Source: Nitrospira sp. (GTDB lineage Bacteria > Nitrospirota > Nitrospiria > Nitrospirales > Nitrospiraceae). From it: DNA of 52,265 bases. The notes below the pieces were generated by a model. That model did no database searches and was not told where the DNA came from. It worked only from the letters and a program-made list of their open reading frames with translations. Of the stretch, positions 1 to 52,265 are shown piece by piece (position 1 is the first letter of the stretch; every line of letters starts with the position of its first letter). Position numbers and translations under genes: made by a program. The stretch covers positions 1 through 52,265 of the forward strand of contig JAHBWT010000021.1 in the NCBI GenBank assembly GCA_019636815.1, read 5' to 3'.

Positions 1-21
1 CACTCATGATGGCCTGGAGCC

Positions 22-798
22 TCATCGCATTCTAGTTCCTGCCGTCTTGAACGGCACATCAGGGTCAGTCGGCAAATCCATCCCATCATGGTCCTGACTT
101 CTCCCAAACAAGCGGGCGCCGACAATCCCAACTTCATACAGCAGCATCAGAGGAACCGCCATCAGCATCATCGTAAAGAGCGTCGCATCAGGCGTCACCA
201 CGGCGGAAATGATGAGGCACAGTAAAATAGCATGCTTTCGGTACCGCGCGAACGTCTGAGCCGACGCCGCACCAATCACGGCCGCCAGCGTCATCACCAA
301 CGGCAGCTCGAACGCGCAGCCAAAAATCAGCAGGAATTTCACGTTGAAATCAATGTAGATTCCCACGCCTAGCTGCGGAGTAATATCACGATCGAGCCCG
401 AAACTCACAAACCAATCGATCACGAGGGGCAGAATGACGGCGTTGCAGAACATCATCCCCAACCCGAACAACACTCCAGCCAGCATGAACAACGGGATCG
501 CCCAACGCTGTTCTTTCGGCAGCAGCGCGGGCTCGATCAACTTCCAACACTGGTAGAAAATGACCGGTAAACTGAGGATGAAGGCCGCCAGCAACGACAC
601 CTTGATGGAAGCAAACAACGCTTCCGTCGGTCCATAAAAAGCCAATTGGTTCTCGAACGGTCGATTCAGCCACGCAATCATTTCAGCAGAAAATGAGAAC
701 GTAAGCACAAGCAACCCTAACATCGTCGCGCCGACGATAAGCAATCGGCGCTTGATGTTTTGGAGATGGGCGGCAAGCGGATGGACGATGTGTTCCAT
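22..798 (-). CDS. tatC: Sec-independent protein translocase subunit TatC
   Basis: TatC is the core receptor of the twin-arginine translocase in the inner membrane; it binds the twin-arginine signal of folded precursors and works with TatA/TatB. The 258-residue protein has the usual length and six predicted hydrophobic segments. The N-terminus carries the family pattern (H-L-x-x-I-K-R-R-L), followed by the first periplasmic loop and the cytoplasmic W-K-x-I-x-P-A-L-x-P-x-E segment typical of TatC. It is the last visible gene of a minus-strand run starting at radA. No tatA is visible in the window, so it must lie elsewhere or beyond the left edge. The ATG at 798 is the natural start. Confidence 0.95.
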   Translation of the reverse strand: MEHIVHPLAAHLQNIKRRLLIVGATMLGLLVLTFSFSAEMIAWLNRPFENQLAFYGPTEALFASIKVSLLAAFILSLPVIFYQCWKLIEPALLPKEQRWAIPLFMLAGVLFGLGMMFCNAVILPLVIDWFVSFGLDRDITPQLGVGIYIDFNVKFLLIFGCAFELPLVMTLAAVIGAASAQTFARYRKHAILLCLIISAVVTPDATLFTMMLMAVPLMLLYEVGIVGARLFGRSQDHDGMDLPTDPDVPFKTAGTRMR

Positions 799-841
799 AG
801 TGGTCGCCTAGCAGTGGGCGCGGCACCGTACTCACGGTATT

Positions 842-1081
842 CTACCGTGCCGGTTCCAGTCGTTGGTCGCGATGGAGGCGAATGAACTCCGCAAGTCTGT
901 CTTTCGTGGCCAATTTTTCTTTTTGGATTCGTTTTTTCTCAATCTCTTCATTCGGCGTCAGAACATGGCGCTTTTGCAACTCGTTCAACTCAAGATCCAG
1001 ACGATGGTGAGATTCTTCCAGCTCGCGGAATTCGGTGTTGGTGCGGCGAAGCTGTTCGACAATCGCATCTTCCGTCAACAT
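842..1081 (-). CDS. Small YdcH-like (DUF465-type) coiled-coil protein
   Basis: A 79-residue, highly charged, almost entirely helical protein with a repeated E/K/R/L pattern (for example L-R-R-T-N-T-E-F-R-E-L-E-E-S-H-H-R-L-D). This fits the YdcH/DUF465 family of small cytosolic helical-hairpin proteins with no defined biochemical role. The start at 1081 is supported by a strong Shine-Dalgarno (GGGAGG five bases upstream). It lies 14 bases downstream of rimI on the same strand, so it is probably cotranscribed. The family assignment is by pattern only; any short coiled-coil protein would look similar. Confidence 0.75.
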   Translation of the reverse strand: MLTEDAIVEQLRRTNTEFRELEESHHRLDLELNELQKRHVLTPNEEIEKKRIQKEKLATKDRLAEFIRLHRDQRLEPAR

Positions 1082-1095
1082 ACGACACCTCCCGG

Positions 1096-1659
1096 TTAAA
1101 GTGAGTCTGTCGAGGTTGATTCACCTCCTGCGCGACACGTTGGTACATTCTGCCGACCGCTCGGCATGACAAGCGGACTCATTTCCATCAGCACGGCATC
1201 TTCGATTGGATTGGAATAATAACGAGGACGTTTACCGGTCTGCACAAACCCCATCCTGGTATAGAGTGAGTGCGCAGGCGCGTTCGAAGCTCTAACTTCA
1301 AGAACCGCCCGAGTTGCCGCCAGATCGAGTGCCATGCGGAACGCTTCCGCCGCCAGGGCCGTTCCAATCCCTTGCCTCCGCATCGACTCTCGCACTGCCA
1401 GATTCATCAGACGCAGCTCTTCAAAGACGATCCAGAAACAATGATACCCGACAATCGCGCACTCGCTCCCTCCCGCTGACTGCCCACGATGCATCGCGAC
1501 GAGAAAGTGTGCAAACTGATTACTCATTAACTCCGTTTCAAGCATTTTGCGCGTCCAGGGTGAAGAGAAGCAAGCCTCTTCCAAAGCAAGGATATCCGGC
1601 AGCATCTCCGGCGTAGCCGGAAGGATTTGAAATTCTGAGAGTGTCTTGTCGCTAGTCAT
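1096..1659 (-). CDS. rimI: Ribosomal protein S18 alanine N-acetyltransferase RimI (GNAT)
   Basis: A GNAT-fold acetyltransferase that in other bacteria acetylates the N-terminal alanine of ribosomal protein S18 using acetyl-CoA. The central R-R-Q-G-I-G-T-A-L segment is the acetyl-CoA pyrophosphate-binding motif, and the later L-E-V-R-A-S-N-x-x-A-x-x-L-Y-x-x-x-G-F is a RimI hallmark. It sits six bases after tsaB, the usual tsaB-rimI pairing. The protein is 187 residues against roughly 150 for the family; the extra length is a C-terminal polar tail containing two cysteines. That tail is not conserved sequence I recognise and may be an extension of the reading frame. Confidence 0.9.
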   Translation of the reverse strand: MTSDKTLSEFQILPATPEMLPDILALEEACFSSPWTRKMLETELMSNQFAHFLVAMHRGQSAGGSECAIVGYHCFWIVFEELRLMNLAVRESMRRQGIGTALAAEAFRMALDLAATRAVLEVRASNAPAHSLYTRMGFVQTGKRPRYYSNPIEDAVLMEMSPLVMPSGRQNVPTCRAGGESTSTDSL

Positions 1660-1664
1660 CCGTT

Positions 1665-2447
1665 CTACATGTTCTTGCGTCTGCGATTGCGAGCCAGTCT
1701 CGCCGCAGCTTTGTTCTCTACCCTGTTCCGACGTCGCGCCACCGGTGAGATGCCACCCGAGCGTTCGTACTGGATTTCCGCTTCGGCACGCTGCACGTAC
1801 AACGGAGCCACGGCGCTCCCGGCAATTTCGCCTCGGTGTATTTGCTCCATTCCAATGTGAGCCACGTGAATCGCCGAAGGTCTGAAGGCATGATCCGGCC
1901 CAACCGTGACAGTCACCGACTCCGGCAAGGCCGCTCGAATCTCAGCCTCCATCGATGACCATCCAAGCCCGAACACCACAGTCTGGTCAGTCAGACTCTG
2001 GGCGAGAGCTCTAGGAGTGCCTACCTGCTCGCTCACAATCCGTTCCCACTGTCCCCCACCCATCCAACGAAACAGCGCCCAATACACCTCGTCTCGACGA
2101 CTCACCAATACGGGACAGAGGGGACGAGACTCCCCTTGAATACCCCTTGCCATCGCTTCCAACGTGGGAACCAGCGCGAGAGGAAGCCCACTGGACGCTC
2201 GCAGGCCCAGGCAAGTCGCAAGACCGACACGGATACCCGTGAATGAGCCGGGCCCAGCTGAACAGCAGAGACCATCAAGCTCACTGAGTCGTACCTGAGA
2301 TTTGGTGAGCAGTTGATCAATAGCCGGCAACAGCAGGGACCCATGTGCGCCGCCTGCTTCCTGGTCATGGGTGCCCAATACCCGCTCATCGTCGAGGAGC
2401 GCCACACTCTGCCATGCGGTGGCCGTTTCAACTGCGAGGATTTTCAT
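1665..2447 (-). CDS. tsaB: tRNA threonylcarbamoyladenosine biosynthesis protein TsaB
   Basis: TsaB is the scaffold partner of TsaD and TsaE in making the universal t6A37 modification of ANN-decoding tRNAs. The N-terminus reads M-K-I-L-A-V-E-T-A-T, the ASKHA-fold start of TsaB. A conserved G-P-G-S-F-T-G-I-R-V-G-L segment follows near residue 70. At 260 residues it is somewhat longer than usual because of a very basic C-terminal tail rich in Arg, Lys and Asn. It lies seven bases downstream of the LolB-like gene and six upstream of rimI, so the three genes are very probably one transcript. tsaD and tsaE are not in the window. Confidence 0.93.
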   Translation of the reverse strand: MKILAVETATAWQSVALLDDERVLGTHDQEAGGAHGSLLLPAIDQLLTKSQVRLSELDGLCCSAGPGSFTGIRVGLATCLGLRASSGLPLALVPTLEAMARGIQGESRPLCPVLVSRRDEVYWALFRWMGGGQWERIVSEQVGTPRALAQSLTDQTVVFGLGWSSMEAEIRAALPESVTVTVGPDHAFRPSAIHVAHIGMEQIHRGEIAGSAVAPLYVQRAEAEIQYERSGGISPVARRRNRVENKAAARLARNRRRKNM

Positions 2448-2453
2448 CGTACA

Positions 2454-3287
2454 TTAGGAGACCTGCCCTAAGTCCTCTGCTTTGATCACTTGGTTATGAT
2501 GCAACTCGTGGAATGTCACCTGGATCGTCCCCTGCCCATGACCGTCGACGAGAGAAACCTTGAATGGACGTACCATTCGACCATCCTGCTCGACGGCCGA
2601 CCTCGCTGGGTCTGTTCCCGAATCATCAAGCTTCCTGAAATCGTCGTATTGGATCACCGCTTCCACTTCGCCGCTCGCCCCCAACCGATCTTCTTGTACC
2701 ACTAACAATCGACGGTCAAACCAGAGGCGGCGGATGGCTCGACGCGCTGAACCCGCTCCACCGCTGACGGACGTATACACATCGAGACGATACCGGTCAC
2801 GATCTTCCACGACTTTCACGGTTTCCTCTTTGCTGATCGAATTCCTCCCCAGGACCCCGCCGACCGCCCAGGCACTCAACTGCGAGAATCGAGCGAGCTT
2901 CCCTAACTCTTTCATGTCGGATTGGCGCCCAGTATACATTTTCCCTTCCAGCGGCAAACGGAGTTTATACCAATCATCCGCTTGCACAAATTCGAATAGC
3001 TCGTTTCCGAACGGTGTAAAACCTCGAAGGCGCAATGCATTGGGTCGACGATAATGGACGGTTCCTTCCACCCGTGTCGCGATTGGGATAAGCCCGCCTT
3101 TTACTTTGGCGGTGAACAATCCCTTCATCGAATGAATGGCGGCGTCTCGCTGCTGCAACAGTGTCGCGAGTTCCTCAGCCGTCACCTGTTTCAACGGCGG
3201 TTCTTGTTTCGGAGCAATGAGCGCACAACCGGCAAACCCTGTCCCTATAAACACGACGATGAAAAACGAGCGAACCACGTGCTTCAT
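2454..3287 (-). CDS. LolB-like outer-membrane lipoprotein
   Basis: A 277-residue predicted lipoprotein: the signal peptide ends at a lipobox-type cysteine (G-F-A-G-C). The mature part has a long beta-rich domain with the pattern A-L-R-L-R-G-F-T-P-F-G-N, which resembles LolB and DUF4292-type lipoproteins that bind acyl chains or receive lipoproteins at the outer membrane. A bioinformatic link to lipoprotein sorting is plausible but not proven. I place the start at 3287, where M-K-H-V-V begins the signal peptide; an upstream in-frame start at 3344 would add 19 residues that do not look like a signal peptide. It sits between radA and tsaB in a tight minus-strand run. Confidence 0.75.
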   Translation of the reverse strand: MKHVVRSFFIVVFIGTGFAGCALIAPKQEPPLKQVTAEELATLLQQRDAAIHSMKGLFTAKVKGGLIPIATRVEGTVHYRRPNALRLRGFTPFGNELFEFVQADDWYKLRLPLEGKMYTGRQSDMKELGKLARFSQLSAWAVGGVLGRNSISKEETVKVVEDRDRYRLDVYTSVSGGAGSARRAIRRLWFDRRLLVVQEDRLGASGEVEAVIQYDDFRKLDDSGTDPARSAVEQDGRMVRPFKVSLVDGHGQGTIQVTFHELHHNQVIKAEDLGQVS

Positions 3288-3324
3288 GATTGTGACTGTT
3301 CCATGTGGCATGTGACTTCGACGG

Positions 3325-4686
3325 CTAGACCAGCACGATGTCAAGCGCCTCTCTCACTTCTTGAATGCCGATCAATTCCATCCCATCGATAGAATCCAGT
3401 TTCGCCAGGTTCCGTTCAGGCAGAATGCAGCGCTTAAATCCCATCTTGGCTGCCTCGCGGATGCGCGATTCCGCCTGGCTTACGGCGCGGACTTCGCCGC
3501 CTAAACCGACCTCACCTAATACGAGCATCCCCGGTTCTACCGGAACCTCCCGTAAACTTGAGGTGACAGCCGCGACGATACCAAGATCTATGGCCGGCTC
3601 CTCGATGTGCATCCCTCCAACAATATTCACGTAGACATCCTGCCCGGACAAATGAAATCCTAACCGTTTCTCCATCACGGCGAGTAACAGCGAGACACGG
3701 TTTAATTCCACACCGTTGGCCATCCGCTTGGGCATGGCATAACTGGTCGAAGACACCAACGCCTGGAGTTCGACGAGAATGGGCCTGGTACCCTCGAGAC
3801 TGGACACGACGACCGAACCGGTACTTCGCTGTGGACGTTCGGCCAGGAACAGCTCGGAGGGGTTGCTCACTTCTTCGAGGCCCGCATCTTTCATTTCGAA
3901 CACCCCGATTTCATTCGTCGATCCAAACCGATTTTTGACGGCACGAAGAATGCGGTAGCTGTGTCCTTTGTCCCCTTCAAAGTACAACACCGTGTCGACG
4001 ATATGCTCCAGGAGCCGCGGTCCGGCAATAGCCCCCTCTTTCGTGACATGCCCAATAATGAAGACCGGAACTCCGGCCCGCTTGGCGAACCACATGAGTT
4101 GTCCGGCCACCTCCTGCACCTGACTGATGCTGCCTGGAGCGGAAGTCATCTGTTCCGTGTACACGGTTTGAATCGAATCGACGACCACCGCAACCGGCTG
4201 GATTTCCTGCACCGCTTTCAGAATGTGTTCCAGCGAGGTTTCCGCCAAGATCAACAAATGTGGATGCTCGATGCCCAGCCGCTGCCCTCGCATCTTGATC
4301 TGCCTCGGTGATTCCTCTCCGGAAACATACAAGACCGGCGCATCCTTTGCGGCCAACCGTGGCAACGCTTGCAATAAAAGGGTCGTTTTGCCGATCCCGG
4401 GATCGCCACCGATCAAAATCACCGCCCCTGGAATCACGCCGCCCCCTAAGACTCGATCAAACTCGCCGATGTTGGTCAACCGACGGTCTTCACCCACGAC
4501 TTCAATCTCTGCGATAGGAGTGGCCTTCGCTTGAGCCGTTTTCATCGCCGCAGGACGACCCTTCCCGGTCGCGGCCTGCCGTTCCTCCTTCATTGTATTC
4601 CAGCCCCCGCAGTCGGGACATCGGCCGAGCCACCGTGGAGATTGGTGCCCACAGGCCTGACAGGAAAAGACGACCTTAGCTTTCAA
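3325..4686 (-). CDS. radA: DNA repair protein RadA (Sms), with TTG start
   Basis: RadA is a RecA-like ATPase that helps process recombination intermediates by driving branch migration. Residues 9, 12, 23 and 26 form the C4 zinc finger (C-x2-C-x10-C-x2-C). The Walker A motif G-D-P-G-I-G-K-T lies at 94-101, the RadA signature K-N-R-F-G-S-T-N-E follows, and the C-terminal third is the Lon-protease-like domain. The frame is open upstream to an ATG at 4935, but the zinc finger directly follows a TTG at 4686 that has a GAGG sequence eight bases upstream, giving a normal-length 453-residue protein. It is divergent from the HD-GYP gene and heads the run toward tatC. Confidence 0.93.
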   Translation of the reverse strand: MKAKVVFSCQACGHQSPRWLGRCPDCGGWNTMKEERQAATGKGRPAAMKTAQAKATPIAEIEVVGEDRRLTNIGEFDRVLGGGVIPGAVILIGGDPGIGKTTLLLQALPRLAAKDAPVLYVSGEESPRQIKMRGQRLGIEHPHLLILAETSLEHILKAVQEIQPVAVVVDSIQTVYTEQMTSAPGSISQVQEVAGQLMWFAKRAGVPVFIIGHVTKEGAIAGPRLLEHIVDTVLYFEGDKGHSYRILRAVKNRFGSTNEIGVFEMKDAGLEEVSNPSELFLAERPQRSTGSVVVSSLEGTRPILVELQALVSSTSYAMPKRMANGVELNRVSLLLAVMEKRLGFHLSGQDVYVNIVGGMHIEEPAIDLGIVAAVTSSLREVPVEPGMLVLGEVGLGGEVRAVSQAESRIREAAKMGFKRCILPERNLAKLDSIDGMELIGIQEVREALDIVLV

Positions 4687-4837
4687 CGAATTGGCCTCGC
4701 AGAGAGAGGAAAACCTTGAAGCTATCTTAATGGATGTCCAGAGGGAAGAAAAGGACTTGACGCACTCGTTGGGATCACGTGGCTGTCGAGTCCCCTTAAG
4801 AATTCGGCTAGGCAGCCCGATATTGCTCAGAAGGGAC

Positions 4838-6079
4838 ATGAATGAGCCACCTGTTGCTATGAGAAAACAGATTCGAATCGACGAATTGCAGCCAGGCATG
4901 CGGGTTGAGCAACTGGATCGGCCCTGGCTGAGCACACCGTTTTTTCGTCACAAGATGACGATTACCTCCACCCAACAGATCGCACAGTTGAAAGCCTCTG
5001 GGGTGCAGACCCTGATCGTCTACATTGAAGCAGAAGAGGTCTGCGAAGGACCGGCTGGGGAAACTGAAATCGTGGATCAATCCGTAGCGCCTGCTGTAGA
5101 ACAGGCGGCATCAGCGCCACCGATGGTCCTGTTCGAGGAAGAGCTGCCGGCTGCCAGGCAGGTGTACCAGGCGGCCAAAATCGTCATTCAAGATGCGATG
5201 AATGACACGCGGCTTGGGCGAGCGATCAACGTGGATGCCGTAAGGACAGTCATATCGGACATGACCGACAGTGTCTTTCGGAATCCAGATGCTTTGTCCA
5301 GTCTGTCGCGGCTCAAGCGATTCGACGAGTACACCTTTTACCATTCAGTGAACACCGCTCTGCTGGCAATGTCCTTGGGACGGAGTCTCGGCTTCGATCG
5401 GTCCATGATCCATTTAGCCGGAGTCGGGACACTCCTCCATGACATCGGCAAAATGAAGGTCCCTCTGGAAATACTGAACAAGCCAGGTCGCTTCGAGGCT
5501 CATGAAATGGAAATCATGAAACAGCATGTGCTGCGGGGAGTCGAGGTGTTGACTCGCACAACCGGGTTGGGAAGTTCATACATACAACCTGCGCTCGAGC
5601 ACCACGAAAGAGTCAACGGGGCCGGATATCCGCATCGGCGGGCGAGACAAGACATCAGTCAATATGGTTTGATCACTGCAATCGTCGACATTTATGACGC
5701 GATGACGAGTGACCGGTGTTATCACAAGGGACGATCCGCTCATGAAATCATCCAACTGCTCTATCGGCTCTCGCTTGAAGGCCATCTCGATTCGACGCTC
5801 GTCCAACGATTTATCCAGGTTGTCGGTATCTATCCGGTTGGATCGGTCGTGGAGCTGGATTCCGGTGAGACCGGCATCGTCAAACGGATCAACCATGATG
5901 CGCCACTCGCGCCGGTGGTGCTGCTCGTGAAGAGCGCCGGAAATACATTGCTCTCCCAACCAAAAGAGCAAGATCTCTCTCAGCGGGACAAAGCGCCGCT
6001 TCGGAACGTCAAAGCTGTCTTGCATCCCCACCAAGCAGGCATCGACCCCGCCAATTACCTCGACAAGAAAGCGGCGTAA
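4838..6079 (+). CDS. DUF3391 plus HD-GYP domain c-di-GMP phosphodiesterase
   Basis: The protein has an N-terminal DUF3391 domain (D-E-L-Q-P-G-M-R-V) and a complete C-terminal HD-GYP domain, the class that hydrolyses the second messenger c-di-GMP. All expected metal or signature residues are visible: the early His in Y-H-S-V-N, H-D-I-G-K, the His in K-Q-H-V, H-H-E-R, G-Y-P and the later D-I-Y-D-A. It should therefore be active, unlike the HD-GYP protein at 38207. The start is either ATG 4838 (AAGGGA just upstream) or ATG 4859, seven codons later, directly before the conserved R-K-Q-I-R-I-D-E-L. A decayed copy of its 5' half follows 135 bases downstream. Confidence 0.9.
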   Translation: MNEPPVAMRKQIRIDELQPGMRVEQLDRPWLSTPFFRHKMTITSTQQIAQLKASGVQTLIVYIEAEEVCEGPAGETEIVDQSVAPAVEQAASAPPMVLFEEELPAARQVYQAAKIVIQDAMNDTRLGRAINVDAVRTVISDMTDSVFRNPDALSSLSRLKRFDEYTFYHSVNTALLAMSLGRSLGFDRSMIHLAGVGTLLHDIGKMKVPLEILNKPGRFEAHEMEIMKQHVLRGVEVLTRTTGLGSSYIQPALEHHERVNGAGYPHRRARQDISQYGLITAIVDIYDAMTSDRCYHKGRSAHEIIQLLYRLSLEGHLDSTLVQRFIQVVGIYPVGSVVELDSGETGIVKRINHDAPLAPVVLLVKSAGNTLLSQPKEQDLSQRDKAPLRNVKAVLHPHQAGIDPANYLDKKAA

Positions 6080-6214
6080 ACATGCGTGCCGCATTGCAGC
6101 ACACTCTTACTCATCTCCACGCTACAGTAAGTGCTAAGATTCCGTGAATCTCAAGATTTGTTGGTGCCGGTCCGATATCGCTTATCGGAAGATCCGATGT
6201 ACCTCCCTCTTGCC

Positions 6215-6594
6215 ATGAAAAAACGAATCGGAATCGACGAATTGCAGCCAGGCATGTACGTCGAACAACTGGATCGCTCCTGGCTGAATACGCCGTTCTT
6301 TCGCCGTAAGATGACGGTCGCACCAGCAGCTCAGATCGCACAGATCAAAGCCTGCGGGGTACGAACCCTGGTCGTCAGTATGGGTAGACGCAGTTGAACA
6401 AGAACCTGTCTCGGAGCCGAACATTACCACAGATCCCCTACTCACAGCGTAGAAGAGCCGCCATCAGCGCCACCAGCCATCCCATTCGCAGCAGAGCTGC
6501 CTACTGCCAGACAGATCTACCAAGCGGTCATGGTAGACCTGCGCCAAACACGCTCCGCGTCAGATTGGCCACGAGTGTCGCTGCGGCGCCGTAA
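6215..6594 (+). pseudogene. Decayed tandem copy of the DUF3391/HD-GYP gene (5' half)
   Basis: The first 50 codons after ATG 6215 closely match the start of the intact gene at 4838 (I-G-I-D-E-L-Q-P-G-M-Y-V-E-Q-L-D-R-S-W-L). The match then breaks by frameshift near 6380. It continues in a second frame (V-E-Q-E-P-V-S-E-P) to a stop near 6450, and reappears in a third frame (P-P-S-A-P-P-A-I-P-F-A-A-E-L-P-T-A-R-Q-I-Y-Q-A) that matches the linker of the intact protein. Homology is lost before the HD-GYP catalytic domain. This is a partial tandem duplication with at least two frameshifts and a missing 3' half, so no functional phosphodiesterase can be made. The DUF3391 fragment alone could still be translated. 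Confidence 0.85.
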
Positions 6595-6736
6595 GCGGAT
6601 GAGATGGTCACTTGTTGGTTCACCTATCCCATACTTAGCTTGGAGCAGGGGCCACATAGTCCAACGTCCTAGATGCTTTCGGGTAGCCGGCGAGAAAACA
6701 AACTATGTGCATCAGATGTAAATCCTATCATCTCGA

Positions 6737-8482
6737 CTAATCACGGAATAAACGGACCGGGACCTTTCGTCCCTTGATCCAGGCACGGCCCAGAACATCA
6801 ATGATACTGTGGGCCATAGATTCCGGGACATCGACAATGGAGAACCTCTCCTCAATTTCGATGGCGCCGATCACGCTGGACCGGACCTTCGCTTCATTGG
6901 CAATCGCACCTACCAGATCACCCGGCCTGATGCCGGCTTCTCGTCCCGCCCCGATATAGACGCGCGCCATGCCGGCCTCTCGCCCGCCACGTCGCATCCG
7001 CGCAGCCGGTTGATGCTTCGCCCCAGCAAAGCTCCCATGAGGCCGACCGCTGGATCGGCCAGTATCTCGAATCGGCCGTCCGACATCATCATGTGATCTG
7101 ATCGGAGCAGCGGGAATCTCCTGCTCCGGTCGTTCCCCGCCTTGGGCACGAACTAAGAGTTTGATGGCAGCCGCCGCCACGTCAGTCTCCGGACATGCGG
7201 CAGACAGCCGTTCGACGAGGGCCCTGAAGGTCTCCAATCGGCCTTCCTTCAGTACCTCTTCTATCGCAGTCTGCACACGATCCACCTGTTTGAGGCGGAG
7301 ATCTGTCACAGTGGGGATTGGGAGAACGACGACGCGAGCCTTCGTGTGCTGCTCAATACTTCGCAGCAGACGTTGCTCGCGAGGGTCAAGAATGGTGATC
7401 GCTTCACCTTCCCGACCCGCTCGACCGGTCCGACCGATCCGATGGACATAGACCTCAGCAGACGAAGGCAGATCGTAGTTGATCACGTGGGACACGTGTG
7501 GAATATCCAACCCGCGCGCGGCCACATCAGTCGCGATCAATAACTCCGTTTGCCCGGTCTTGAACGACTGCATCACGCGGTCACGCTGCCCTTGACTCAT
7601 GCCACCATGAATAGCCTCGGCCTTATACCCACGAGCAGTCAGCATCACGGTGACATCATCGACCTCCAGCCTCGTACGACAGAACACGAGCGCTGACTTC
7701 GCGCCGGCTACATCGATCACGCGAGCCAGCGCGGCCGCTCGATGGGGCCTGGCCACGACATAGGCCGTCTGCTTGACACGAGGAGCCGTGCCGGCTTTGA
7801 CCGGTTCCTTTGCGATCGTAATCTCGACTGGATTGTGGAGATGCTGGCGGGCGATTGAACGAATTCTCGGCGGCATCGTCGCGGAGAATAAGGCGGTCTG
7901 TTTCGTGTCGGGTGTTTGTTGCAAAATGGCATCCAGGTCATCTGCAAATCCCATGTCGAGCATTTCGTCTGCTTCGTCCAGGACGACGATCTGTATGTGC
8001 TGGAGTTTCAATGTACCTCGACGGATGTGATCGAGCGCCCGTCCGGGAGTTGCCACGACGATATCGACGCCGCGCTTGAGCGCATAGAGCTGGGGACCGA
8101 TGGCCTGCCCTCCATAGACCGACAATGCCGTGACTCGCAACTCTTTTCCATAGCGCTGCACCGCCTCTCCGACTTGGATCGCCAATTCGCGCGTAGGAAC
8201 GAGCACCAGCGCCGAGGGACGCATCCTGGAACCATGACCGATACGCTGGAGCATCGGCAAGGCAAAAGCCGCCGTCTTCCCCGTTCCGGTGGCGGCTTGT
8301 CCGAGAAGGTCCCGTCCTGCCAGCAGCGGCGGAACAGCCTCGCGTTGGATTGGCGTCGGTTCCTCGTAACCGAGGGCTTCCAACGTCGTAAGGAGTGACG
8401 CCTCCAGACCTAATGACGCGAACCCGGGCGAAAAGCCCGTCGCAGTCGGTGTAGTGGACTCAGAGAATTGACCATGTTTCAT
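6737..8482 (-). CDS. DEAD-box ATP-dependent RNA helicase with DbpA-type RNA-binding domain
   Basis: A DEAD-box RNA helicase that unwinds short RNA duplexes with ATP, probably in ribosome assembly or cold-shock RNA remodelling. The motifs occur in order: Q motif (P-T-P-I-Q), motif I A-T-G-T-G-K-T, P-T-R-E-L, V-L-D-E-A-D, S-A-T, A-R-G-L-D-I and H-R-I-G-R-T-G-R. The last 75 residues (R-V-Y-I-G-A-G-R, then a beta-rich segment ending in L-F-R-D) form a DbpA/CsdA RNA-binding domain, after a low-complexity Arg/Gly/Pro linker. I place the start at ATG 8482, giving 581 residues; a GTG at 8518 is the alternative. The roughly 300-base upstream region would allow the long leader common for cold-shock helicases, but no specific element is recognised. 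Confidence 0.93.
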   Translation of the reverse strand: MKHGQFSESTTPTATGFSPGFASLGLEASLLTTLEALGYEEPTPIQREAVPPLLAGRDLLGQAATGTGKTAAFALPMLQRIGHGSRMRPSALVLVPTRELAIQVGEAVQRYGKELRVTALSVYGGQAIGPQLYALKRGVDIVVATPGRALDHIRRGTLKLQHIQIVVLDEADEMLDMGFADDLDAILQQTPDTKQTALFSATMPPRIRSIARQHLHNPVEITIAKEPVKAGTAPRVKQTAYVVARPHRAAALARVIDVAGAKSALVFCRTRLEVDDVTVMLTARGYKAEAIHGGMSQGQRDRVMQSFKTGQTELLIATDVAARGLDIPHVSHVINYDLPSSAEVYVHRIGRTGRAGREGEAITILDPREQRLLRSIEQHTKARVVVLPIPTVTDLRLKQVDRVQTAIEEVLKEGRLETFRALVERLSAACPETDVAAAAIKLLVRAQGGERPEQEIPAAPIRSHDDVGRPIRDTGRSSGRPHGSFAGAKHQPAARMRRGGREAGMARVYIGAGREAGIRPGDLVGAIANEAKVRSSVIGAIEIEERFSIVDVPESMAHSIIDVLGRAWIKGRKVPVRLFRD

Positions 8483-8518
8483 GAGAGATACAACTGCCTT
8501 TCCGCCGTGGATGGGCAC

Positions 8519-8827
8519 TCAGACACCACGGGCACAACAGACCAACTCGCAGAGGCTGATGTTACGTTGAATGGTGCGACAGCGCAAGGGAGTACCGGCG
8601 CTCATTCTGCCCTGGAGCCACTATAGACATCGATACGACCGGATGGCAGCGATCGCAAGAGGGCAATGGATGTATCGTCTCACGAGATAGGCATCGAGGC
8701 CTTGAAGAGTTGTCGCGCTGGAATCATGGACGGACGGGTGATTCTACACCGGTCCGCCCGAGGTTGAGCAGAAGCCGTCCCGTTCAGGACGGGTGAGATC
8801 GGAACATCAAACTACAACGATCTGTCT
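8519..8827. other. Intergenic stretch with two G+C-rich hairpins
   Basis: No gene is seen in this 309-base gap. It holds two inverted repeats. One has arms CGGACGGGTG (8731-8740) and CACCGGTCCG (8747-8756) with one mismatch. The other has arms CCGTCC (8775-8780) and GGACGG (8787-8792). Both lie just downstream of the small minus-strand gene ending at 8828 and could end its transcript, although neither is followed by a T-run on the minus strand. The remainder is presumably the promoter and leader of the helicase gene; I could not pick a convincing promoter. Confidence 0.5.
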
Positions 8828-9148
8828 TCACGATCTCCGCAAAGCCAGCGCACAGACCGATACCACCTGGTCTTGTGCCGGAAGCAGAAACAACATGTGT
8901 GCGAGCGCACGATACGCCGCCTCTAGCTCACGACATCGATCCACGAATCGACCGGACGACAGGCGAGGGAAATAGTCCCGATGCTGCTCATAGAACAACG
9001 CACGTCGTTTCCATCGCTCGGCCTTGAAGATGAACAATCGAGTCGCCAACTCCAACAAATGCTTCGGGGATAACCGCTTTGGTCCCCGTCTCGCAGGTGT
9101 GGGAATCAGGGATGTGGATATGGCCAGTTCTTTCACTACTTCCTTCAT
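8828..9148 (-). CDS. Small conserved-looking basic protein, function unknown
   Basis: A 106-residue protein I do not recognise. The start is well supported by GGAGG eight bases before the ATG at 9148. The sequence is rich in Arg, Leu and Ala and mostly helical. It has a segment R-R-G-P-K-R-L-S-P-K-H-L-L-E-L-A that looks like a short nucleic-acid-contacting linker plus helix, and a Leu-rich C-terminal helix (A-L-A-H-M-L-F-L-L-P). No signal peptide or clear membrane anchor is visible. It stands alone between hairpins on its 3' side and a 455-base gap on its 5' side. The Shine-Dalgarno is the main reason to call it real. Confidence 0.6.
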   Translation of the reverse strand: MKEVVKELAISTSLIPTPARRGPKRLSPKHLLELATRLFIFKAERWKRRALFYEQHRDYFPRLSSGRFVDRCRELEAAYRALAHMLFLLPAQDQVVSVCALALRRS

Positions 9149-9603
9149 GGCGAGTTCCTCCTTCTGCGATGTACCTGACCCTTGTCCTGAGCATCATGCC
9201 CACGGCGTCACAGGCGCCAAATGGACTTAGGCTCATCATATAATCCCGCAAGATGAAGAGATGATTAGGACAAGATGAAAACTTCTTCATGATACCCAAA
9301 CAACGTTCGTAACCGGCCTCTCTGTACGGGATGGAACGCATGGGCGAAACGAATAACTCGCTATTCAGGACAGATGCAGTCTGGAGAAAGTTCCGTGGCA
9401 ATAGCCGTCATGTCGTGGGTGTTGCAGACGAACCTCTTTCGACGCTCAGGAAGAGGGGCCGGGTTACACGATCATCCGGGAAAAACCGAACGATCGGAAC
9501 GAGGAGAGCGAAAATAAAGAAGGGCTCGGGCCATCGACCGGATGCTGGCCACATCTTTGCGGTGAGGTATCGAAACGATTGTGCTACGTCGGAGGAATCG
9601 GCC
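9149..9603. other. 455-base intergenic region without a convincing gene
   Basis: The region lies between the start of the small gene at 9148 and the 3' end of the STAS gene at 9604. Open frames exist on both strands, but the plus-strand one runs antisense through the STAS gene, none has a ribosome binding site, and none resembles a family I know. It probably holds the promoter of the 9148 gene; I could not define one with confidence. Confidence 0.5.
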
Positions 9604-9987
9604 CTAGGCCTTAAAAGCAGCCACAGCCTCCTCTTCTGTGTTGTACAACTGAACATTTTCTGCATACACGCGATTCAACAGATTAAATCCGCTGGCTTCA
9701 AGGGCTTCTTTGACCATCCCCTTCGCTGCAGCAATCTTCATCTCCCCTTGCACGTTGTTGAGCTGCTTGCCCGCCAAAATAAGGACCCGGATGCCACCAC
9801 TGCTGATATAGTCGACATCAGCCAAGTTGACGACGACTTTTCGTGCGCCCGCGTCGACAATCTTTTTCATTTCCTGACTCCCGTGCTCGGCCGTGGTGGC
9901 GGCAAGACTTCCCTGCATTTTCACAACGGTGACGCCGGCATTCTCACGCGAGGTCACGGTCAATGTGTGTCGGGTCCCTTGGTCCAT
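9604..9987 (-). CDS. STAS-domain anti-sigma factor antagonist
   Basis: A single-domain 127-residue STAS protein of the SpoIIAA/RsbV type. Such proteins bind an anti-sigma kinase when unphosphorylated and release the sigma factor. The core motif N-L-A-D-V-D-Y-I-S-S-G-G-I-R-V-L contains the serine that is phosphorylated in the family. A strong Shine-Dalgarno (AAGGAGA) precedes ATG 9987. It lies 246 bases downstream of the SpoIIE-like fusion protein, which carries a phosphatase, an anti-sigma-kinase-type ATPase and its own STAS domain, so the two genes probably form one partner-switching module. No sigma factor is present in the window. Confidence 0.9.
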   Translation of the reverse strand: MDQGTRHTLTVTSRENAGVTVVKMQGSLAATTAEHGSQEMKKIVDAGARKVVVNLADVDYISSGGIRVLILAGKQLNNVQGEMKIAAAKGMVKEALEASGFNLLNRVYAENVQLYNTEEEAVAAFKA

Positions 9988-10233
9988 TTCTGATCTCCTT
10001 TCGCGTTGAAGATTGCTACTCTGCTCGGGTCTGAATCAATCCGCAAACGGGCTACCGAGCTTCAGTTCCAATTCGTGTGTCGTATGCAAAAATCCTCTTG
10101 CACCGGGTATCGCGCATGCCACGGTCGGCCGAATCATAGCAAAGACAGGCGTACGCTTCCATCCTGGCAACATCGTAGGCGTGAACAGCTTGCCCCTTAC
10201 TGGAATCAGAGCCTCCCCGGAATGAACTGGGCG

Positions 10234-10578
10234 CTAGACTTTCTCTTGGATCTTCGAAAGAGCTTCGTCAAGCGTGGCGGCATAGAGGCTCATAATCATG
10301 GCCCCACTCAATTGGAGCACCGTGCGGACCTGGTCGTTCCCTCCACAGAGCACCACCCTTCCACCTGTTCGGATCATCGCCATCACGGCCTTCAGGATTA
10401 CCCGCAGCCCAATCGAGGAAATATACGAAATGTCAGAGAGATCCAGCACGATCTGGCGTTCTCCCCGCCCGATGTGGTCGGTCAGAACACGCTCCACCTC
10501 CGGTGCACTGTTCGTGTCGAAGCGGTCCTTCGGGGTGACGATCATCGCAGTACCGTTCCGACGTGATTCGACACTCAT
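10234..10578 (-). CDS. Stand-alone STAS protein from an internal start inside the fusion gene
   Basis: The ATG at 10578, codon 853 of the larger frame, is preceded by AAGGAGAG about five bases upstream, a stronger ribosome binding site than that of the long gene itself. Translation from it would give a 114-residue stand-alone STAS protein with the conserved Y-I-S-S-I-G-L core. So the locus may yield both a full-length fusion and a free antagonist. Alternatively, two originally separate genes have been joined by loss of a stop codon in the linker. This is an inference from the sequence and would need start-site or protein evidence. Confidence 0.5.
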   Translation of the reverse strand: MSVESRRNGTAMIVTPKDRFDTNSAPEVERVLTDHIGRGERQIVLDLSDISYISSIGLRVILKAVMAMIRTGGRVVLCGGNDQVRTVLQLSGAMIMSLYAATLDEALSKIQEKV

Positions 10579-13134
10579 TTCTACTCTCCTTATGTCTTGG
10601 CCTGATGGTTGCGGTAGCCTCTCGACTTCGAACGCGCTGAACCCGGCCCTGTCCCGACGTTTCATAGAGATGGACAGCTCAGATGCCAACTTCTTCTTCA
10701 CCGTCAGAACATTGCGTCCCACATTGCGATGATATGTTACCTCGTCGAACATGGAGCGGACTAGATGAATCCCCAAGCCGCCGATTTCACGTTCGTGGAG
10801 CAGCAACGACAGGTCCGGTGGCGCGACGGTTAACGGATTGAAGGGAATACCATCGTCGGTGATGGTCAGAACGACATAGTCCTCACGCACCTCCCCTTCT
10901 ACTTCAATAAGGTGCTCCGCCTGATCACCGGGAAACGCATACTGCACGATATTGTTGAGCAGATCATCCAGCGCCATATTCAGAGTCGGGATGAGCGGCT
11001 TGGCCGTTGTCCATTGCGCGACATACTGCTCAAACGCCGTCTGCAGGTCGGGAATGGCCATCAATTGGTTGGGCATCGTTTGGTGAAAGACCCTAGCCGC
11101 CACGTCGGACGGAGCGACACCGTGATACCGCAGGCCCAACATGGTGATATCGTCCGCCTGCGGAGCATCTCCGGCAAAGGCCCTCACCGCGTTCATAACC
11201 TCACCAAGACGATCGACGACGGAGACGGCCCGGGATTCGGTGAGAACCGATCTCAACCGGCTGTTGCCGAACAGTTCACGCCGCCTATTATCGGCTTCGG
11301 TAACCCCATCGGTGTACAGGAACAGCTCATCCCCCGGACCCAATTGAATCATGCTTTCCTTGAACGCAATGCCCGGCATGGGGCCGACCATGGGTCCGTC
11401 TTGGGCCGTCAGCCACTCGAACTGTTCGTTCTGCCGTTTCAGCAGCGGAGGGTTGTGCCCCGCGTTCGTCGCGAGCAGTGTCCCATCCCGAAGATTCAAG
11501 ATACCCAGGTACAGCGTCACGAACATGCAGGAATCGTTATCTGCGCTGAGCGCATCATTCACGTGGGTGACGATGCTGGCAGGAGAGGGGTCGGACACGG
11601 CTCTGGTTTTGACCATGATCTTGGTCATTGCCATAAAGAGCGCGGCAGGAACTCCGTTGCCCGATACATCGCCGACCACGAAACACAGCCGATGATCATC
11701 GACGAGAAAGAAATCGTAGAGATCGCCTCCGATTTCGAGGGCCGGTTCGAGCACTGCATACAGTTCCAGCTCCTTCCGATCGGGAAATGCGGGAAACACA
11801 CGCGGGAGCATGCTCCTTTGGATATCCCGGCCGACATTCAGTTCCTCCTGCATACGGGCTTTTGCGGCTTCCACCAACGCCAACGAATCCGCTAAGCGTG
11901 CCGTGGCGTCTTCGGCAGCCTGCTCGGCATTTTTCAGAGCCGTAATGTCTGTGGCGATGGCGACAATACCGCCATCGTGCGTCTTCTTTTCATGAATTTG
12001 GATCCACTCGCCGCTAGAACGGTGCTGAAGGTAGGGCCCTTGGGGGTTGTGGTGCATCTCGAGACGCTTTTTCACCCAGGAATCGACATTCCCGATCGCC
12101 GCGGGGATATCGCCTCGTTCCGCGATGCGGCGTATGATCGATTCAAATGAATCGCCTGGCTGGACTTCAGCCCCAGCTCCGGAGACCACTTCGCGATACT
12201 TATGATTGCAAATCACCAGGCGATCGTCTGCGTCGAAGAGCGCAAACCATTGTGGGACGCTTTCGATCGCTTCGAGCAACCGAGCATGACTATGGCGTGC
12301 CAAACTTGACGCCTTCGTCACTTGCCGATCGATGATGGCCAGAAGGGTCGAGAGCGACACCGCGACAACCGCGAGAAGTTCCACTTCGATTCCCGGTGGT
12401 GAGACGGTGGTCGTGAGGCCTAAAAAACTGTACGCAGGAATCATCCCGGCCAAATGAGAAGCGGACAGGGCAATCCCCATGGCGCTTGCCTTTTCCGTTA
12501 CCCGCCAATCCCCGTACGTAATGTTCCATCCACCGACCAAGAGAACAAAGATACCCAGCCCGACCATCACCACAACGGAGAAGATGAAAAGAGGCAAATC
12601 GTGACTCACATCGGCCATCTGGTGGATCGCCATCAGACTCGTGAAGTGCGTCACCAACAGGCAGGCGCCCATCAGCAACCCACCGGACACCAGTCGGAGA
12701 TGGCTCCCGTCATGGGTACTGATGAGATACACCGACACGGCCCCTGCCGCCCCGGCGGATAGGATGGAAACAAGGGCAAGGCCCACGTCCTGTGCGGCTG
12801 GAATCGGCGGACAGAAGGCCAGGTTACCGACGAAGTGGATCGCCCAGATCTCAAGCCCGCCCGCAACGGCTCCAACCGTGAGCCAGCGCATCTTGAAGGA
12901 GCCTTGTTCGGTTGCCCGCATGCGTTCGGCAATGCTGAGGATGACGTAGGCCGCCGAGCCACCGAGCAGCATCGAACAGACCGCAAGCACTGGGTCGCAA
13001 ATCCCCAACACGAAAGATCTCCAATCAGAACGTTCTGGCCACGACGCTGTGGAACACCATGAAACGCACCCCAGGCCCATGACAGATGGTGCCAAAGCAA
13101 AGTTGGAAATGACCAGCCCGGAGTTGAGTACCAC
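10234..13134 (-). CDS. MHYT-PAS-SpoIIE phosphatase-HATPase-STAS fusion regulator
   Basis: A 966-residue membrane signalling protein that combines every component of a partner switch. Residues about 40-290 form a seven-helix MHYT sensor. About 295-410 is a PAS domain, followed by a short coiled coil. About 440-650 is a SpoIIE PP2C phosphatase (A-L-E-I-G-G-D-L-Y-D-F and G-N-G-V-P-A-A-L). About 690-815 is an RsbW-like HATPase (N-N-I-V-Q-Y-A-F and G-G-L-G-I-H-L-V). Residues 853-966 are a STAS domain (D-L-S-D-I-S-Y-I-S-S-I-G-L-R-V). The 35-residue linker before the STAS domain looks unstructured and an efficient internal start lies at its end (see 10234-10578). The N-terminal start is uncertain: GTG 13134 has no good Shine-Dalgarno and ATG 13080 is an alternative. 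Confidence 0.88.
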   Translation of the reverse strand: MVLNSGLVISNFALAPSVMGLGCVSWCSTASWPERSDWRSFVLGICDPVLAVCSMLLGGSAAYVILSIAERMRATEQGSFKMRWLTVGAVAGGLEIWAIHFVGNLAFCPPIPAAQDVGLALVSILSAGAAGAVSVYLISTHDGSHLRLVSGGLLMGACLLVTHFTSLMAIHQMADVSHDLPLFIFSVVVMVGLGIFVLLVGGWNITYGDWRVTEKASAMGIALSASHLAGMIPAYSFLGLTTTVSPPGIEVELLAVVAVSLSTLLAIIDRQVTKASSLARHSHARLLEAIESVPQWFALFDADDRLVICNHKYREVVSGAGAEVQPGDSFESIIRRIAERGDIPAAIGNVDSWVKKRLEMHHNPQGPYLQHRSSGEWIQIHEKKTHDGGIVAIATDITALKNAEQAAEDATARLADSLALVEAAKARMQEELNVGRDIQRSMLPRVFPAFPDRKELELYAVLEPALEIGGDLYDFFLVDDHRLCFVVGDVSGNGVPAALFMAMTKIMVKTRAVSDPSPASIVTHVNDALSADNDSCMFVTLYLGILNLRDGTLLATNAGHNPPLLKRQNEQFEWLTAQDGPMVGPMPGIAFKESMIQLGPGDELFLYTDGVTEADNRRRELFGNSRLRSVLTESRAVSVVDRLGEVMNAVRAFAGDAPQADDITMLGLRYHGVAPSDVAARVFHQTMPNQLMAIPDLQTAFEQYVAQWTTAKPLIPTLNMALDDLLNNIVQYAFPGDQAEHLIEVEGEVREDYVVLTITDDGIPFNPLTVAPPDLSLLLHEREIGGLGIHLVRSMFDEVTYHRNVGRNVLTVKKKLASELSISMKRRDRAGFSAFEVERLPQPSGQDIRRVEMSVESRRNGTAMIVTPKDRFDTNSAPEVERVLTDHIGRGERQIVLDLSDISYISSIGLRVILKAVMAMIRTGGRVVLCGGNDQVRTVLQLSGAMIMSLYAATLDEALSKIQEKV
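10579..10590 (-). promoter_or_regulatory. Internal Shine-Dalgarno inside the SpoIIE-STAS fusion
   Basis: On the minus strand the bases just before ATG 10578 read AAGGAGAGTAGAA, a near-consensus ribosome binding site placed inside an uninterrupted reading frame. It marks the beginning of the STAS domain precisely, which is what would be expected if the domain is also translated independently. Confidence 0.65.
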
Positions 13135-13210
13135 CTACCACGTTAGGCCACACCTCGCAAGTTGCGAGAGGCTGAAGAAATTCTCCAATACCGGCGTTTG
13201 GAAATCCCCG

Positions 13211-14206
13211 TCAATGCACCGGCTGGTTGAGCCGTTCCCAGCGCGGCGACCGCGTACTGGAATCCACCGACCAGTGGATGAATACGACCTGTCCCAGAAC
13301 TTGGGACTTGTTGATGGGCCCTAAGAAGCGGCTATCCAGGCTCTCCTCTCGATTGTCTCCTAAAACAAAATAGGTATCCGGTGGAACGGTCATTGGTCCG
13401 ACATGATCGCGCACGTTCCCGGGCGCCAGAGGTTGGTCGGTGTGCTGCACATACGGTTCCGTTAATACTTCGCCGTTCACTGAGAGGGTCTGCGTACGGA
13501 TCTCGATCCGATCTCCGGGAAGACCGATCACGCGGTGCACAAAGCGCTTTCCTTCCTCGTCCGGATAGTGATACAGCACAACCTCTCCACGCCGCGGTCC
13601 AGCTGCATGATAGGCAGCCCTGTTCACAATGACATGGTCCCCGGGCAAGAATGTAGGAAGCATCGCCTCGTTAAAAATTTCGAACGTCTGCGACCGGGCT
13701 CGCACCACCGGTAAGAGATTCGGGAGGCGATCAGTCACAAAATTTCGACGAAGAACCTGCATCTGAGACGATGCGTGCAGGACTTGACTTTCATATTCAA
13801 CGATCAGTGTCTGAGCCTCTTTGATTGATAGGGTTCCGGTATAGTATTCGGCGAGATGATGCTCCCAGAAGTCGGCGGGAGCCAGGTCAAACAGCATCAC
13901 TTTGAGTGAGCCCTCGAACGATCGCTTGATGCGCTCAAAGTCGGTTGGGAGCAGCGGACTGGCGAGGTCCGACTGGAGCTCGAGTTGATGGCTATATCCC
14001 ACCATATCGGCCTGATCCACAACCGCCTGGTACAGACGATCCGAACATACTTCCAGGTGTGCCAGTGGTCGAAAAACGTTGTTCAGTTCTTGGTCGCGAT
14101 GCGAAACGGTAACCGGGGCACTGCTGCATCCGGCCCACAGCCCAATGCCTGCAGCAAGCAGGCAAATCGCCGTGCGATTCGGAGATCGATTGAAGAGGAA
14201 GAACAC
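13211..14206 (-). CDS. Signal-peptidase-I-like lipoprotein lacking both catalytic residues
   Basis: The C-terminal half is a signal peptidase I (S26) domain with recognisable boxes: A-M-L-P-T-F-L-P-G-D, R-G-E-V-V, H-R-V-I-G-L-P-G-D and L-G-D-N-R-E-E-S-L-D-S-R. The serine that normally precedes Met in the first box is Ala181 (GCG codon), and the general-base lysine before R-V-I-G-L-P-G-D is His224 (CAC codon). The enzyme is therefore unlikely to be an active Ser-Lys peptidase. The N-terminus has a signal sequence ending in an imperfect lipobox (L-W-A-G-C, Cys27) instead of the usual membrane anchors. About 150 helical residues follow that I do not recognise. GTG 14206 is the only start seen. 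It lies upstream of the SpoIIE fusion on the same strand. Confidence 0.85.
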   Translation of the reverse strand: MFFLFNRSPNRTAICLLAAGIGLWAGCSSAPVTVSHRDQELNNVFRPLAHLEVCSDRLYQAVVDQADMVGYSHQLELQSDLASPLLPTDFERIKRSFEGSLKVMLFDLAPADFWEHHLAEYYTGTLSIKEAQTLIVEYESQVLHASSQMQVLRRNFVTDRLPNLLPVVRARSQTFEIFNEAMLPTFLPGDHVIVNRAAYHAAGPRRGEVVLYHYPDEEGKRFVHRVIGLPGDRIEIRTQTLSVNGEVLTEPYVQHTDQPLAPGNVRDHVGPMTVPPDTYFVLGDNREESLDSRFLGPINKSQVLGQVVFIHWSVDSSTRSPRWERLNQPVH

Positions 14207-14348
14207 AGGTGCGGGAATTTTGCCGTTCAGTCAACCCTCCTTTTCGTTCTTGGCTTGGGTAGGATACCGCACCAGGCCTAAATGGGGAAAGCCTCTTGAG
14301 TACAGGTATTCCGGCGTGTCCAGCCGACGACCCTCAGAAAATTGAATA

Positions 14349-14376
14349 ATACTGGCCAAGAAAACACGGTCAGTAT
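14349..14376. promoter_or_regulatory. Inverted repeat between divergent genes (possible operator)
   Basis: ATACTGGCC (14349-14357) and GGTCAGTAT (14368-14376) form nine-base arms with one mismatch around a ten-base spacer. The element sits between the divergent starts of the signal-peptidase-like lipoprotein (14206) and the OmpW-like protein (14421). The half-site spacing of about two helical turns is typical for a dimeric regulator. It could also be a transcript hairpin, but no T-run follows. Confidence 0.45.
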
Positions 14377-14420
14377 TTAATTGTAGCCAAGGGAGTTTAT
14401 TCGCAGGAGGGGGTACGATC

Positions 14421-15149
14421 ATGGCGAATCGAAAGATCATCGGTCTCCTTGGTCTCATGCTGTGCATAGGGCTTTTGCTGTCTCCAAAGGATGGATCAGC
14501 GGAATGGTATGCTGATGCTTATGCGGGAGCTGTCTGGACTGCAAACACGGACCTCACCGTGACCAGTTCATTGGGAACCACGACGACCTACCAGAATCTC
14601 GACGTACACAACAGTTGGACGGCTGGTGGTCGTGCGGGGTACTGGCTCGACAAAACCAAGATGGACTGGCTTGGATTTGGGTTGGACGTCTTCTTCTTTG
14701 ATCTCAAGACGCCTCCTGGGCAACAGGTCGGCATGACCGGTACCGGGGGAACCACCACACAATTCGCCCATTGGAGCTTGCCGGCATGGGGAATCGGTTT
14801 TGACGTGCTACGCCTGCGTCTCCCACTCCTTCGAGATCAAGAATTCGTCCATGGACGCGTGCAACCCTACCTCGCCGTTGGGCCTACCGTATTCATTACC
14901 TATGCGGGTCAAAACTCGTTTGTGCAGCCGGGTGGACAAAGCTCCACCGATGCATCCGTCGGTGTCAAAGTCGATGCGGGAGCGACAATCATGGTCACGA
15001 AACGGATCGGGGCGTTCGCACAGTATCGCTTCACGCACTTCACCACCGAATTGGAGTACCAGAACAACACCCCGTCCCCCGCCACGGAAACCTTCAAGAC
15101 CACGTACGACACCCATCACGCCATCGCAGGGTTGTCCTTGCGCTTCTGA
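14421..15149 (+). CDS. OmpW-like outer-membrane beta-barrel protein
   Basis: A 242-residue protein with a clear N-terminal signal peptide (charged start, a hydrophobic stretch L-L-G-L-M-L-C-I-G-L-L-L, processing near G-S-A-E). Alternating hydrophobic strands with aromatic girdles follow, and the protein ends in a C-terminal L-R-F, the terminal phenylalanine recognised by the BAM complex. Repeated Y-x-G/A-x-A-x-V strands at the N-terminus of the mature part resemble small eight-stranded OmpW/OmpA-type barrels. The substrate is unknown. ATG 14421 has AGGAGG nine bases upstream. A strong hairpin follows at 15177. Confidence 0.8.
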   Translation: MANRKIIGLLGLMLCIGLLLSPKDGSAEWYADAYAGAVWTANTDLTVTSSLGTTTTYQNLDVHNSWTAGGRAGYWLDKTKMDWLGFGLDVFFFDLKTPPGQQVGMTGTGGTTTQFAHWSLPAWGIGFDVLRLRLPLLRDQEFVHGRVQPYLAVGPTVFITYAGQNSFVQPGGQSSTDASVGVKVDAGATIMVTKRIGAFAQYRFTHFTTELEYQNNTPSPATETFKTTYDTHHAIAGLSLRF

Positions 15150-15525
15150 TTTGAATAACAAGACACGACGCCCGTCCCTGCTCGGCCTCATCCCGGCCGG
15201 GCAGGCCCGTACCCCGCGTTCTTGAACCATTGAAGTGTCAGCAGTCGGAGCAGGGCTCGAGGATTGGACCGCAGTCTCGAAAGGGGTTGGACCTCCGAGT
15301 GGGCACCCATACAAACGTTCCTCCGCGCGAATATGGCGAGACCTACCAGTGGAAAAGACTTACGCCGGTTGGCGCTCGATAACGCTATGCCTTCTTCACG
15401 CAATTCCCATGAGTCACAGTCCGATCAGAAAACCATTCCACTGCACCTTCCGGTCCAGCTCGATAACACACAGACCTGACATTGAGGCAGTAGCGGCCTC
15501 TAGCGAGAATTGATAGAGTGCACCA
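15150..15525. other. 376-base intergenic region with a hairpin, no convincing gene
   Basis: Apart from the hairpin at 15177-15205 I see nothing definable here. Short open frames on both strands have no ribosome binding sites and no family resemblance. The promoter of the small gene at 15526 is presumably in the downstream half. Confidence 0.5.
15177..15205 (+). terminator. Hairpin downstream of the OmpW-like gene
   Basis: CCTGCTCGGCC (15177-15187) pairs with GGCCGGGCAGG (15195-15205) over eleven positions, including one G-U pair, around a seven-base loop. It begins 28 bases after the stop codon of the beta-barrel gene. There is no T-run, so it is either an atypical terminator or an mRNA 3' stabiliser. 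Confidence 0.5.
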
Positions 15526-15846
15526 ATGAACGTTGAAGAACCTACGACCATCACTGAACTCCGGCTCAGCTATCGCTACATCAAGGACCATCCCTGGGTC
15601 GTGACGGCCGTCAACGGCTTCCTCTCCGCCTACTTCATGGAGCAGCCGAGTTTTCGCGTGCAACGCCATTTTGAGGAGTTGGAATCCGGCATGCACGTCT
15701 GGGTGTGCGAAGTGCCGAGCACGATGAAGATGACGACTCTCCTCCGAAGACTACAAGCCGATATTCCTCCCTATCGATACAGTCACACCACGACGGAACG
15801 GACACGTTGTCCTCAATATCTCATCGATTCGCCCGAACAGAACTAA
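15526..15846 (+). CDS. Hypothetical 106-residue protein upstream of saccharopine dehydrogenase
   Basis: I do not recognise this protein. It has no signal peptide or membrane segment, is rich in aromatics and Arg, and contains W-V-V-T-A-V-N-G-F-L and a Y-R-Y near the C-terminus. It lies 77 bases upstream of the saccharopine dehydrogenase gene in the same direction, so it might be cotranscribed with the operon, but nothing in the sequence ties it to lysine metabolism. The start at 15526 has no strong Shine-Dalgarno. Coding status rests on a single clean frame in the expected direction. Confidence 0.5.
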   Translation: MNVEEPTTITELRLSYRYIKDHPWVVTAVNGFLSAYFMEQPSFRVQRHFEELESGMHVWVCEVPSTMKMTTLLRRLQADIPPYRYSHTTTERTRCPQYLIDSPEQN

Positions 15847-15923
15847 ACAGCGACGCGTGTCGGCTCGCAACATTTCTCAAACCAAGTGCTCGTCCTCTCA
15901 ATAGAGGAGTATAATGCACCATC

Positions 15924-17012
15924 ATGAAACGTGTGCTCATCATTGGAGCCGGCAAGATCGGCTCGTTGGTTGCCTGCCTTCTCAATCAAACCGGCCGCTA
16001 CGAGGTTCACCTAGGCGACATAACGTTCGATCTGCCTAAGCATTTGGTCGAAGACCTCGGCCTGGAACGCGTGACTCCCTGCCTGCTCGATGTGCGGCAT
16101 CCGGATGCCGTCAGCGCCTACCTTTCGGCTCATCAGTTTGATGCGATCTTGTCGAGTCTGCCCTATTTCTGTAACCCAACGGTCGCCGGTCTCGCCTTGA
16201 CCCACAACCTTCACTACTTCGACTTGACTGAAGATGTCGCAGTAACGAGCCAGATCAAAGTTCTGAGTTCTGGAGCCAGTCGTGCCTTCATGCCTCAATG
16301 CGGGCTCGCACCAGGTTTCATCAGTATCGTGGCGCACGAGCTGATGACTCATTTTCAAACATTGGACACGGTCAAGATGCGGGTGGGTGCACTGCCGGTG
16401 CATCCCAGCAACGCTCTCAAGTATTCACTCACCTGGTCGACGGACGGACTGATCAACGAATACGGCAACGTCTGTTACGGCATCGAAGAGGGTGAGAAAG
16501 TTCCGCTGCAGCCGCTTGAAGGATATGAGACCCTCGAGCTGGATGGGCTACTGTACGAGGCTTTCAATACATCAGGAGGGTTGGGCACCTTGGCCGACAG
16601 TTATGCCGGGAAAGTGAAAACAATGAACTACAAGACGCTCCGCTATCCAGGCCACTGCGAGAAAATTCACTTGTTGATGAAAGACCTCAAGCTGAACGAA
16701 GACCGCGAGACACTCAAGCGCGTGCTCGAGCGCGCGATTCCTCAAACCCTGCAAGACGTTGTCTTGATCTATGCGTCGGTGACCGGGACTAAAGACGGCG
16801 GCTTGTTTGAGGAGAATTACGCGAAAAAGATTTACCCACAATGCATCAAGGGGAAACTGTGGTCGGCAATTCAAGTGACAACGGCTTCCGGCGCGTGTTG
16901 CGTCATGGACCTTGTCTTGAGCAACCCCGCGCAGTACCATGGATTTGTCACTCAGGAATCAATCTCGTTGAAGACATTCTTAGACAATGAATTAGGAGCT
17001 TGTTTCCGATGA
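15924..17012 (+). CDS. Saccharopine dehydrogenase-like oxidoreductase
   Basis: A 362-residue NAD(P)-dependent enzyme with an N-terminal Rossmann motif (V-L-I-I-G-A-G-K-I-G-S) and the saccharopine dehydrogenase layout: a central C-G-L-A-P-G-F, followed by R-V-G-A-L-P and the R-Y-P-G-H segment near residue 245. The glutamate-forming form of the family converts saccharopine to 2-aminoadipate 6-semialdehyde plus glutamate. The stop overlaps the start of the next gene in an ATGA, so the two are translationally coupled. The neighbour is an ALDH7-type dehydrogenase for exactly that semialdehyde, which supports the assignment. Carboxynorspermidine dehydrogenase and other family members remain possible. 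Confidence 0.85.
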   Translation: MKRVLIIGAGKIGSLVACLLNQTGRYEVHLGDITFDLPKHLVEDLGLERVTPCLLDVRHPDAVSAYLSAHQFDAILSSLPYFCNPTVAGLALTHNLHYFDLTEDVAVTSQIKVLSSGASRAFMPQCGLAPGFISIVAHELMTHFQTLDTVKMRVGALPVHPSNALKYSLTWSTDGLINEYGNVCYGIEEGEKVPLQPLEGYETLELDGLLYEAFNTSGGLGTLADSYAGKVKTMNYKTLRYPGHCEKIHLLMKDLKLNEDRETLKRVLERAIPQTLQDVVLIYASVTGTKDGGLFEENYAKKIYPQCIKGKLWSAIQVTTASGACCVMDLVLSNPAQYHGFVTQESISLKTFLDNELGACFR

Positions 17013-18541
17013 GCACCATTCATACCGCTGTTCTACGAGATCTCGGCATCCAAGCCGTAAATCCCGGAGGAAGTACCGGCAGCACTTGGTGGTCCGGGCG
17101 CAATGATGGATCCCTCCTCCCATCGATCAATCCTTCCACCGGGGAACAAATCGCGGGCGTCTATCCGTGTTCAGCTGATGATTACCAACGGATCGTGAAA
17201 GAGTCGGTGGAAGCATTCCGCACCTGGCGGATGGTCCCGGCGCCGAAACGCGGTGAACTGGTCCGGCTCATCGGCCAAACCTTGCGCGAGAAAAAAGATC
17301 GGCTGGGGACGCTGGTCTCGTTGGAAGTCGGCAAGATCAAGGCAGAGGGTGACGGGGAAGTCCAGGAGGTGATCGACATGGCCGATTTTGCCGTCGGCCA
17401 GTCACGGATGCTCTATGGGGTCACGATGCAGTCGGAACGGCCCGCTCACCGCATGAGCGAACAGTGGCATCCGTTAGGGCCGGTCGGTGTCATCACGGCA
17501 TTCAATTTCCCCGTTGCCGTATGGGCCTGGAACGCCTTCCTCGCCGCCATTGCCGGTGATACCGTCATCTGGAAACCGTCGCCCAAGGCGCCTCTCTGCG
17601 CCATTGCGGTACAACAGATTTGCAATCGCGTGATGCAGCAACAGGGGTATCCCGGTATTTTTTCCCTCTTCATCACCGATCAGCCCGCGCTCGCAGACCA
17701 GATGGTACAGGATGATCGATTACCGCTTCTTTCCTTCACCGGGTCGGTTCCGGTGGGCCGTCGAGTGGCAGCGACCGTCGGTCAGCGATTAGGGCGAACG
17801 CTCCTGGAACTCAGCGGGAACAATGCCGTCATTGTCGATCAGACCGCCGACCTAGACATGGCGGTGCGCGCGATCGTATTCGGAGCCGTCGGGACCGCCG
17901 GCCAGCGCTGCACCACCACCAGGCGTCTGCTCGTCCATGAGTCACGATACGAGGAACTCGTCTGCAGACTGGTGAAGGCCTATGCCCAAGTACACATCGG
18001 CAATCCGTTGGAACCTGACGTGCTTATGGGACCGCTCATCGACCAGGTGGCCGTCGAGGGTTTTCGCGCCGCACTCGACGAGATCAAGAAAGAAGGCGGC
18101 GAGGTGCTGTACGGAGGACGAGTACTGAGTCGTCCGGGATATTTTGTCGAACCGACGATCGTACGAGCCAAGAATGAATGGCCGATCGTGCAACGCGAAA
18201 CATTTGCACCAATCCTGTACGTCATGCCGTTCCAAACCATTGACGAAGCGATTACGTTACAGAACCATGTTCCTCAAGGTCTCTCCTCGGCTATCTTTTC
18301 CAATGATATTCGGCATGGCGAGCAGTTTCTGTCGGCGGCGGGAAGCGATTGCGGGATCGCCAACATCAACATTGGAACGTCCGGGGCCGAAATCGGCGGC
18401 GCATTCGGCGGAGAAAAGGAAACGGGCGGAGGTCGGGAGGCTGGATCAGATTCCTGGAAAGCGTACATGCGTCGGCAAACCAATACGGTCAACTGGGGAA
18501 GGGAACTGCCCCTTGCCCAAGGGATCAAGTTTGGATCTTGA
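17009..18541 (+). CDS. ALDH7-type 2-aminoadipate 6-semialdehyde dehydrogenase
   Basis: A 510-residue aldehyde dehydrogenase resembling antiquitin (ALDH7A1) and bacterial AmaB, which oxidise 2-aminoadipate 6-semialdehyde to 2-aminoadipate with NAD(P). The catalytic cysteine is Cys301 in G-T-A-G-Q-R-C-T-T-T-R-R, a segment characteristic of ALDH7. The general-base Glu267 sits in L-E-L-S-G-N-N. The cofactor segment I-T-A-F-N-F-P-V-A and the C-terminal G-A-F-G-G-E-K-E-T-G-G-G-R-E match the family. ATG 17009 overlaps the stop of the previous gene. The next gene begins 12 bases downstream of the stop, so the three genes form one operon. Confidence 0.92.
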   Translation: MSTIHTAVLRDLGIQAVNPGGSTGSTWWSGRNDGSLLPSINPSTGEQIAGVYPCSADDYQRIVKESVEAFRTWRMVPAPKRGELVRLIGQTLREKKDRLGTLVSLEVGKIKAEGDGEVQEVIDMADFAVGQSRMLYGVTMQSERPAHRMSEQWHPLGPVGVITAFNFPVAVWAWNAFLAAIAGDTVIWKPSPKAPLCAIAVQQICNRVMQQQGYPGIFSLFITDQPALADQMVQDDRLPLLSFTGSVPVGRRVAATVGQRLGRTLLELSGNNAVIVDQTADLDMAVRAIVFGAVGTAGQRCTTTRRLLVHESRYEELVCRLVKAYAQVHIGNPLEPDVLMGPLIDQVAVEGFRAALDEIKKEGGEVLYGGRVLSRPGYFVEPTIVRAKNEWPIVQRETFAPILYVMPFQTIDEAITLQNHVPQGLSSAIFSNDIRHGEQFLSAAGSDCGIANINIGTSGAEIGGAFGGEKETGGGREAGSDSWKAYMRRQTNTVNWGRELPLAQGIKFGS

Positions 18542-18552
18542 AGGGGACGCCC

Positions 18553-19149
18553 ATGGATCAAGCCCAGGCATTGGATGATCTTTTGGATAGGATGGTTGCT
18601 GATTACATTGCACACAACCGGGCGGCCGGCATCCTCAAGACGATGCTCGATCAGTCTGGTGTGGGGTTTTCACCGGTCATGGACCATGTGACGGTTCGCA
18701 CGTTGGAGATCGATCGTGGGGCCGAACCATTCGTGGCACTGGGCTATACCTACGATGAAACCTTTCAATATGATGATTGGTATGCCAAAGTCTACCGCAA
18801 AGTCGGCTACCCCGCCCTTTTCGTCGATCAGGCCTATCCCGATGAACGAGGGAAAACCAGTATCATCCCTGGATGGGTCGACAAGTTCGGTGACAAGGTC
18901 TTCCACCACGTCGCCGTTCGGGTGGAGGACATTGAACAAGCTGTCGCTCGACTGCAGCAAAAAGATGTCGTCTTTGCCGGCAAGATCGTCGGAGAGCGTG
19001 GCGGCCATCTCCGGCAGATTTTTTCCTCCCCAGAGATGATCGACGGCCAGCCCTTCACCGTCTTGGAACTAGCCGAGCGGCACCGAGGCTATCAAGGGTT
19101 TCTTCCGCCGCAGGCCGACAGCCTCATGAAATCTTCCACTGGTCGTTAG
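18553..19149 (+). CDS. Short DUF1338/HglS-like VOC-fold protein
   Basis: A 198-residue protein related to the DUF1338 family, whose characterised member HglS converts 2-oxoadipate to 2-hydroxyglutarate with Fe and O2. An N-terminal D-Y-I-A-H-N segment precedes M-D-H-V-T-V-R-T, giving His45 and an Arg four residues later. F-H-H-V-A-V-R-V then gives His119, and V-L-E-L-A-E-R gives Glu172. Two His and a Glu are the metal ligands expected in this fold, but the protein is less than half the length of HglS. It follows the semialdehyde dehydrogenase by 12 bases with AAGGGG before ATG 18553. Together the operon would run saccharopine to aminoadipate to (after transamination) 2-oxoadipate to 2-hydroxyglutarate. 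The last step is inference. Confidence 0.75.
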   Translation: MDQAQALDDLLDRMVADYIAHNRAAGILKTMLDQSGVGFSPVMDHVTVRTLEIDRGAEPFVALGYTYDETFQYDDWYAKVYRKVGYPALFVDQAYPDERGKTSIIPGWVDKFGDKVFHHVAVRVEDIEQAVARLQQKDVVFAGKIVGERGGHLRQIFSSPEMIDGQPFTVLELAERHRGYQGFLPPQADSLMKSSTGR

Positions 19150-19243
19150 ACAAGTCGAACCAACTGATCTCGAATTTGTGCATCCACTCCATTTTCCACA
19201 AAAGATACAGCTTGCACTCAAGGCAATTGCCTCCCTGAATGCG

Positions 19244-20848
19244 CTATCCCATATCCCGCAGCACATGATCGGGATTGCGGTCGCGAGCGATGGTCTTCAT
19301 CAGCTGATCACCAAAGAGGACGACGACCCGATCGCGATGGTCTTTCACCATCATCGAGGCTGACGGAGACTTGAACGTTGAAGGATCTCCCTCCAGCCAT
19401 GCGCTACAGGTAAACGGGAGCGCATCCAAAATCGTTTCGACACGGTATTCATGGCGGAGTCGATACTGGAGCACATCAAACTGAAGGCGACCGACCGCGG
19501 CGATCAAGGCTTCCTGATCATTCAGGCTTCGCATGATCTGGACGGTTCCCTCCTGTGCCATCTGAGTGAGTCCTTTGTCGAAGGACTTGCGCTTACCGAC
19601 ATCCGTCGGTCTGAGTCGCGCAAAGATTTCAGGCTGGAATTGCGGCAACGGCTTGAAATTGAAGCCTCCCGACACCGAAACCGTATCACCGATGGCAAAC
19701 ACGCCGGGGTTGATGATTCCAACGATATCGCCGGGGTAGGCCTCTTCCACCGTACTCCGCTCCTGCGCCACCAGACTATGTGGCCTCGCCAATCGAATAT
19801 CGCGATCAAGTCGGTGATGTTTGACAACCATATCCCGTTCAAAACGACCTGAACAGATCCGAAGAAATGCCGTGCTGTCGCGATGCTTCGGATTCATGTT
19901 GGCCTGGAGCTTGAAGACATAGGCGCTGAACGGCATGTCGATGGGATCAACCAAGAGCTCCGTCCCATCGTCGCCATCAGCCGGTCGTGCACCAGGACTC
20001 GGTGCCAATTCGACAAACGCATCAAGGAAGCTTTCCACCCCGAAGTTCGTGAGGGCCGACCCGAAGAAAACCGGAGTGACTTCTCCTTGAAGAAATTGGT
20101 CGCGCGTGAATGGATTACCAGCGACCTCCAACAGCTCCATATCGTGGAAAACCTGGTCCATCGTCTCTGGTGAAACTCGACCGGTCGTGCCAAGCTCCGC
20201 CAAGGCCAAATTATCCGTCTCGACTTTCGTGGCTCCGCCATGTGCGGTTCTGCTAAAGAGCTGCACCCGGTTGTCGGCACGAGTCACAATCCCGACAAAG
20301 TCACTGCCCGATCCGATGGGCCAGTTGATGGCGCTGGCGTGAATGTTTAACGCTTGCTCGACCTCAGTCATCAGGTCGAGCGGTGGACGTCCGGGCAAAT
20401 CCATCTTATTGATCAAGGTCAGCACAGGGATCCGCCGCATGCGACACACAGCGAACAGTTTCCGAGTCTGAGTCTCAACACCTTTGGCTGCATCAATGAC
20501 CATGATGGCACTGTCCGCCGCCGTCAACGTGCGATACGTGTCTTCGGAGAAATCCTGGTGGCCAGGGGTATCGAGCAAGTTGATGACGGCACCTTTATAT
20601 GGAAACTGCATGGCGGAGGCCGTGATGGAAATCCCGCGTTCTTGCTCCATTCCCATCCAATCAGAAGCCGTCGCCTTTCCCCCTTTGCGGCCCCGTACCA
20701 TGCCAGCTGTGCGGATGAGTCCGGAGTACAAGAGCAATTTTTCGGTTAGGGTCGTCTTGCCCGCGTCGGGATGACTGATAATGGCAAACGTTCTCCTTCG
20801 GGCAATGGCTGCGGTCAACTCGCTCGTGAATGTCGTGTCAGTCGTCAT
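19244..20848 (-). CDS. prfC: Peptide chain release factor 3 (RF3)
   Basis: A translational GTPase that recycles RF1/RF2 from the ribosome after peptide release. Residues 25-33 are the P-loop S-H-P-D-A-G-K-T-T. The RF3-specific R-G-R-K-G-G-K and M-E-Q-E-R-G-I-S-I-T switch I follow, then D-T-P-G-H and N-K-M-D. Domains II-III continue to a C-terminal R-D-H-R-D-R. I set the start at ATG 20848, just before the conserved segment, giving 534 residues; a start at 20869 would add a short, unlikely extension. It is oriented toward, and convergent with, the lysine-like operon, 94 bases away. Confidence 0.95.
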   Translation of the reverse strand: MTTDTTFTSELTAAIARRRTFAIISHPDAGKTTLTEKLLLYSGLIRTAGMVRGRKGGKATASDWMGMEQERGISITASAMQFPYKGAVINLLDTPGHQDFSEDTYRTLTAADSAIMVIDAAKGVETQTRKLFAVCRMRRIPVLTLINKMDLPGRPPLDLMTEVEQALNIHASAINWPIGSGSDFVGIVTRADNRVQLFSRTAHGGATKVETDNLALAELGTTGRVSPETMDQVFHDMELLEVAGNPFTRDQFLQGEVTPVFFGSALTNFGVESFLDAFVELAPSPGARPADGDDGTELLVDPIDMPFSAYVFKLQANMNPKHRDSTAFLRICSGRFERDMVVKHHRLDRDIRLARPHSLVAQERSTVEEAYPGDIVGIINPGVFAIGDTVSVSGGFNFKPLPQFQPEIFARLRPTDVGKRKSFDKGLTQMAQEGTVQIMRSLNDQEALIAAVGRLQFDVLQYRLRHEYRVETILDALPFTCSAWLEGDPSTFKSPSASMMVKDHRDRVVVLFGDQLMKTIARDRNPDHVLRDMG

Positions 20849-20893
20849 AGTGGATAGGCAGCATATCACATTCGTGTCGGCAGGAGAGGTTCC

Positions 20894-21469
20894 TCACACG
20901 AGAGGCCAGTCTCCAAGGTCTTCATACCCTGCTCGCTCTAATGCACGGCGGACGGCACCAAGAACAGCAGGAGTATCGGCATGTGGCAGAACTGATAGGT
21001 CCGGGGTGGCACGCAGTTGAGCCAGCAGCTGCTCACTCTCAGCGCCTGCTAAGGTGTCACACATCTCATACAAACCCTCGAGTCCCTCTTCGATCATGTT
21101 GTGCTTGTCTAGGATCTTCCGTAGCGTGGCAATAAGACCAGCCGTTGGGGTCGGCATGAGCAAGGCTGCGATGGCCCCATGATCGAGCCGGAGCCGGGCC
21201 GCAAGCGAAAGCGGCTCCCCGTCTCTGAGGCGATGCGCGGCAGGCAAAAGGATCTTTTCCTCCATGCCGATATGGCGAAGCAGCCCGGCTCGGAATCGAT
21301 CGTAGACGACCTGATCAACGCGACCGCCTGAATTGAGCGCCGATTGAAGGAGCGTCTCCAATCGACGATGGTCCTCGGTCAAAAAATGGGTTATCGGGCC
21401 ATCGGTCTTAAATCCCTCTGGATACATCGAGTGGCTTGACATGACAGCTCTGAGAGGTTCGAATGCCAT
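20894..21469 (-). CDS. Hemerythrin-like (HHE) cation-binding protein
   Basis: A 191-residue four-helix-bundle protein of the hemerythrin HHE family. Visible metal-ligand-type residues include H-F-L-T-E-D-H-R-R-L, G-L-L-R-H-I-G-M-E-E-K-I-L-L-P and R-L-D-H-G-A-I, followed by D-K-H-N-M-I-E-E-G-L-E. These match the spaced His/Glu pattern of di-iron domains that bind O2, NO or act in iron or redox sensing. No signal peptide is visible. The start could be ATG 21469 or the downstream ATGs at 21442 or 21427; none has a strong Shine-Dalgarno. It lies directly upstream of prfC, 45 bases from its start, on the same strand. Confidence 0.85.
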   Translation of the reverse strand: MAFEPLRAVMSSHSMYPEGFKTDGPITHFLTEDHRRLETLLQSALNSGGRVDQVVYDRFRAGLLRHIGMEEKILLPAAHRLRDGEPLSLAARLRLDHGAIAALLMPTPTAGLIATLRKILDKHNMIEEGLEGLYEMCDTLAGAESEQLLAQLRATPDLSVLPHADTPAVLGAVRRALERAGYEDLGDWPLV

Positions 21470-21625
21470 TCAATCCAGAATGGCGACGGCAAGAATACAG
21501 ACTCACGCGGTGAAAATTCTACTATCAGTCCGAGGCGTACCGGACCTCCTTCACATGATCGCTACGCCCGCAGCATCATCCCGAACAGAAAGTTGCGCAT
21601 GATCCGAAGCGGTGCGCGGCAACAT

Positions 21626-21826
21626 TTAGTGCCAGACCGCTTGGGCGTAGACCGCCAAGGCGGCGATGAAAAAGATCGCGAGAGCTCCGAAGAATGAGGC
21701 CATGAGGGAAAATGGGCCGTATCGCTGAAACTGTGGTCGCCGTGTCTGGGGAAACCGCATGAGACAGAATGTCACAAATGACGCCCCTGCCCCAACTAGT
21801 GAGAGCAGAATGTGATCCGAATCCAT
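21626..21826 (-). CDS. Small two-helix membrane protein, function unknown
   Basis: A 66-residue protein (from ATG 21826; an in-frame ATG at 21838 adds four residues) with two hydrophobic helices: L-L-S-L-V-G-A-G-A-S-F-V-T-F-C-L near the start, and F-S-L-M-A-S-F-F-G-A-L-A-I-F-F-I-A-A-L at the end. A basic proline-rich loop lies between them. No family is recognised. It follows the L7/L12-like membrane protein by about 20 bases on the same strand, so the two are probably cotranscribed and may act together at the membrane. Confidence 0.6.
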   Translation of the reverse strand: MDSDHILLSLVGAGASFVTFCLMRFPQTRRPQFQRYGPFSLMASFFGALAIFFIAALAVYAQAVWH

Positions 21827-21845
21827 AGGCCTGTACATTCCATGT

Positions 21846-22154
21846 CTAGGCTAAGAAGAAGAATAGCCCGGCACCGCCGACAAGAAAGAAGATCAGCCAC
21901 CGAAACAATCCTTCTCGCGCGTCCGCGTGAGCTTGAACAATTTGATTCCTAAGGACCGGTTGCGTTTGCACATATGCCTCGACTTGCTCTTTCGCTTCTT
22001 TCAATCCAATGTTCTGCTCCACACAAACCAGCTTGATGGCCTCAACAACATGACCACGCCACAGAGCCGTCACCGCGGCTTGTGGGAGTGTCACGTGCAG
22101 AACCGGACCTGCAGGTACGTCACAAGGAGAAGGCTGAACAGATGCGGAAGGCAT
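21846..22154 (-). CDS. Ribosomal L7/L12 C-terminal-domain-like tail-anchored protein
   Basis: A 102-residue protein with an alpha-beta core (V-V-E-A-I-K-L-V-C-V-E-Q-N-I-G-L-K-E-A-K-E-Q-V) that resembles the C-terminal domain of ribosomal protein L7/L12, in which the G-L-K-E-A-K helix contacts translation factors. A single C-terminal transmembrane helix follows (W-L-I-F-F-L-V-G-G-A-G-L-F-F-F-L). It is not L7/L12 itself: the N-terminal dimerisation domain is absent. The function is unknown; tethering a translation-factor-binding domain to the membrane is one idea. It is read just ahead of the small membrane protein at 21826. Confidence 0.7.
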   Translation of the reverse strand: MPSASVQPSPCDVPAGPVLHVTLPQAAVTALWRGHVVEAIKLVCVEQNIGLKEAKEQVEAYVQTQPVLRNQIVQAHADAREGLFRWLIFFLVGGAGLFFFLA

Positions 22155-22318
22155 GGTTAAACCAACCCTATCACTGATGGATCAGCTGCCGAAGAAAAAC
22201 CAAGAATTGTGTAAGAGAATGGGAGAGTCCATGAATACAGGATGACCGTCGGTTCAAAATTCGGCTCTCGCTTCATTTTTTCGGCATCCAGTCGTAAACT
22301 CTCACCGAGAGGCGCTTT

Positions 22319-23167
22319 ATGGTACTCCGATTGGTCTCAGTCGTCCTGCTAGCCGTTTCTGCGAATCCTTGGGATGCGGTTGGGCTCGCCGAAACAACCA
22401 GAGTCAAGAATGAGCTCATCGGGCCCGTTCGTAGTGTCACGATCAAAAAACACGGATATTCCACCACGGAAACATATGATCGTGCCGGCCACCTCATGGA
22501 GGCCGTGCTCGACCTTACCCACGCCAACACGGCAACGTATTCTCTCTTTCGGTACGATCAGGATGGGCATCTGCAGGAAGAACTTGCCTTTGATCAGAGG
22601 GGAAGAATCAGATATCGGAAACAGGTGGCCTATGCGCGAGACCCTGAGGGACGAGACACGGCGTCAGTGACGGTGTCCGATGATGGGCACTTTCAGAATG
22701 CCGAGTTCTTGCTCTATGACCAACGAGGTCATCTCTGGGAGCAGTTGTGGGTAAGCAGTACGACAAGCTACAAGAGTCTATTCGACATACAGGGTCATCG
22801 GATTTATTCGGCGTACTACCGCAAAGGAGAGTTGCTCAACGAGTTGAAGCACGGATATGACGTGCTGGGACGACTCCAGGAACTTATTAGTTACGATGCA
22901 CACGGCGCCCTCACCGGTCTGGTGACAAACGACTACGACGCAACCGGCAAGCGCACCCGAACTACAACTCACACATTTGGTGCCCCATACCCTCGTACTT
23001 GGATCACGACCTACGAATACGATTCCTTGGGCAACTGGATCAAAGAACAGACGTCGGAACAATCCCCCTCCTCCCAACCTGCCACAGATTCCACAATTCC
23101 TATTGTGGAGGAACGTACGATCCAGTACTACAACGGCACCGACAGCGATGCTGTCTCGCGCCCATGA
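22319..23167 (+). CDS. Secreted YD-repeat (RHS-like) protein
   Basis: A 282-residue protein with a signal peptide (V-L-R-L-V-S-V-V-L-L-A-V-S) and about seven divergent YD repeats of the form Y-D-x-x-G-x-L/R, for example Y-D-R-A-G-H-L, Y-D-Q-D-G-H-L, Y-D-Q-R-G-H-L, Y-D-V-L-G-R-L, Y-D-A-T-G-K-R and Y-D-S-L-G-N-W. Such repeats build the beta-sheet shells of RHS and teneurin proteins. Here there are too few for a closed cocoon and there is no toxin domain, so it is a short exported protein, not an RHS toxin. No immunity gene or secretion apparatus is next to it. Binding of a carbohydrate or surface ligand is plausible but unproven. Confidence 0.8.
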   Translation: MVLRLVSVVLLAVSANPWDAVGLAETTRVKNELIGPVRSVTIKKHGYSTTETYDRAGHLMEAVLDLTHANTATYSLFRYDQDGHLQEELAFDQRGRIRYRKQVAYARDPEGRDTASVTVSDDGHFQNAEFLLYDQRGHLWEQLWVSSTTSYKSLFDIQGHRIYSAYYRKGELLNELKHGYDVLGRLQELISYDAHGALTGLVTNDYDATGKRTRTTTHTFGAPYPRTWITTYEYDSLGNWIKEQTSEQSPSSQPATDSTIPIVEERTIQYYNGTDSDAVSRP

Positions 23168-23706
23168 TCCCAAGCCAGTCGAAAGGCTTTCCAGATTGAT
23201 ATGGTGCTAGGAGTTGATGCGTGCTAACGGGATAAACCGGACAGGCGATGAATCAGCACTGCATGTTCTTGCACACAACAAATGCCGAAACAGCGATAGT
23301 TTTTTCAATGCTCGTGAGTCCCGACGCTTGATTGGTAATCAGTTGAAACTCTTTCAAGGTAGGAGCCTTTCTCCGACCAAGCCACTTTCTTAGCGGTGCC
23401 CAGCATGGGTCAAAATGCTGAAACCACCACACGGGCGGCAAACATCCTACATCGATTCCCCCTGGACAAGGCATGCGCATACCGAGGGTACACGGCCTCT
23501 GATCGTGGTCCCCTTGGCTGATTGCACTCATGACCTGATTCGACTCTATCTTCCCCATAGACCACACCCCACCTTCATCAACTGTGATTTGACGTTCTTC
23601 TGGAATTCCTTTCCTTCGATCATTGGATCTCGCGAGAACGAGCAGTCCGCTGCGTTGTCGGTTATCCACTGAATTCACAGCACGCTAGCTCCACACGACG
23701 TGTCGT

Positions 23707-23736
23707 TTGACAAGCAATCGAGGTGCCTAAAAATAT
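23707..23736 (+). promoter_or_regulatory. Candidate promoter in the AT-rich island
   Basis: TTGACA at 23707-23712 is a perfect -35 match. Seventeen to eighteen bases downstream lies an A/T-only stretch (AAATAT) that could serve as a weak -10. It points toward the small open frame at 23886. The -10 match is poor, so this is tentative. Confidence 0.35.
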
Positions 23737-23885
23737 TATTGTTGTTTGATAATGGTTTGGAATACTCGGTTCATAAGAAATGGTTGCATGAATGCAATGG
23801 TTGTGTGGCAACTGTACCACAATAGGTCATTTTCCCTACTTCACAGCAACCACTTTTTCCTGTCCGGGTAAGGAGGAGATTACGT

Positions 23886-24095
23886 TTGAAGGCATCACCG
23901 ACGAGCAGCTGCAGAAGGAACGCGGACTCCTATGGCCCTGCCCCACGGATACACATCTGGGCACCAAGCGACGGGTACGTTCCTGGAGAAGACCCCATGG
24001 CCACGGCACCAGTCGATTCGATTTCTATGGGAAACCAGCCAGGCGCCCTCCAATTCCTCTTACATGAACTAGTTCTCCCCAGCGTTGAGTGCTGA
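23886..24095 (+). CDS. Candidate 69-residue small protein with a TTG start and strong SD
   Basis: The frame starts with TTG at 23886 and is preceded by AAGGAGGAG seven bases upstream, one of the best ribosome binding sites in the window. The product has no recognised domain, is rich in Ser, Pro and Ala, and ends in L-L-H-E-L-V-L-P-S-V-E-C. Its stop lies inside the inverted repeat that follows. Support is the ribosome binding site and the TTGACA element upstream; there is no homology evidence. Confidence 0.35.
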   Translation: MKASPTSSCRRNADSYGPAPRIHIWAPSDGYVPGEDPMATAPVDSISMGNQPGALQFLLHELVLPSVEC

Positions 24096-24116
24096 CGTTG
24101 AGAAACTCAGCACTCA
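24086..24116. terminator. Perfect hairpin between convergent genes
   Basis: TGAGTGCTGA (24086-24095) and TCAGCACTCA (24107-24116) form a perfect ten-base stem with an eleven-base loop. It lies 15 bases past the CBS gene's stop (minus strand) and overlaps the end of the plus-strand small frame, so it could serve both directions. There is no T-run on either side. Confidence 0.5.
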
Positions 24117-24131
24117 GAGTAGGGGACCTGT

Positions 24132-24566
24132 CTAATCTTGTGAAATCTTGGGTTCGGAATACCCCATGTCCTCAGAAATCTTCGACTGGGCATACCGTTT
24201 ATAGAACGACAAGAGGTCACGGACAGAGACCACCCCTGTGATCTCGCCGTTCTTGGTCACTCCGAGATGCCGTACGCCAAGATCAGCCATCATGTCCTGC
24301 GCATCATCGACGGTCTGGCTTCCCTCAATGGTGCAGATTGGTGTGGTCATGATCTTTTCGACCGTAAGTCTACCCAGCGGTTTGCCCGTTGACACGGCGC
24401 GTCGCACAATATCTGTATCGGTAACGATACCGAGCATCTGCCTGCCTTTCTTTACCAAAAGCGATCCAACTCGCGCTTGGCGCATCGTCTTGGCCGCGCT
24501 CGCAATCGAAGTCTTGGGGCCAATTGATTTGGGACGTTTGGTTGCAATCTGCGCAACGGTAGGCAT
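24132..24566 (-). CDS. Two-CBS-domain protein
   Basis: A 144-residue protein made of a tandem CBS pair, which typically binds adenine nucleotides and acts as an energy or ligand sensor. The first repeat contains G-S-L-L-V-K-K-G-R-Q-M-L-G-I-V-T-D-T-D-I, the second V-R-H-L-G-V-T-K-N-G-E-I-T-G-V-V-S-V-R-D-L. No effector domain is attached. The start at ATG 24566 has a strong GGAGG five bases upstream; the frame is open further upstream but without support. It is the last gene of its strand block and ends next to a perfect hairpin. Its partner is unknown. Confidence 0.9.
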   Translation of the reverse strand: MPTVAQIATKRPKSIGPKTSIASAAKTMRQARVGSLLVKKGRQMLGIVTDTDIVRRAVSTGKPLGRLTVEKIMTTPICTIEGSQTVDDAQDMMADLGVRHLGVTKNGEITGVVSVRDLLSFYKRYAQSKISEDMGYSEPKISQD

Positions 24567-24720
24567 TGCTTCCTCCTTTACGTTGAGAGGGCCACTCACA
24601 TAAGAACGCCGGCCACGTTCCGCCTCATGTGTGCCCAGAGTAGCACAAGTGGTGGAGCGGCTCAAAATATGACAGCGCAGAGAACGCTCTCCGTTCAGCC
24701 TGTGCCGAGGGATACCTGAG

Positions 24721-25749
24721 TTAGCAGGTCAGCACGATTTTGCCGAAAAACTTCCGGCTGACCATCAGCTCCTGAGCCGCACGAGCGTTCCGAAGCGGGA
24801 ATGTGCGGTCGACGACAACCATTAATCGTCCCTGTCCCATGAGTTCCGCGGCCTTCACGAGTTCTGCGCGCGTACCCATGTAGGACCCCTTGATCGTCAG
24901 TTGCCGAGAGTATAGATAGCGTAGGTCCAGCTTCACGTCTGCGCCGGTGGTCGCTCCACAGGTAATCAAGCGCCCGCCTTTGCTAAGAGATTCAACACAG
25001 GTGTCCCACACTTCCGGTCCGATATGCTCGACGACAACATCGACTCCTCGCCCTTCAGTGAGCAGTCTGACTCGCTCCGCGACTTTTTCCTTGGCATGAT
25101 TGATCACGGCATCCGCACCAAGAATCACGGCCTTGGGAACCTTGTCGTCACTGCCGACCGTGGTCAGCACACGCGCCCCGGCTAATTTGGCCAATTGAAC
25201 GGCCATCATCCCCACCCCACTTCCCGCCCCCATCACGAGTACGGTTTCGCCATGTTGGAGACCGGCGAGCGCAAACAGCATATGTGACGCCGTCACCGAG
25301 ACGAGTGGAAACGCCGCAGCCTGTTCGAAGCTCAAATTTTCCGGCATCGGTAACACATTGCGGTGCGGAATCTTGACATATTCGGCGTAGCCGCCGTCCA
25401 TCATGGCTCCCAAAAGATTGTAGGTCCGGCACATATTGTCCCGGCCGGCCAGGCAATACTCGCATCTCCAGCAACTGATCCCCGGCGACACGAAGACCCG
25501 TGCTCCGACGGAGACATCTTCGACTTGGGGACCGACTTGTTCAACAATCCCAGCGACATCCGATCCCGGCACATGAGGCAACGGCATAGGATACGCAGGG
25601 TTTCCCTCTCTGATCCAGATGTCGAGACGATTCAGCGCACAGGCTTTCACTCGAACCAACACGTCCTGCGGGCCGATCTGGGGCATCGGCATCTCTTCAT
25701 ACAAGAGCTTCTCCGACCCACCGTGCTCGCGAAACAACACCGCCTTCAT
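24721..25749 (-). CDS. Zinc-type alcohol dehydrogenase / quinone oxidoreductase family protein
   Basis: A 342-residue MDR-family oxidoreductase. The N-terminal GroES-like half carries the structural-zinc cysteines C-W-R-C-E-Y-C-L-A-G-R-D-N-M-C, and the C-terminal half has a Rossmann motif (V-M-G-A-G-S-G-V-G). The position of the catalytic-zinc cysteine is taken by Asn-Arg (A-L-N-R-L-D), as in quinone-oxidoreductase-like members, so classical zinc-dependent alcohol oxidation is doubtful. The substrate is unknown. ATG 25749 follows GGGGAGAG by seven bases. A long hairpin (25772-25876) separates it from the upstream phzF-like gene on the same strand. Confidence 0.85.
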   Translation of the reverse strand: MKAVLFREHGGSEKLLYEEMPMPQIGPQDVLVRVKACALNRLDIWIREGNPAYPMPLPHVPGSDVAGIVEQVGPQVEDVSVGARVFVSPGISCWRCEYCLAGRDNMCRTYNLLGAMMDGGYAEYVKIPHRNVLPMPENLSFEQAAAFPLVSVTASHMLFALAGLQHGETVLVMGAGSGVGMMAVQLAKLAGARVLTTVGSDDKVPKAVILGADAVINHAKEKVAERVRLLTEGRGVDVVVEHIGPEVWDTCVESLSKGGRLITCGATTGADVKLDLRYLYSRQLTIKGSYMGTRAELVKAAELMGQGRLMVVVDRTFPLRNARAAQELMVSRKFFGKIVLTC

Positions 25750-25771
25750 CTCTTCACTCTCCCCTTAGATA

Positions 25772-25876
25772 GAGGTTTTGAACCTGCGAGTGTAGCGAGG
25801 TGGATGCCTGACCGCCCGCAGTGGGGTGCGAGGACGGTAGGCTCCTCGCTAACAGGACCCGCAGGTTTAAAACCTC
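25772..25876. repeat. Long imperfect hairpin overlapping the phzF-like stop codon
   Basis: GAGGTTTTGAACCTGCG (25772-25788) and CGCAGGTTTAAAACCTC (25860-25876) match at 16 of 17 positions. Inside them, TAGCGAGG (25793-25800) pairs with CCTCGCTA (25844-25851), and GCCTGACCG faces CGGTAGGC in the core. The roughly 105-base fold covers the last codons and stop of the phzF-like gene and the spacer before the alcohol dehydrogenase. It looks like a REP-type or terminator/attenuator element placed in an mRNA between two co-directional genes. Whether it recurs in the genome cannot be told from this window. Confidence 0.7.
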
Positions 25877-26796
25877 AACACCCCCTCCACGACCAACACA
25901 CACTGCCCGCCAACCGTGACGCCTTGAATGACATCGTCTTCCGACTCGACCTGCACAAGAATGCGAGAGGGGCGGTCGATCTCATATCCCTGCTCGATCA
26001 GGATTTCCGTAGTAGGCCCCACCTCAACCACACCGTTGTGAACCAGATAGGCTCCCAGCGCACCGCCGGCGCTCCCGGTGGCAGGATCTTCCAAGATCCC
26101 GATTTTGGGAGCGAACATCCTTGCATGGACAGAGGCGAACGATTCGACCGTCACCGTCGTGAAGACCATGATGCCATTGGCACCAAAACGTTCACACACC
26201 TTGATAATAGCCGATGCATCGGGGGCAATCGACCGTGCCGCCGTTAATGTCCGAACCGGCACAATCAACACCGGCAATCCAGTCGAAACGACTTGGAGCG
26301 GCCATTTCGCGTCGGCAATCACGTGTTTCGGTATGCCCAGCGCCCCAGCGATCAGATACAGCTCGTCGATGGCCGTCATCGGCTCAAAGAATTCCGGTTT
26401 CGGCTGAGCCATCACGACTCGCACCACACTTCCATGTTCCGTATGGACCTCGATGGGGAACAGGCCGATGTTACATTCTTGCGTCACACGCGTAATGCCG
26501 TCGTCTATCAAAATCCGTTTGAGATGGGCAAGAACGTAAAAGGTGCCGAGCACAGGATGACCGGCGAATGGAATTTCCTGAGTCGGGGTAAAAATGCGCA
26601 GCCGCGCAGCCGCGGCAGAGTCGGTTGGTGGAAAGACGAACACCGTTTCAGAGAGATTCATCTCCCGCGCAATTCGTTGCAATTGGTCGTCGGTCAGCCC
26701 CTCCGCATCAGGGAAGACGGCAACAGGATTGCCGCCGAACGGTTGCCCTGTGAAGACGTCAGCTTGATAGAACTTCAGCGAACGTTGCTCGGTCAT
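25867..26796 (-). CDS. PhzF family isomerase-like protein
   Basis: A 309-residue member of the PhzF/YddE family with a diaminopimelate-epimerase-like fold. The N-terminus carries Q-A-D-V-F-T-G-Q-P-F-G-G-N-P-V-A-V, and the catalytic-type Glu lies in M-N-L-S-E-T-V-F-V. G-H-P-V-L-G-T appears later, and D-P-A-T-G-S-A-G-G-A-L-G near the C-terminus. Outside phenazine producers the substrates are unknown, so no pathway is assigned; no phenazine genes are nearby. GGGAAAAGG lies next to ATG 26796. The last codons lie inside the long inverted repeat described above. Confidence 0.9.
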   Translation of the reverse strand: MTEQRSLKFYQADVFTGQPFGGNPVAVFPDAEGLTDDQLQRIAREMNLSETVFVFPPTDSAAAARLRIFTPTQEIPFAGHPVLGTFYVLAHLKRILIDDGITRVTQECNIGLFPIEVHTEHGSVVRVVMAQPKPEFFEPMTAIDELYLIAGALGIPKHVIADAKWPLQVVSTGLPVLIVPVRTLTAARSIAPDASAIIKVCERFGANGIMVFTTVTVESFASVHARMFAPKIGILEDPATGSAGGALGAYLVHNGVVEVGPTTEILIEQGYEIDRPSRILVQVESEDDVIQGVTVGGQCVLVVEGVLRF

Positions 26797-26901
26797 GCCT
26801 TTTCCCGTCGGTCTATTGGGTCACTCCGTGAATGCGTCGATAGGGCAAGAAGATCTCCGGCATCCTTTGACAGGTCGACGCGACTTTGTCAAACTCGCCT
26901 C

Positions 26902-27159
26902 GTGAATCCCATCACCGAGCAAGACATCGCCCACGCCTTGGAAGTGTTGAGCCTCACATTGCCTCTCACCTCTGAAGACTTGGAACGGGCCCGGCGCGTC
27001 CAGCGCTATAACTGGAACCCTTCGCGTTATGCCGGTCTCACGAACAATCCCAAACAATACATGCAACAGTACCGGAAAGCCGAAGAGATGACTCGGACCG
27101 TCGAAGCCGCGTATGCCCTGCTATCCGCGGTGTTCGTTCCCGATGACGCCTCACATTGA
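26902..27159 (+). CDS. Small J-domain-like protein without the HPD motif
   Basis: A predicted 85-residue helical protein from GTG 26902. Its helices (A-L-E-V-L-S-L, L-E-R-A-R-R-V-Q-R and M-T-R-T-V-E-A-A-Y-A-L-L) follow the layout of a J-domain. The position of the HPD loop reads W-N-P-S-R-Y, so it should not stimulate Hsp70 in the usual way. The start has no strong Shine-Dalgarno, which lowers confidence. It is divergent from the phzF-like gene and convergent with the radical SAM pair, ending 24 bases before it. The J-fold call is pattern-based. Confidence 0.5.
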   Translation: MNPITEQDIAHALEVLSLTLPLTSEDLERARRVQRYNWNPSRYAGLTNNPKQYMQQYRKAEEMTRTVEAAYALLSAVFVPDDASH

Positions 27160-27183
27160 CCGTCAATCTTCAAGCCTCCACCG

Positions 27184-29136
27184 TCACTCGACATTGTGGC
27201 TTGTGACACGCGACATCCCCTCGTCTCCTTGAGATTGCGCCACCGGCCACGTCACCAGGCCTGACACCCCTTCCGGCGATCCGACCGGCTGCGTCTGTCT
27301 GGCATAAATCTGTGGCAATCGGTTCGTCCCAAATTTCGAAATGTAGAGGAAGACATGCTCGCGCGAGTTCACACGCACGGCCCAGGGGTGAAAATCGTGT
27401 TTGTAGAATTCTTCGCAGAGCTGCATGGCGTCGAGGCAAGACAACGTGTTGGGATCATTGAGGGTGTAATAATAATCGAGTGGCAGATCGTACTCTTCCT
27501 GTTTGTGAATCGTGATGCCGAATTTCTCCGGATGGCGCACCATCGGCGTGTGCCGATAGGCCACGAAATAGAACAGTTCCAGCGAGTGGATCACCGGCTG
27601 GTTCTCCAGGACAAACCCGCGAGTTTCCATCGCCTCCTCGATCGTCTCACCGGGAAACCCGTAGAAGGCCATCACATGGTTCCAAATTCCGGCCTGCGCC
27701 GCCATCACGAGATTCCGCTGGATCACACTCTTCTTGGCATGCTTGTCCATGAGGTTCAAGACTCGCTCATTCGCCGACTCCATCCCATAATAGAGCGTGC
27801 AGCAGCCGGCCTTCGCCGCGAGATCCCAGGTGGATTGGTCTTGAAGCGTTTCTTCAAAGCGGATAAGCGTCGTCCACTTGATCCCGACGTTCTGGTCGAC
27901 CAGCAGCTGGGAGACTTTCTTGAACAGCGCCGGCGGATAGGACTCATCAGAAAAGAGAAAGTGCCGGCAATGGTATTTGTCTCGCAGGGCCTTGATCTGT
28001 TCGACGACCAACTGAGCCGGCATTCCACGATATTGATCGAAGTAACCCTGCCCATGGTCGCAGAAGGTACAGCGCCCCCAGTAGCAGCCGCGCGTCGCCA
28101 GATAGGGAATGATGAGTTCCGGGACGAAGTAGCGATCCAGCGGCATCCCATCAAAATCCGGCAAGGGCAGCGCAGCCGTCTTCTCGGTGTAGATTTCCGA
28201 ATTCCGGTGGAGACCGGTCTCATCGCGATAGATCAAGTTGGGAACGGAAGCGAGAGGCCGCTGCCCGTTCAGCGCTTCGATGAGCCACAGCAGCGCGTGC
28301 TCTCCTTCATAGAGAATAGCTGAATCAAAGACTTCCAAGAAGAACCTCTCGTGATTCACGAGATCTTCTTGAAGGCGCGTGATGATATTGCCACCCACCA
28401 CGACTTGGATCTGAGGGAACGTCTCCTTGATCATCTTGGCGAAGGTCAGACCGGCTAAGAGCTGCATCTGCGTTCCGATGGAAATGCCGACCACATCCGG
28501 CTGCTCTCTCGCCACATCCGGCATGACCAACTGATTGCAGAGATCCCGGTAGACGTTCACCTGCTCATCCTCCAAACAGGCAAACACTTCCTTCGAGACC
28601 CCTGGACGATATCCGAGATTGCTTTCCATCGGATAAAAAACGAGCGAGGCGGGATAATAGGCCGCGGAGATATAGGCCATCGTCTCGCGGAAGGTATTGA
28701 GCGCTCCTTCCAGCGTCTCAGCCTCATAGAAACGCTCGCCGCGCACGATCGACTTGGCCTCTTCGGCCCGGTCCGCCAGATCGAAGACATCGAGGTCATA
28801 GGCCTGTTCCACGACCGCTATCTGATTCACGTCCCGCTCGGTCAAAACGCCGGCCTTCTCTTTCTCTTGCAGGGCCTTGAGCTGCATGCCCAACCGAGCC
28901 TTTACCCAGATCAAAAATTCCATGCTGAAGAAGTGATCCCACATTCCGATGTTGATATCACGCTGGATGACCTGGTGGCCGGCTTGGCGCAACACGGCGG
29001 TCAGGCATGGCAAGGCGAGGTATGGCGCCGTCGGCACCCACTCGGGCGGAAAGATGAGCATGACTTTGGATTTTTTCCGATCCTCTTTCTTGATCGGGGT
29101 CAAGCCATCAATCTGTAGAAGTTCATTACTGCTCAT
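27184..29136 (-). CDS. B12-binding radical SAM protein (tandem paralogue 1)
   Basis: A 650-residue protein with an N-terminal cobalamin-binding-like Rossmann domain (V-M-L-I-F-P-P-E-W-V-P-T at the start, then P-D-V-V-G-I-S-I-G-T and V-V-V-G-G-N) and a radical SAM barrel. The 4Fe-4S cysteines are Cys351, Cys356 and Cys359 in R-G-C-Y-W-G-R-C-T-F-C-D-H. The spacing is C-x4-C-x2-C instead of the common C-x3-C-x2-C. The usual D-x-H-x-x-G cobalamin-ligand motif is absent. The substrate is unknown; methylation or radical rearrangement chemistry is typical for the class. I chose ATG 29136, just before S-S-N-E-L-L, over the ATG at 29211. Confidence 0.88.
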   Translation of the reverse strand: MSSNELLQIDGLTPIKKEDRKKSKVMLIFPPEWVPTAPYLALPCLTAVLRQAGHQVIQRDINIGMWDHFFSMEFLIWVKARLGMQLKALQEKEKAGVLTERDVNQIAVVEQAYDLDVFDLADRAEEAKSIVRGERFYEAETLEGALNTFRETMAYISAAYYPASLVFYPMESNLGYRPGVSKEVFACLEDEQVNVYRDLCNQLVMPDVAREQPDVVGISIGTQMQLLAGLTFAKMIKETFPQIQVVVGGNIITRLQEDLVNHERFFLEVFDSAILYEGEHALLWLIEALNGQRPLASVPNLIYRDETGLHRNSEIYTEKTAALPLPDFDGMPLDRYFVPELIIPYLATRGCYWGRCTFCDHGQGYFDQYRGMPAQLVVEQIKALRDKYHCRHFLFSDESYPPALFKKVSQLLVDQNVGIKWTTLIRFEETLQDQSTWDLAAKAGCCTLYYGMESANERVLNLMDKHAKKSVIQRNLVMAAQAGIWNHVMAFYGFPGETIEEAMETRGFVLENQPVIHSLELFYFVAYRHTPMVRHPEKFGITIHKQEEYDLPLDYYYTLNDPNTLSCLDAMQLCEEFYKHDFHPWAVRVNSREHVFLYISKFGTNRLPQIYARQTQPVGSPEGVSGLVTWPVAQSQGDEGMSRVTSHNVE

Positions 29137-29149
29137 GGTCAATACATCT

Positions 29150-29226
29150 GTCTTTCGTGAAGCGCATCTCGTATCTCGCGGACTTCCCGGGGCGATCATC
29201 TTGCGCTTCACGCTTCACGAGATACA
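29150..29226. repeat. Nested inverted repeats between the two radical SAM genes
   Basis: CGTGAAGCGC (29156-29165) is the exact complement of GCGCTTCACG (29203-29212), and GTATCTCG (29171-29178) of CGAGATAC (29218-29225). CTTCACG is also directly repeated (29206-29212 and 29213-29219). The two stems interlock and cannot both form fully at once, which suggests alternative folds or a degenerate dispersed repeat. Confidence 0.55.
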
Positions 29227-29231
29227 TTCCC

Positions 29232-31130
29232 TTACATCTTTCCTGCGAGCGTATGCGTCACGCCAACCGTTTTCACCGATCGATACTGAAGGTCATGAAG
29301 TTTCCCCAAACCAAACCTTGAGATATAGAGAAAGATGTATTCCCGAATATAGAGGCGCAAGTCCCAGCCAGGATTATGGTTGCGCTCGAACTGCTCGAAC
29401 ACCCGCTCCGCCTCTTCGATGCTCATGCCGTTCTTCACCGTGTAGTAGTAGTCCAGCGCGAGATCCCAATCCGGATTCTTGTAGGCCGTGACGCCCCACT
29501 TCTCCGGATGTTTCGCCACGGGATTATGCCGCCCCAGGTCGAACGTGCCGAACCCGAGCGAATGGACGTGGTCCTTGTTCTGCTCGAGGAACTGCACCGA
29601 CTGCCAGGCTTCCTCTTTGGTCTCACCGGGAAAACCGAAAAAGCCCATGCAGTGATTCCAGATCCCCGCCTCCGCCGTGAGCTTGAGGTGCTTCGTCATG
29701 ACCTCCGACGTCGTCGCCTTGTCCATCAGCTGCAGCACCCGTTCGACGCCCGACTCGTAGCCGAAGTGCAGATAGCGGCAACCCGACGCCTTCGCATCCT
29801 GCCAGACGGCGTCTTCCAACAGACTCTTCTCGAACCGCAGGTGCGTCGTCCAGAAGATGTCCATGTTGCGCTCGACCAATCCCCGAGAAAGCTTGCGGAA
29901 CAACGCGGGCGGATAGGACTCGTCGGTGAAGTGAAAATGCTTGGCGCCGTACTTGTCGCGCAGATACGTAATGTCGGCGAGAATGTCCTGAATCTTCTTC
30001 GAGCGATAGCCGGCGGTGTAGCCCTCGCCATGGTCGCAAAACTCGCAGCGCCCCCAGTAACATCCCCGCGTCGCCAGATAGGGCAACACACGGTTTGGAA
30101 CAAAATACTTTTCGAGCGGCAATCCGTCGAAGTCCGGCGGGGGCAGCGCGGCCATATCTTCCGCATAACTCAGCGGGGACACATGGATACCCGTCTCGTC
30201 CTTATAGATCGCGTTCGGCACATCGGCCAAATTCTTCTTGGCGCCGACCGCTTCGACCAGTTGCGTGAACGCCGTCTCCCCTTCATAGACCACGGCGCTG
30301 TCGAAATACTGAAAGAGGGGCGACTCGGGCAAGACGTCGCGCAGGCGGGTCACCGTATTGCCGCCGATCGTGATGTGGATGTGAGGGAAGTGTTGTTTGA
30401 TGAGGGCGCAGAAAGTCATGGACGAAAACATCTGCTGCTGCAGGACGATCGAGATCCCAACCACGTCCGGTTGCTCGGCCTGGATCACCGGCTTGACCAG
30501 AGAGTCGAACACGTCCCGGTACACGTTGACCTGTTCATCCTGCACGGCATCCATGACTTCGGTCGACACGTACGGTTTATACGATAGATCCGTCTCCATC
30601 GGCGGCATGCAGATCCGCGCCGGCGCATAGACCAGCGAAATGACCGATGCGACCTCTCGAAACACTTGAATCGACCATTCTAACTTGTCGATATCGTAGA
30701 ACTTCTCATTTCTGACAACGTGCTTCGCTTCCTCCGCATCCCGGATCAGCTTTTCCATCCTCGGGCGCGTCACATCACAGAGCGCGAGCTGCACATCCAT
30801 CTCCCACTCAGCGAGGTCCCGCTTCTTCGCCAGCTTGCGGAGGCGATCCAATTGCTGCGGCACCTTGCGCAGGACCTTCTTCAGAAAATCCTCGCTGAAG
30901 TACCAGTCCCACATCTCGCAATTGATGTCTTTCTGGATGACCGTATGTCCGGCTTGGCGGAGAACGGAAGTGAGGGAGGGAAGGCTCAAATAGGGCTCGG
31001 ATGGATACCAGTCCGGCGGGAAGATCAGCATCACCTTCATCTTCCGGCCACTGGAGTTTTCAAACTGCCGGCGATTGAGAAGAATCAACTCCTTGGAGGC
31101 CCGTTCGCCTTTCGAATATTCGATCTTCAC
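29232..31130 (-). CDS. B12-binding radical SAM protein (tandem paralogue 2)
   Basis: A 632-residue paralogue of the protein at 27184, with the same layout: an early V-M-L-I-F-P-P-D-W-Y-P-S, the cobalamin-domain P-D-V-V-G-I-S-I-V-L and T-I-G-G-N, then the cluster cysteines Cys357, Cys362 and Cys365 in C-Y-W-G-R-C-E-F-C-D-H with C-x4-C-x2-C spacing. The pair is clearly a tandem duplication, but divergent enough that the two probably have different substrates or form a heteromeric enzyme. The start is GTG 31130 with AAGGA ten bases upstream. It is transcribed ahead of paralogue 1, about 95 bases apart. Confidence 0.88.
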   Translation of the reverse strand: MKIEYSKGERASKELILLNRRQFENSSGRKMKVMLIFPPDWYPSEPYLSLPSLTSVLRQAGHTVIQKDINCEMWDWYFSEDFLKKVLRKVPQQLDRLRKLAKKRDLAEWEMDVQLALCDVTRPRMEKLIRDAEEAKHVVRNEKFYDIDKLEWSIQVFREVASVISLVYAPARICMPPMETDLSYKPYVSTEVMDAVQDEQVNVYRDVFDSLVKPVIQAEQPDVVGISIVLQQQMFSSMTFCALIKQHFPHIHITIGGNTVTRLRDVLPESPLFQYFDSAVVYEGETAFTQLVEAVGAKKNLADVPNAIYKDETGIHVSPLSYAEDMAALPPPDFDGLPLEKYFVPNRVLPYLATRGCYWGRCEFCDHGEGYTAGYRSKKIQDILADITYLRDKYGAKHFHFTDESYPPALFRKLSRGLVERNMDIFWTTHLRFEKSLLEDAVWQDAKASGCRYLHFGYESGVERVLQLMDKATTSEVMTKHLKLTAEAGIWNHCMGFFGFPGETKEEAWQSVQFLEQNKDHVHSLGFGTFDLGRHNPVAKHPEKWGVTAYKNPDWDLALDYYYTVKNGMSIEEAERVFEQFERNHNPGWDLRLYIREYIFLYISRFGLGKLHDLQYRSVKTVGVTHTLAGKM

Positions 31131-31290
31131 GCCGGCCTGATCCTTCCCTCAAACTGGTCTAAACTAACAAGAAAGCCAACAAGTTACACCTTAAGAGTGT
31201 CATTGTACTGAGGCAAAAGATTGAGTTGCAAGGGCGGGAATGGAGCGGCCAGATAGTCCTTGTGCTCGCTGAAGCTCCACGGGAGTGCGT

Positions 31291-31587
31291 TTACCTCAAT
31301 CGCCAATACCAGGGCCGCCGTCGGCCATGAGCAATGGCCACAACCTCAATACGATCATTGGCGACCCGATAAACAATCTGGAACGGAAACCGGAGGAACA
31401 AATAGCGGCGAGTGTCGTGTATAAACAGCGGCCAACGTTCGGGCGCTTCAGAGATGGATTCGATCCCATGATCGAGTTCGGCAAGAAACGAGTCTGCAGC
31501 AGACTGATTTCTTTCCGCATACCACAGCCGAGCTGTCCTGGATTCTTCTACGGCCTCTGGATGGAAGACAACGGGAAGGCCCGGCAT
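31291..31587 (-). CDS. ParE/RelE-family toxin
   Basis: A 98-residue plasmid-stabilisation-type toxin. The early F-H-P-E-A-V-E-E-S-R, the middle I-S-E-A-P-E-R-W-P-L-F and the C-terminal V-V-A-I-A-H-G-R-R-R-P-W-Y-W follow the ParE/RelE pattern. ParE toxins inhibit DNA gyrase and RelE toxins cut mRNA on the ribosome; sequence alone does not decide. The start overlaps the end of the antitoxin gene by one base, the usual antitoxin-first order. It sits next to an IS remnant in the mobile patch. Confidence 0.9.
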   Translation of the reverse strand: MPGLPVVFHPEAVEESRTARLWYAERNQSAADSFLAELDHGIESISEAPERWPLFIHDTRRYLFLRFPFQIVYRVANDRIEVVAIAHGRRRPWYWRLR

Positions 31588-31811
31588 CAGCGACCGAGGA
31601 TCTCTTGGCGGGCATCACTCCAAGAGACAACACGGGCTGAAGCTGAATCGAGATCCTTCAACCGACGGGCAATTTCACGATCCCATTCTGCTTCTGCGTC
31701 GGCATCAACGGCTGTATCAAGGCTCTCCAATAGCAAGCCGGCCATTGCAGCCCGAGCCTCAGGTGGAAGCTTCAACGCGGCTTCCAGCAATTTTGTGGCG
31801 TCAGATCTCAT
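31587..31811 (-). CDS. Addiction-module antitoxin
   Basis: A 74-residue antitoxin of the 'addiction module' helical family. The N-terminal helix (L-L-E-A-A-L-K-L-P-P-E-A-R-A-A-M-A-G-L-L-L-E-S-L) and the C-terminal W-D-x-E-I-A-R-R-x-x-D-L/W-S-D-A-R-x-E-I pattern are typical. It neutralises the toxin at 31291 and normally represses its own operon. A TAGTAT sequence lies a few bases before the start, so the transcript may be nearly leaderless; I see no Shine-Dalgarno. Confidence 0.88.
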   Translation of the reverse strand: MRSDATKLLEAALKLPPEARAAMAGLLLESLDTAVDADAEAEWDREIARRLKDLDSASARVVSWSDARQEILGR

Positions 31812-31908
31812 GGGTGAATACTAGCAGAAATCAGAAAGACAGGAAAGCCGACCGCATACTGACAGCTCATCGCAGCTACCGCAGCGACAACGGGGATCGT
31901 TAGCAGGC

Positions 31909-32659
31909 TGATGTCTCCCCCCGAAACGACGACAAATTAAAACTGGAGTAAGATACCGGCTTCGGCGGTCCCTTGCGAAAGGAGTGGCCCCATGAAGCGG
32001 TCGAAATTCTTGGAAAAACAGATTGTGTATGCCCCTCGTCAAGCCGAGTCGGGCACCCCGATCGGCGATCACTGTCGGCAATACGGCATCGCCGAGCAGA
32101 CCTTCTACGCCTGGACGAAGAAGTATGCCCATCTGGGCATCAGCGAACTCCGCCGCCTGCGCCAACTCGAAGAAGAGAACAGCCGGTTGAAGCGTCTGGT
32201 CGCCGATCTCTCCCTCGACAAGCACATGTTGTCGGAAGCCTTGCGAAAAGCAGTTTGAGGCCCGCCCGCCGCCGGGAGCTGGCCCAGTTTGGGGGTATCG
32301 GAAGAGTCGGGCGGAGGATCAATCAGCACTCCGGCTCCGCATTCGAGATTTGGCGCATGCCCGACCTCGATTTGGCTATCAGCGGATCTGGGTCTTATTG
32401 CGGCGGGAGGGCTGGCTCGTGAATCGGAAACGAGTGCGACGGCTCTATCGCTTGGAGGGGGTGCAGCTCCGCATGCGGGTGCGGCGTCGGAAACATATCG
32501 CGGCGCAAGGTATGCTGATGGATTACAATTACCACCGCCCACACAGCTCACTCGGACACCTGACTCCGAGCAAGTTTATCAACCAACGTCAGACCAAACA
32601 GACCGTCGAAGAAATCATCTACTCTGGTTCAGAGTTGTCTCAAAATGGGACCAACGTCA
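31909..32659 (+). mobile_element. IS3-family insertion-sequence remnant (about 0.75 kb)
   Basis: The remnant contains an intact OrfA and a shortened OrfB. The ends are provisional: TGATGTC at 31909 and AACGTCA ending at 32659 (read inward TGACGTT) are weakly inverted, and no target duplication is obvious. A complete member of this group is about 1.2-1.3 kb, so roughly 0.5 kb is missing, mainly the DDE core of the transposase. The element cannot move by itself. Confidence 0.8.
31992..32258 (+). CDS. IS3-family transposase OrfA
   Basis: An 88-residue helix-turn-helix OrfA with the IS407-group pattern: I-V-Y-A-P-R-Q-A-E-S-G-T, then Y-G-I-A-E-Q-T-F-Y-A-W, and the leucine-zipper segment L-R-R-L-R-Q-L-E-E-E-N-S-R-L-K-R. 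It binds the inverted repeats and is normally joined to OrfB by a -1 frameshift near its 3' end. The gene is intact, but OrfB is not, so it is probably a relic. Confidence 0.88.
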   Translation: MKRSKFLEKQIVYAPRQAESGTPIGDHCRQYGIAEQTFYAWTKKYAHLGISELRRLRQLEEENSRLKRLVADLSLDKHMLSEALRKAV

Positions 32660-32694
32660 GTGGCATCAGGAAAATTCGAGCACCTTCCTCATGA
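32259..32694 (+). pseudogene. IS3-family transposase OrfB remnant without its DDE core
   Basis: After a short piece of the OrfB start in one frame (R-P-A-R-R-R-E-L), the sequence shifts frame to A-L-R-L-R-I-R-D-L-A-H-A-R-P-R-F-G-Y-Q-R-I and R-R-E-G-W-L-V-N-R-K-R-V, the N-terminal HTH_21 region. This is directly joined at about 32510 to Y-N-Y-H-R-P-H-S-S-L-G-H-L-T-P, the C-terminal end of the integrase domain. The intervening catalytic DDE region (about 130 residues in intact relatives) is deleted. At least two deletion or frameshift events are needed. Confidence 0.85.
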
Positions 32695-32992
32695 CACCGA
32701 AATAAAGCTGGAGCTTTTCACGACTCGCCTCCCGTACCATTTTGTCAATTCCCTTTCGCAACGCTTTTTCAGAATCCTCCGATTCTCCAAATAAGAACAG
32801 ATCATAGGTTTCCACTCCCAGTGCTTTCGCCAGGCGAATCAAATTATCCATCGTGGGGTTTTCCACCCCACGCTCGATGCCGCTGATATATTTCGGACTC
32901 AACCCCACCTGCTCGGCTAGTTGATCCTGCGTTAATCCGTTCCGTTGCCGTACGGTCTTAATGCGCTTGCCTACCGCTTGCTTGATGTCCAT
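32666..32992 (-). CDS. XRE-family transcriptional regulator
   Basis: A 108-residue regulator with an N-terminal Cro/C1-type helix-turn-helix: V-G-K-R-I-K-T-V-R-Q-R-N-G-L-T-Q-D-Q-L-A, then V-G-L-S-P-K-Y-I-S-G-I-E-R-G. A helical C-terminal tail probably mediates dimerisation. ATG 32992 has GGAGAGG seven bases upstream; an upstream ATG at 33040 lacks support. It is divergent from the PEGA lipoprotein, whose promoter contains a six-base palindrome, a natural operator candidate. Its 3' end abuts the IS remnant. Confidence 0.88.
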   Translation of the reverse strand: MDIKQAVGKRIKTVRQRNGLTQDQLAEQVGLSPKYISGIERGVENPTMDNLIRLAKALGVETYDLFLFGESEDSEKALRKGIDKMVREASREKLQLYFGVMRKVLEFS

Positions 32993-33064
32993 GCTGCCAC
33001 CTCTCCTGCGCGGGAGTATGAGATGACAGTTCTGCCGCATGAACCCACCACAAGACGTACTTTA

Positions 33065-33092
33065 TTGACAAACTAGCACTACTAGTTACACT
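33065..33092 (+). promoter_or_regulatory. Strong promoter with an embedded palindrome (candidate XRE operator)
   Basis: TTGACA (33065-33070) and TACACT (33087-33092) with a 16-base spacer form a sigma-70-type promoter for the lipoprotein gene at 33180. The spacer itself contains AACTAG (33071-33076) and CTAGTT (33082-33087), a perfect palindrome around five bases. A bound dimer would cover the promoter. A second, weaker inverted pair (AGAAG/CTTCT) lies just downstream at about 33115-33133. Confidence 0.65.
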
Positions 33093-33179
33093 TCATACGT
33101 GTAGGGAGTTCACTAGAAGCTAATTTTACTTCTGTAGGTTCCTGTCTCGTAAGGGGTTCTCGCAAGCTTGGAGGTACTA

Positions 33180-33860
33180 ATGCGTAATCTAATATCAGCG
33201 TTAGTTTTGGTCCTGGTAACGTCCGGTTGTGCGAGCGTCATCGATGGCTCTAGTCAGCTCGTGAATTTCAACTCGTCACCAAACGGTGCCAGGATTTATG
33301 TTAATGGGATGGAAGTTGGTACGACCCCATTGAGCCTATCAATGAAACGTTCGAAGACCACAATGATCCTCGCTAAAAAGAATGGGTACGAGGATCAACA
33401 GCTTACCCTTCAAACGAAAACGAATAACCTGTTTTGGTTGAACATATTATTTGGTGGGTATGGAGTGTTCAGCTCCACAACGGACTATGCTTCGGATGCG
33501 ATGATTGAGTACTCGCCCAATATGTATTACATCACCTTGAATCCAATCCCGCTCTTACAATCAAATGACGGCGGCCTTGGAACGAAACGAGGAACGCGCA
33601 CAAGCATTGAACCAGTAAGCACTAGCACTGGACGACGAGTCCGGACGTATGTTGTCCACAATCATAGATCTCTGATACGGGATCTTTCTAAAGGCCAAGG
33701 GGAATATCTTTCAAGCCTGTGTTCGCTACTTCGACTTCCTGAGAGCGGTGCAACCGTGAAGAAACTCCGACTCATCTCCTCTCGTAACCCTGAAGCCCCT
33801 TCTTTTGCAGAGGCTCTCCTGAGCCAGTATCCAGTAGACGATACCCCTATCTCGAAGTAG
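33180..33860 (+). CDS. PEGA-domain lipoprotein
   Basis: A 226-residue predicted lipoprotein: signal peptide L-I-S-A-L-V-L-V-L-V-T-S-G-C with a proper lipobox, then a PEGA domain (S-S-P-N-G-A-R-I-Y-V-N-G, later G-T-T-P-L-S-L). PEGA domains are short beta-sandwiches found in surface and S-layer-associated proteins. The C-terminal half is unrecognised and rich in Ser, Arg and Leu. ATG 33180 has GGAGG five bases upstream. It is controlled by the promoter at 33065 and probably by the divergent XRE regulator. Confidence 0.82.
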   Translation: MRNLISALVLVLVTSGCASVIDGSSQLVNFNSSPNGARIYVNGMEVGTTPLSLSMKRSKTTMILAKKNGYEDQQLTLQTKTNNLFWLNILFGGYGVFSSTTDYASDAMIEYSPNMYYITLNPIPLLQSNDGGLGTKRGTRTSIEPVSTSTGRRVRTYVVHNHRSLIRDLSKGQGEYLSSLCSLLRLPESGATVKKLRLISSRNPEAPSFAEALLSQYPVDDTPISK

Positions 33861-33894
33861 GGGATGGGCGACTGAAATTTAGGAGAGATTCTCA

Positions 33895-34044
33895 ATGGCT
33901 TACAAATGCCCACTATGCGGGAGCCCTCTTGACCGGAGCCTTCGAGATGGGCGACCCCTTTTTTTCTCCTGATTTTGCCGACGAATCCTTCCCACATCAG
34001 GACAGAAGAATGTCAAGCTCCTTCCCTCATTGACTCCACCCTAA
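33895..34044 (+). pseudogene. Zinc-ribbon micro-ORF with an in-frame TGA
   Basis: AGGAG eight to nine bases upstream and ATG 33895 open a frame with K-C-P-L-C-G, the first half of a zinc ribbon. After 25 codons it reaches TGA at 33970. The same frame then continues 23 more codons with F-C-R-R-I-L before the next stop at 34044. The pattern suggests a small zinc-ribbon protein broken by a nonsense change, perhaps a TGC/TGT to TGA substitution at a cysteine position. A selenocysteine reading is less likely; no clear SECIS hairpin was seen. Confidence 0.45.
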
Positions 34045-34164
34045 TAAGATGTCCCTAACGACACGTAGAGCGGAATGATGACTACGATAGACCAAACCGA
34101 CAGGACAAGTTAAAATGGCCCCGATTCTTCGCATGCTATACACGGGTTTCCCAAAAGGTATCCC

Positions 34165-34902
34165 ATGGCATTCAATAATACCTACATTGTCACCGTATTG
34201 CTGGACGTCAACGAGACGCAGGACGTCGACGACAGGGCGGAAAGTCGATCCTACATCATAGCCGATCGCACTTCTGGAAAGTCGGTCATCATCGACGCCG
34301 TCATCGACAATGTCGAACGCGACCTCAGAATCACCAAAGAGCTCGGGCTGACTCTCCTTTTTGCCGTTGAAACACACATCCATGCCGACCACATCACCGG
34401 GGCCTCGCTCATTAAAGAGAGAACCGGCGCGCAGATCGTGTACGGCAGCGACGCCAAAGGCGAGGCCACCGGCGTGGATCAGTTCCTGTTCGAGGGCGAG
34501 GCACTGAGATTCGGCCAAACGTCACTGACGGCACTCGCGACTCCCGGTCATACGGATAGCTGCACAAGCTACATGCTGCCCGGTGCCGTCTTTACGGGTG
34601 ATGCGTTGTTCATCCGCGGCAACGGTCGAACTGATTTTCAGGGTGGCTCCGCAGAGAAACTATTCGATTCCGTTCGGAAGAAACTGTTCACACTACCGGA
34701 CGACACGATTATTTATCCCGGCCACGATTATCAAGGCAGGGTGTCCTCCACGATCGGAGAGGAGAAGCAATTCAACGAGCGTCTGAACCTGTCGATCAAC
34801 AAGGCTGTTTTCGTTGAGATGATGAATCGGAGAAAAATGCCGCGCCCTGCAAAAATGGATATCGCCATTCCCGCCAACATGAGAGCAGGCAGGATGATCT
34901 GA
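34165..34902 (+). CDS. ETHE1-like persulfide (sulfur) dioxygenase
   Basis: A 245-residue metallo-beta-lactamase-fold enzyme of the ETHE1 type, which oxidises glutathione persulfide to sulfite and glutathione using one mononuclear iron. The metal motif T-H-I-H-A-D-H-I-T-G is present, followed by T-P-G-H-T-D-S-C, F-T-G-D-A-L-F-I-R-G-N-G-R-T-D-F-Q-G-G and Y-P-G-H-D-Y-Q-G. The G-R-T-D-F-Q signature separates it from glyoxalase II. AAAAGG lies six bases before ATG 34165. No rhodanese or sulfide-quinone reductase is adjacent. Confidence 0.92.
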   Translation: MAFNNTYIVTVLLDVNETQDVDDRAESRSYIIADRTSGKSVIIDAVIDNVERDLRITKELGLTLLFAVETHIHADHITGASLIKERTGAQIVYGSDAKGEATGVDQFLFEGEALRFGQTSLTALATPGHTDSCTSYMLPGAVFTGDALFIRGNGRTDFQGGSAEKLFDSVRKKLFTLPDDTIIYPGHDYQGRVSSTIGEEKQFNERLNLSINKAVFVEMMNRRKMPRPAKMDIAIPANMRAGRMI

Positions 34903-34989
34903 TTGTGAATATCTGACTCAGTCCGCTGGAGTTCGAACGTCGGACCGGTGGGTCATAACCGAGCGTCCACGAAACCCGCCCTAGCTCAA

Positions 34990-35059
34990 GAGCCCTTTGA
35001 CAGTGTACCTGTAACCTCCAAGTCCGTAGTCTGGTGCTCTATCAATTGAGCTATGGATA
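34990..35059 (-). pseudogene. Degenerate tRNA-like sequence (Arg-type, ACG) on the minus strand
   Basis: Read on the minus strand, the sequence has a clear tRNA D-arm (TAGCTCAATTGATAGAGCA) and an anticodon-type loop CTACGGA, which would give ACG (Arg). The anticodon stem has a mismatch and the T-loop is shortened (GGTACACTGTC instead of GGTTCGA...). It therefore looks like a tRNA remnant. CTAGCTC at 34981-34987 and GAGCTAG at 35062-35068 form a perfect seven-base inverted pair enclosing it. Confidence 0.45.
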
Positions 35060-35080
35060 TAAGAGCTAGTCGGTAATCTG

Positions 35081-35127
35081 GAGTAGCGCACTGCGTTCGG
35101 GACCCAGGAGTCTGAGGTTCAAATCTT
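35081..35127 (+). pseudogene. Partial tRNA-Pro(CGG)-like remnant
   Basis: GTAGCGCACTGCG, then the loop TTCGGGA (anticodon CGG) and a TGAGGTTCAAAT T-arm half are recognisable as the middle and 3' side of a tRNA-Pro. The 5' acceptor strand and the front of the D-arm are missing and the T-stem is mispaired (TGAGG against CTTCC). It runs straight into the next tRNA-like sequence. Confidence 0.45.
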
Positions 35128-35203
35128 CCTCCCGTAGCGCAGCCCGGTAGTGCGCCTGCTTTGGGAGCGGGATGTCGGAGGTTCAAATCCCCCTGCCCCA
35201 CCA
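35128..35203 (+). tRNA. Degenerate tRNA-Pro(UGG), acceptor stem unpaired
   Basis: The D-arm (GCGC...GTGC), anticodon arm (CCTGC-TTTGGGA-GCGGG, anticodon TGG) and T-arm (GGAGG-TTCAAAT-CCCCC) are all intact, and an ACCA follows the T-side. However, the 5' strand CCTCCCG cannot pair with the 3' strand TGCCCCA, and one base is missing before CCA. This looks like a tRNA-Pro whose 5' acceptor strand was replaced, perhaps by recombination with the preceding remnant or by integration at the 3' half. Whether it is functional is doubtful. Confidence 0.5.
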
Positions 35204-35468
35204 CCAGACAATAAAACGAGGACAGGCTACTTCTCTGATGGCTTCATGGGCCACCCGCGCCTTCTGAGTGTCGATTCCAAGCCCAGTGTCCTCGCGATGG
35301 TTGTTCGCTACTCTTTCGTCCCCACCAATCCCTTTTTATTCCGCTCGAAGGGCTGTTGCCGGTTGCCACACCGACGCGGGATAATGCGTCGCTGACAAAC
35401 AACATACACTTCCAATCAGGATACAAGAACAAATGCCCTCTCCCCTGTTTCGTTCTGAGGGGGAAGTG
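35204..35468. other. Intergenic stretch between tRNA remnants and the PilZ gene
   Basis: No gene, integrase or insertion sequence is recognisable here. A short frame begins inside the tRNA-like sequence, but it has no ribosome binding site. The PilZ gene's promoter is presumably within the last 150 bases. Confidence 0.45.
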
Positions 35469-36458
35469 ATGGGTCCCATTCATGGGAAAGTGGAGGATCG
35501 ATCAGTCATGAATCTGAAGGCAGAGGATCAGCGGACTGAGCCCCGAGTGTGTGTGCAATTTCGCGCCATGGTGTCGGGCTCCGTACAGTCCGAAGGGACG
35601 GGCATCATTCTTGATCTCTCAAGAAGCGGGTGCCGGCTGGAAAGCCCGCTCCTCATGTTGCCTGGTCTCTCGTTAGAACTGCGCATCGCTGTCCTCGGCT
35701 TGGAGTGGGCGCTGATGATTGATGGGGCTGATGTGCAGTGGGCGAACGAAGACACCACCGGACTGGCTTTTGTTCGAATCAGAGAGACTGAACGGCAGCG
35801 ACTCGAGAACGTGATGACAACTCGGCTCGCGAGGAAGTCCGAGGACATCGACGACGAACAGGTCGAGCCGGTGCCGTTTGAGTTCCAAGGACTGGAGGCG
35901 GTGCTATCGAAAGATCCTGAACTCGCCATCAGCAAGGGACTGGCGTGGTTCACTCAAGACCGGGTGGAATTCCGCTTTCGAGGAGGAAGCCTGCTCGGCA
36001 GAGCGTTTCCCACATGTACGTCCGAGCTCGCGGCCACGCTCGGCGAGTTGGTCAAAGCTGGCGGCGACACGGAGGCAGATTTCTCTCTGGCGCTTCTCCA
36101 GAACTATCTTGGTTCGACATCCACCGACGGCGTCTTGAAAGAGATTGTGTCGCGATTTCCACATGACGATCGAAAAATGAGCGAAGTCCGGATCAGCATC
36201 AATAGCACCGGCGCGAGCTCAGTCTCCGGTGAATTCGGGCTTGCGGAAGCATGGCGAGTCAAGAAAGAGTCATTGACGCGCTGGCTGACAGACGAACGAC
36301 AGGCGGTCAACGCGTTCGCCGAGCAGCACATGGCCGAGCTCGACCGAATGATCCTGGCAGAGCGGCGCCGTGTGGAGGCCGAACGGGAACTGCGAGAAAG
36401 GAGCCGACATGAGGACGAGTCAGGCCACGATCATGGGTACAGGGCGAAGCCCTTCTGA
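35469..36458 (+). CDS. PilZ-domain protein with a long C-terminal extension
   Basis: The N-terminal PilZ domain has both c-di-GMP-binding motifs: R-T-E-P-R (RxxxR) and D-L-S-R-S-G-C (DxSxxG). The remaining 200 residues are helical, with a charged coiled-coil-like end rich in Arg and Glu (R-R-R-V-E-A-E-R-E-L-R-E-R), and I do not recognise them. The protein should be a c-di-GMP receptor whose output is unknown. Starts at ATG 35469 (GAGGGGGAA upstream) and ATG 35508 (GGAGG ten bases upstream) are both possible; I use 35469, giving 329 residues. The window also has active and degenerate HD-GYP proteins. Confidence 0.82.
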   Translation: MGPIHGKVEDRSVMNLKAEDQRTEPRVCVQFRAMVSGSVQSEGTGIILDLSRSGCRLESPLLMLPGLSLELRIAVLGLEWALMIDGADVQWANEDTTGLAFVRIRETERQRLENVMTTRLARKSEDIDDEQVEPVPFEFQGLEAVLSKDPELAISKGLAWFTQDRVEFRFRGGSLLGRAFPTCTSELAATLGELVKAGGDTEADFSLALLQNYLGSTSTDGVLKEIVSRFPHDDRKMSEVRISINSTGASSVSGEFGLAEAWRVKKESLTRWLTDERQAVNAFAEQHMAELDRMILAERRRVEAERELRERSRHEDESGHDHGYRAKPF

Positions 36459-36764
36459 ATAGCAGCAATAGACCGAAAGGGGTCGAATAGACAGAGCCTC
36501 CATGAGGAGCCCAGAACGATGGGAGCTAGATCTTGTAATCCATCACCCCAGCAGACACAACACCCTGCTACCGAATTTGCTCGCGGTTGAACTTCTCTGC
36601 AATGCCTATCGGGTAAGTCACGCCACGAGAGTGATTGAGCTTCCTCCGATCGCTATTTCCTTCATTTCCTCAGAACGGCCAGAGTCAGAAGCCCTTGCGT
36701 TGAGCATATTCCGAGCGATACGTTACCCGGAGATGCAACTCAACTATGACGGGAGAGGAAGTAG
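36459..36764. other. 306-base stretch before creA, no convincing gene
   Basis: An 88-codon plus-strand frame (36502-36768) ends in an ATGA overlap with the creA start. That would be typical of coupled genes, but it has no Shine-Dalgarno and no recognisable sequence, so I do not call it. Nothing else is visible. Confidence 0.45.
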
Positions 36765-37232
36765 ATGAAGACAACCATATTCGCGAGCTTGTTACTCTGT
36801 TGCGCAACGATGGTTTCGGCCAGTCATGCCGAGGAAATTGGCAGTGTCGACACGGCATTCAAATTCTTTGGGCCGGATCACAAAATCGTGGTGGAAGCCT
36901 TTGACGACCCGAAGATTGAAGGTATTACCTGTCACCTAAGTCGATCAAGAAAAGGTGGGTTCAAAGGGATGGTTGGATTGGCAGAGGAAACCTCGGATGC
37001 CTCCATTGCCTGTCGGCAAGTCGGACCCATTCGTGTTGTAGCTGAGCTGAAAGAAGGGGAACGGGTATTCAGTGAGAGTCGATCTCTGATTTTCAAGAAA
37101 CTCCAAGTGGTCCGATTTTTCGACAAGAAACGCCAGACCTACATTTATCTCGTCTATAGCGATCGAGTGATCGAGGGCTCGCCACACAATGCCATCTCTA
37201 CCGTGCCGATCCAATCCTGGCCAAGCCGATAA
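36765..37232 (+). CDS. CreA family exported protein
   Basis: A 155-residue CreA-type protein. The signal peptide ([10 protein letters not shown], cleavage near S-H-A-E) is followed by the family core: [14 protein letters not shown], then [16 protein letters not shown], and a C-terminal [12 protein letters not shown]. The family is periplasmic and of unknown biochemical function despite its link to the creABCD operon in enterics; no creBCD is present here. ATG 36765 has GAGAGGAA four bases upstream. Confidence 0.9.
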
Positions 37233-37498
37233 GGGCCAGGAGACACCTTTATGACACGGATAGCGGATTGGGTGCAGATGACGATTGACGTATTTGGCAG
37301 CACTTGCTCCTACAACCATCATAATGTGCGACTTTTCTGAAACCTTCGACACCCGCTCGCTCCTCACGATCCCTCTCCTCTTCAAATTCATAGACCCGCC
37401 GGACTCCACACAGTAAAATACGCTATTCTCTGTTTTTCTTGTGAGCGTTGAGGCAGTGCCCCTCTGTTGTGATTGGTCCTGGCGAAAGGATGGTGTCG

Positions 37499-38011
37499 AT
37501 GTGGCGTCGTGTTTTTATACTGCTTTGCGTTCTGGCCTGCACGTCAGGGGCGGAACCAGAATCCGTTGTTGCAGCACAGTCCATTGAGGAGGCGGAATTT
37601 GCGTATGAGCGTGGCAATTATACGCAGGCGGCCCGTCTCTTCAGTCCCCTGGCGGAGCAAGGAGTGGCATCGGCCCAGTTCCATCTTGGCCTGATGCATG
37701 AAAAAGGACAAGGCGTCCGGCAGGACCACTCCACAGCCCTGACATGGTTTCGCAAGGCAGCGGCGCAGGGCTATGCCGGCCCGCAGACCAATCTGGGCCT
37801 GATCTATGAGAGGGGACGAGGCGTCCGGAAAGATATTGTTCGCGCGCTGATGTGGTACACCCTCGCTGCCGCGATGGTGCATGGCAATGAGGGGAAGACA
37901 GCCATACAGCGTCGAGACCAACTGACTTCACAAATGACCGCCGCGCAGACTGAGCAGGCGCAGGAAATGGCACGGCGTTGCCAGCGGTCACAGTTTAAAG
38001 AATGCGACTAG
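37499..38011 (+). CDS. Exported Sel1-repeat protein
   Basis: A 170-residue protein with an N-terminal signal peptide (V-F-I-L-L-C-V-L-A-C-T-S-G-A), a TPR-like helical pair (F-A-Y-E-R-G-N-Y-T-Q-A-A-R-L-F) and two Sel1 repeats (A-Q-F-H-L-G-L-M-H-E-K-G-Q-G-V and T-N-L-G-L-I-Y-E-R-G-R-G-V). Sel1 repeats form protein-interaction solenoids, often at the cell envelope. I chose ATG 37499 because GAAAGG lies nine bases upstream; ATG 37490 directly overlaps that site. No partner is evident nearby. Confidence 0.87.
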   Translation: MWRRVFILLCVLACTSGAEPESVVAAQSIEEAEFAYERGNYTQAARLFSPLAEQGVASAQFHLGLMHEKGQGVRQDHSTALTWFRKAAAQGYAGPQTNLGLIYERGRGVRKDIVRALMWYTLAAAMVHGNEGKTAIQRRDQLTSQMTAAQTEQAQEMARRCQRSQFKECD

Positions 38012-38206
38012 AAACGCGGAAATCTTGCCTATCATATCTTCACTGCTGCCTTCGTCTGAGCCCGGACGGGCCGACAGGCGTGCGGCACAATGCCATCGTG
38101 GCCACCCATCGACGAATCACGGACGAACCCGGCCGAGGCCTCCTACGGGTTAGGCTAGGACTGCCGGCTATTGATTGTCCCCAAAAAACTCTTCCGGCAC
38201 GGCGCG

Positions 38207-39292
38207 TCAATCCGGTTGATTGGATGGTGGCGTCGGTGGCGCAACAGAAGGGGCGCGGCCTGCTCCAGATTCCTTGATAACGGCACGGCGGCTTGTCACT
38301 ACTCCTTGCATTGTTAACGCGATTGCATCAAGACTTTCGAGAAGAGCCGTGAAGTGATCTGAAGCAACTGTCGGTGACGCAGAGCTTTGGGTCCGAGGCG
38401 AGGGATCGGTAAATCTGACACGCCCAACGGCAGGGGGATTTACCGTCTCAACCACCGCGATCAGAGGAATGCGGCTGAGGTCGAACTGACACCCCTCCGC
38501 GCCCTCCCTCCCCTGCTCATCATCAACCCTCACGACTGGACGTAGAGGATAGCGACTGTTCACCTTGGCCACAATGCCGACGTCTCCGGTCGTCAATCGG
38601 ACCATTGTCCCAAGCGGGTACACCGACAATTGCTCGACGAGCGCCTTGAGGATCTCTCGTGGAAACGTCGCTCGCTCGGTAACCAAAAGCTCTTTAACGG
38701 CTTCATGGGGAAGTAAGCGGCGTCGATACGGGCGTTCGCTGACCAATGCGTCGAAGACGTCCACGACTCCACAGATCTGAGCCATCTCGTTGATCTCTCG
38801 ACCCTTGAGTCGCTTGGGATATCCCTGACCGTTGAATCGTTCATGAACCTGGCGTATCACTCGTGCGAGCCAGTGATAGTCAGAACCACATTGCTCCATC
38901 ACTCGATAGCCGAACTCCGGATGTTGTTCGATCACGGCTCGCTCTTCCTGAGTCAACCGGCCATTCTTGGTGATCAGCGTATGCGGCACCACAAACAACC
39001 CGATATCATGAACAAGCCCCGCGAATGCCAATCGCTGCAGCTCTTCGCCGTAATACCCGAGCCCTATTCCGACCTTCGTTCCAAAAATGGCCACATTGAT
39101 CAAGTTTGTAATCAATGGCGATCCTGACCGTCCGGATAAGGCTTCGACGACAAGTTCATCATTCCACTGTAAGGACGCGACGAGATCTGCTGCAAGCCGC
39201 TCAAGCGAGGACAGCACCAAAGGACGGCGGTCTTGCACGGCAACCGCCGTCTCGCTCAAGGCCTGTTCTGCCTGATGGTACCACTCGCTCAC
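38207..39292 (-). CDS. Degenerate HD-GYP domain protein (probable c-di-GMP sensor)
   Basis: A 361-residue HD-GYP protein, the terminal gene of the chemosensory operon. H-D (95-96), His124 and G-Y-P (157-159) are kept. The early metal His is Asn63 (T-N-L-I-N-V-A), H-D-I-G-K has become H-D-I-G-L (Leu99), and H-H-E has become Val149-His-Glu. With three key positions lost, phosphodiesterase activity is unlikely and a c-di-GMP-binding or protein-binding role is more plausible. A disordered Ser/Pro-rich C-terminus follows. The intact HD-GYP protein of the window (4838) keeps all these residues. Confidence 0.85.
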   Translation of the reverse strand: MSEWYHQAEQALSETAVAVQDRRPLVLSSLERLAADLVASLQWNDELVVEALSGRSGSPLITNLINVAIFGTKVGIGLGYYGEELQRLAFAGLVHDIGLFVVPHTLITKNGRLTQEERAVIEQHPEFGYRVMEQCGSDYHWLARVIRQVHERFNGQGYPKRLKGREINEMAQICGVVDVFDALVSERPYRRRLLPHEAVKELLVTERATFPREILKALVEQLSVYPLGTMVRLTTGDVGIVAKVNSRYPLRPVVRVDDEQGREGAEGCQFDLSRIPLIAVVETVNPPAVGRVRFTDPSPRTQSSASPTVASDHFTALLESLDAIALTMQGVVTSRRAVIKESGAGRAPSVAPPTPPSNQPD

Positions 39293-39464
39293 GAGAACGC
39301 CCCCACTCCGCTGGTATCGTGTACACGCATCATTCTTCCTGCAACCCGTTCAACCAACGTGCGCTCACTGAATGGCAGACATCCTCAGACGCCGCTTTAC
39401 CGAGAGACACCGTCCCACCTCATTCTTTTCACACACACGGACTCTTGATGGGTCGGCGCACAAT

Positions 39465-40391
39465 TCAGCTTCGCAAGGCACTTTGTATGGCTGCACGCTC
39501 TGCATGTCCGCCTTGCCCCCATTCTTCAAGACTGCTGACAGTCTGAACCAGGCGCGAATGGACTGCCGCGTATCGGTTGGCGCCAACCATCACCCGTCGC
39601 TCCATCACGATTGTGAGAAAGCTATGGAGTCCCATAAAAAAAGTCATGGCATGGGAGGCATTAACCTGCTGGGCTGCAGACCACAGCTGCGCGACACGTT
39701 CCACCCCGTTCTGTAGGGACGATGATGCTGCACCACCGTTCCTGAGCGCCTGGAAGACGGTGAATAGATGGGGGACGTCTTGACGAACAAGGTCCAGAAA
39801 ACCCTGTTCCGCCTCGGCTAATCGGTCGAGAAACTCTTGGATCGAGGCAAGGTTACACTGCTCCATCCCACGATTCATAAGTCCCTCTGCCTGAACCATC
39901 ATGGTCTGGACTAAATTGCGAGAGAAGGTGCCGGGCGCTGAACTTTGCTTGTGGAGGGCATGGAGACGGACCAGTAGCTCTTTCGTGCCAATCACCCTCG
40001 GCGCACTGTCGAAAGAAGTTTGGTCGGGATCAAGCTCAAACGTGACACCGGTCGCCCGTGTCAGCGCTCCATGAATATGTCCTAATTGTTTACAGAGTGC
40101 GAGAAAATCATCAGCTGAAATACGCGCCCCCGGTTCCTGAACAGCTTCGACAAAGGGCAGGGCTGAAAAACTCGCTCGTTCGACATCATTCAGGTTAATG
40201 GTCGCCGCGGATCCACCGAGATTCGTGATGCCGACCTTAATGGTCTGAACCAAGGATCGATAGCGCTCGGCGGGAGGGGCCTGTTGAAGTTCATCGAGAG
40301 CCACATGAATCTGCTGAAGCCACTCCTGTGCTTCTTGAACGAACAGTTCAATCAGTTCTTTCTGGAACGCATCTTCGGTATCAGCAGACAT
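39465..40391 (-). CDS. Hpt-like protein lacking the phospho-accepting histidine
   Basis: A 308-residue helical protein. Its first 110 residues resemble a histidine-phosphotransfer domain (L-F-V-Q-E-A-Q-E-W-L-Q-Q-I, then T-N-L-G-G-S-A-A-T). The position of the phospho-histidine in the normal H-T-L-K-G-S-A is Thr56, so it cannot relay phosphate. The rest is a helical, probably protein-binding region. It lies between the receiver/coiled-coil gene and the degenerate HD-GYP gene, 55 bases downstream of the former. An adaptor role in the signalling complex is the simplest reading. Confidence 0.78.
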   Translation of the reverse strand: MSADTEDAFQKELIELFVQEAQEWLQQIHVALDELQQAPPAERYRSLVQTIKVGITNLGGSAATINLNDVERASFSALPFVEAVQEPGARISADDFLALCKQLGHIHGALTRATGVTFELDPDQTSFDSAPRVIGTKELLVRLHALHKQSSAPGTFSRNLVQTMMVQAEGLMNRGMEQCNLASIQEFLDRLAEAEQGFLDLVRQDVPHLFTVFQALRNGGAASSSLQNGVERVAQLWSAAQQVNASHAMTFFMGLHSFLTIVMERRVMVGANRYAAVHSRLVQTVSSLEEWGQGGHAERAAIQSALRS

Positions 40392-40445
40392 CGTTTTCGG
40401 CCAATCACCAGGAGCACAGCCATCTCGCAGTTCCGACTGGCTACA

Positions 40446-41648
40446 TCAGGACTGTCCTCTCTCACTTCCGAGTTGAGAGGCCAACCCCGCGATTTCGCCC
40501 AGCTTACGAGCCATCTCTTCAAGCCGTCTTGTCGCATTTTCAGCCGCCTGCTCAGTTTCCACAACCCGCCGGGAAAGGACTCCGTTACGATCACGTTCGG
40601 CCACGAGAAGACCTTCCAATTCCTGAACTTTCGTCCCGGTTTTCTCCACCTCCTGCAATCGGCCTGTTGTTTCGGTGTGTTTCTGCCGTTCAGCCGTGAG
40701 TTCGGTTTCCAGCATCTTGACTCGCTGCTGGAGTTCAGCCACTTGTTGTTGCTCACCAAGGAGTCGCTCTTCTGCATCTTGAGCCCTTGCTGAAGTCTTT
40801 TCCAAATCAGTAATCTGTTGGACCAGCTGCTCGGCGGCCTCCCGTTCCGCATTGAGCGCAGATTCCAATTCCGCAATGCGTCCTGACGTCTTCTGCACAG
40901 CGAGAACCTCTTCCTTGAACGTTTCTACTCGATCCTGCTCTGTCTTAAGCGCCGCTTCCAGCTCTGGAACTCTCAAGACCTGGAGCTCAAGCGTCGTGAC
41001 TTTTGTTTCAAGCTCGCTGGCACGCTGACGTTCGGTGGCCAACTGTGCTTCAATCTCCGTGGCTCTTCCTAGCTGCTCTATTGCTTCGGACAGCCGTTTA
41101 GTCAAATCTTCTGATCGCGCTCGTTCTGTCTGAAGCTGCTGTTCCATCTCCTTGAGCGTACCGACGTCCTGCTGCATGCTGTCGTGCTCGCGGTTCGATA
41201 TCGGGGGAACTCTTTCAACAGATATTGCCGTTTGATCTGATGCCGATTGACTCGCTGGGGCATGCTCTGGCGGCACTTCCTGCTGTTTTGCGATCAGTTC
41301 GAGTACACGATCTTTCAACGATGTACCCTGGAACGGTTTTTTCAATACACCATCCGCCCGACAGGACTCAGCCTGCCTGGTCACTTCATCATTCACGATG
41401 CCGGAGATCAAAAGCACGGGAGTTGTTGCGAGGGTGGGATTTCCTCTGACAAACGCGCAGACTTCATACCCGCTCCTATCGGGCATAATCACGTCGGAGA
41501 CGATGAGATCCGGCCGCTCTTTTGCCAAATAGGCCAACGCTTCTTCGCCGTTTGCCGCGAGCGTGACACCGAGTCCCGCCTCGGTTAACAGTCGTTCGGC
41601 TACTTTTCGAACAGCGATGCTGTCATCGGCTATGAGAATCTTCGGCAT
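40446..41648 (-). CDS. Response regulator with a long coiled-coil C-terminus
   Basis: A 400-residue protein with an N-terminal receiver domain (I-L-I-A-D-D-S, phospho-acceptor Asp in D-L-I-V-S-D-V-I-M-P, conserved Lys in L-K-K-P-F) followed by about 270 residues of continuous heptad-type coiled coil. The coil includes repeated E-x-Q-L-x-x-E and V-x-x-L-E-x-x-L patterns. There is no DNA-binding or enzymatic output. Such a design could dimerise, filament or position the signalling complex, as in Frz/Pil-like systems. ATG 41648 has GAAAGG seven bases upstream. Confidence 0.88.
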   Translation of the reverse strand: MPKILIADDSIAVRKVAERLLTEAGLGVTLAANGEEALAYLAKERPDLIVSDVIMPDRSGYEVCAFVRGNPTLATTPVLLISGIVNDEVTRQAESCRADGVLKKPFQGTSLKDRVLELIAKQQEVPPEHAPASQSASDQTAISVERVPPISNREHDSMQQDVGTLKEMEQQLQTERARSEDLTKRLSEAIEQLGRATEIEAQLATERQRASELETKVTTLELQVLRVPELEAALKTEQDRVETFKEEVLAVQKTSGRIAELESALNAEREAAEQLVQQITDLEKTSARAQDAEERLLGEQQQVAELQQRVKMLETELTAERQKHTETTGRLQEVEKTGTKVQELEGLLVAERDRNGVLSRRVVETEQAAENATRRLEEMARKLGEIAGLASQLGSERGQS

Positions 41649-41684
41649 GCCCGCACCTTTCATCTTTCTCCGTATCTTGAGGAA

Positions 41685-42134
41685 TCACTCCATGCACGAT
41701 CCGAGCTGCGCGATTGACAGAATCGGTATCTCATCCAGCCCGCTGGTATAACTTCCTTCGGTTGGCATATCTTTTTCTCGATAGGTCTGGATCGCCGCAG
41801 GTTCTAACGTCTGAAGGATCGGCATCTCCTCATCGATACACATCACCATATCTCCCAAAGGGTGCTTTATCCTGAGGCACAAGGGGTTCCTTCCCTCCAC
41901 ACAAAGATGCAGAGCTGAAGCCAAATCGAACACTGGGAGAACGGCCTGATTCTGACGAACAACCGCCGTAATGAAAGGGGTGCGGCTGCCGACCGGAATG
42001 GGCGAATTCCAGTGAGAAATGCCCGCGACTTCTGATGTCTTCACCGCCAAGCGCCTGCCACCAACTGAAAAGACCAAAAGCATCCACGATGGATGCGTGG
42101 CTTGTCTCTGCTGTTTTCCCCCCCTCCTCAGCAT
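41685..42134 (-). CDS. CheW-like coupling protein (operon copy 3)
   Basis: A 149-residue CheW-type SH3-like domain: L-V-F-S-V-G-G-R-R-L-A-V, a core segment I-T-A-V-V-R-Q-N-Q-A-V-L-P-V-F-D-L, and a beta-rich end. CheW proteins join CheA to receptors in signalling arrays. The ATG overlaps the stop codon of the preceding CheW-like gene (ATGCTGA), so the two are translationally coupled. Divergence of the canonical loop residues suggests a specialised scaffold. Confidence 0.8.
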   Translation of the reverse strand: MLRRGGKQQRQATHPSWMLLVFSVGGRRLAVKTSEVAGISHWNSPIPVGSRTPFITAVVRQNQAVLPVFDLASALHLCVEGRNPLCLRIKHPLGDMVMCIDEEMPILQTLEPAAIQTYREKDMPTEGSYTSGLDEIPILSIAQLGSCME

Positions 42135-42637
42135 GTTCGCCCCTCACGTGCGGCACTGTCCCAAGCACCCATCGAAGAACGAGGGGTTCCCGGCTCATGA
42201 CCGGCATTGGACTCGGCATGCTCCCCGAGAATCCAAGTTGGATTGAGGATGAGTGCAATGCTTTGTTCGAATAGGATCATGCCTCGATACCAATGCCGTT
42301 CCGGTCCACGGAACTGCATCGGAAGCGGCAAGATTTGAGACGGCTGGAGTTCAAGAAAGCCCTCCACAGTGGTGACTCGGATACTCCCACGCACTCCGTG
42401 CTCAGAAAGCAGTATGACGCGTGCATCCGCTCCATTCCAATCATGCGACACGCTCAGTCGATCGGCTAGATCGACTGCTCTGTACTCCATGCCATGCAGG
42501 ATGGGATTGGTGACGCGTCCGGCTTCTTCAAGAGTCAACAACCCACCAATCGATTCGGCATCTAACGCTAGATACCGTCCCTCCAATGTCACGATGAGAA
42601 ACCGCGATGGAGAAGCTGGCGACGAGGTTCCCGTCAT
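42128..42637 (-). CDS. CheW-like coupling protein (operon copy 2)
   Basis: A 169-residue CheW-type protein starting at M-T-G-T-S-S, with the folding core L-I-V-T-L-E-G-R-Y-L-A-L-D and Y-R-A-V-D-L-A-D-R-L. The frame is open 45 codons upstream into the 3' end of cheA, but no start there has a good ribosome binding site. It follows the CheA gene and ends overlapping the next cheW-like gene. Its C-terminal 60 residues are unusual for CheW and may make specific contacts. Confidence 0.72.
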   Translation of the reverse strand: MTGTSSPASPSRFLIVTLEGRYLALDAESIGGLLTLEEAGRVTNPILHGMEYRAVDLADRLSVSHDWNGADARVILLSEHGVRGSIRVTTVEGFLELQPSQILPLPMQFRGPERHWYRGMILFEQSIALILNPTWILGEHAESNAGHEPGTPRSSMGAWDSAAREGRTC

Positions 42638-42725
42638 CGATTCCCAGGTGCCTATACCACAATCTTTCCACCCATTCTCTGTAACAAATCCGATTTCGTC
42701 AAATGATACGAGTATTTCGACCAAG

Positions 42726-45700
42726 TTACTTGCGTAAAGCCGGAGCCTTTCCAAGCCACTGCTCAACCTCATGCAACAACATCCGTTCTTCCACCGGTTT
42801 GGGAATATACGAATTCGCGCCGAGATTCAATGCCATCTGCCGATGTTTGTCTCGAGCCCTTGTCGTCATGACCACGACCGGTGTATGTCGGGTTTCCGGA
42901 CGACTTCTGAGCGCTTGAATGACTTCGAATCCGTTGAGTTTTGGCATTTCGAGATCGGTGAGGATCATCCGGTAATTGGTCGTCGAGGTCTTTCGGAGTC
43001 CGTCTTCGCCGTCGACCGCTGTGTCGAACGGATATCCAGCAGACTCCAGCATTCTTCCGAGAAACTTGCGGATGCTCAACGAATCATCTATCAACAGCAG
43101 CCGCGGCTCATTCGGATCATTCACCGACGCACGTTGCACGGGCTGTCCCGGCAGAGGGTGGGCCTTGACCAAGACGCTGCGTGCACCGGATTCCTTCTTG
43201 TCTCTCGGCGTCAAACGGCTTGGATCGATCACAAGAACAACACGTCCTTCTGGATCAATGGTCGCGCCTCCGAAAAAGGATTGGTTCAGAGATTGGAGTG
43301 ATCCTAGCGGCTTCATGACGATCTCTTGACGGCCCAACAATTCATCAACCGCCAGTCCCATCGAGGCTCCGGCCGTCCGAACGATCACCACCGGCATGGT
43401 CCACACGATGCTCCCTGATTCTCGATGGAGAATGTGATGGAGGGATTGCACTTCAATAAGTTTGTCGTCGACCTGTAAGAATGTACGCCCACCATCCTCT
43501 CGCATCGAAGAAGGCGTCGGCATCGTGACTTCTTGGATACTCAACAACGGGATGGCATATCGGTCGGTACCCACTCGCACGAGCAGTGCGGTGGCAATGA
43601 GGAGCGTGAGGGGGAGATTCAGGGTAAATTTGGTGCCAACGCCGGGTTCAGAGTCCACGTCGATATGCCCGTTCATGCCTTCGATGGCTCGTTTGACCAC
43701 ATCCAATCCTACGCCTCGACCTGCTTGATCCCCTATCTTGTCGGCCGTGGAAAAACCGGGTAAAAAAATCATCTGAAGAACGTCCGTATCAGACACGGCT
43801 TGGATCTGGTGTGCTGGAGCAAGTTCCATCTTGGAGGCTTTGGCTCGTATTTTTTCCAAATCTAACCCGGTTCCATCGTCCTCCACTGCGATGATGATCG
43901 AATTTCCCCGATGGGTTGCGTGGAGAGAGACAGTTCCGACGGCTGGTTTGCCCTTTGCGATTCGGTCAGCCGCCGGTTCGATACCGTGATACACGGCGTT
44001 TCTCACCAAATGCACCAAAGGATCCACCAATCGTTCCACGATCCCGGTGTCAACTTCCGTCTGCTCACCCGAGGTGACGAGGGACACTTCTTTGTTTGAG
44101 GCTCGGGCGATTTCTCTGACCGCTCGACGAAACCTGGTGAACGATGTACCGATTGGAACCATGCGGGCCCGGGCGATTTCGTCTCGCATCAACAGCGTCA
44201 AATGTTGCAGTTGAGTCATCTCGTTCTGGGCGTTCTTGATGGATCCATCCAACTGGGCCATCGACTCACCGATATCGGCGGTGACTTCGCCGATGCGACG
44301 AGCCAAGATATTGAAATCGTCGTACTTGTCCAGCTCGAGGTTGCCAAAATCGCCGAGTAGGGGGAGTCCTTGCCCCGCGGGCGCTGTCGAGCTGCTCGGA
44401 GCTTCCTGATAAGTAAATGTATGTTTGTCGGCAAAGGATTGGATCGAATCCACCAAACGGCTGTTGAATGCCAAGACCTGTCGCGACAATTGCTCCAAGC
44501 CCTGCAGCCGTTGTTCTAATCGGCCGCGTCCTGTGACCAAATCTCCGACGAGGTTCATGAGTCGCTCTAATCGCGCATGGCTGACACGAATAACCTCGTG
44601 ATCTTCAGCAGCCTTCGCATCCTGAGGTTTGCCCTGAGAATGAAGATCATCTTGTCGACTTTGTGAGAGAGCGACACCCTCGGACACATCAGCCGAGCCC
44701 GGTGCCAAGGTCGACTCAACGGGTGTACCTTGTTCCAATCTTTTCAGTTCCGAACGCGCCGCGTGGAACCGTTGCCGCGTCTCGACGACCACGCTGTGAT
44801 CTCTCCGCATCAGGATCCGGATGACATCGATTGCTCGTAACATCAGATCCGTATGAGCGGACGACACGTTGAGACGACCGTCCCGTACCGCTCCCATGAA
44901 GTCCTCAACATAATGGACGAGATCGCCTATAGATCGAATCCCTACGGTATACGCGGATCCTTTCAGGGTATGCGCGGTGCGAAAGAGCTGGTTGATCAAT
45001 TCCCTGTCTTGAGGGTCCTTCTCCAACCTCAAGAGATCCGCCTCCAATAGCTCAAGATATTCTTGGGTTTCAGGAACGAAGTAAGACTGTACTTCCGGAT
45101 CGAGATCCGGGATCAAGTATTCATCGGGCAAGTCCGTGACGGGCATTTCTATACTGACAACGGCCTCGCTCTGATCCGAGCTTAAACCGCCCGCTTCAGT
45201 ACTCGGAGGCACGGCCTCTTCCGAAGCGACCACGATGGCACTCTCACATATTTGAGTCAGTCGTTGCACAAGAACCGGCACATCGTGTTGCAGTTGCGGC
45301 ACGTCCGCCGAGTCTCTTCGCAGAATGAGTCGGATCAATTCTGCCGCACTCGTCAACAGGTCAAGGAGGCCATCACTGAGAGGGCAACGCTTGTCGTGGA
45401 CCGCGACCATGCAATCTTCCATCGGATGCGCAACGTCGCCGATCACACGGAAGCCTACGGTGTACGCCGAGCCTTTTAACGTATGCGCCGTACGAAACAG
45501 CCGAAATATTGAATCCTCATCATCCCGCTTGTTTCTCAGGAGGCGGATCAATCCATCGATAGCGCCGAGATACTCCTCAGCTTCTGGAATGAAATACGAT
45601 AAGATTTCGGCATCCAGTCCGGGATGCACGTACTCTTCAGTCGTAATGATAGACGTTGCCGAGGTGTCTGTTTTCTCTCCTTCTTGTTGTTTGATCGAAG

Positions 45701-46067
45701 CCCAACAGCGTTCTACGGCCTCCGCATCCTCAACGCCGCCTTGCCCGATGACGCGAACGATGACCTGAAGGCGTTGCGCAATATTCCGCATGACGTCGAC
45801 CGCTCCGCCCCATTGCGCAGCGGGAGTCGGCGTGGCTTGTTCCAGCAAAGTCTCCAAGTATTCAGCGAGCTGAGCAACTCCGCTGAAGCCATAGAGGGCG
45901 GCGGCTCCGGAAATACGATGGGCGACGATGTATTGGTCAGACAGTTCCTGAGGAGTGGGAATTGCCCCGTTGGGAGGATGCAACGCCTTCGTCAGGGCAT
46001 CCAGCCCATCCGATGCTTCGAGGACAAAAATGCTGATGAGGTTCTGCCTGTCGAACTCCGAACTCAT
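42726..46067 (-). CDS. CheA hybrid kinase: three Hpt domains, kinase core, CheW domain, receiver
   Basis: A 1,113-residue chemosensory histidine kinase. Three N-terminal Hpt domains each keep a phospho-histidine: V-A-H-R-I-S-G-A-A, F-R-T-A-H-T-L-K-G-S-A, and F-R-T-A-H-T-L-K-G-S-A again. A dimerisation helix (about 490-590) and the HATPase core follow (N box V-H-L-V-R-N-A-V-Y-H-G; later G-R-G-V-G-L-D-V-V). The CheW-like regulatory domain (about 790-920) and a C-terminal receiver with phospho-acceptor Asp in L-T-D-L-E-M-P complete it. This resembles ChpA/FrzE/PilL-type kinases of alternative chemosensory systems. Its output is not evident here. ATG 46067 has GAGGGA just upstream. Confidence 0.93.
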   Translation of the reverse strand: MSSEFDRQNLISIFVLEASDGLDALTKALHPPNGAIPTPQELSDQYIVAHRISGAAALYGFSGVAQLAEYLETLLEQATPTPAAQWGGAVDVMRNIAQRLQVIVRVIGQGGVEDAEAVERCWASIKQQEGEKTDTSATSIITTEEYVHPGLDAEILSYFIPEAEEYLGAIDGLIRLLRNKRDDEDSIFRLFRTAHTLKGSAYTVGFRVIGDVAHPMEDCMVAVHDKRCPLSDGLLDLLTSAAELIRLILRRDSADVPQLQHDVPVLVQRLTQICESAIVVASEEAVPPSTEAGGLSSDQSEAVVSIEMPVTDLPDEYLIPDLDPEVQSYFVPETQEYLELLEADLLRLEKDPQDRELINQLFRTAHTLKGSAYTVGIRSIGDLVHYVEDFMGAVRDGRLNVSSAHTDLMLRAIDVIRILMRRDHSVVVETRQRFHAARSELKRLEQGTPVESTLAPGSADVSEGVALSQSRQDDLHSQGKPQDAKAAEDHEVIRVSHARLERLMNLVGDLVTGRGRLEQRLQGLEQLSRQVLAFNSRLVDSIQSFADKHTFTYQEAPSSSTAPAGQGLPLLGDFGNLELDKYDDFNILARRIGEVTADIGESMAQLDGSIKNAQNEMTQLQHLTLLMRDEIARARMVPIGTSFTRFRRAVREIARASNKEVSLVTSGEQTEVDTGIVERLVDPLVHLVRNAVYHGIEPAADRIAKGKPAVGTVSLHATHRGNSIIIAVEDDGTGLDLEKIRAKASKMELAPAHQIQAVSDTDVLQMIFLPGFSTADKIGDQAGRGVGLDVVKRAIEGMNGHIDVDSEPGVGTKFTLNLPLTLLIATALLVRVGTDRYAIPLLSIQEVTMPTPSSMREDGGRTFLQVDDKLIEVQSLHHILHRESGSIVWTMPVVIVRTAGASMGLAVDELLGRQEIVMKPLGSLQSLNQSFFGGATIDPEGRVVLVIDPSRLTPRDKKESGARSVLVKAHPLPGQPVQRASVNDPNEPRLLLIDDSLSIRKFLGRMLESAGYPFDTAVDGEDGLRKTSTTNYRMILTDLEMPKLNGFEVIQALRSRPETRHTPVVVMTTRARDKHRQMALNLGANSYIPKPVEERMLLHEVEQWLGKAPALRK

Positions 46068-46121
46068 CAATCCCTCTTGGCGCCAGAATGCTCTCTTCGC
46101 TCAGTGGATGAGGGGGGATTC

Positions 46122-48011
46122 TCAGGTCAGCTTGAACTGTGACACCGAAGTGGTCAGACCTTCAGCTAGCGTCGCCATATCCTCTACCGTCGCACGCGCC
46201 GAGTCTGTGGCCTTTTGCGTCGCCACGGCGCCTCCGGTAAAGTCCTTGATCGAACGTCCCACCTGATCGGTTGAAACGGTTTGGTCCACCGCCGCCGCCG
46301 CGATGCTTTGAGCCAGTTCGGCAGACCGTTGCGCGATGGTCGAAATTTCCTTGAACACGTCACCTGTGCGCAAAGCTGAAGCCGATCCATCCTCGACCGC
46401 CTGAGTTTCATGTTCCATGGCCACGACCGCGTGCTGCGTTTCGCTCTGGATAACTTTCACCAGATCTGCGATCTCACGCGTGGCCTGCGTCGAGCTCTCC
46501 GCGAGCTTCCGCACTTGTTCAGCGACCACGGCGAAGCGTGCTCCGGCCTCACCGGCCCCAGCGGCCTCGATCGCAGCGTTGAGAGCCAAGAGATTGGTCT
46601 GGTTGGCGATATCCCGAATCGTGGAAACGATTTGTGAAATTTCCAATGAACGGTCACCGAGCCCCTTGACTTGTTTCGACATTCGTTGAACCGCCAATTG
46701 AATGCGCTGCATGTCTTGGACGGTTTGTTGCACCGCAAGTCGGCCGTCTTCAGTGGCCTTCAAAACCTGGCGGGCCGCTTCAGAAGATGCTCCGGCGGTG
46801 TCCGTCACTTGGTGCATCGATGACGCTAACTGTTCGACTGCGCTGAGCGCCTTGATGGATTCCTCCGCTTGATGTCTGGCGGTTCCGGCCATTTGTCCGG
46901 CATTGTCTTTCAATTTGCTCGCCGCCGTATGGACACGTTCTGCGGCTTGGCGCACTTGTTTCATCAACTGTGAAAAGCGCTGGATCATGAGGTTGAATCC
47001 GTCCGCCAGGTTTCCAAACATGTCGGCCGTCACTTCACCGCGCTTCGTCAAATCGCCTTTCCCAACATCGGACACCAACACGAGGAATTGCATGAGTTGT
47101 TTTTGCATCCTGTCCCGCTCTTCTTCCGTCGAGACGAGAACGGTGATCCGATCCAACATGATGTTGAACGCCTTGGCCATATGACCGACTTCGTCGTCGC
47201 TTTCCAGACTTGCGCGAGCCTGCAGGTTGCCTGCGGCGGCCTGTGTCGCGACATCGGCCACATGGATGATGTCTCTCACAATGCTGCGCGCGAGGAAGTA
47301 TCCGATCGCGATGGCCAAGAGCAGGGCCACGCCTGCTCCGCCAAGCATGACATTCGTGAGATAGACGGCCATGCGCTGCCCGCTCTCATTCAATTCACTG
47401 GCCAGGTCTCGAATGAGTTGCGCGACCCATTGGAAGCGCCATGTTGATCGGCCATGCCACAACGCCACTTCCGTGGACAGCACCGTGGTCCCTAACTCCC
47501 TCATCGACTGCCGTTGCTCGTCCGAAAGCGAGGGGTCAAAGCTGTCGTTCAACGCTCCCACGGTGATTTCCGCGGATGCGAAATATTCTCTCAGCGTAAA
47601 AAGAAGGACGTCCAATTCTTGTCCGTCGCGACGGCCATCCACGGTTTCGTGTGTTGCGGATGGTCGATACGCCTCAAGCGGCGCCATGGTGCGCCGCTTC
47701 AATTCGGCAAGGGGGATGATGGCGTCGTCAAAGGCTTCCTTGTCTTTCTGGTCCGCCGCACTCAACAACGCATTGTGATAGAGACTGAGGTAGGTGCTGC
47801 TGACCGCGACTTGCGAGACGCCTACCGTGGATTCATCATAAATGGAACGCAGCTGGCTCGTCAGGGTAGTCAGCCCCATCAAACCGATGAAACCAATTGC
47901 CATCATGCCGACCACGATGGCGGAAAACCCTAGAAGGATTTTATGCAGCGCTTTTAGGTTCTTAAACCAAGCACGAGGCGACCGTTTCCAGGTTTTCCTA
48001 AACTCCGCCAT
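46122..48011 (-). CDS. PilJ-like methyl-accepting chemotaxis protein with two HAMP regions
   Basis: A 629-residue membrane receptor with an N-terminal transmembrane helix ([13 protein letters not shown]), a roughly 170-residue periplasmic four-helix sensor, and a second helix ([16 protein letters not shown]). A HAMP domain follows, then a second HAMP-like segment ([11 protein letters not shown]) and the cytoplasmic signalling hairpin with tip [16 protein letters not shown]. Two HAMP regions and this tip fit PilJ/FrzCD-type receptors. There is no C-terminal CheR/CheB-binding pentapeptide and no cheR or cheB in the operon. ATG 48011 has AGGAGG six bases upstream. Confidence 0.92.
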
Positions 48012-48079
48012 GATTGTCCTCCTGCTCGCGACTCGTGATCGGACTTATCCGTGTCGACATAAACGCTTTCCCGCGTGTG

Positions 48080-48589
48080 TTATAAGCTCTGACCGGTAGC
48101 CGTCTCCTCTATGGACGACAACAGTCGCGACATTTCCAATATGGCGCTCGGTTTGCTCTCGGTTTTGAAGAGCAGAGAAATCATAGGGTGGCGCTTGGCC
48201 GTGGGATACGCCGAGGGTGCCATCAGATCATGCGAATGGATGATGCGGATTGTGGGTACATCTTCCACTAGAATACCGACCTGGTGAGTGCCATGACGGA
48301 CAACCACCGCATATTTGGGCATGGCGGACGCGGATACGCCCAACGCTCTCCTCACATCTGCAAGGGGAATGATGGTTCCGCGTAGATTCGTGACACCGAC
48401 TAGCACATCCGGCATTCCCGGCACAGGTGTGACCGACTCGGGTTCGAAGACTTCGCGGACTTGGCGTAAGTCGATGGCGAACCTTTCTTGACCCAATTTG
48501 ATCAGACACACTCGCAAGGCATCGGTGGATTTGGGCTGTTCCGGAATCGAATCTGAATGAAGCAGGGGTAACTCACCCATGGAAATCAT
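48080..48589 (-). CDS. CheW-like coupling protein (operon copy 1)
   Basis: A 169-residue CheW domain with L-I-K-L-G-Q-E-R-F-A-I-D-L, V-L-V-G-V-T-N-L-R-G-T-I-I-P-L-A-D-V and G-I-L-V-E-D-V, the best canonical match of the three CheW-like proteins here. The start is ATG 48589 (or ATG 48580), 30 bases downstream of the CheY stop; no strong Shine-Dalgarno is present. It should link the PilJ-like receptor and the CheA kinase. Confidence 0.9.
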   Translation of the reverse strand: MISMGELPLLHSDSIPEQPKSTDALRVCLIKLGQERFAIDLRQVREVFEPESVTPVPGMPDVLVGVTNLRGTIIPLADVRRALGVSASAMPKYAVVVRHGTHQVGILVEDVPTIRIIHSHDLMAPSAYPTAKRHPMISLLFKTESKPSAILEMSRLLSSIEETATGQSL

Positions 48590-48618
48590 CGCTCGTTGCC
48601 CAAGTAAAATCGGCGCTC

Positions 48619-48981
48619 TCAGCTCAATGCGAGTTTCACAGCGTGCAACAGATCCTCCGACTTGAACGGTTTCACCACATGACCGTTGGCCCCCTGTTGT
48701 TGTCCCCAGAACTTGTCGCTTTCCTGCCCCTTTGAGGTGCAGAGCACGATCGGGATGCTCTTGAATCGAGCATCGGTTTTCAAATCTCTGCATACTTGAA
48801 ATCCATTCCGTCCTGGCATCACCACATCCAGAACGATAAGATCCGGTTTTTCCGTGACGATCTTGTCCTCCAGCCCATCCGCGGTTGAGAACGATACAAC
48901 AGTATGTTGGGCAGCCTTTAGATAGGACTCGATCAGTTGCAGCTCTGCGTACGAGTCGTCAACAACCATGATTTTGCTCAT
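48619..48981 (-). CDS. CheY-like response regulator
   Basis: A single-domain 120-residue receiver: I-M-V-V-D-D-S, phospho-acceptor Asp in L-I-V-L-D-V-V-M-P, switch Thr in V-L-C-T-S-K, and the conserved Lys in H-V-V-K-P-F. It is the first gene of the chemosensory operon; ATG 48981 has GAGAGGA seven bases upstream and a sigma-70-like promoter is visible about 75-100 bases ahead. With no flagellar genes in view, it may act on type IV pili, gliding or another output. Confidence 0.93.
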   Translation of the reverse strand: MSKIMVVDDSYAELQLIESYLKAAQHTVVSFSTADGLEDKIVTEKPDLIVLDVVMPGRNGFQVCRDLKTDARFKSIPIVLCTSKGQESDKFWGQQQGANGHVVKPFKSEDLLHAVKLALS

Positions 48982-49053
48982 AAACCCGGTCCTCTCCCTC
49001 TTGTAAAGGCAGTTCTCCTTATCCTCGCAAAGCGATTCGTTCTAGTCTCATGT

Positions 49054-49081
49054 AGTGTAGCGACTTGTTGATGGTTGGCAA
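49054..49081 (-). promoter_or_regulatory. Candidate sigma-70 promoter of the chemosensory operon
   Basis: On the minus strand TTGCCA (49081-49076) and TACACT (49059-49054) are separated by 16 bases. Initiation would occur near 49047, giving a leader of about 65 bases before cheY at 48981. The -10 is the same hexamer as in the lipoprotein promoter at 33087. Confidence 0.5.
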
Positions 49082-49096
49082 GGAAAACGATACATA

Positions 49097-49128
49097 TCGA
49101 CATCCCCTTCGGACATGGTAGATGTCGA
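49097..49128 (-). terminator. Hairpin with T-run after cobQ
   Basis: TCGACATC (49097-49104) pairs exactly with GATGTCGA (49121-49128). Read on the minus strand, the stem lies about 53 bases after the cobQ stop and is followed by TATGTATCGTTTTCC, which contains a short T-run. It separates the cobalamin operon from the chemosensory operon. Confidence 0.55.
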
Positions 49129-49180
49129 CACCTGTCCAAAACCGATGGGAAACCGTATGAAAGCTGTCGGAAAAACGACT

Positions 49181-50710
49181 TTATCGGAGAAGACAAGAGA
49201 GATCGATGTTCTTGAAAAGGTGATCAGCCCACCGATCAAGTTCACCCTGCAATCGAGAGGAAACCGACTTTGAGACACAACAGTCAAGAGGTGGCAGCCC
49301 TTTCCTTACACGAGCACGATTGATCCAGGCACGGCGAAAGCGAGGCTCATCAAAGACTCCATGGATGTATGTCCCCCACACGAGACCATCCTCACGAATC
49401 GCCCCGTCACACTCTTCCTCTGTCATGGACGCCAAGGGATGGTCTCCTTCAATCTGGGCGAGGCAACGTTGCAGTTTAAAACATGGGTATTCGTTCGTAC
49501 GCACAGTGACGCCCATATGAATCTGATAGCCACGAATGGTGCTCTGATCATGCACAAGTGTATCTACGGGCTTGGCTTCCACCTGTGCCGTGCGCTTTGT
49601 TTGCCTGAGCTCAGTCTCAACCTGTAAGTAGCCTAGCCCACAGCTCATCCCCCCTTGTTCTACTGTATAGGGGTCCGAGATCGTTTGCCCGAGCATTTGA
49701 TAGCCGCCACAGATCCCGACAAGCTCTTGGCGACCATCGACGTGGTCCTGCAACGCAGGTGGATATCCCTGTTCCTTCAAGTAGGAGAGATCGGCTAGGG
49801 TATTCTTGCTCCCGGGAATGATGACGATATCGGGGTCATTGAGAGCCGCAGGGGAGCTTACATATTTCAACGCCACATCGTCTTCAGCTGCCAATGCGTT
49901 AAAATCGGTAAAGTTGCTCATGTGGGGTAAAAGAATGATGGCAACGTTGATTCGGTCGGACGTAAAATTCTTCTGTCGGTAGCAGGTCAGATCCAAACTG
50001 TCTTCTTGGTCCAGATTCAGGTCGTAAAGGAAAGGCACCACGCCCAACACCGGGATCCCAGTCCGAGCTTCCAAGAACTGCACCCCATCGGCGAATAGTG
50101 CGGCATCACCCCTGAACCTATTGACGATGATGCCACGCACCCGGGCGCGTTCAGCCGGTTCCAACAGATCAAGAGTTCCAATGACTTGAGCAAAGACACC
50201 GCCTCGGTCGATATCGGCGACTAACAGGACCTGCGCGTTTGCCAATGTGACGACGGGCCAGTTGACAAGATCCTGCTGCCTGAGGTTCACCTCTGCCGCG
50301 CTGCCGGCTCCTTCAATCACAATCATCTCGTACTGACTCGCCAGTCGCCTGTAACTCGCAGTCACTACGGACCAGAGTGTTCGTCGACTATCGAAATAGG
50401 TCTTCGCGTCCTGTTTTCCGAATACCTCGCCAAGCACCACGACTTGGGATCGATTGTCCGATTCAGGCTTCAGGAGAATTGGGTTCATATCGACGTGTGG
50501 AGGAATCCCACAGGCTTCGGCCTGCAAGGCTTGGGCTCTTCCGATTTCACGACCATCAGGAGTCGCGAACGAATTCAGGGACATATTCTGAGCTTTGAAC
50601 GGAGCCACTCGCACCCCGGTACGGTGCAGCAGTCGGCAGATTCCCGCTGTGATCAGACTTTTGCCAACATCCGATCCGGTTCCAAGAACCGCAAGTGCCC
50701 GCGCCGTCAT
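49181..50710 (-). CDS. cobQ: Cobyric acid synthase (adenosylcobyrinate amidotransferase)
   Basis: CobQ/CbiP amidates four side chains of adenosylcobyrinate a,c-diamide using glutamine and ATP. The 509-residue protein has the N-terminal dethiobiotin-synthetase-like domain (V-L-G-T-G-S-D-V-G-K-S, A-P-F-K-A-Q-N-M-S-L-N-S). A C-terminal class-I glutamine amidotransferase follows with the nucleophile in V-G-I-C-G-G-Y-Q-M-L-G. The start at ATG 50710 overlaps the cbiZ stop as ATGA and has GGAG eight bases upstream. It is the last gene of the operon. Confidence 0.95.
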   Translation of the reverse strand: MTARALAVLGTGSDVGKSLITAGICRLLHRTGVRVAPFKAQNMSLNSFATPDGREIGRAQALQAEACGIPPHVDMNPILLKPESDNRSQVVVLGEVFGKQDAKTYFDSRRTLWSVVTASYRRLASQYEMIVIEGAGSAAEVNLRQQDLVNWPVVTLANAQVLLVADIDRGGVFAQVIGTLDLLEPAERARVRGIIVNRFRGDAALFADGVQFLEARTGIPVLGVVPFLYDLNLDQEDSLDLTCYRQKNFTSDRINVAIILLPHMSNFTDFNALAAEDDVALKYVSSPAALNDPDIVIIPGSKNTLADLSYLKEQGYPPALQDHVDGRQELVGICGGYQMLGQTISDPYTVEQGGMSCGLGYLQVETELRQTKRTAQVEAKPVDTLVHDQSTIRGYQIHMGVTVRTNEYPCFKLQRCLAQIEGDHPLASMTEEECDGAIREDGLVWGTYIHGVFDEPRFRRAWINRARVRKGLPPLDCCVSKSVSSRLQGELDRWADHLFKNIDLSCLLR

Positions 50711-51423
50711 TGATGTAACTCCTGCCAAACCTTCGCCTTCGCTAAGCCGCGAGTGACACAGTCGGCAACGACTCGTCCGACCAACGTACCCATGATCGTA
50801 TGAGTTCCACTATAGACATGCGACGGTCCCATCCCGCGCAATCGACACGCAATCACGACCGCATCCGTACCTGTCCCGGTCGCGCCGGATTCACCGTTCC
50901 AGGTCGGCACCCCGCGATCTCGCAGGACACCGGTCTTGGCTTCTGTGGCGACCTGCACTGCGCCGACCATGGCGGCGCCTGAAAGACTCCCGTTCGTGAC
51001 GATGATGAGATTGATCGTTCCGGGTATAAGTGTCTCCATTCGATGAACGTGGCGCAGCGGCCAGTCTCCGGCCCGGACTGCATTCGTCACTCCAACGGTG
51101 GCAAAACACTCCACCCAGAGCCGTTCCACAGAAGCTCGAGCCATAACCAATTGTGTCATCGAGACCGCGGTCATGAGTCCGATGGTGTCCGTAGTGACCC
51201 TCAGTTGAGAAGCCAGTTTTCGCAGATAGCGAGCCGGGTCGGGAAAGCGCCCGTTCGAACCAGGCCTCGATTCAACTTGGTGATTGATAATGTAGGAAGC
51301 CGAGCTGAATCCTCCGCCCTGCGGGGCAGACGACAGCACACGCCTTCGGCTTCCGAGGCTGATCACAAGCGTGCGGCCAATCACTTGATACCGGGTATGA
51401 ACGCGTGTCGACGTTCCCTTCAT
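50707..51423 (-). CDS. cbiZ: Adenosylcobinamide amidohydrolase CbiZ
   Basis: CbiZ removes the aminopropanol side chain from adenosylcobinamide to give adenosylcobyrate, allowing scavenged cobinamides to re-enter synthesis. Conserved CbiZ segments are visible: V-L-S-S-A-P-Q-G-G-G, the long stretch around T-N-A-V-R-A-G-D, and G-T-G-T-D-A-V-V near residue 195. The 238-residue length is normal. ATG 51423 overlaps the cobD stop (ATGA) and follows AAGAAGAG. Its place between cobD and cobQ suggests that salvage and new synthesis of the lower side chain are linked. Confidence 0.93.
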   Translation of the reverse strand: MKGTSTRVHTRYQVIGRTLVISLGSRRRVLSSAPQGGGFSSASYIINHQVESRPGSNGRFPDPARYLRKLASQLRVTTDTIGLMTAVSMTQLVMARASVERLWVECFATVGVTNAVRAGDWPLRHVHRMETLIPGTINLIIVTNGSLSGAAMVGAVQVATEAKTGVLRDRGVPTWNGESGATGTGTDAVVIACRLRGMGPSHVYSGTHTIMGTLVGRVVADCVTRGLAKAKVWQELHQ

Positions 51424-52265
51424 CGCAACTCTTCTTTGCAAAGCAGCTTCGACAAGGTTTGGATGAGCCGGTCATTCTCGCTTCGAGAGCGTACGGCCAA
51501 TCGGATGGAACGGGAGTTCATCCCAGGGACGGATGAACAATCACGAACCAACAGCCCTTCGACCCGCAACTGTTCGGCCATTTCACGCGAACGCCATCCA
51601 CGTGGTAATTCCATAAGGAAGTAATTGGCGTACGTGGGCATGACCACACAACTCGGGAGGGCAGCCAGCATTGATCCGAACCGCTCTCGTTCTCTGGCCA
51701 TGAACCGAACACTCTTCCGCGCATAGGTCGAATCATTTACCGCCGCCACAGCCGCCATCTGTCCCATGACATTCACCGACCACGGCGGCATCAGCCGACG
51801 GAGCGCTTCGATCGCGGCAGGTTTTGCGACGGCATACCCGACCCGAAGCCCGGGTAATGCATAAAACTTGGTCAAGCTCCGCAACACCACGACACGCGAC
51901 CACGAGGCAGCCGAGGGAAGAAACGACCTGTCCGAGCAATAATCGGCAAATGCCTCATCAATGATGACCCACATCCCCCGCCGTCGCGCGATGTCGGCCA
52001 ATCGCAAGAGATCCTCGACGGTGCATGCTTGCCCGGTCGGGCTATTGGGATTGCACAGCAGGACTCCGTCGATGGGATCGGAGTTCCCGCCTCGTTTCTC
52101 CAACAGATGACAGAGGCCCTCAATCGGTTGCGCGTACTGTTCCCTTCGCTTCGCGGAGACGGTGGTGACCCACCCTCCGGCGCGCGCCATGGACCTCGCA
52201 TACTCCGAGAAGGTGGGTTGCACGATCGCAAGATGGTGAATCTTGAGCGCACGAGGAAGGACATC
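51420..52265 (-). CDS. cobD: L-threonine-O-3-phosphate decarboxylase CobD (5' end beyond the window)
   Basis: The frame is open to the right edge, so the N-terminus is missing. The visible 281 residues are a PLP-dependent aminotransferase-fold enzyme: N-P-N-S-P-T-G-Q, I-I-D-E-A-F-A-D-Y and the PLP-lysine region V-L-R-S-L-T-K-F-Y-A-L-P-G-L-R-V-G-Y, all as in CobD, which makes (R)-1-amino-2-propanol phosphate for cobalamin's nucleotide loop. The closely related histidinol-phosphate aminotransferase is possible by sequence, but the coupled cbiZ-cobQ context makes CobD much more likely. It ends in an ATGA overlap with cbiZ. Confidence 0.9.
   Translation of the reverse strand, partial: DVLPRALKIHHLAIVQPTFSEYARSMARAGGWVTTVSAKRREQYAQPIEGLCHLLEKRGGNSDPIDGVLLCNPNSPTGQACTVEDLLRLADIARRRGMWVIIDEAFADYCSDRSFLPSAASWSRVVVLRSLTKFYALPGLRVGYAVAKPAAIEALRRLMPPWSVNVMGQMAAVAAVNDSTYARKSVRFMARERERFGSMLAALPSCVVMPTYANYFLMELPRGWRSREMAEQLRVEGLLVRDCSSVPGMNSRSIRLAVRSRSENDRLIQTLSKLLCKEELR

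Follow-up and report, generated by a model that had tools for sequence, protein, structure and literature searches.

A putative partner-switching gene fusion in Nitrospira, with a linker of intergenic ancestry and a candidate fossil start

Why do all the components of a partner switch stand in a single reading frame in a Nitrospira genome, and what does the strong second start inside that frame signify? The window, i.e., the whole stretch of 52,265 nucleotides analysed here, contains on the minus strand a frame of 966 codons without an internal stop (10234-13134), encoding, in this order, MHYT, PAS, SpoIIE phosphatase, RsbW-like ATPase, and STAS domains. A preliminary description had proposed (i) that parts normally found as separate proteins are joined here, (ii) that the STAS domain carries its own strong Shine-Dalgarno (SD) sequence and ATG at 10578, and (iii) that the ratio of fused to free STAS could set the response, the alternative being an accidental fusion with a lost stop codon in the linker.

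Architecture of the fused gene and its relation to known systems

All five domains exceed the Pfam curated cut-offs, including MHYT (32.8 bits; cut-off 21), PAS_7 (82.5 bits), SpoIIE (166.8 bits), HATPase_c_2 (67.0 bits; cut-off 27.4), and STAS (56.8 bits), so that the presence of all partner-switch parts in one frame is confirmed. The frame is open throughout its 966 codons, but its N-terminus appears to have been overcalled: the real start is probably GTG 13011, yielding a protein of 925 rather than 966 residues, because the frames of orthologues open there and a GGAG lies 7 nt upstream. In G068 (SFVLG...) and G069 (RGVFVLG...), the orthologous frame becomes open immediately ahead of the residue that corresponds to V42, most orthologue matches start at residues 30-42, and the SD energy amounts to -6.4 at GTG 13011 versus only -2.8 at GTG 13134. 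The features of the locus are the following:

10234-13011, minus strand: fused gene MHYT-PAS-SpoIIE-HATPase-STAS, 925 aa; start GTG 13011 probable (orthologue frames, GGAG)
13012-13134, minus strand: in-frame 5' extension counted in the preliminary description; probably untranslated (orthologue matches, weak SD)
12400-12852, minus strand: membrane sensor region of MHYT type, with three His motifs and a single repeat scored by Pfam (residues 95-150)
11920-12267, minus strand: PAS_7 domain, residues 290-405 (Pfam)
11125-11700, minus strand: SpoIIE/PP2C phosphatase domain (Pfam); GGD, DVSGNG, TDG, and ADD motifs retained
10693-11070, minus strand: RsbW-like ATPase domain, residues 689-814; N-box DDLLNN (Pfam, motif alignment)
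10579-10680, minus strand: linker of 102 nt (34 codons), putative former intergenic spacer, with the old SD AGGAG at 10586-10590 (alignments of relatives)
10237-10578, minus strand: STAS domain (STAS1), candidate fossil start ATG 10578, phosphoacceptor-type motif ISSIGLR (Pfam, alignments)
9604-9987, minus strand: separate free STAS gene (STAS2), 127 aa (Pfam); adjoins the gene, whether fused or split, throughout the genus

MHYT repeats contain conserved His (and Met) residues that have been proposed as metal ligands. In the orthologue alignment, the His motifs near residues 100, 163, and 227 are largely retained, and the first HxxGM displays Asn instead of Met in nearly all orthologues. The ATPase domain aligns with RsbW (6m36) and SpoIIAB, and the STAS domain with SpoIIAA; the RsbW equivalog model PRK04069 matches with an E-value of 4.5e-08 and 32.6 bits, under its cut-off of 145. 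The Asn of the N-box is retained, and Asp replaces the Glu of RsbW in the fused proteins and in every split protein of the genus except one, the Glu being present in the outgroups. Because Asp stands at this position, the predicted kinase activity is uncertain.

To call these parts normally separate is justified, but a one-chain protein is already on record: M. tuberculosis Rv1364c unites PAS, PP2C phosphatase, kinase, and STAS (PMC9138534). Since Rv1364c has its domains arranged in one polypeptide as they are here, with the sensor followed by the SpoIIE/PP2C phosphatase, the RsbW-like ATPase, and STAS, the Nitrospira architecture is a variation on an established theme; the solved phosphatase-ATPase part of Rv1364c (3ke6) is matched by the window protein with an E-value of 1.7e-10. 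The Nitrospira system differs in (i) its sensor, formed by a membrane MHYT region plus PAS; (ii) a fusion apparently recent enough for split relatives to occur in the same genus; (iii) an adjoining second, free STAS gene; and (iv) the absence of a SigB/SigF/SigG-type sigma factor from those scanned. The genome displays 12 sigma region-2 matches, five of them also with region 3, and among the four of these five that were scanned, best fitting FliA/WhiG, RpoH, RpoS-like, and RpoD-like models, none reaches the SigBFG cut-off, which argues against control of a SigF-type factor. The Bacillus systems RsbU/RsbW/RsbV and SpoIIE/SpoIIAB/SpoIIAA share the same three catalytic and substrate domains, whereas in Bacillus the proteins are separate; Nitrospira has Asp for the N-box Glu and no adjacent sigma factor was recognised. 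SypE/SypA of Vibrio fischeri offers a resemblance at the level of the literature, in that a free STAS protein is controlled by one with several domains, as in the putative ancestral split form, but with a response-regulator input in place of MHYT/PAS and with the STAS protein separate. Nothing specific turned up in a literature search for MHYT combined with SpoIIE or STAS, or for partner switching in Nitrospira. As far as this analysis shows, the novel elements seem to be the membrane-bound MHYT sensor preceding the other domains, STAS2 as a neighbour, and the traces, preserved within one genus, of how the fusion arose.

The separate STAS2 gene, overlooked in the preliminary description, lies 246 nt downstream of the fusion on the same strand. 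In 53 of 57 loci it is found downstream in the same orientation, and it was not found in the three outgroups of this comparison; the gene order signal peptidase, fusion, STAS2, small ORF, and DEAD helicase is recurrent. STAS2 is more identical to its window copy than STAS1 is in 47 of 50 comparisons; the STAS2 motif YISSGGIR and the ISSIGLR-type motif of STAS1 are both near invariant, each with a Ser at the position of SpoIIAA Ser58. Because STAS2 adjoins the fused gene, a free STAS protein is available without any internal start, and STAS2 is the likelier diffusible partner compared with a STAS product initiated at 10578.

Two further observations were made. An ORF of 106 residues with an SD (8828-9148, minus strand) occurs in many relatives at 61-89% identity and has no Pfam or NCBIfam match. 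A second partner-switch-like set stands beside CheR/CheD/CheB-like genes at L093 (G000:C136:1-9000) and comprises a STAS protein with a DSSG motif, a receiver-SpoIIE protein, an Hpt-like protein, and a receiver-ATPase, names that were assigned by eye from the translations except for the Pfam STAS, SpoIIE, and HATPase matches.

Fused and split orthologues and the origin of the linker

Orthologues were searched in 146 related genomes, the named relatives being Nitrospira metagenome assemblies, and the stretch of DNA separating the ATPase from the STAS domain was extracted from the orthologous loci for comparison. The gene is present in most genomes of the genus, where 45 orthologues are fused and nine are split (G078, G057, G016, G014, G060, G004, G062, G046, and G020). 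The nine split orthologues display a stop directly after the ATPase ('KKLA*' and similar), a spacer of about 100 nt, and then a STAS gene with its own ATG; the outgroups G087, G082, G053, and G084 are all split. Separate genes with a stop codon before the position matching 10578, which the preliminary description had named as evidence against its reading, thus occur only in the basal, ancestral-type species and not in the fused clade. Among the matches listed when 395 genomes of the phylum were scanned, a stop-free run into STAS appears only in Nitrospira.

In a tree built from the protein sequences of the flanking domains, two changes account for the distribution of the fused and split states, against a mean of 11 after shuffling, and the split orthologues are basal. 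A second tree, built without the long sequences and without G020 (different N-terminus, decayed STAS), is compatible with the grouping of all fused orthologues in one clade (log-likelihood difference 0.43, p-AU 0.33). Given the uncertain placement of fused G002 near the split orthologues, a strictly single origin of the fusion is compatible with the sequences rather than proved by them.

Several loci depart from these two forms. The split locus of G020 (L058) encodes a seemingly unrelated N-terminus, and its STAS1 frame matches for only 35 residues, possibly a decaying copy. The gene is seemingly broken in G074 (L055), where the match stops near residue 525 within a contig of 1.76 Mb, and in G033 (L057), where the N-terminal half matches as separate pieces. 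At L066 (G034:C57:96500-106500), and also at L073, an N-terminally truncated second copy (residues ~596-964) follows the complete one in tandem, together with its own STAS2 fragment.

Comparison of the intervening DNA indicates that the fused linker is a former intergenic spacer. The spacers of split G016, G014, and G078 align to window-like linkers beyond shuffled sequences, with z values of 4.6 to 8.5; in the far fused clades (G067, G048) linker-spacer homology is little or undetectable, a fading that would be expected with time but is not demonstrated. The linker measures 102 nt, with 99 nt in three of the 42 complete linkers, and the split spacers of G016, G014, and G078 measure 100 or 103 nt, that is, 1 modulo 3. 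The spacer frame that leads into STAS is therefore the +1 frame, open in G078 and G020 and interrupted by one TGA in G016; because this frame is open into STAS, deletion of one base at the stop codon would suffice for fusion in G078 and G020. From these present-day sequences we infer that the genes were probably joined by the loss of a single base.

The linker shows the pattern of change of a translated sequence. No stop interrupts frame 0 in any of the 42 complete linkers, the other two frames being stopped in 29 and 31 of them, and the pairwise dN/dS amounts to 0.56 for the linker, compared with 0.10 for the ATPase and 0.14 for STAS; purifying selection acts on the domains flanking the linker. 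An AlphaFold2 model of the ATPase-linker-STAS part, obtained with nine input sequences, reaches a mean pLDDT of 55 with the ATPase poorly modelled, and in this model, poor overall, the linker is predicted to be disordered (pLDDT under 50).

The likely explanation is a derived gene fusion within Nitrospira, in which the spacer became the linker and a fossil internal start was left behind. The ancestor would have had a membrane sensor-phosphatase-ATPase gene, its own STAS gene about 100 nt further on, and STAS2 further down; a one-base deletion at the stop codon of the phosphatase-ATPase gene would have joined the frames, converting the spacer, including the STAS ribosome-binding site and ATG, into a flexible linker of 34 codons, and the fusion would then have spread through one clade.

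Whether this event changed the working of the switch is a separate matter. The fusion could have been accidental and near-neutral, the domains acting as before, the tether having no effect, and a leaky start amounting to noise. The relaxed constraint on the linker and its predicted disorder are consistent with this reading, as are the sufficiency of a single base deletion and the catalytic phosphatase motifs and STAS serines common to fused and split species. Nevertheless, all fused orthologues examined stay in frame, with strong purifying selection on both flanking domains, and a tethered STAS should alter the competition with STAS2, making strict neutrality unlikely a priori; a near-neutral fusion is regarded as a minority possibility.

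The internal start at position 10578

The AGGAG and ATG at 10578 are present as described, with an anti-SD duplex energy of -9.3 kcal/mol and a spacing of 6, and would represent a genuine former STAS gene start; among in-frame upstream ATGs of these genes, 4.6% (n = 1515) reach -8 or better. In the window species, the SD and ATG are predicted to be unpaired (0.91 and 0.82, respectively). A deliberately used start, with the ratio of fused to free STAS setting the response, could account for this strength and accessibility, and also for the occurrence of a strong SD (-8 or better) ahead of an ATG or GTG close to the old start in eight of 42 fused orthologues, versus about one expected from a sliding null. 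That enrichment is, however, expected by descent alone. The ATG at the matching codon is kept in 10 of 44 fused orthologues and lost in 34, among them five of the closest relatives of the window, with ~85% protein identity, in which it is replaced by AGG, AGA, or GGT; a strong SD with ATG is found among the fused orthologues only in the window, G006, G002, and G027. Bases of the split gene are retained in the fused clade at 0.65 for the SD and 0.61 for the ATG, no better than the 0.59 of the other linker columns. Special conservation of the internal start was thus not seen by SD energy, start-codon survival, sliding null, or column retention. With STAS2 already supplying free STAS, a selected two-product switch, as first suggested, is improbable.

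The gene of G006 (L013) is a mosaic: its upstream part is ~97% identical to its own clade, whereas from the linker to the STAS end, where the SD and ATG are intact, it resembles the window more closely, a pattern that points to within-genus recombination at the locus. Because the gene is mosaic there, the intact site of G006 represents no independent retention.

Under the gene-fusion explanation, the start at 10578 would be inherited from the once-separate STAS gene, because the linker is the old spacer, and the AGGAG-ATG appears to be mostly a leftover. In the window species, the intact and accessible site may still leak some free STAS. That species with an intact site still use the fossil start, making tethered and free STAS from one message, and that relatives lost it stepwise, is conceivable though rather doubtful.

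An assembly or sequencing artefact joining two genes, for which one might invoke the 143 contigs of the window genome and the metagenomic nature of the relatives, is rejected as practically negligible in view of 45 fused orthologues, including those of the single-contig genomes G061 and G023, with near-constant linker length and an open frame in all 42 complete linkers; of the accident envisaged earlier, what persists is the stop codon, apparently lost in the linker.

Possible working and significance of the fusion

On the analogy of RsbU/W/V (PMC8256260), a working scheme can be put forward tentatively, at slightly less than even confidence, in which (i) the MHYT/PAS part would set the activity of the phosphatase; (ii) the ATPase and the tethered STAS would form an intramolecular pair under phosphorylation control; (iii) STAS2 would serve as the diffusible partner, competing for the ATPase or reporting from it; and (iv) the fusion would fix STAS1 and ATPase at a ratio of 1:1.

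Within a single genus, the partner switch occurs both as two genes and as one, with the step between these forms readable in a stop codon, a spacer frame, and a putative fossil ribosome-binding site, and a non-coding spacer seems to have been turned into a coding linker. These natural alleles make the effect of tethering an antagonist to its kinase testable. If the fossil start were still used in some species, the genus would present a living series in which two genes give way to a single gene with two products, and this in turn to a gene that makes only one.

What the first reader, a model, noticed from the sequence alone, without database searches (positions are those of the whole stretch)
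13211..14206. A signal-peptidase-I fold carried by a lipoprotein, with both catalytic residues replaced
The domain keeps the structural boxes of S26 peptidases, including G-D-N-R-x-x-S-x-D-S-R. The nucleophile serine is Ala181 and the general-base lysine is His224; both codons were checked on the minus strand. Ser-His variants are known in SipW/ER types, but Ser to Ala removes the nucleophile altogether. The N-terminus is a lipobox-like signal instead of a membrane anchor, plus an unrecognised helical domain. This suggests a non-enzymatic, envelope-anchored protein that may bind signal peptides or pre-proteins.
Basis: partly seen in the sequence, partly recalled or inferred. Interest (0 to 1): 0.75.

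Follow-up and report, generated by a model that had tools for sequence, protein, structure and literature searches.

The report
Conserved dead signal peptidase lipoprotein
Many Nitrospira bacteria carry, besides their normal signal peptidase, a lipid-anchored relative that keeps the enzyme's shape but has lost its cutting residues; evolution has preserved this inactive form, usually next to the gene of a signalling phosphatase, so it probably binds peptides or a partner protein instead of cutting.

Summary
Window 13211-14206 (minus) encodes a protein with a strong peptidase S26 domain (PF10502, 134 bits) whose catalytic Ser/Lys are Ala181/His224. The genome has a separate LepB with Ser/Lys intact. 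Orthologues occur in 43 of 79 same-genus (Nitrospira) genomes. Of 35 aligned, position 181 is Ala 26, Ser 6, Thr 3; position 224 is His 32, Gln 2, Leu 1; never Ser with Lys. Nearly all other signal-peptidase box residues are kept and S26-domain dN/dS is mostly below 0.25: a maintained pseudoenzyme, not decay or error. The lipobox cysteine is invariant (35/35). A helical domain of about 130 residues, found only in Nitrospiraceae, precedes the fold. The tree suggests Ser was lost first, then Lys became His. The gene sits upstream of an MHYT-PAS-SpoIIE-HATPase-STAS protein; all 43 genomes with it also have that protein. Best explanation: a non-cutting, lipid-anchored peptide- or partner-binding protein, possibly an envelope input to that partner-switching module. 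Closest known: Streptococcus SipA, Staphylococcus SpsA. Automatic annotation would call it active signal peptidase I. The likely start is a conserved CTG at 14230. Its binding target and role are unknown.

The parts
   Evidence: CTG/TTG/ATG at the same position in the aligned genus orthologues; Shine-Dalgarno-like GGAGGG at 14240-14235
14126..14230 (-). lipoprotein signal peptide ending in lipobox LWAG-C27 (Cys codon 14128-14126)
   Evidence: Cys27 invariant 35/35; LspA and LolA families present in the own genome
13700..14101 (-). N-terminal all-helical domain, residues 36-169, no known family
   Evidence: AlphaFold model from alignment A2, pLDDT mostly 85-96; no Pfam or PDB sequence relative; found only in Nitrospiraceae among 396 Nitrospirota genomes
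13214..13696 (-). S26 signal-peptidase-fold domain, residues 171-331
   Evidence: PF10502 134 bits; Z 15.1 to E. coli LepB and 14.0 to SipA
13664..13666 (-). Ala181 at the nucleophile (LepB Ser90) position
13535..13537 (-). His224 at the general-base (LepB Lys145) position
13328..13360 (-). Box E GDNREESLDSR; same as LepB except Glu at the Asp276 position
10234..13134 (-). conserved downstream neighbour: MHYT-PAS-SpoIIE(PP2C)-HATPase-STAS protein; conserved part begins near 13025
   Evidence: Pfam; same order and strand in nearly all genus loci examined; co-occurrence
9604..9987 (-). stand-alone STAS (anti-sigma antagonist-like) protein, next in the cluster
14421..15149 (+). outer-membrane beta-barrel protein, a frequent neighbour
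   Evidence: OMP_b-brl 30.2 bits; near the orthologue in about half of the loci

Best explanation
A retained, non-catalytic signal-peptidase-I homologue (pseudoenzyme). It is exported, lipidated at Cys27 and held on the periplasmic side of a membrane, with the lipid and the helical domain standing in for LepB's transmembrane anchor. SHOWN by sequence comparison: Ser and Lys are never together in the family; the rest of the S26 scaffold and the peptide-cleft positions are kept; purifying selection acts; the lipobox Cys is invariant; a normal LepB is separate; the neighbourhood with an MHYT-SpoIIE-HATPase-STAS protein is conserved. INFERRED: it cannot cleave by the S26 mechanism. INFERRED, weaker: the cleft still binds an extended peptide (signal-peptide-like or an envelope protein segment), as a scaffold, chaperone or sensor. 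INFERRED, weakest: occupancy is relayed to the adjacent membrane MHYT phosphatase, which would set the phosphorylation state of STAS proteins (partner switching).
For: Dyad absent in every full-length family member: A/H 29, S/H 5, A/K 4, T/H 3, A/Q 2, S/L 1, G/Q 1, G/K 1, against S/K in 48 LepB-type sequences. Kept in 35/35: Met91, Gly98, Asp99, Arg146, Gly272, Asp273, Asn274, Arg275, Ser278, Asp280, Ser281, Arg282 (LepB numbers); hydrophobic or aromatic at 84, 95, 101, 132, 143, 144 in all. dN/dS of the S26 domain is 0.02-0.23 in 15 of 17 pairs. LepB fold: Z 15.1, rmsd 2.7 over 148 residues; SipA Z 14.0. Cys27 35/35. Own LepB with IPSGSM/FIKR. Phosphatase gene next door; 43 genomes with both, 12 phosphatase only, 24 neither, 0 pseudoenzyme only, Fisher p 1e-11, not corrected for phylogeny.
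Against: No experiment. SipA, the best analogue, also kept its cleft but showed no detectable peptide binding in vitro (PMC4049620). One subclade has Ser with His, an arrangement that is catalytic in ER/archaeal-type enzymes. The link to the phosphatase rests on position and co-occurrence only; in one subclade an outer-membrane-protein gene on the other strand lies between them, and the distant relatives have other neighbours. Shared ancestry inflates the co-occurrence statistic.
Confidence: 0.6

Rival explanations
1. Still a peptidase, with a different mechanism: His224 with another residue, or a Ser-His/Thr-His dyad in some members, cutting special substrates as ER/archaeal-type Ser-His enzymes do.
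For: His in 32/35; five sequences are Ser/His and three Thr/His; the Lys-to-His exchange is the ER/archaeal pattern (PMC2913515); LepB Ser278 equivalent and box E intact.
Against: Ala in 26/35 with no other conserved Ser beside it; one Ser member has Leu at 224 (L118) and two Ala members have Gln; Ser members are nested among Ala members. By sequence it is P-type, not archaeal/ER-type (TIGR02228 21.8 bits, below its cut-off of 51.85).
Confidence: 0.06
2. Purely structural platform: the S26 fold binds a protein partner (for example the MHYT or the beta-barrel protein) by its surface or the helical domain, without using the cleft.
For: The loop at LepB 87-90 has drifted from P-S-G-S, while fold-defining residues are fixed; the helical domain is a new surface; conserved neighbours.
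Against: Cleft hydrophobic positions are kept; conservation alone cannot separate cleft use from folding needs.
Confidence: 0.27
3. Decaying paralogue or sequencing error.
For: Only the raw exchange of two catalytic residues; G155 shows a frame break in its copy.
Against: 43 genomes, intact frames, dN/dS far below 1, same exchange in independent assemblies including single-contig genomes.
Confidence: 0.02

Closest known systems
Streptococcus pyogenes SipA (PDB 4n31, 4k8w; PMC4049620)
   Same: P-type S26 fold, both catalytic residues replaced (Asp, Gly), cleft kept; structural match Z 14.0
   Different: SipA belongs to sortase-pilus clusters of Gram-positive bacteria and has also lost the LepB Gly272 and Ser278 equivalents; here these are invariant, the protein is a lipoprotein with a helical domain, and no pilus gene was seen among the neighbours scanned
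Staphylococcus aureus SpsA (inactive SpsB paralogue; PMC12445088)
   Same: second signal peptidase homologue lacking the two catalytic residues, beside an active essential one
   Different: not compared by sequence here; no lipobox or helical domain reported as far as I know
LepB / signal peptidase I (TIGR02227, MEROPS S26A)
   Same: fold and boxes apart from the dyad; Z 15.1 to E. coli LepB
   Different: no Ser/Lys dyad, no transmembrane anchor, lipobox, extra domain
ER/archaeal-type signal peptidases (Sec11; SipW)
   Same: His at the general-base position
   Different: they keep the nucleophile Ser; this protein groups by sequence with P-type enzymes

Membership tests
Peptidase S26 fold family (PF10502) | score over the curated cut-off and LepB fold | tested here: met
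   134 bits against 22.9; Z 15.1
Active signal peptidase I (S26A) | catalytic Ser in the S-x-S-M motif | tested here: not met
   Ala181; Ala 26, Ser 6, Thr 3 of 35
Active signal peptidase I (S26A) | general-base Lys | tested here: not met
   His 32, Gln 2, Leu 1 of 35
Active signal peptidase I (S26A) | cleaves pre-proteins | not testable with these tools
   needs an assay
ER/archaeal-type Ser-His signal peptidase | Ser nucleophile with His | tested here: not met
   Ala in the window protein; Ser/His in only 5 family members
Bacterial lipoprotein | signal peptide with lipobox Cys | tested here: met
   LWAG-C; Cys 35/35; Trp at -3 is unusual
Bacterial lipoprotein | lipidation in the cell | not testable with these tools
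   LspA and LolA families are in the genome
SipA-like pseudo-signal peptidase | S26 fold without the dyad | tested here: met
SipA-like pseudo-signal peptidase | lies in a sortase-pilus gene cluster | tested here: not met
   neighbours are MHYT-SpoIIE-STAS, STAS, DEAD-box helicase, beta-barrel protein

The most novel reading that the evidence does not exclude
A lipid-anchored dead signal peptidase works as the periplasmic receptor of a partner-switching pathway: it binds uncut or misplaced signal peptides or pre-proteins and passes the signal to the adjacent MHYT-SpoIIE-HATPase-STAS protein, so that Nitrospira would read secretion load through a recycled protease.
Probability: 0.12. Interest if true: 0.8.

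Novelty: new variant of a known kind. Interest (0 to 1): 0.5.

Why it matters
Pseudo-signal-peptidases have been described in a few Gram-positive bacteria. I found no report of one in Nitrospira, as a lipoprotein, with a new helical domain, or beside a signalling phosphatase (search limited to an open-access library). The family shows intermediate states (Ser/Lys, Ala/Lys, Ala/His), so the loss of catalysis can be followed step by step. The curated model TIGR02227 would name it an active signal peptidase I, which could mislead annotation of nitrifiers and comammox bacteria.

Tried and rejected
Sequencing error or decay: rejected by 43 genomes and low dN/dS. Replacement of a missing LepB: rejected, an intact LepB exists in the own genome; G099, which seemed to lack one, has a partial LepB match (29.6 bits, profile positions 2-37). 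Single-sequence structure prediction failed (pLDDT 38); a 30-row alignment gave pLDDT 78. No paper in the library joins MHYT, SpoIIE and STAS, and none found describes a Nitrospira pseudo-signal peptidase. No terminator-like site was found on the minus strand between this gene and the phosphatase, weak support for one transcript. A strict operon is not universal: a beta-barrel gene on the opposite strand lies between the two in one subclade.

Full report
CHECK. The ORF at 13211-14206 (minus) encodes 331 residues. Residues 172-312 match PF10502 with 134 bits. Pairwise alignments with S. aureus SpsB and B. anthracis signal peptidase I place Ala181 and His224 on the catalytic Ser and Lys; one of these solved SpsB chains (4wvg) itself bears Ala at the Ser, apparently an engineered variant. 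Codons on the minus strand: GCG at 13666-13664 and CAC at 13537-13535.

GENOME. The genome (4.0 Mb, 95% complete) holds two PF10502 matches: this one and a LepB with IPSGSM and FIKR intact. Orthologues at about 56-79% identity occur in the genus; those with record titles are Nitrospira MAGs. 43 of 79 genomes of the genus have the orthologue; the 44th hit of that search, G170, is a Ser/Lys paralogue.

RESIDUES. In 35 aligned genus orthologues position 181 is Ala 26, Ser 6, Thr 3 and position 224 is His 32, Gln 2, Leu 1. Other LepB box residues are invariant or nearly so: Met91, Pro93, Gly98, Asp99, Arg146, Gly149, Pro151, Asp153, Gly272, Asp273, Asn274, Arg275, Ser278, Asp280, Ser281, Arg282. 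The loop at 87-90 has drifted. Forty-eight LepB-type sequences are all Ser/Lys. The equivalence to E. coli LepB numbers was set by motif, and the list of cleft positions is from my knowledge of the LepB structures.

SELECTION AND HISTORY. dN/dS of the S26 domain is 0.02-0.23 in 15 of 17 close pairs, and 0.46 and 0.48 in two pairs with few changes. A maximum-likelihood tree (quick search, moderate supports) places the family next to LepB-like paralogues with Ser/Lys; Gly/Lys (G112) and Ala/Lys (second genus) relatives branch before the Ala/His clade, and Ser/His members are nested inside the Ala clade. The simplest reading: Ser was lost first, Lys later became His, and Ser came back once without Lys. 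Repeated independent losses of Ser are less simple but not excluded. Codons agree with this (Ala mostly GCG, Ser TCA or TCC).

ANCHOR AND START. Cys27 is invariant in 35/35; the Ala/Lys relatives of the second genus have no lipobox. LspA and LolA families are present in the genome. In this genome the frame opens right after a TGA with CTG. In the orthologues the same position is CTG in most, TTG in two and ATG in one subclade, 34 codons before the Cys, with a Shine-Dalgarno-like stretch just upstream. The true start is therefore probably CTG at 14230-14228, which shifts residue numbers by 8. The residue after Cys27 is Ser, which by the E. coli rule (from memory) would send the protein to the outer membrane; untested.

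FOLD. A model from a 30-row alignment has mean pLDDT 78 and pTM 0.76: a helical domain at 36-169 and the S26 fold at 171-331. The S26 part aligns with E. coli LepB (Z 15.1, rmsd 2.7, 148 residues) and SipA (Z 14.0, rmsd 3.5, 133 residues). The helical domain matched no Pfam family in this protein and was found in 35 of 396 Nitrospirota genomes, all of the same family; G112, of a third genus in that family, also carries a diverged form.

NEIGHBOURS. The gene is followed on the same strand by an MHYT-PAS-SpoIIE-HATPase-STAS protein, and further on by a STAS protein and a DEAD-box helicase, in nearly all genus loci examined. All 43 genomes with the pseudo-peptidase have that phosphatase; 12 have the phosphatase alone and 24 neither (Fisher p 1.1e-11, not corrected for shared ancestry). 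A distant Ala/Lys relative (L067) has other neighbours.

MECHANISM. Without nucleophile and base the S26 mechanism cannot run. Since scaffold and cleft positions are under strong constraint, binding is the likely remaining role, as proposed for SipA, where peptide binding could not be shown in vitro (PMC4049620). The link to the phosphatase is a hypothesis from gene order.

KNOWN KINDS. Dead signal peptidases are known: SipA (PMC4049620) and SpsA (PMC12445088). Ser-His enzymes are known in ER and archaea (PMC2913515). This is a new variant: a lipoprotein form with a lineage-specific helical domain in Nitrospira.

Noticed in passing
14228-14230 (-) and the same position in the genus orthologues: Probable CTG start codon conserved across most same-genus genomes (TTG in two, ATG in one subclade), with a Shine-Dalgarno-like stretch just before it.
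   Followed up: partly
10234-13134 (-): One polypeptide joins MHYT sensor, PAS, SpoIIE phosphatase, RsbW-like ATPase and STAS antagonist, i.e. all the parts of a partner-switching pathway.
   Followed up: partly
L131:1429-2781 (-), genome G130 contig C2: A second pseudo-S26 protein of another kind: Ala and Arg at the catalytic positions, LADN instead of GDN, long multi-helix N-terminus.
   Followed up: no
L132:1486-2049 (-), genome G130 contig C2: Short S26 protein next to a TraC-like ATPase gene; the usual catalytic Ser motif was not evident.
   Followed up: no
L161:1858-2595 (-) and L041: Ser/Lys-intact S26 paralogues that branch nearest the pseudoenzyme family and may resemble its ancestor.
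   Followed up: partly
L167 (genome G155): The orthologue is split by a frame break between residues of about 209 and 217; real decay or assembly error not settled.
   Followed up: no
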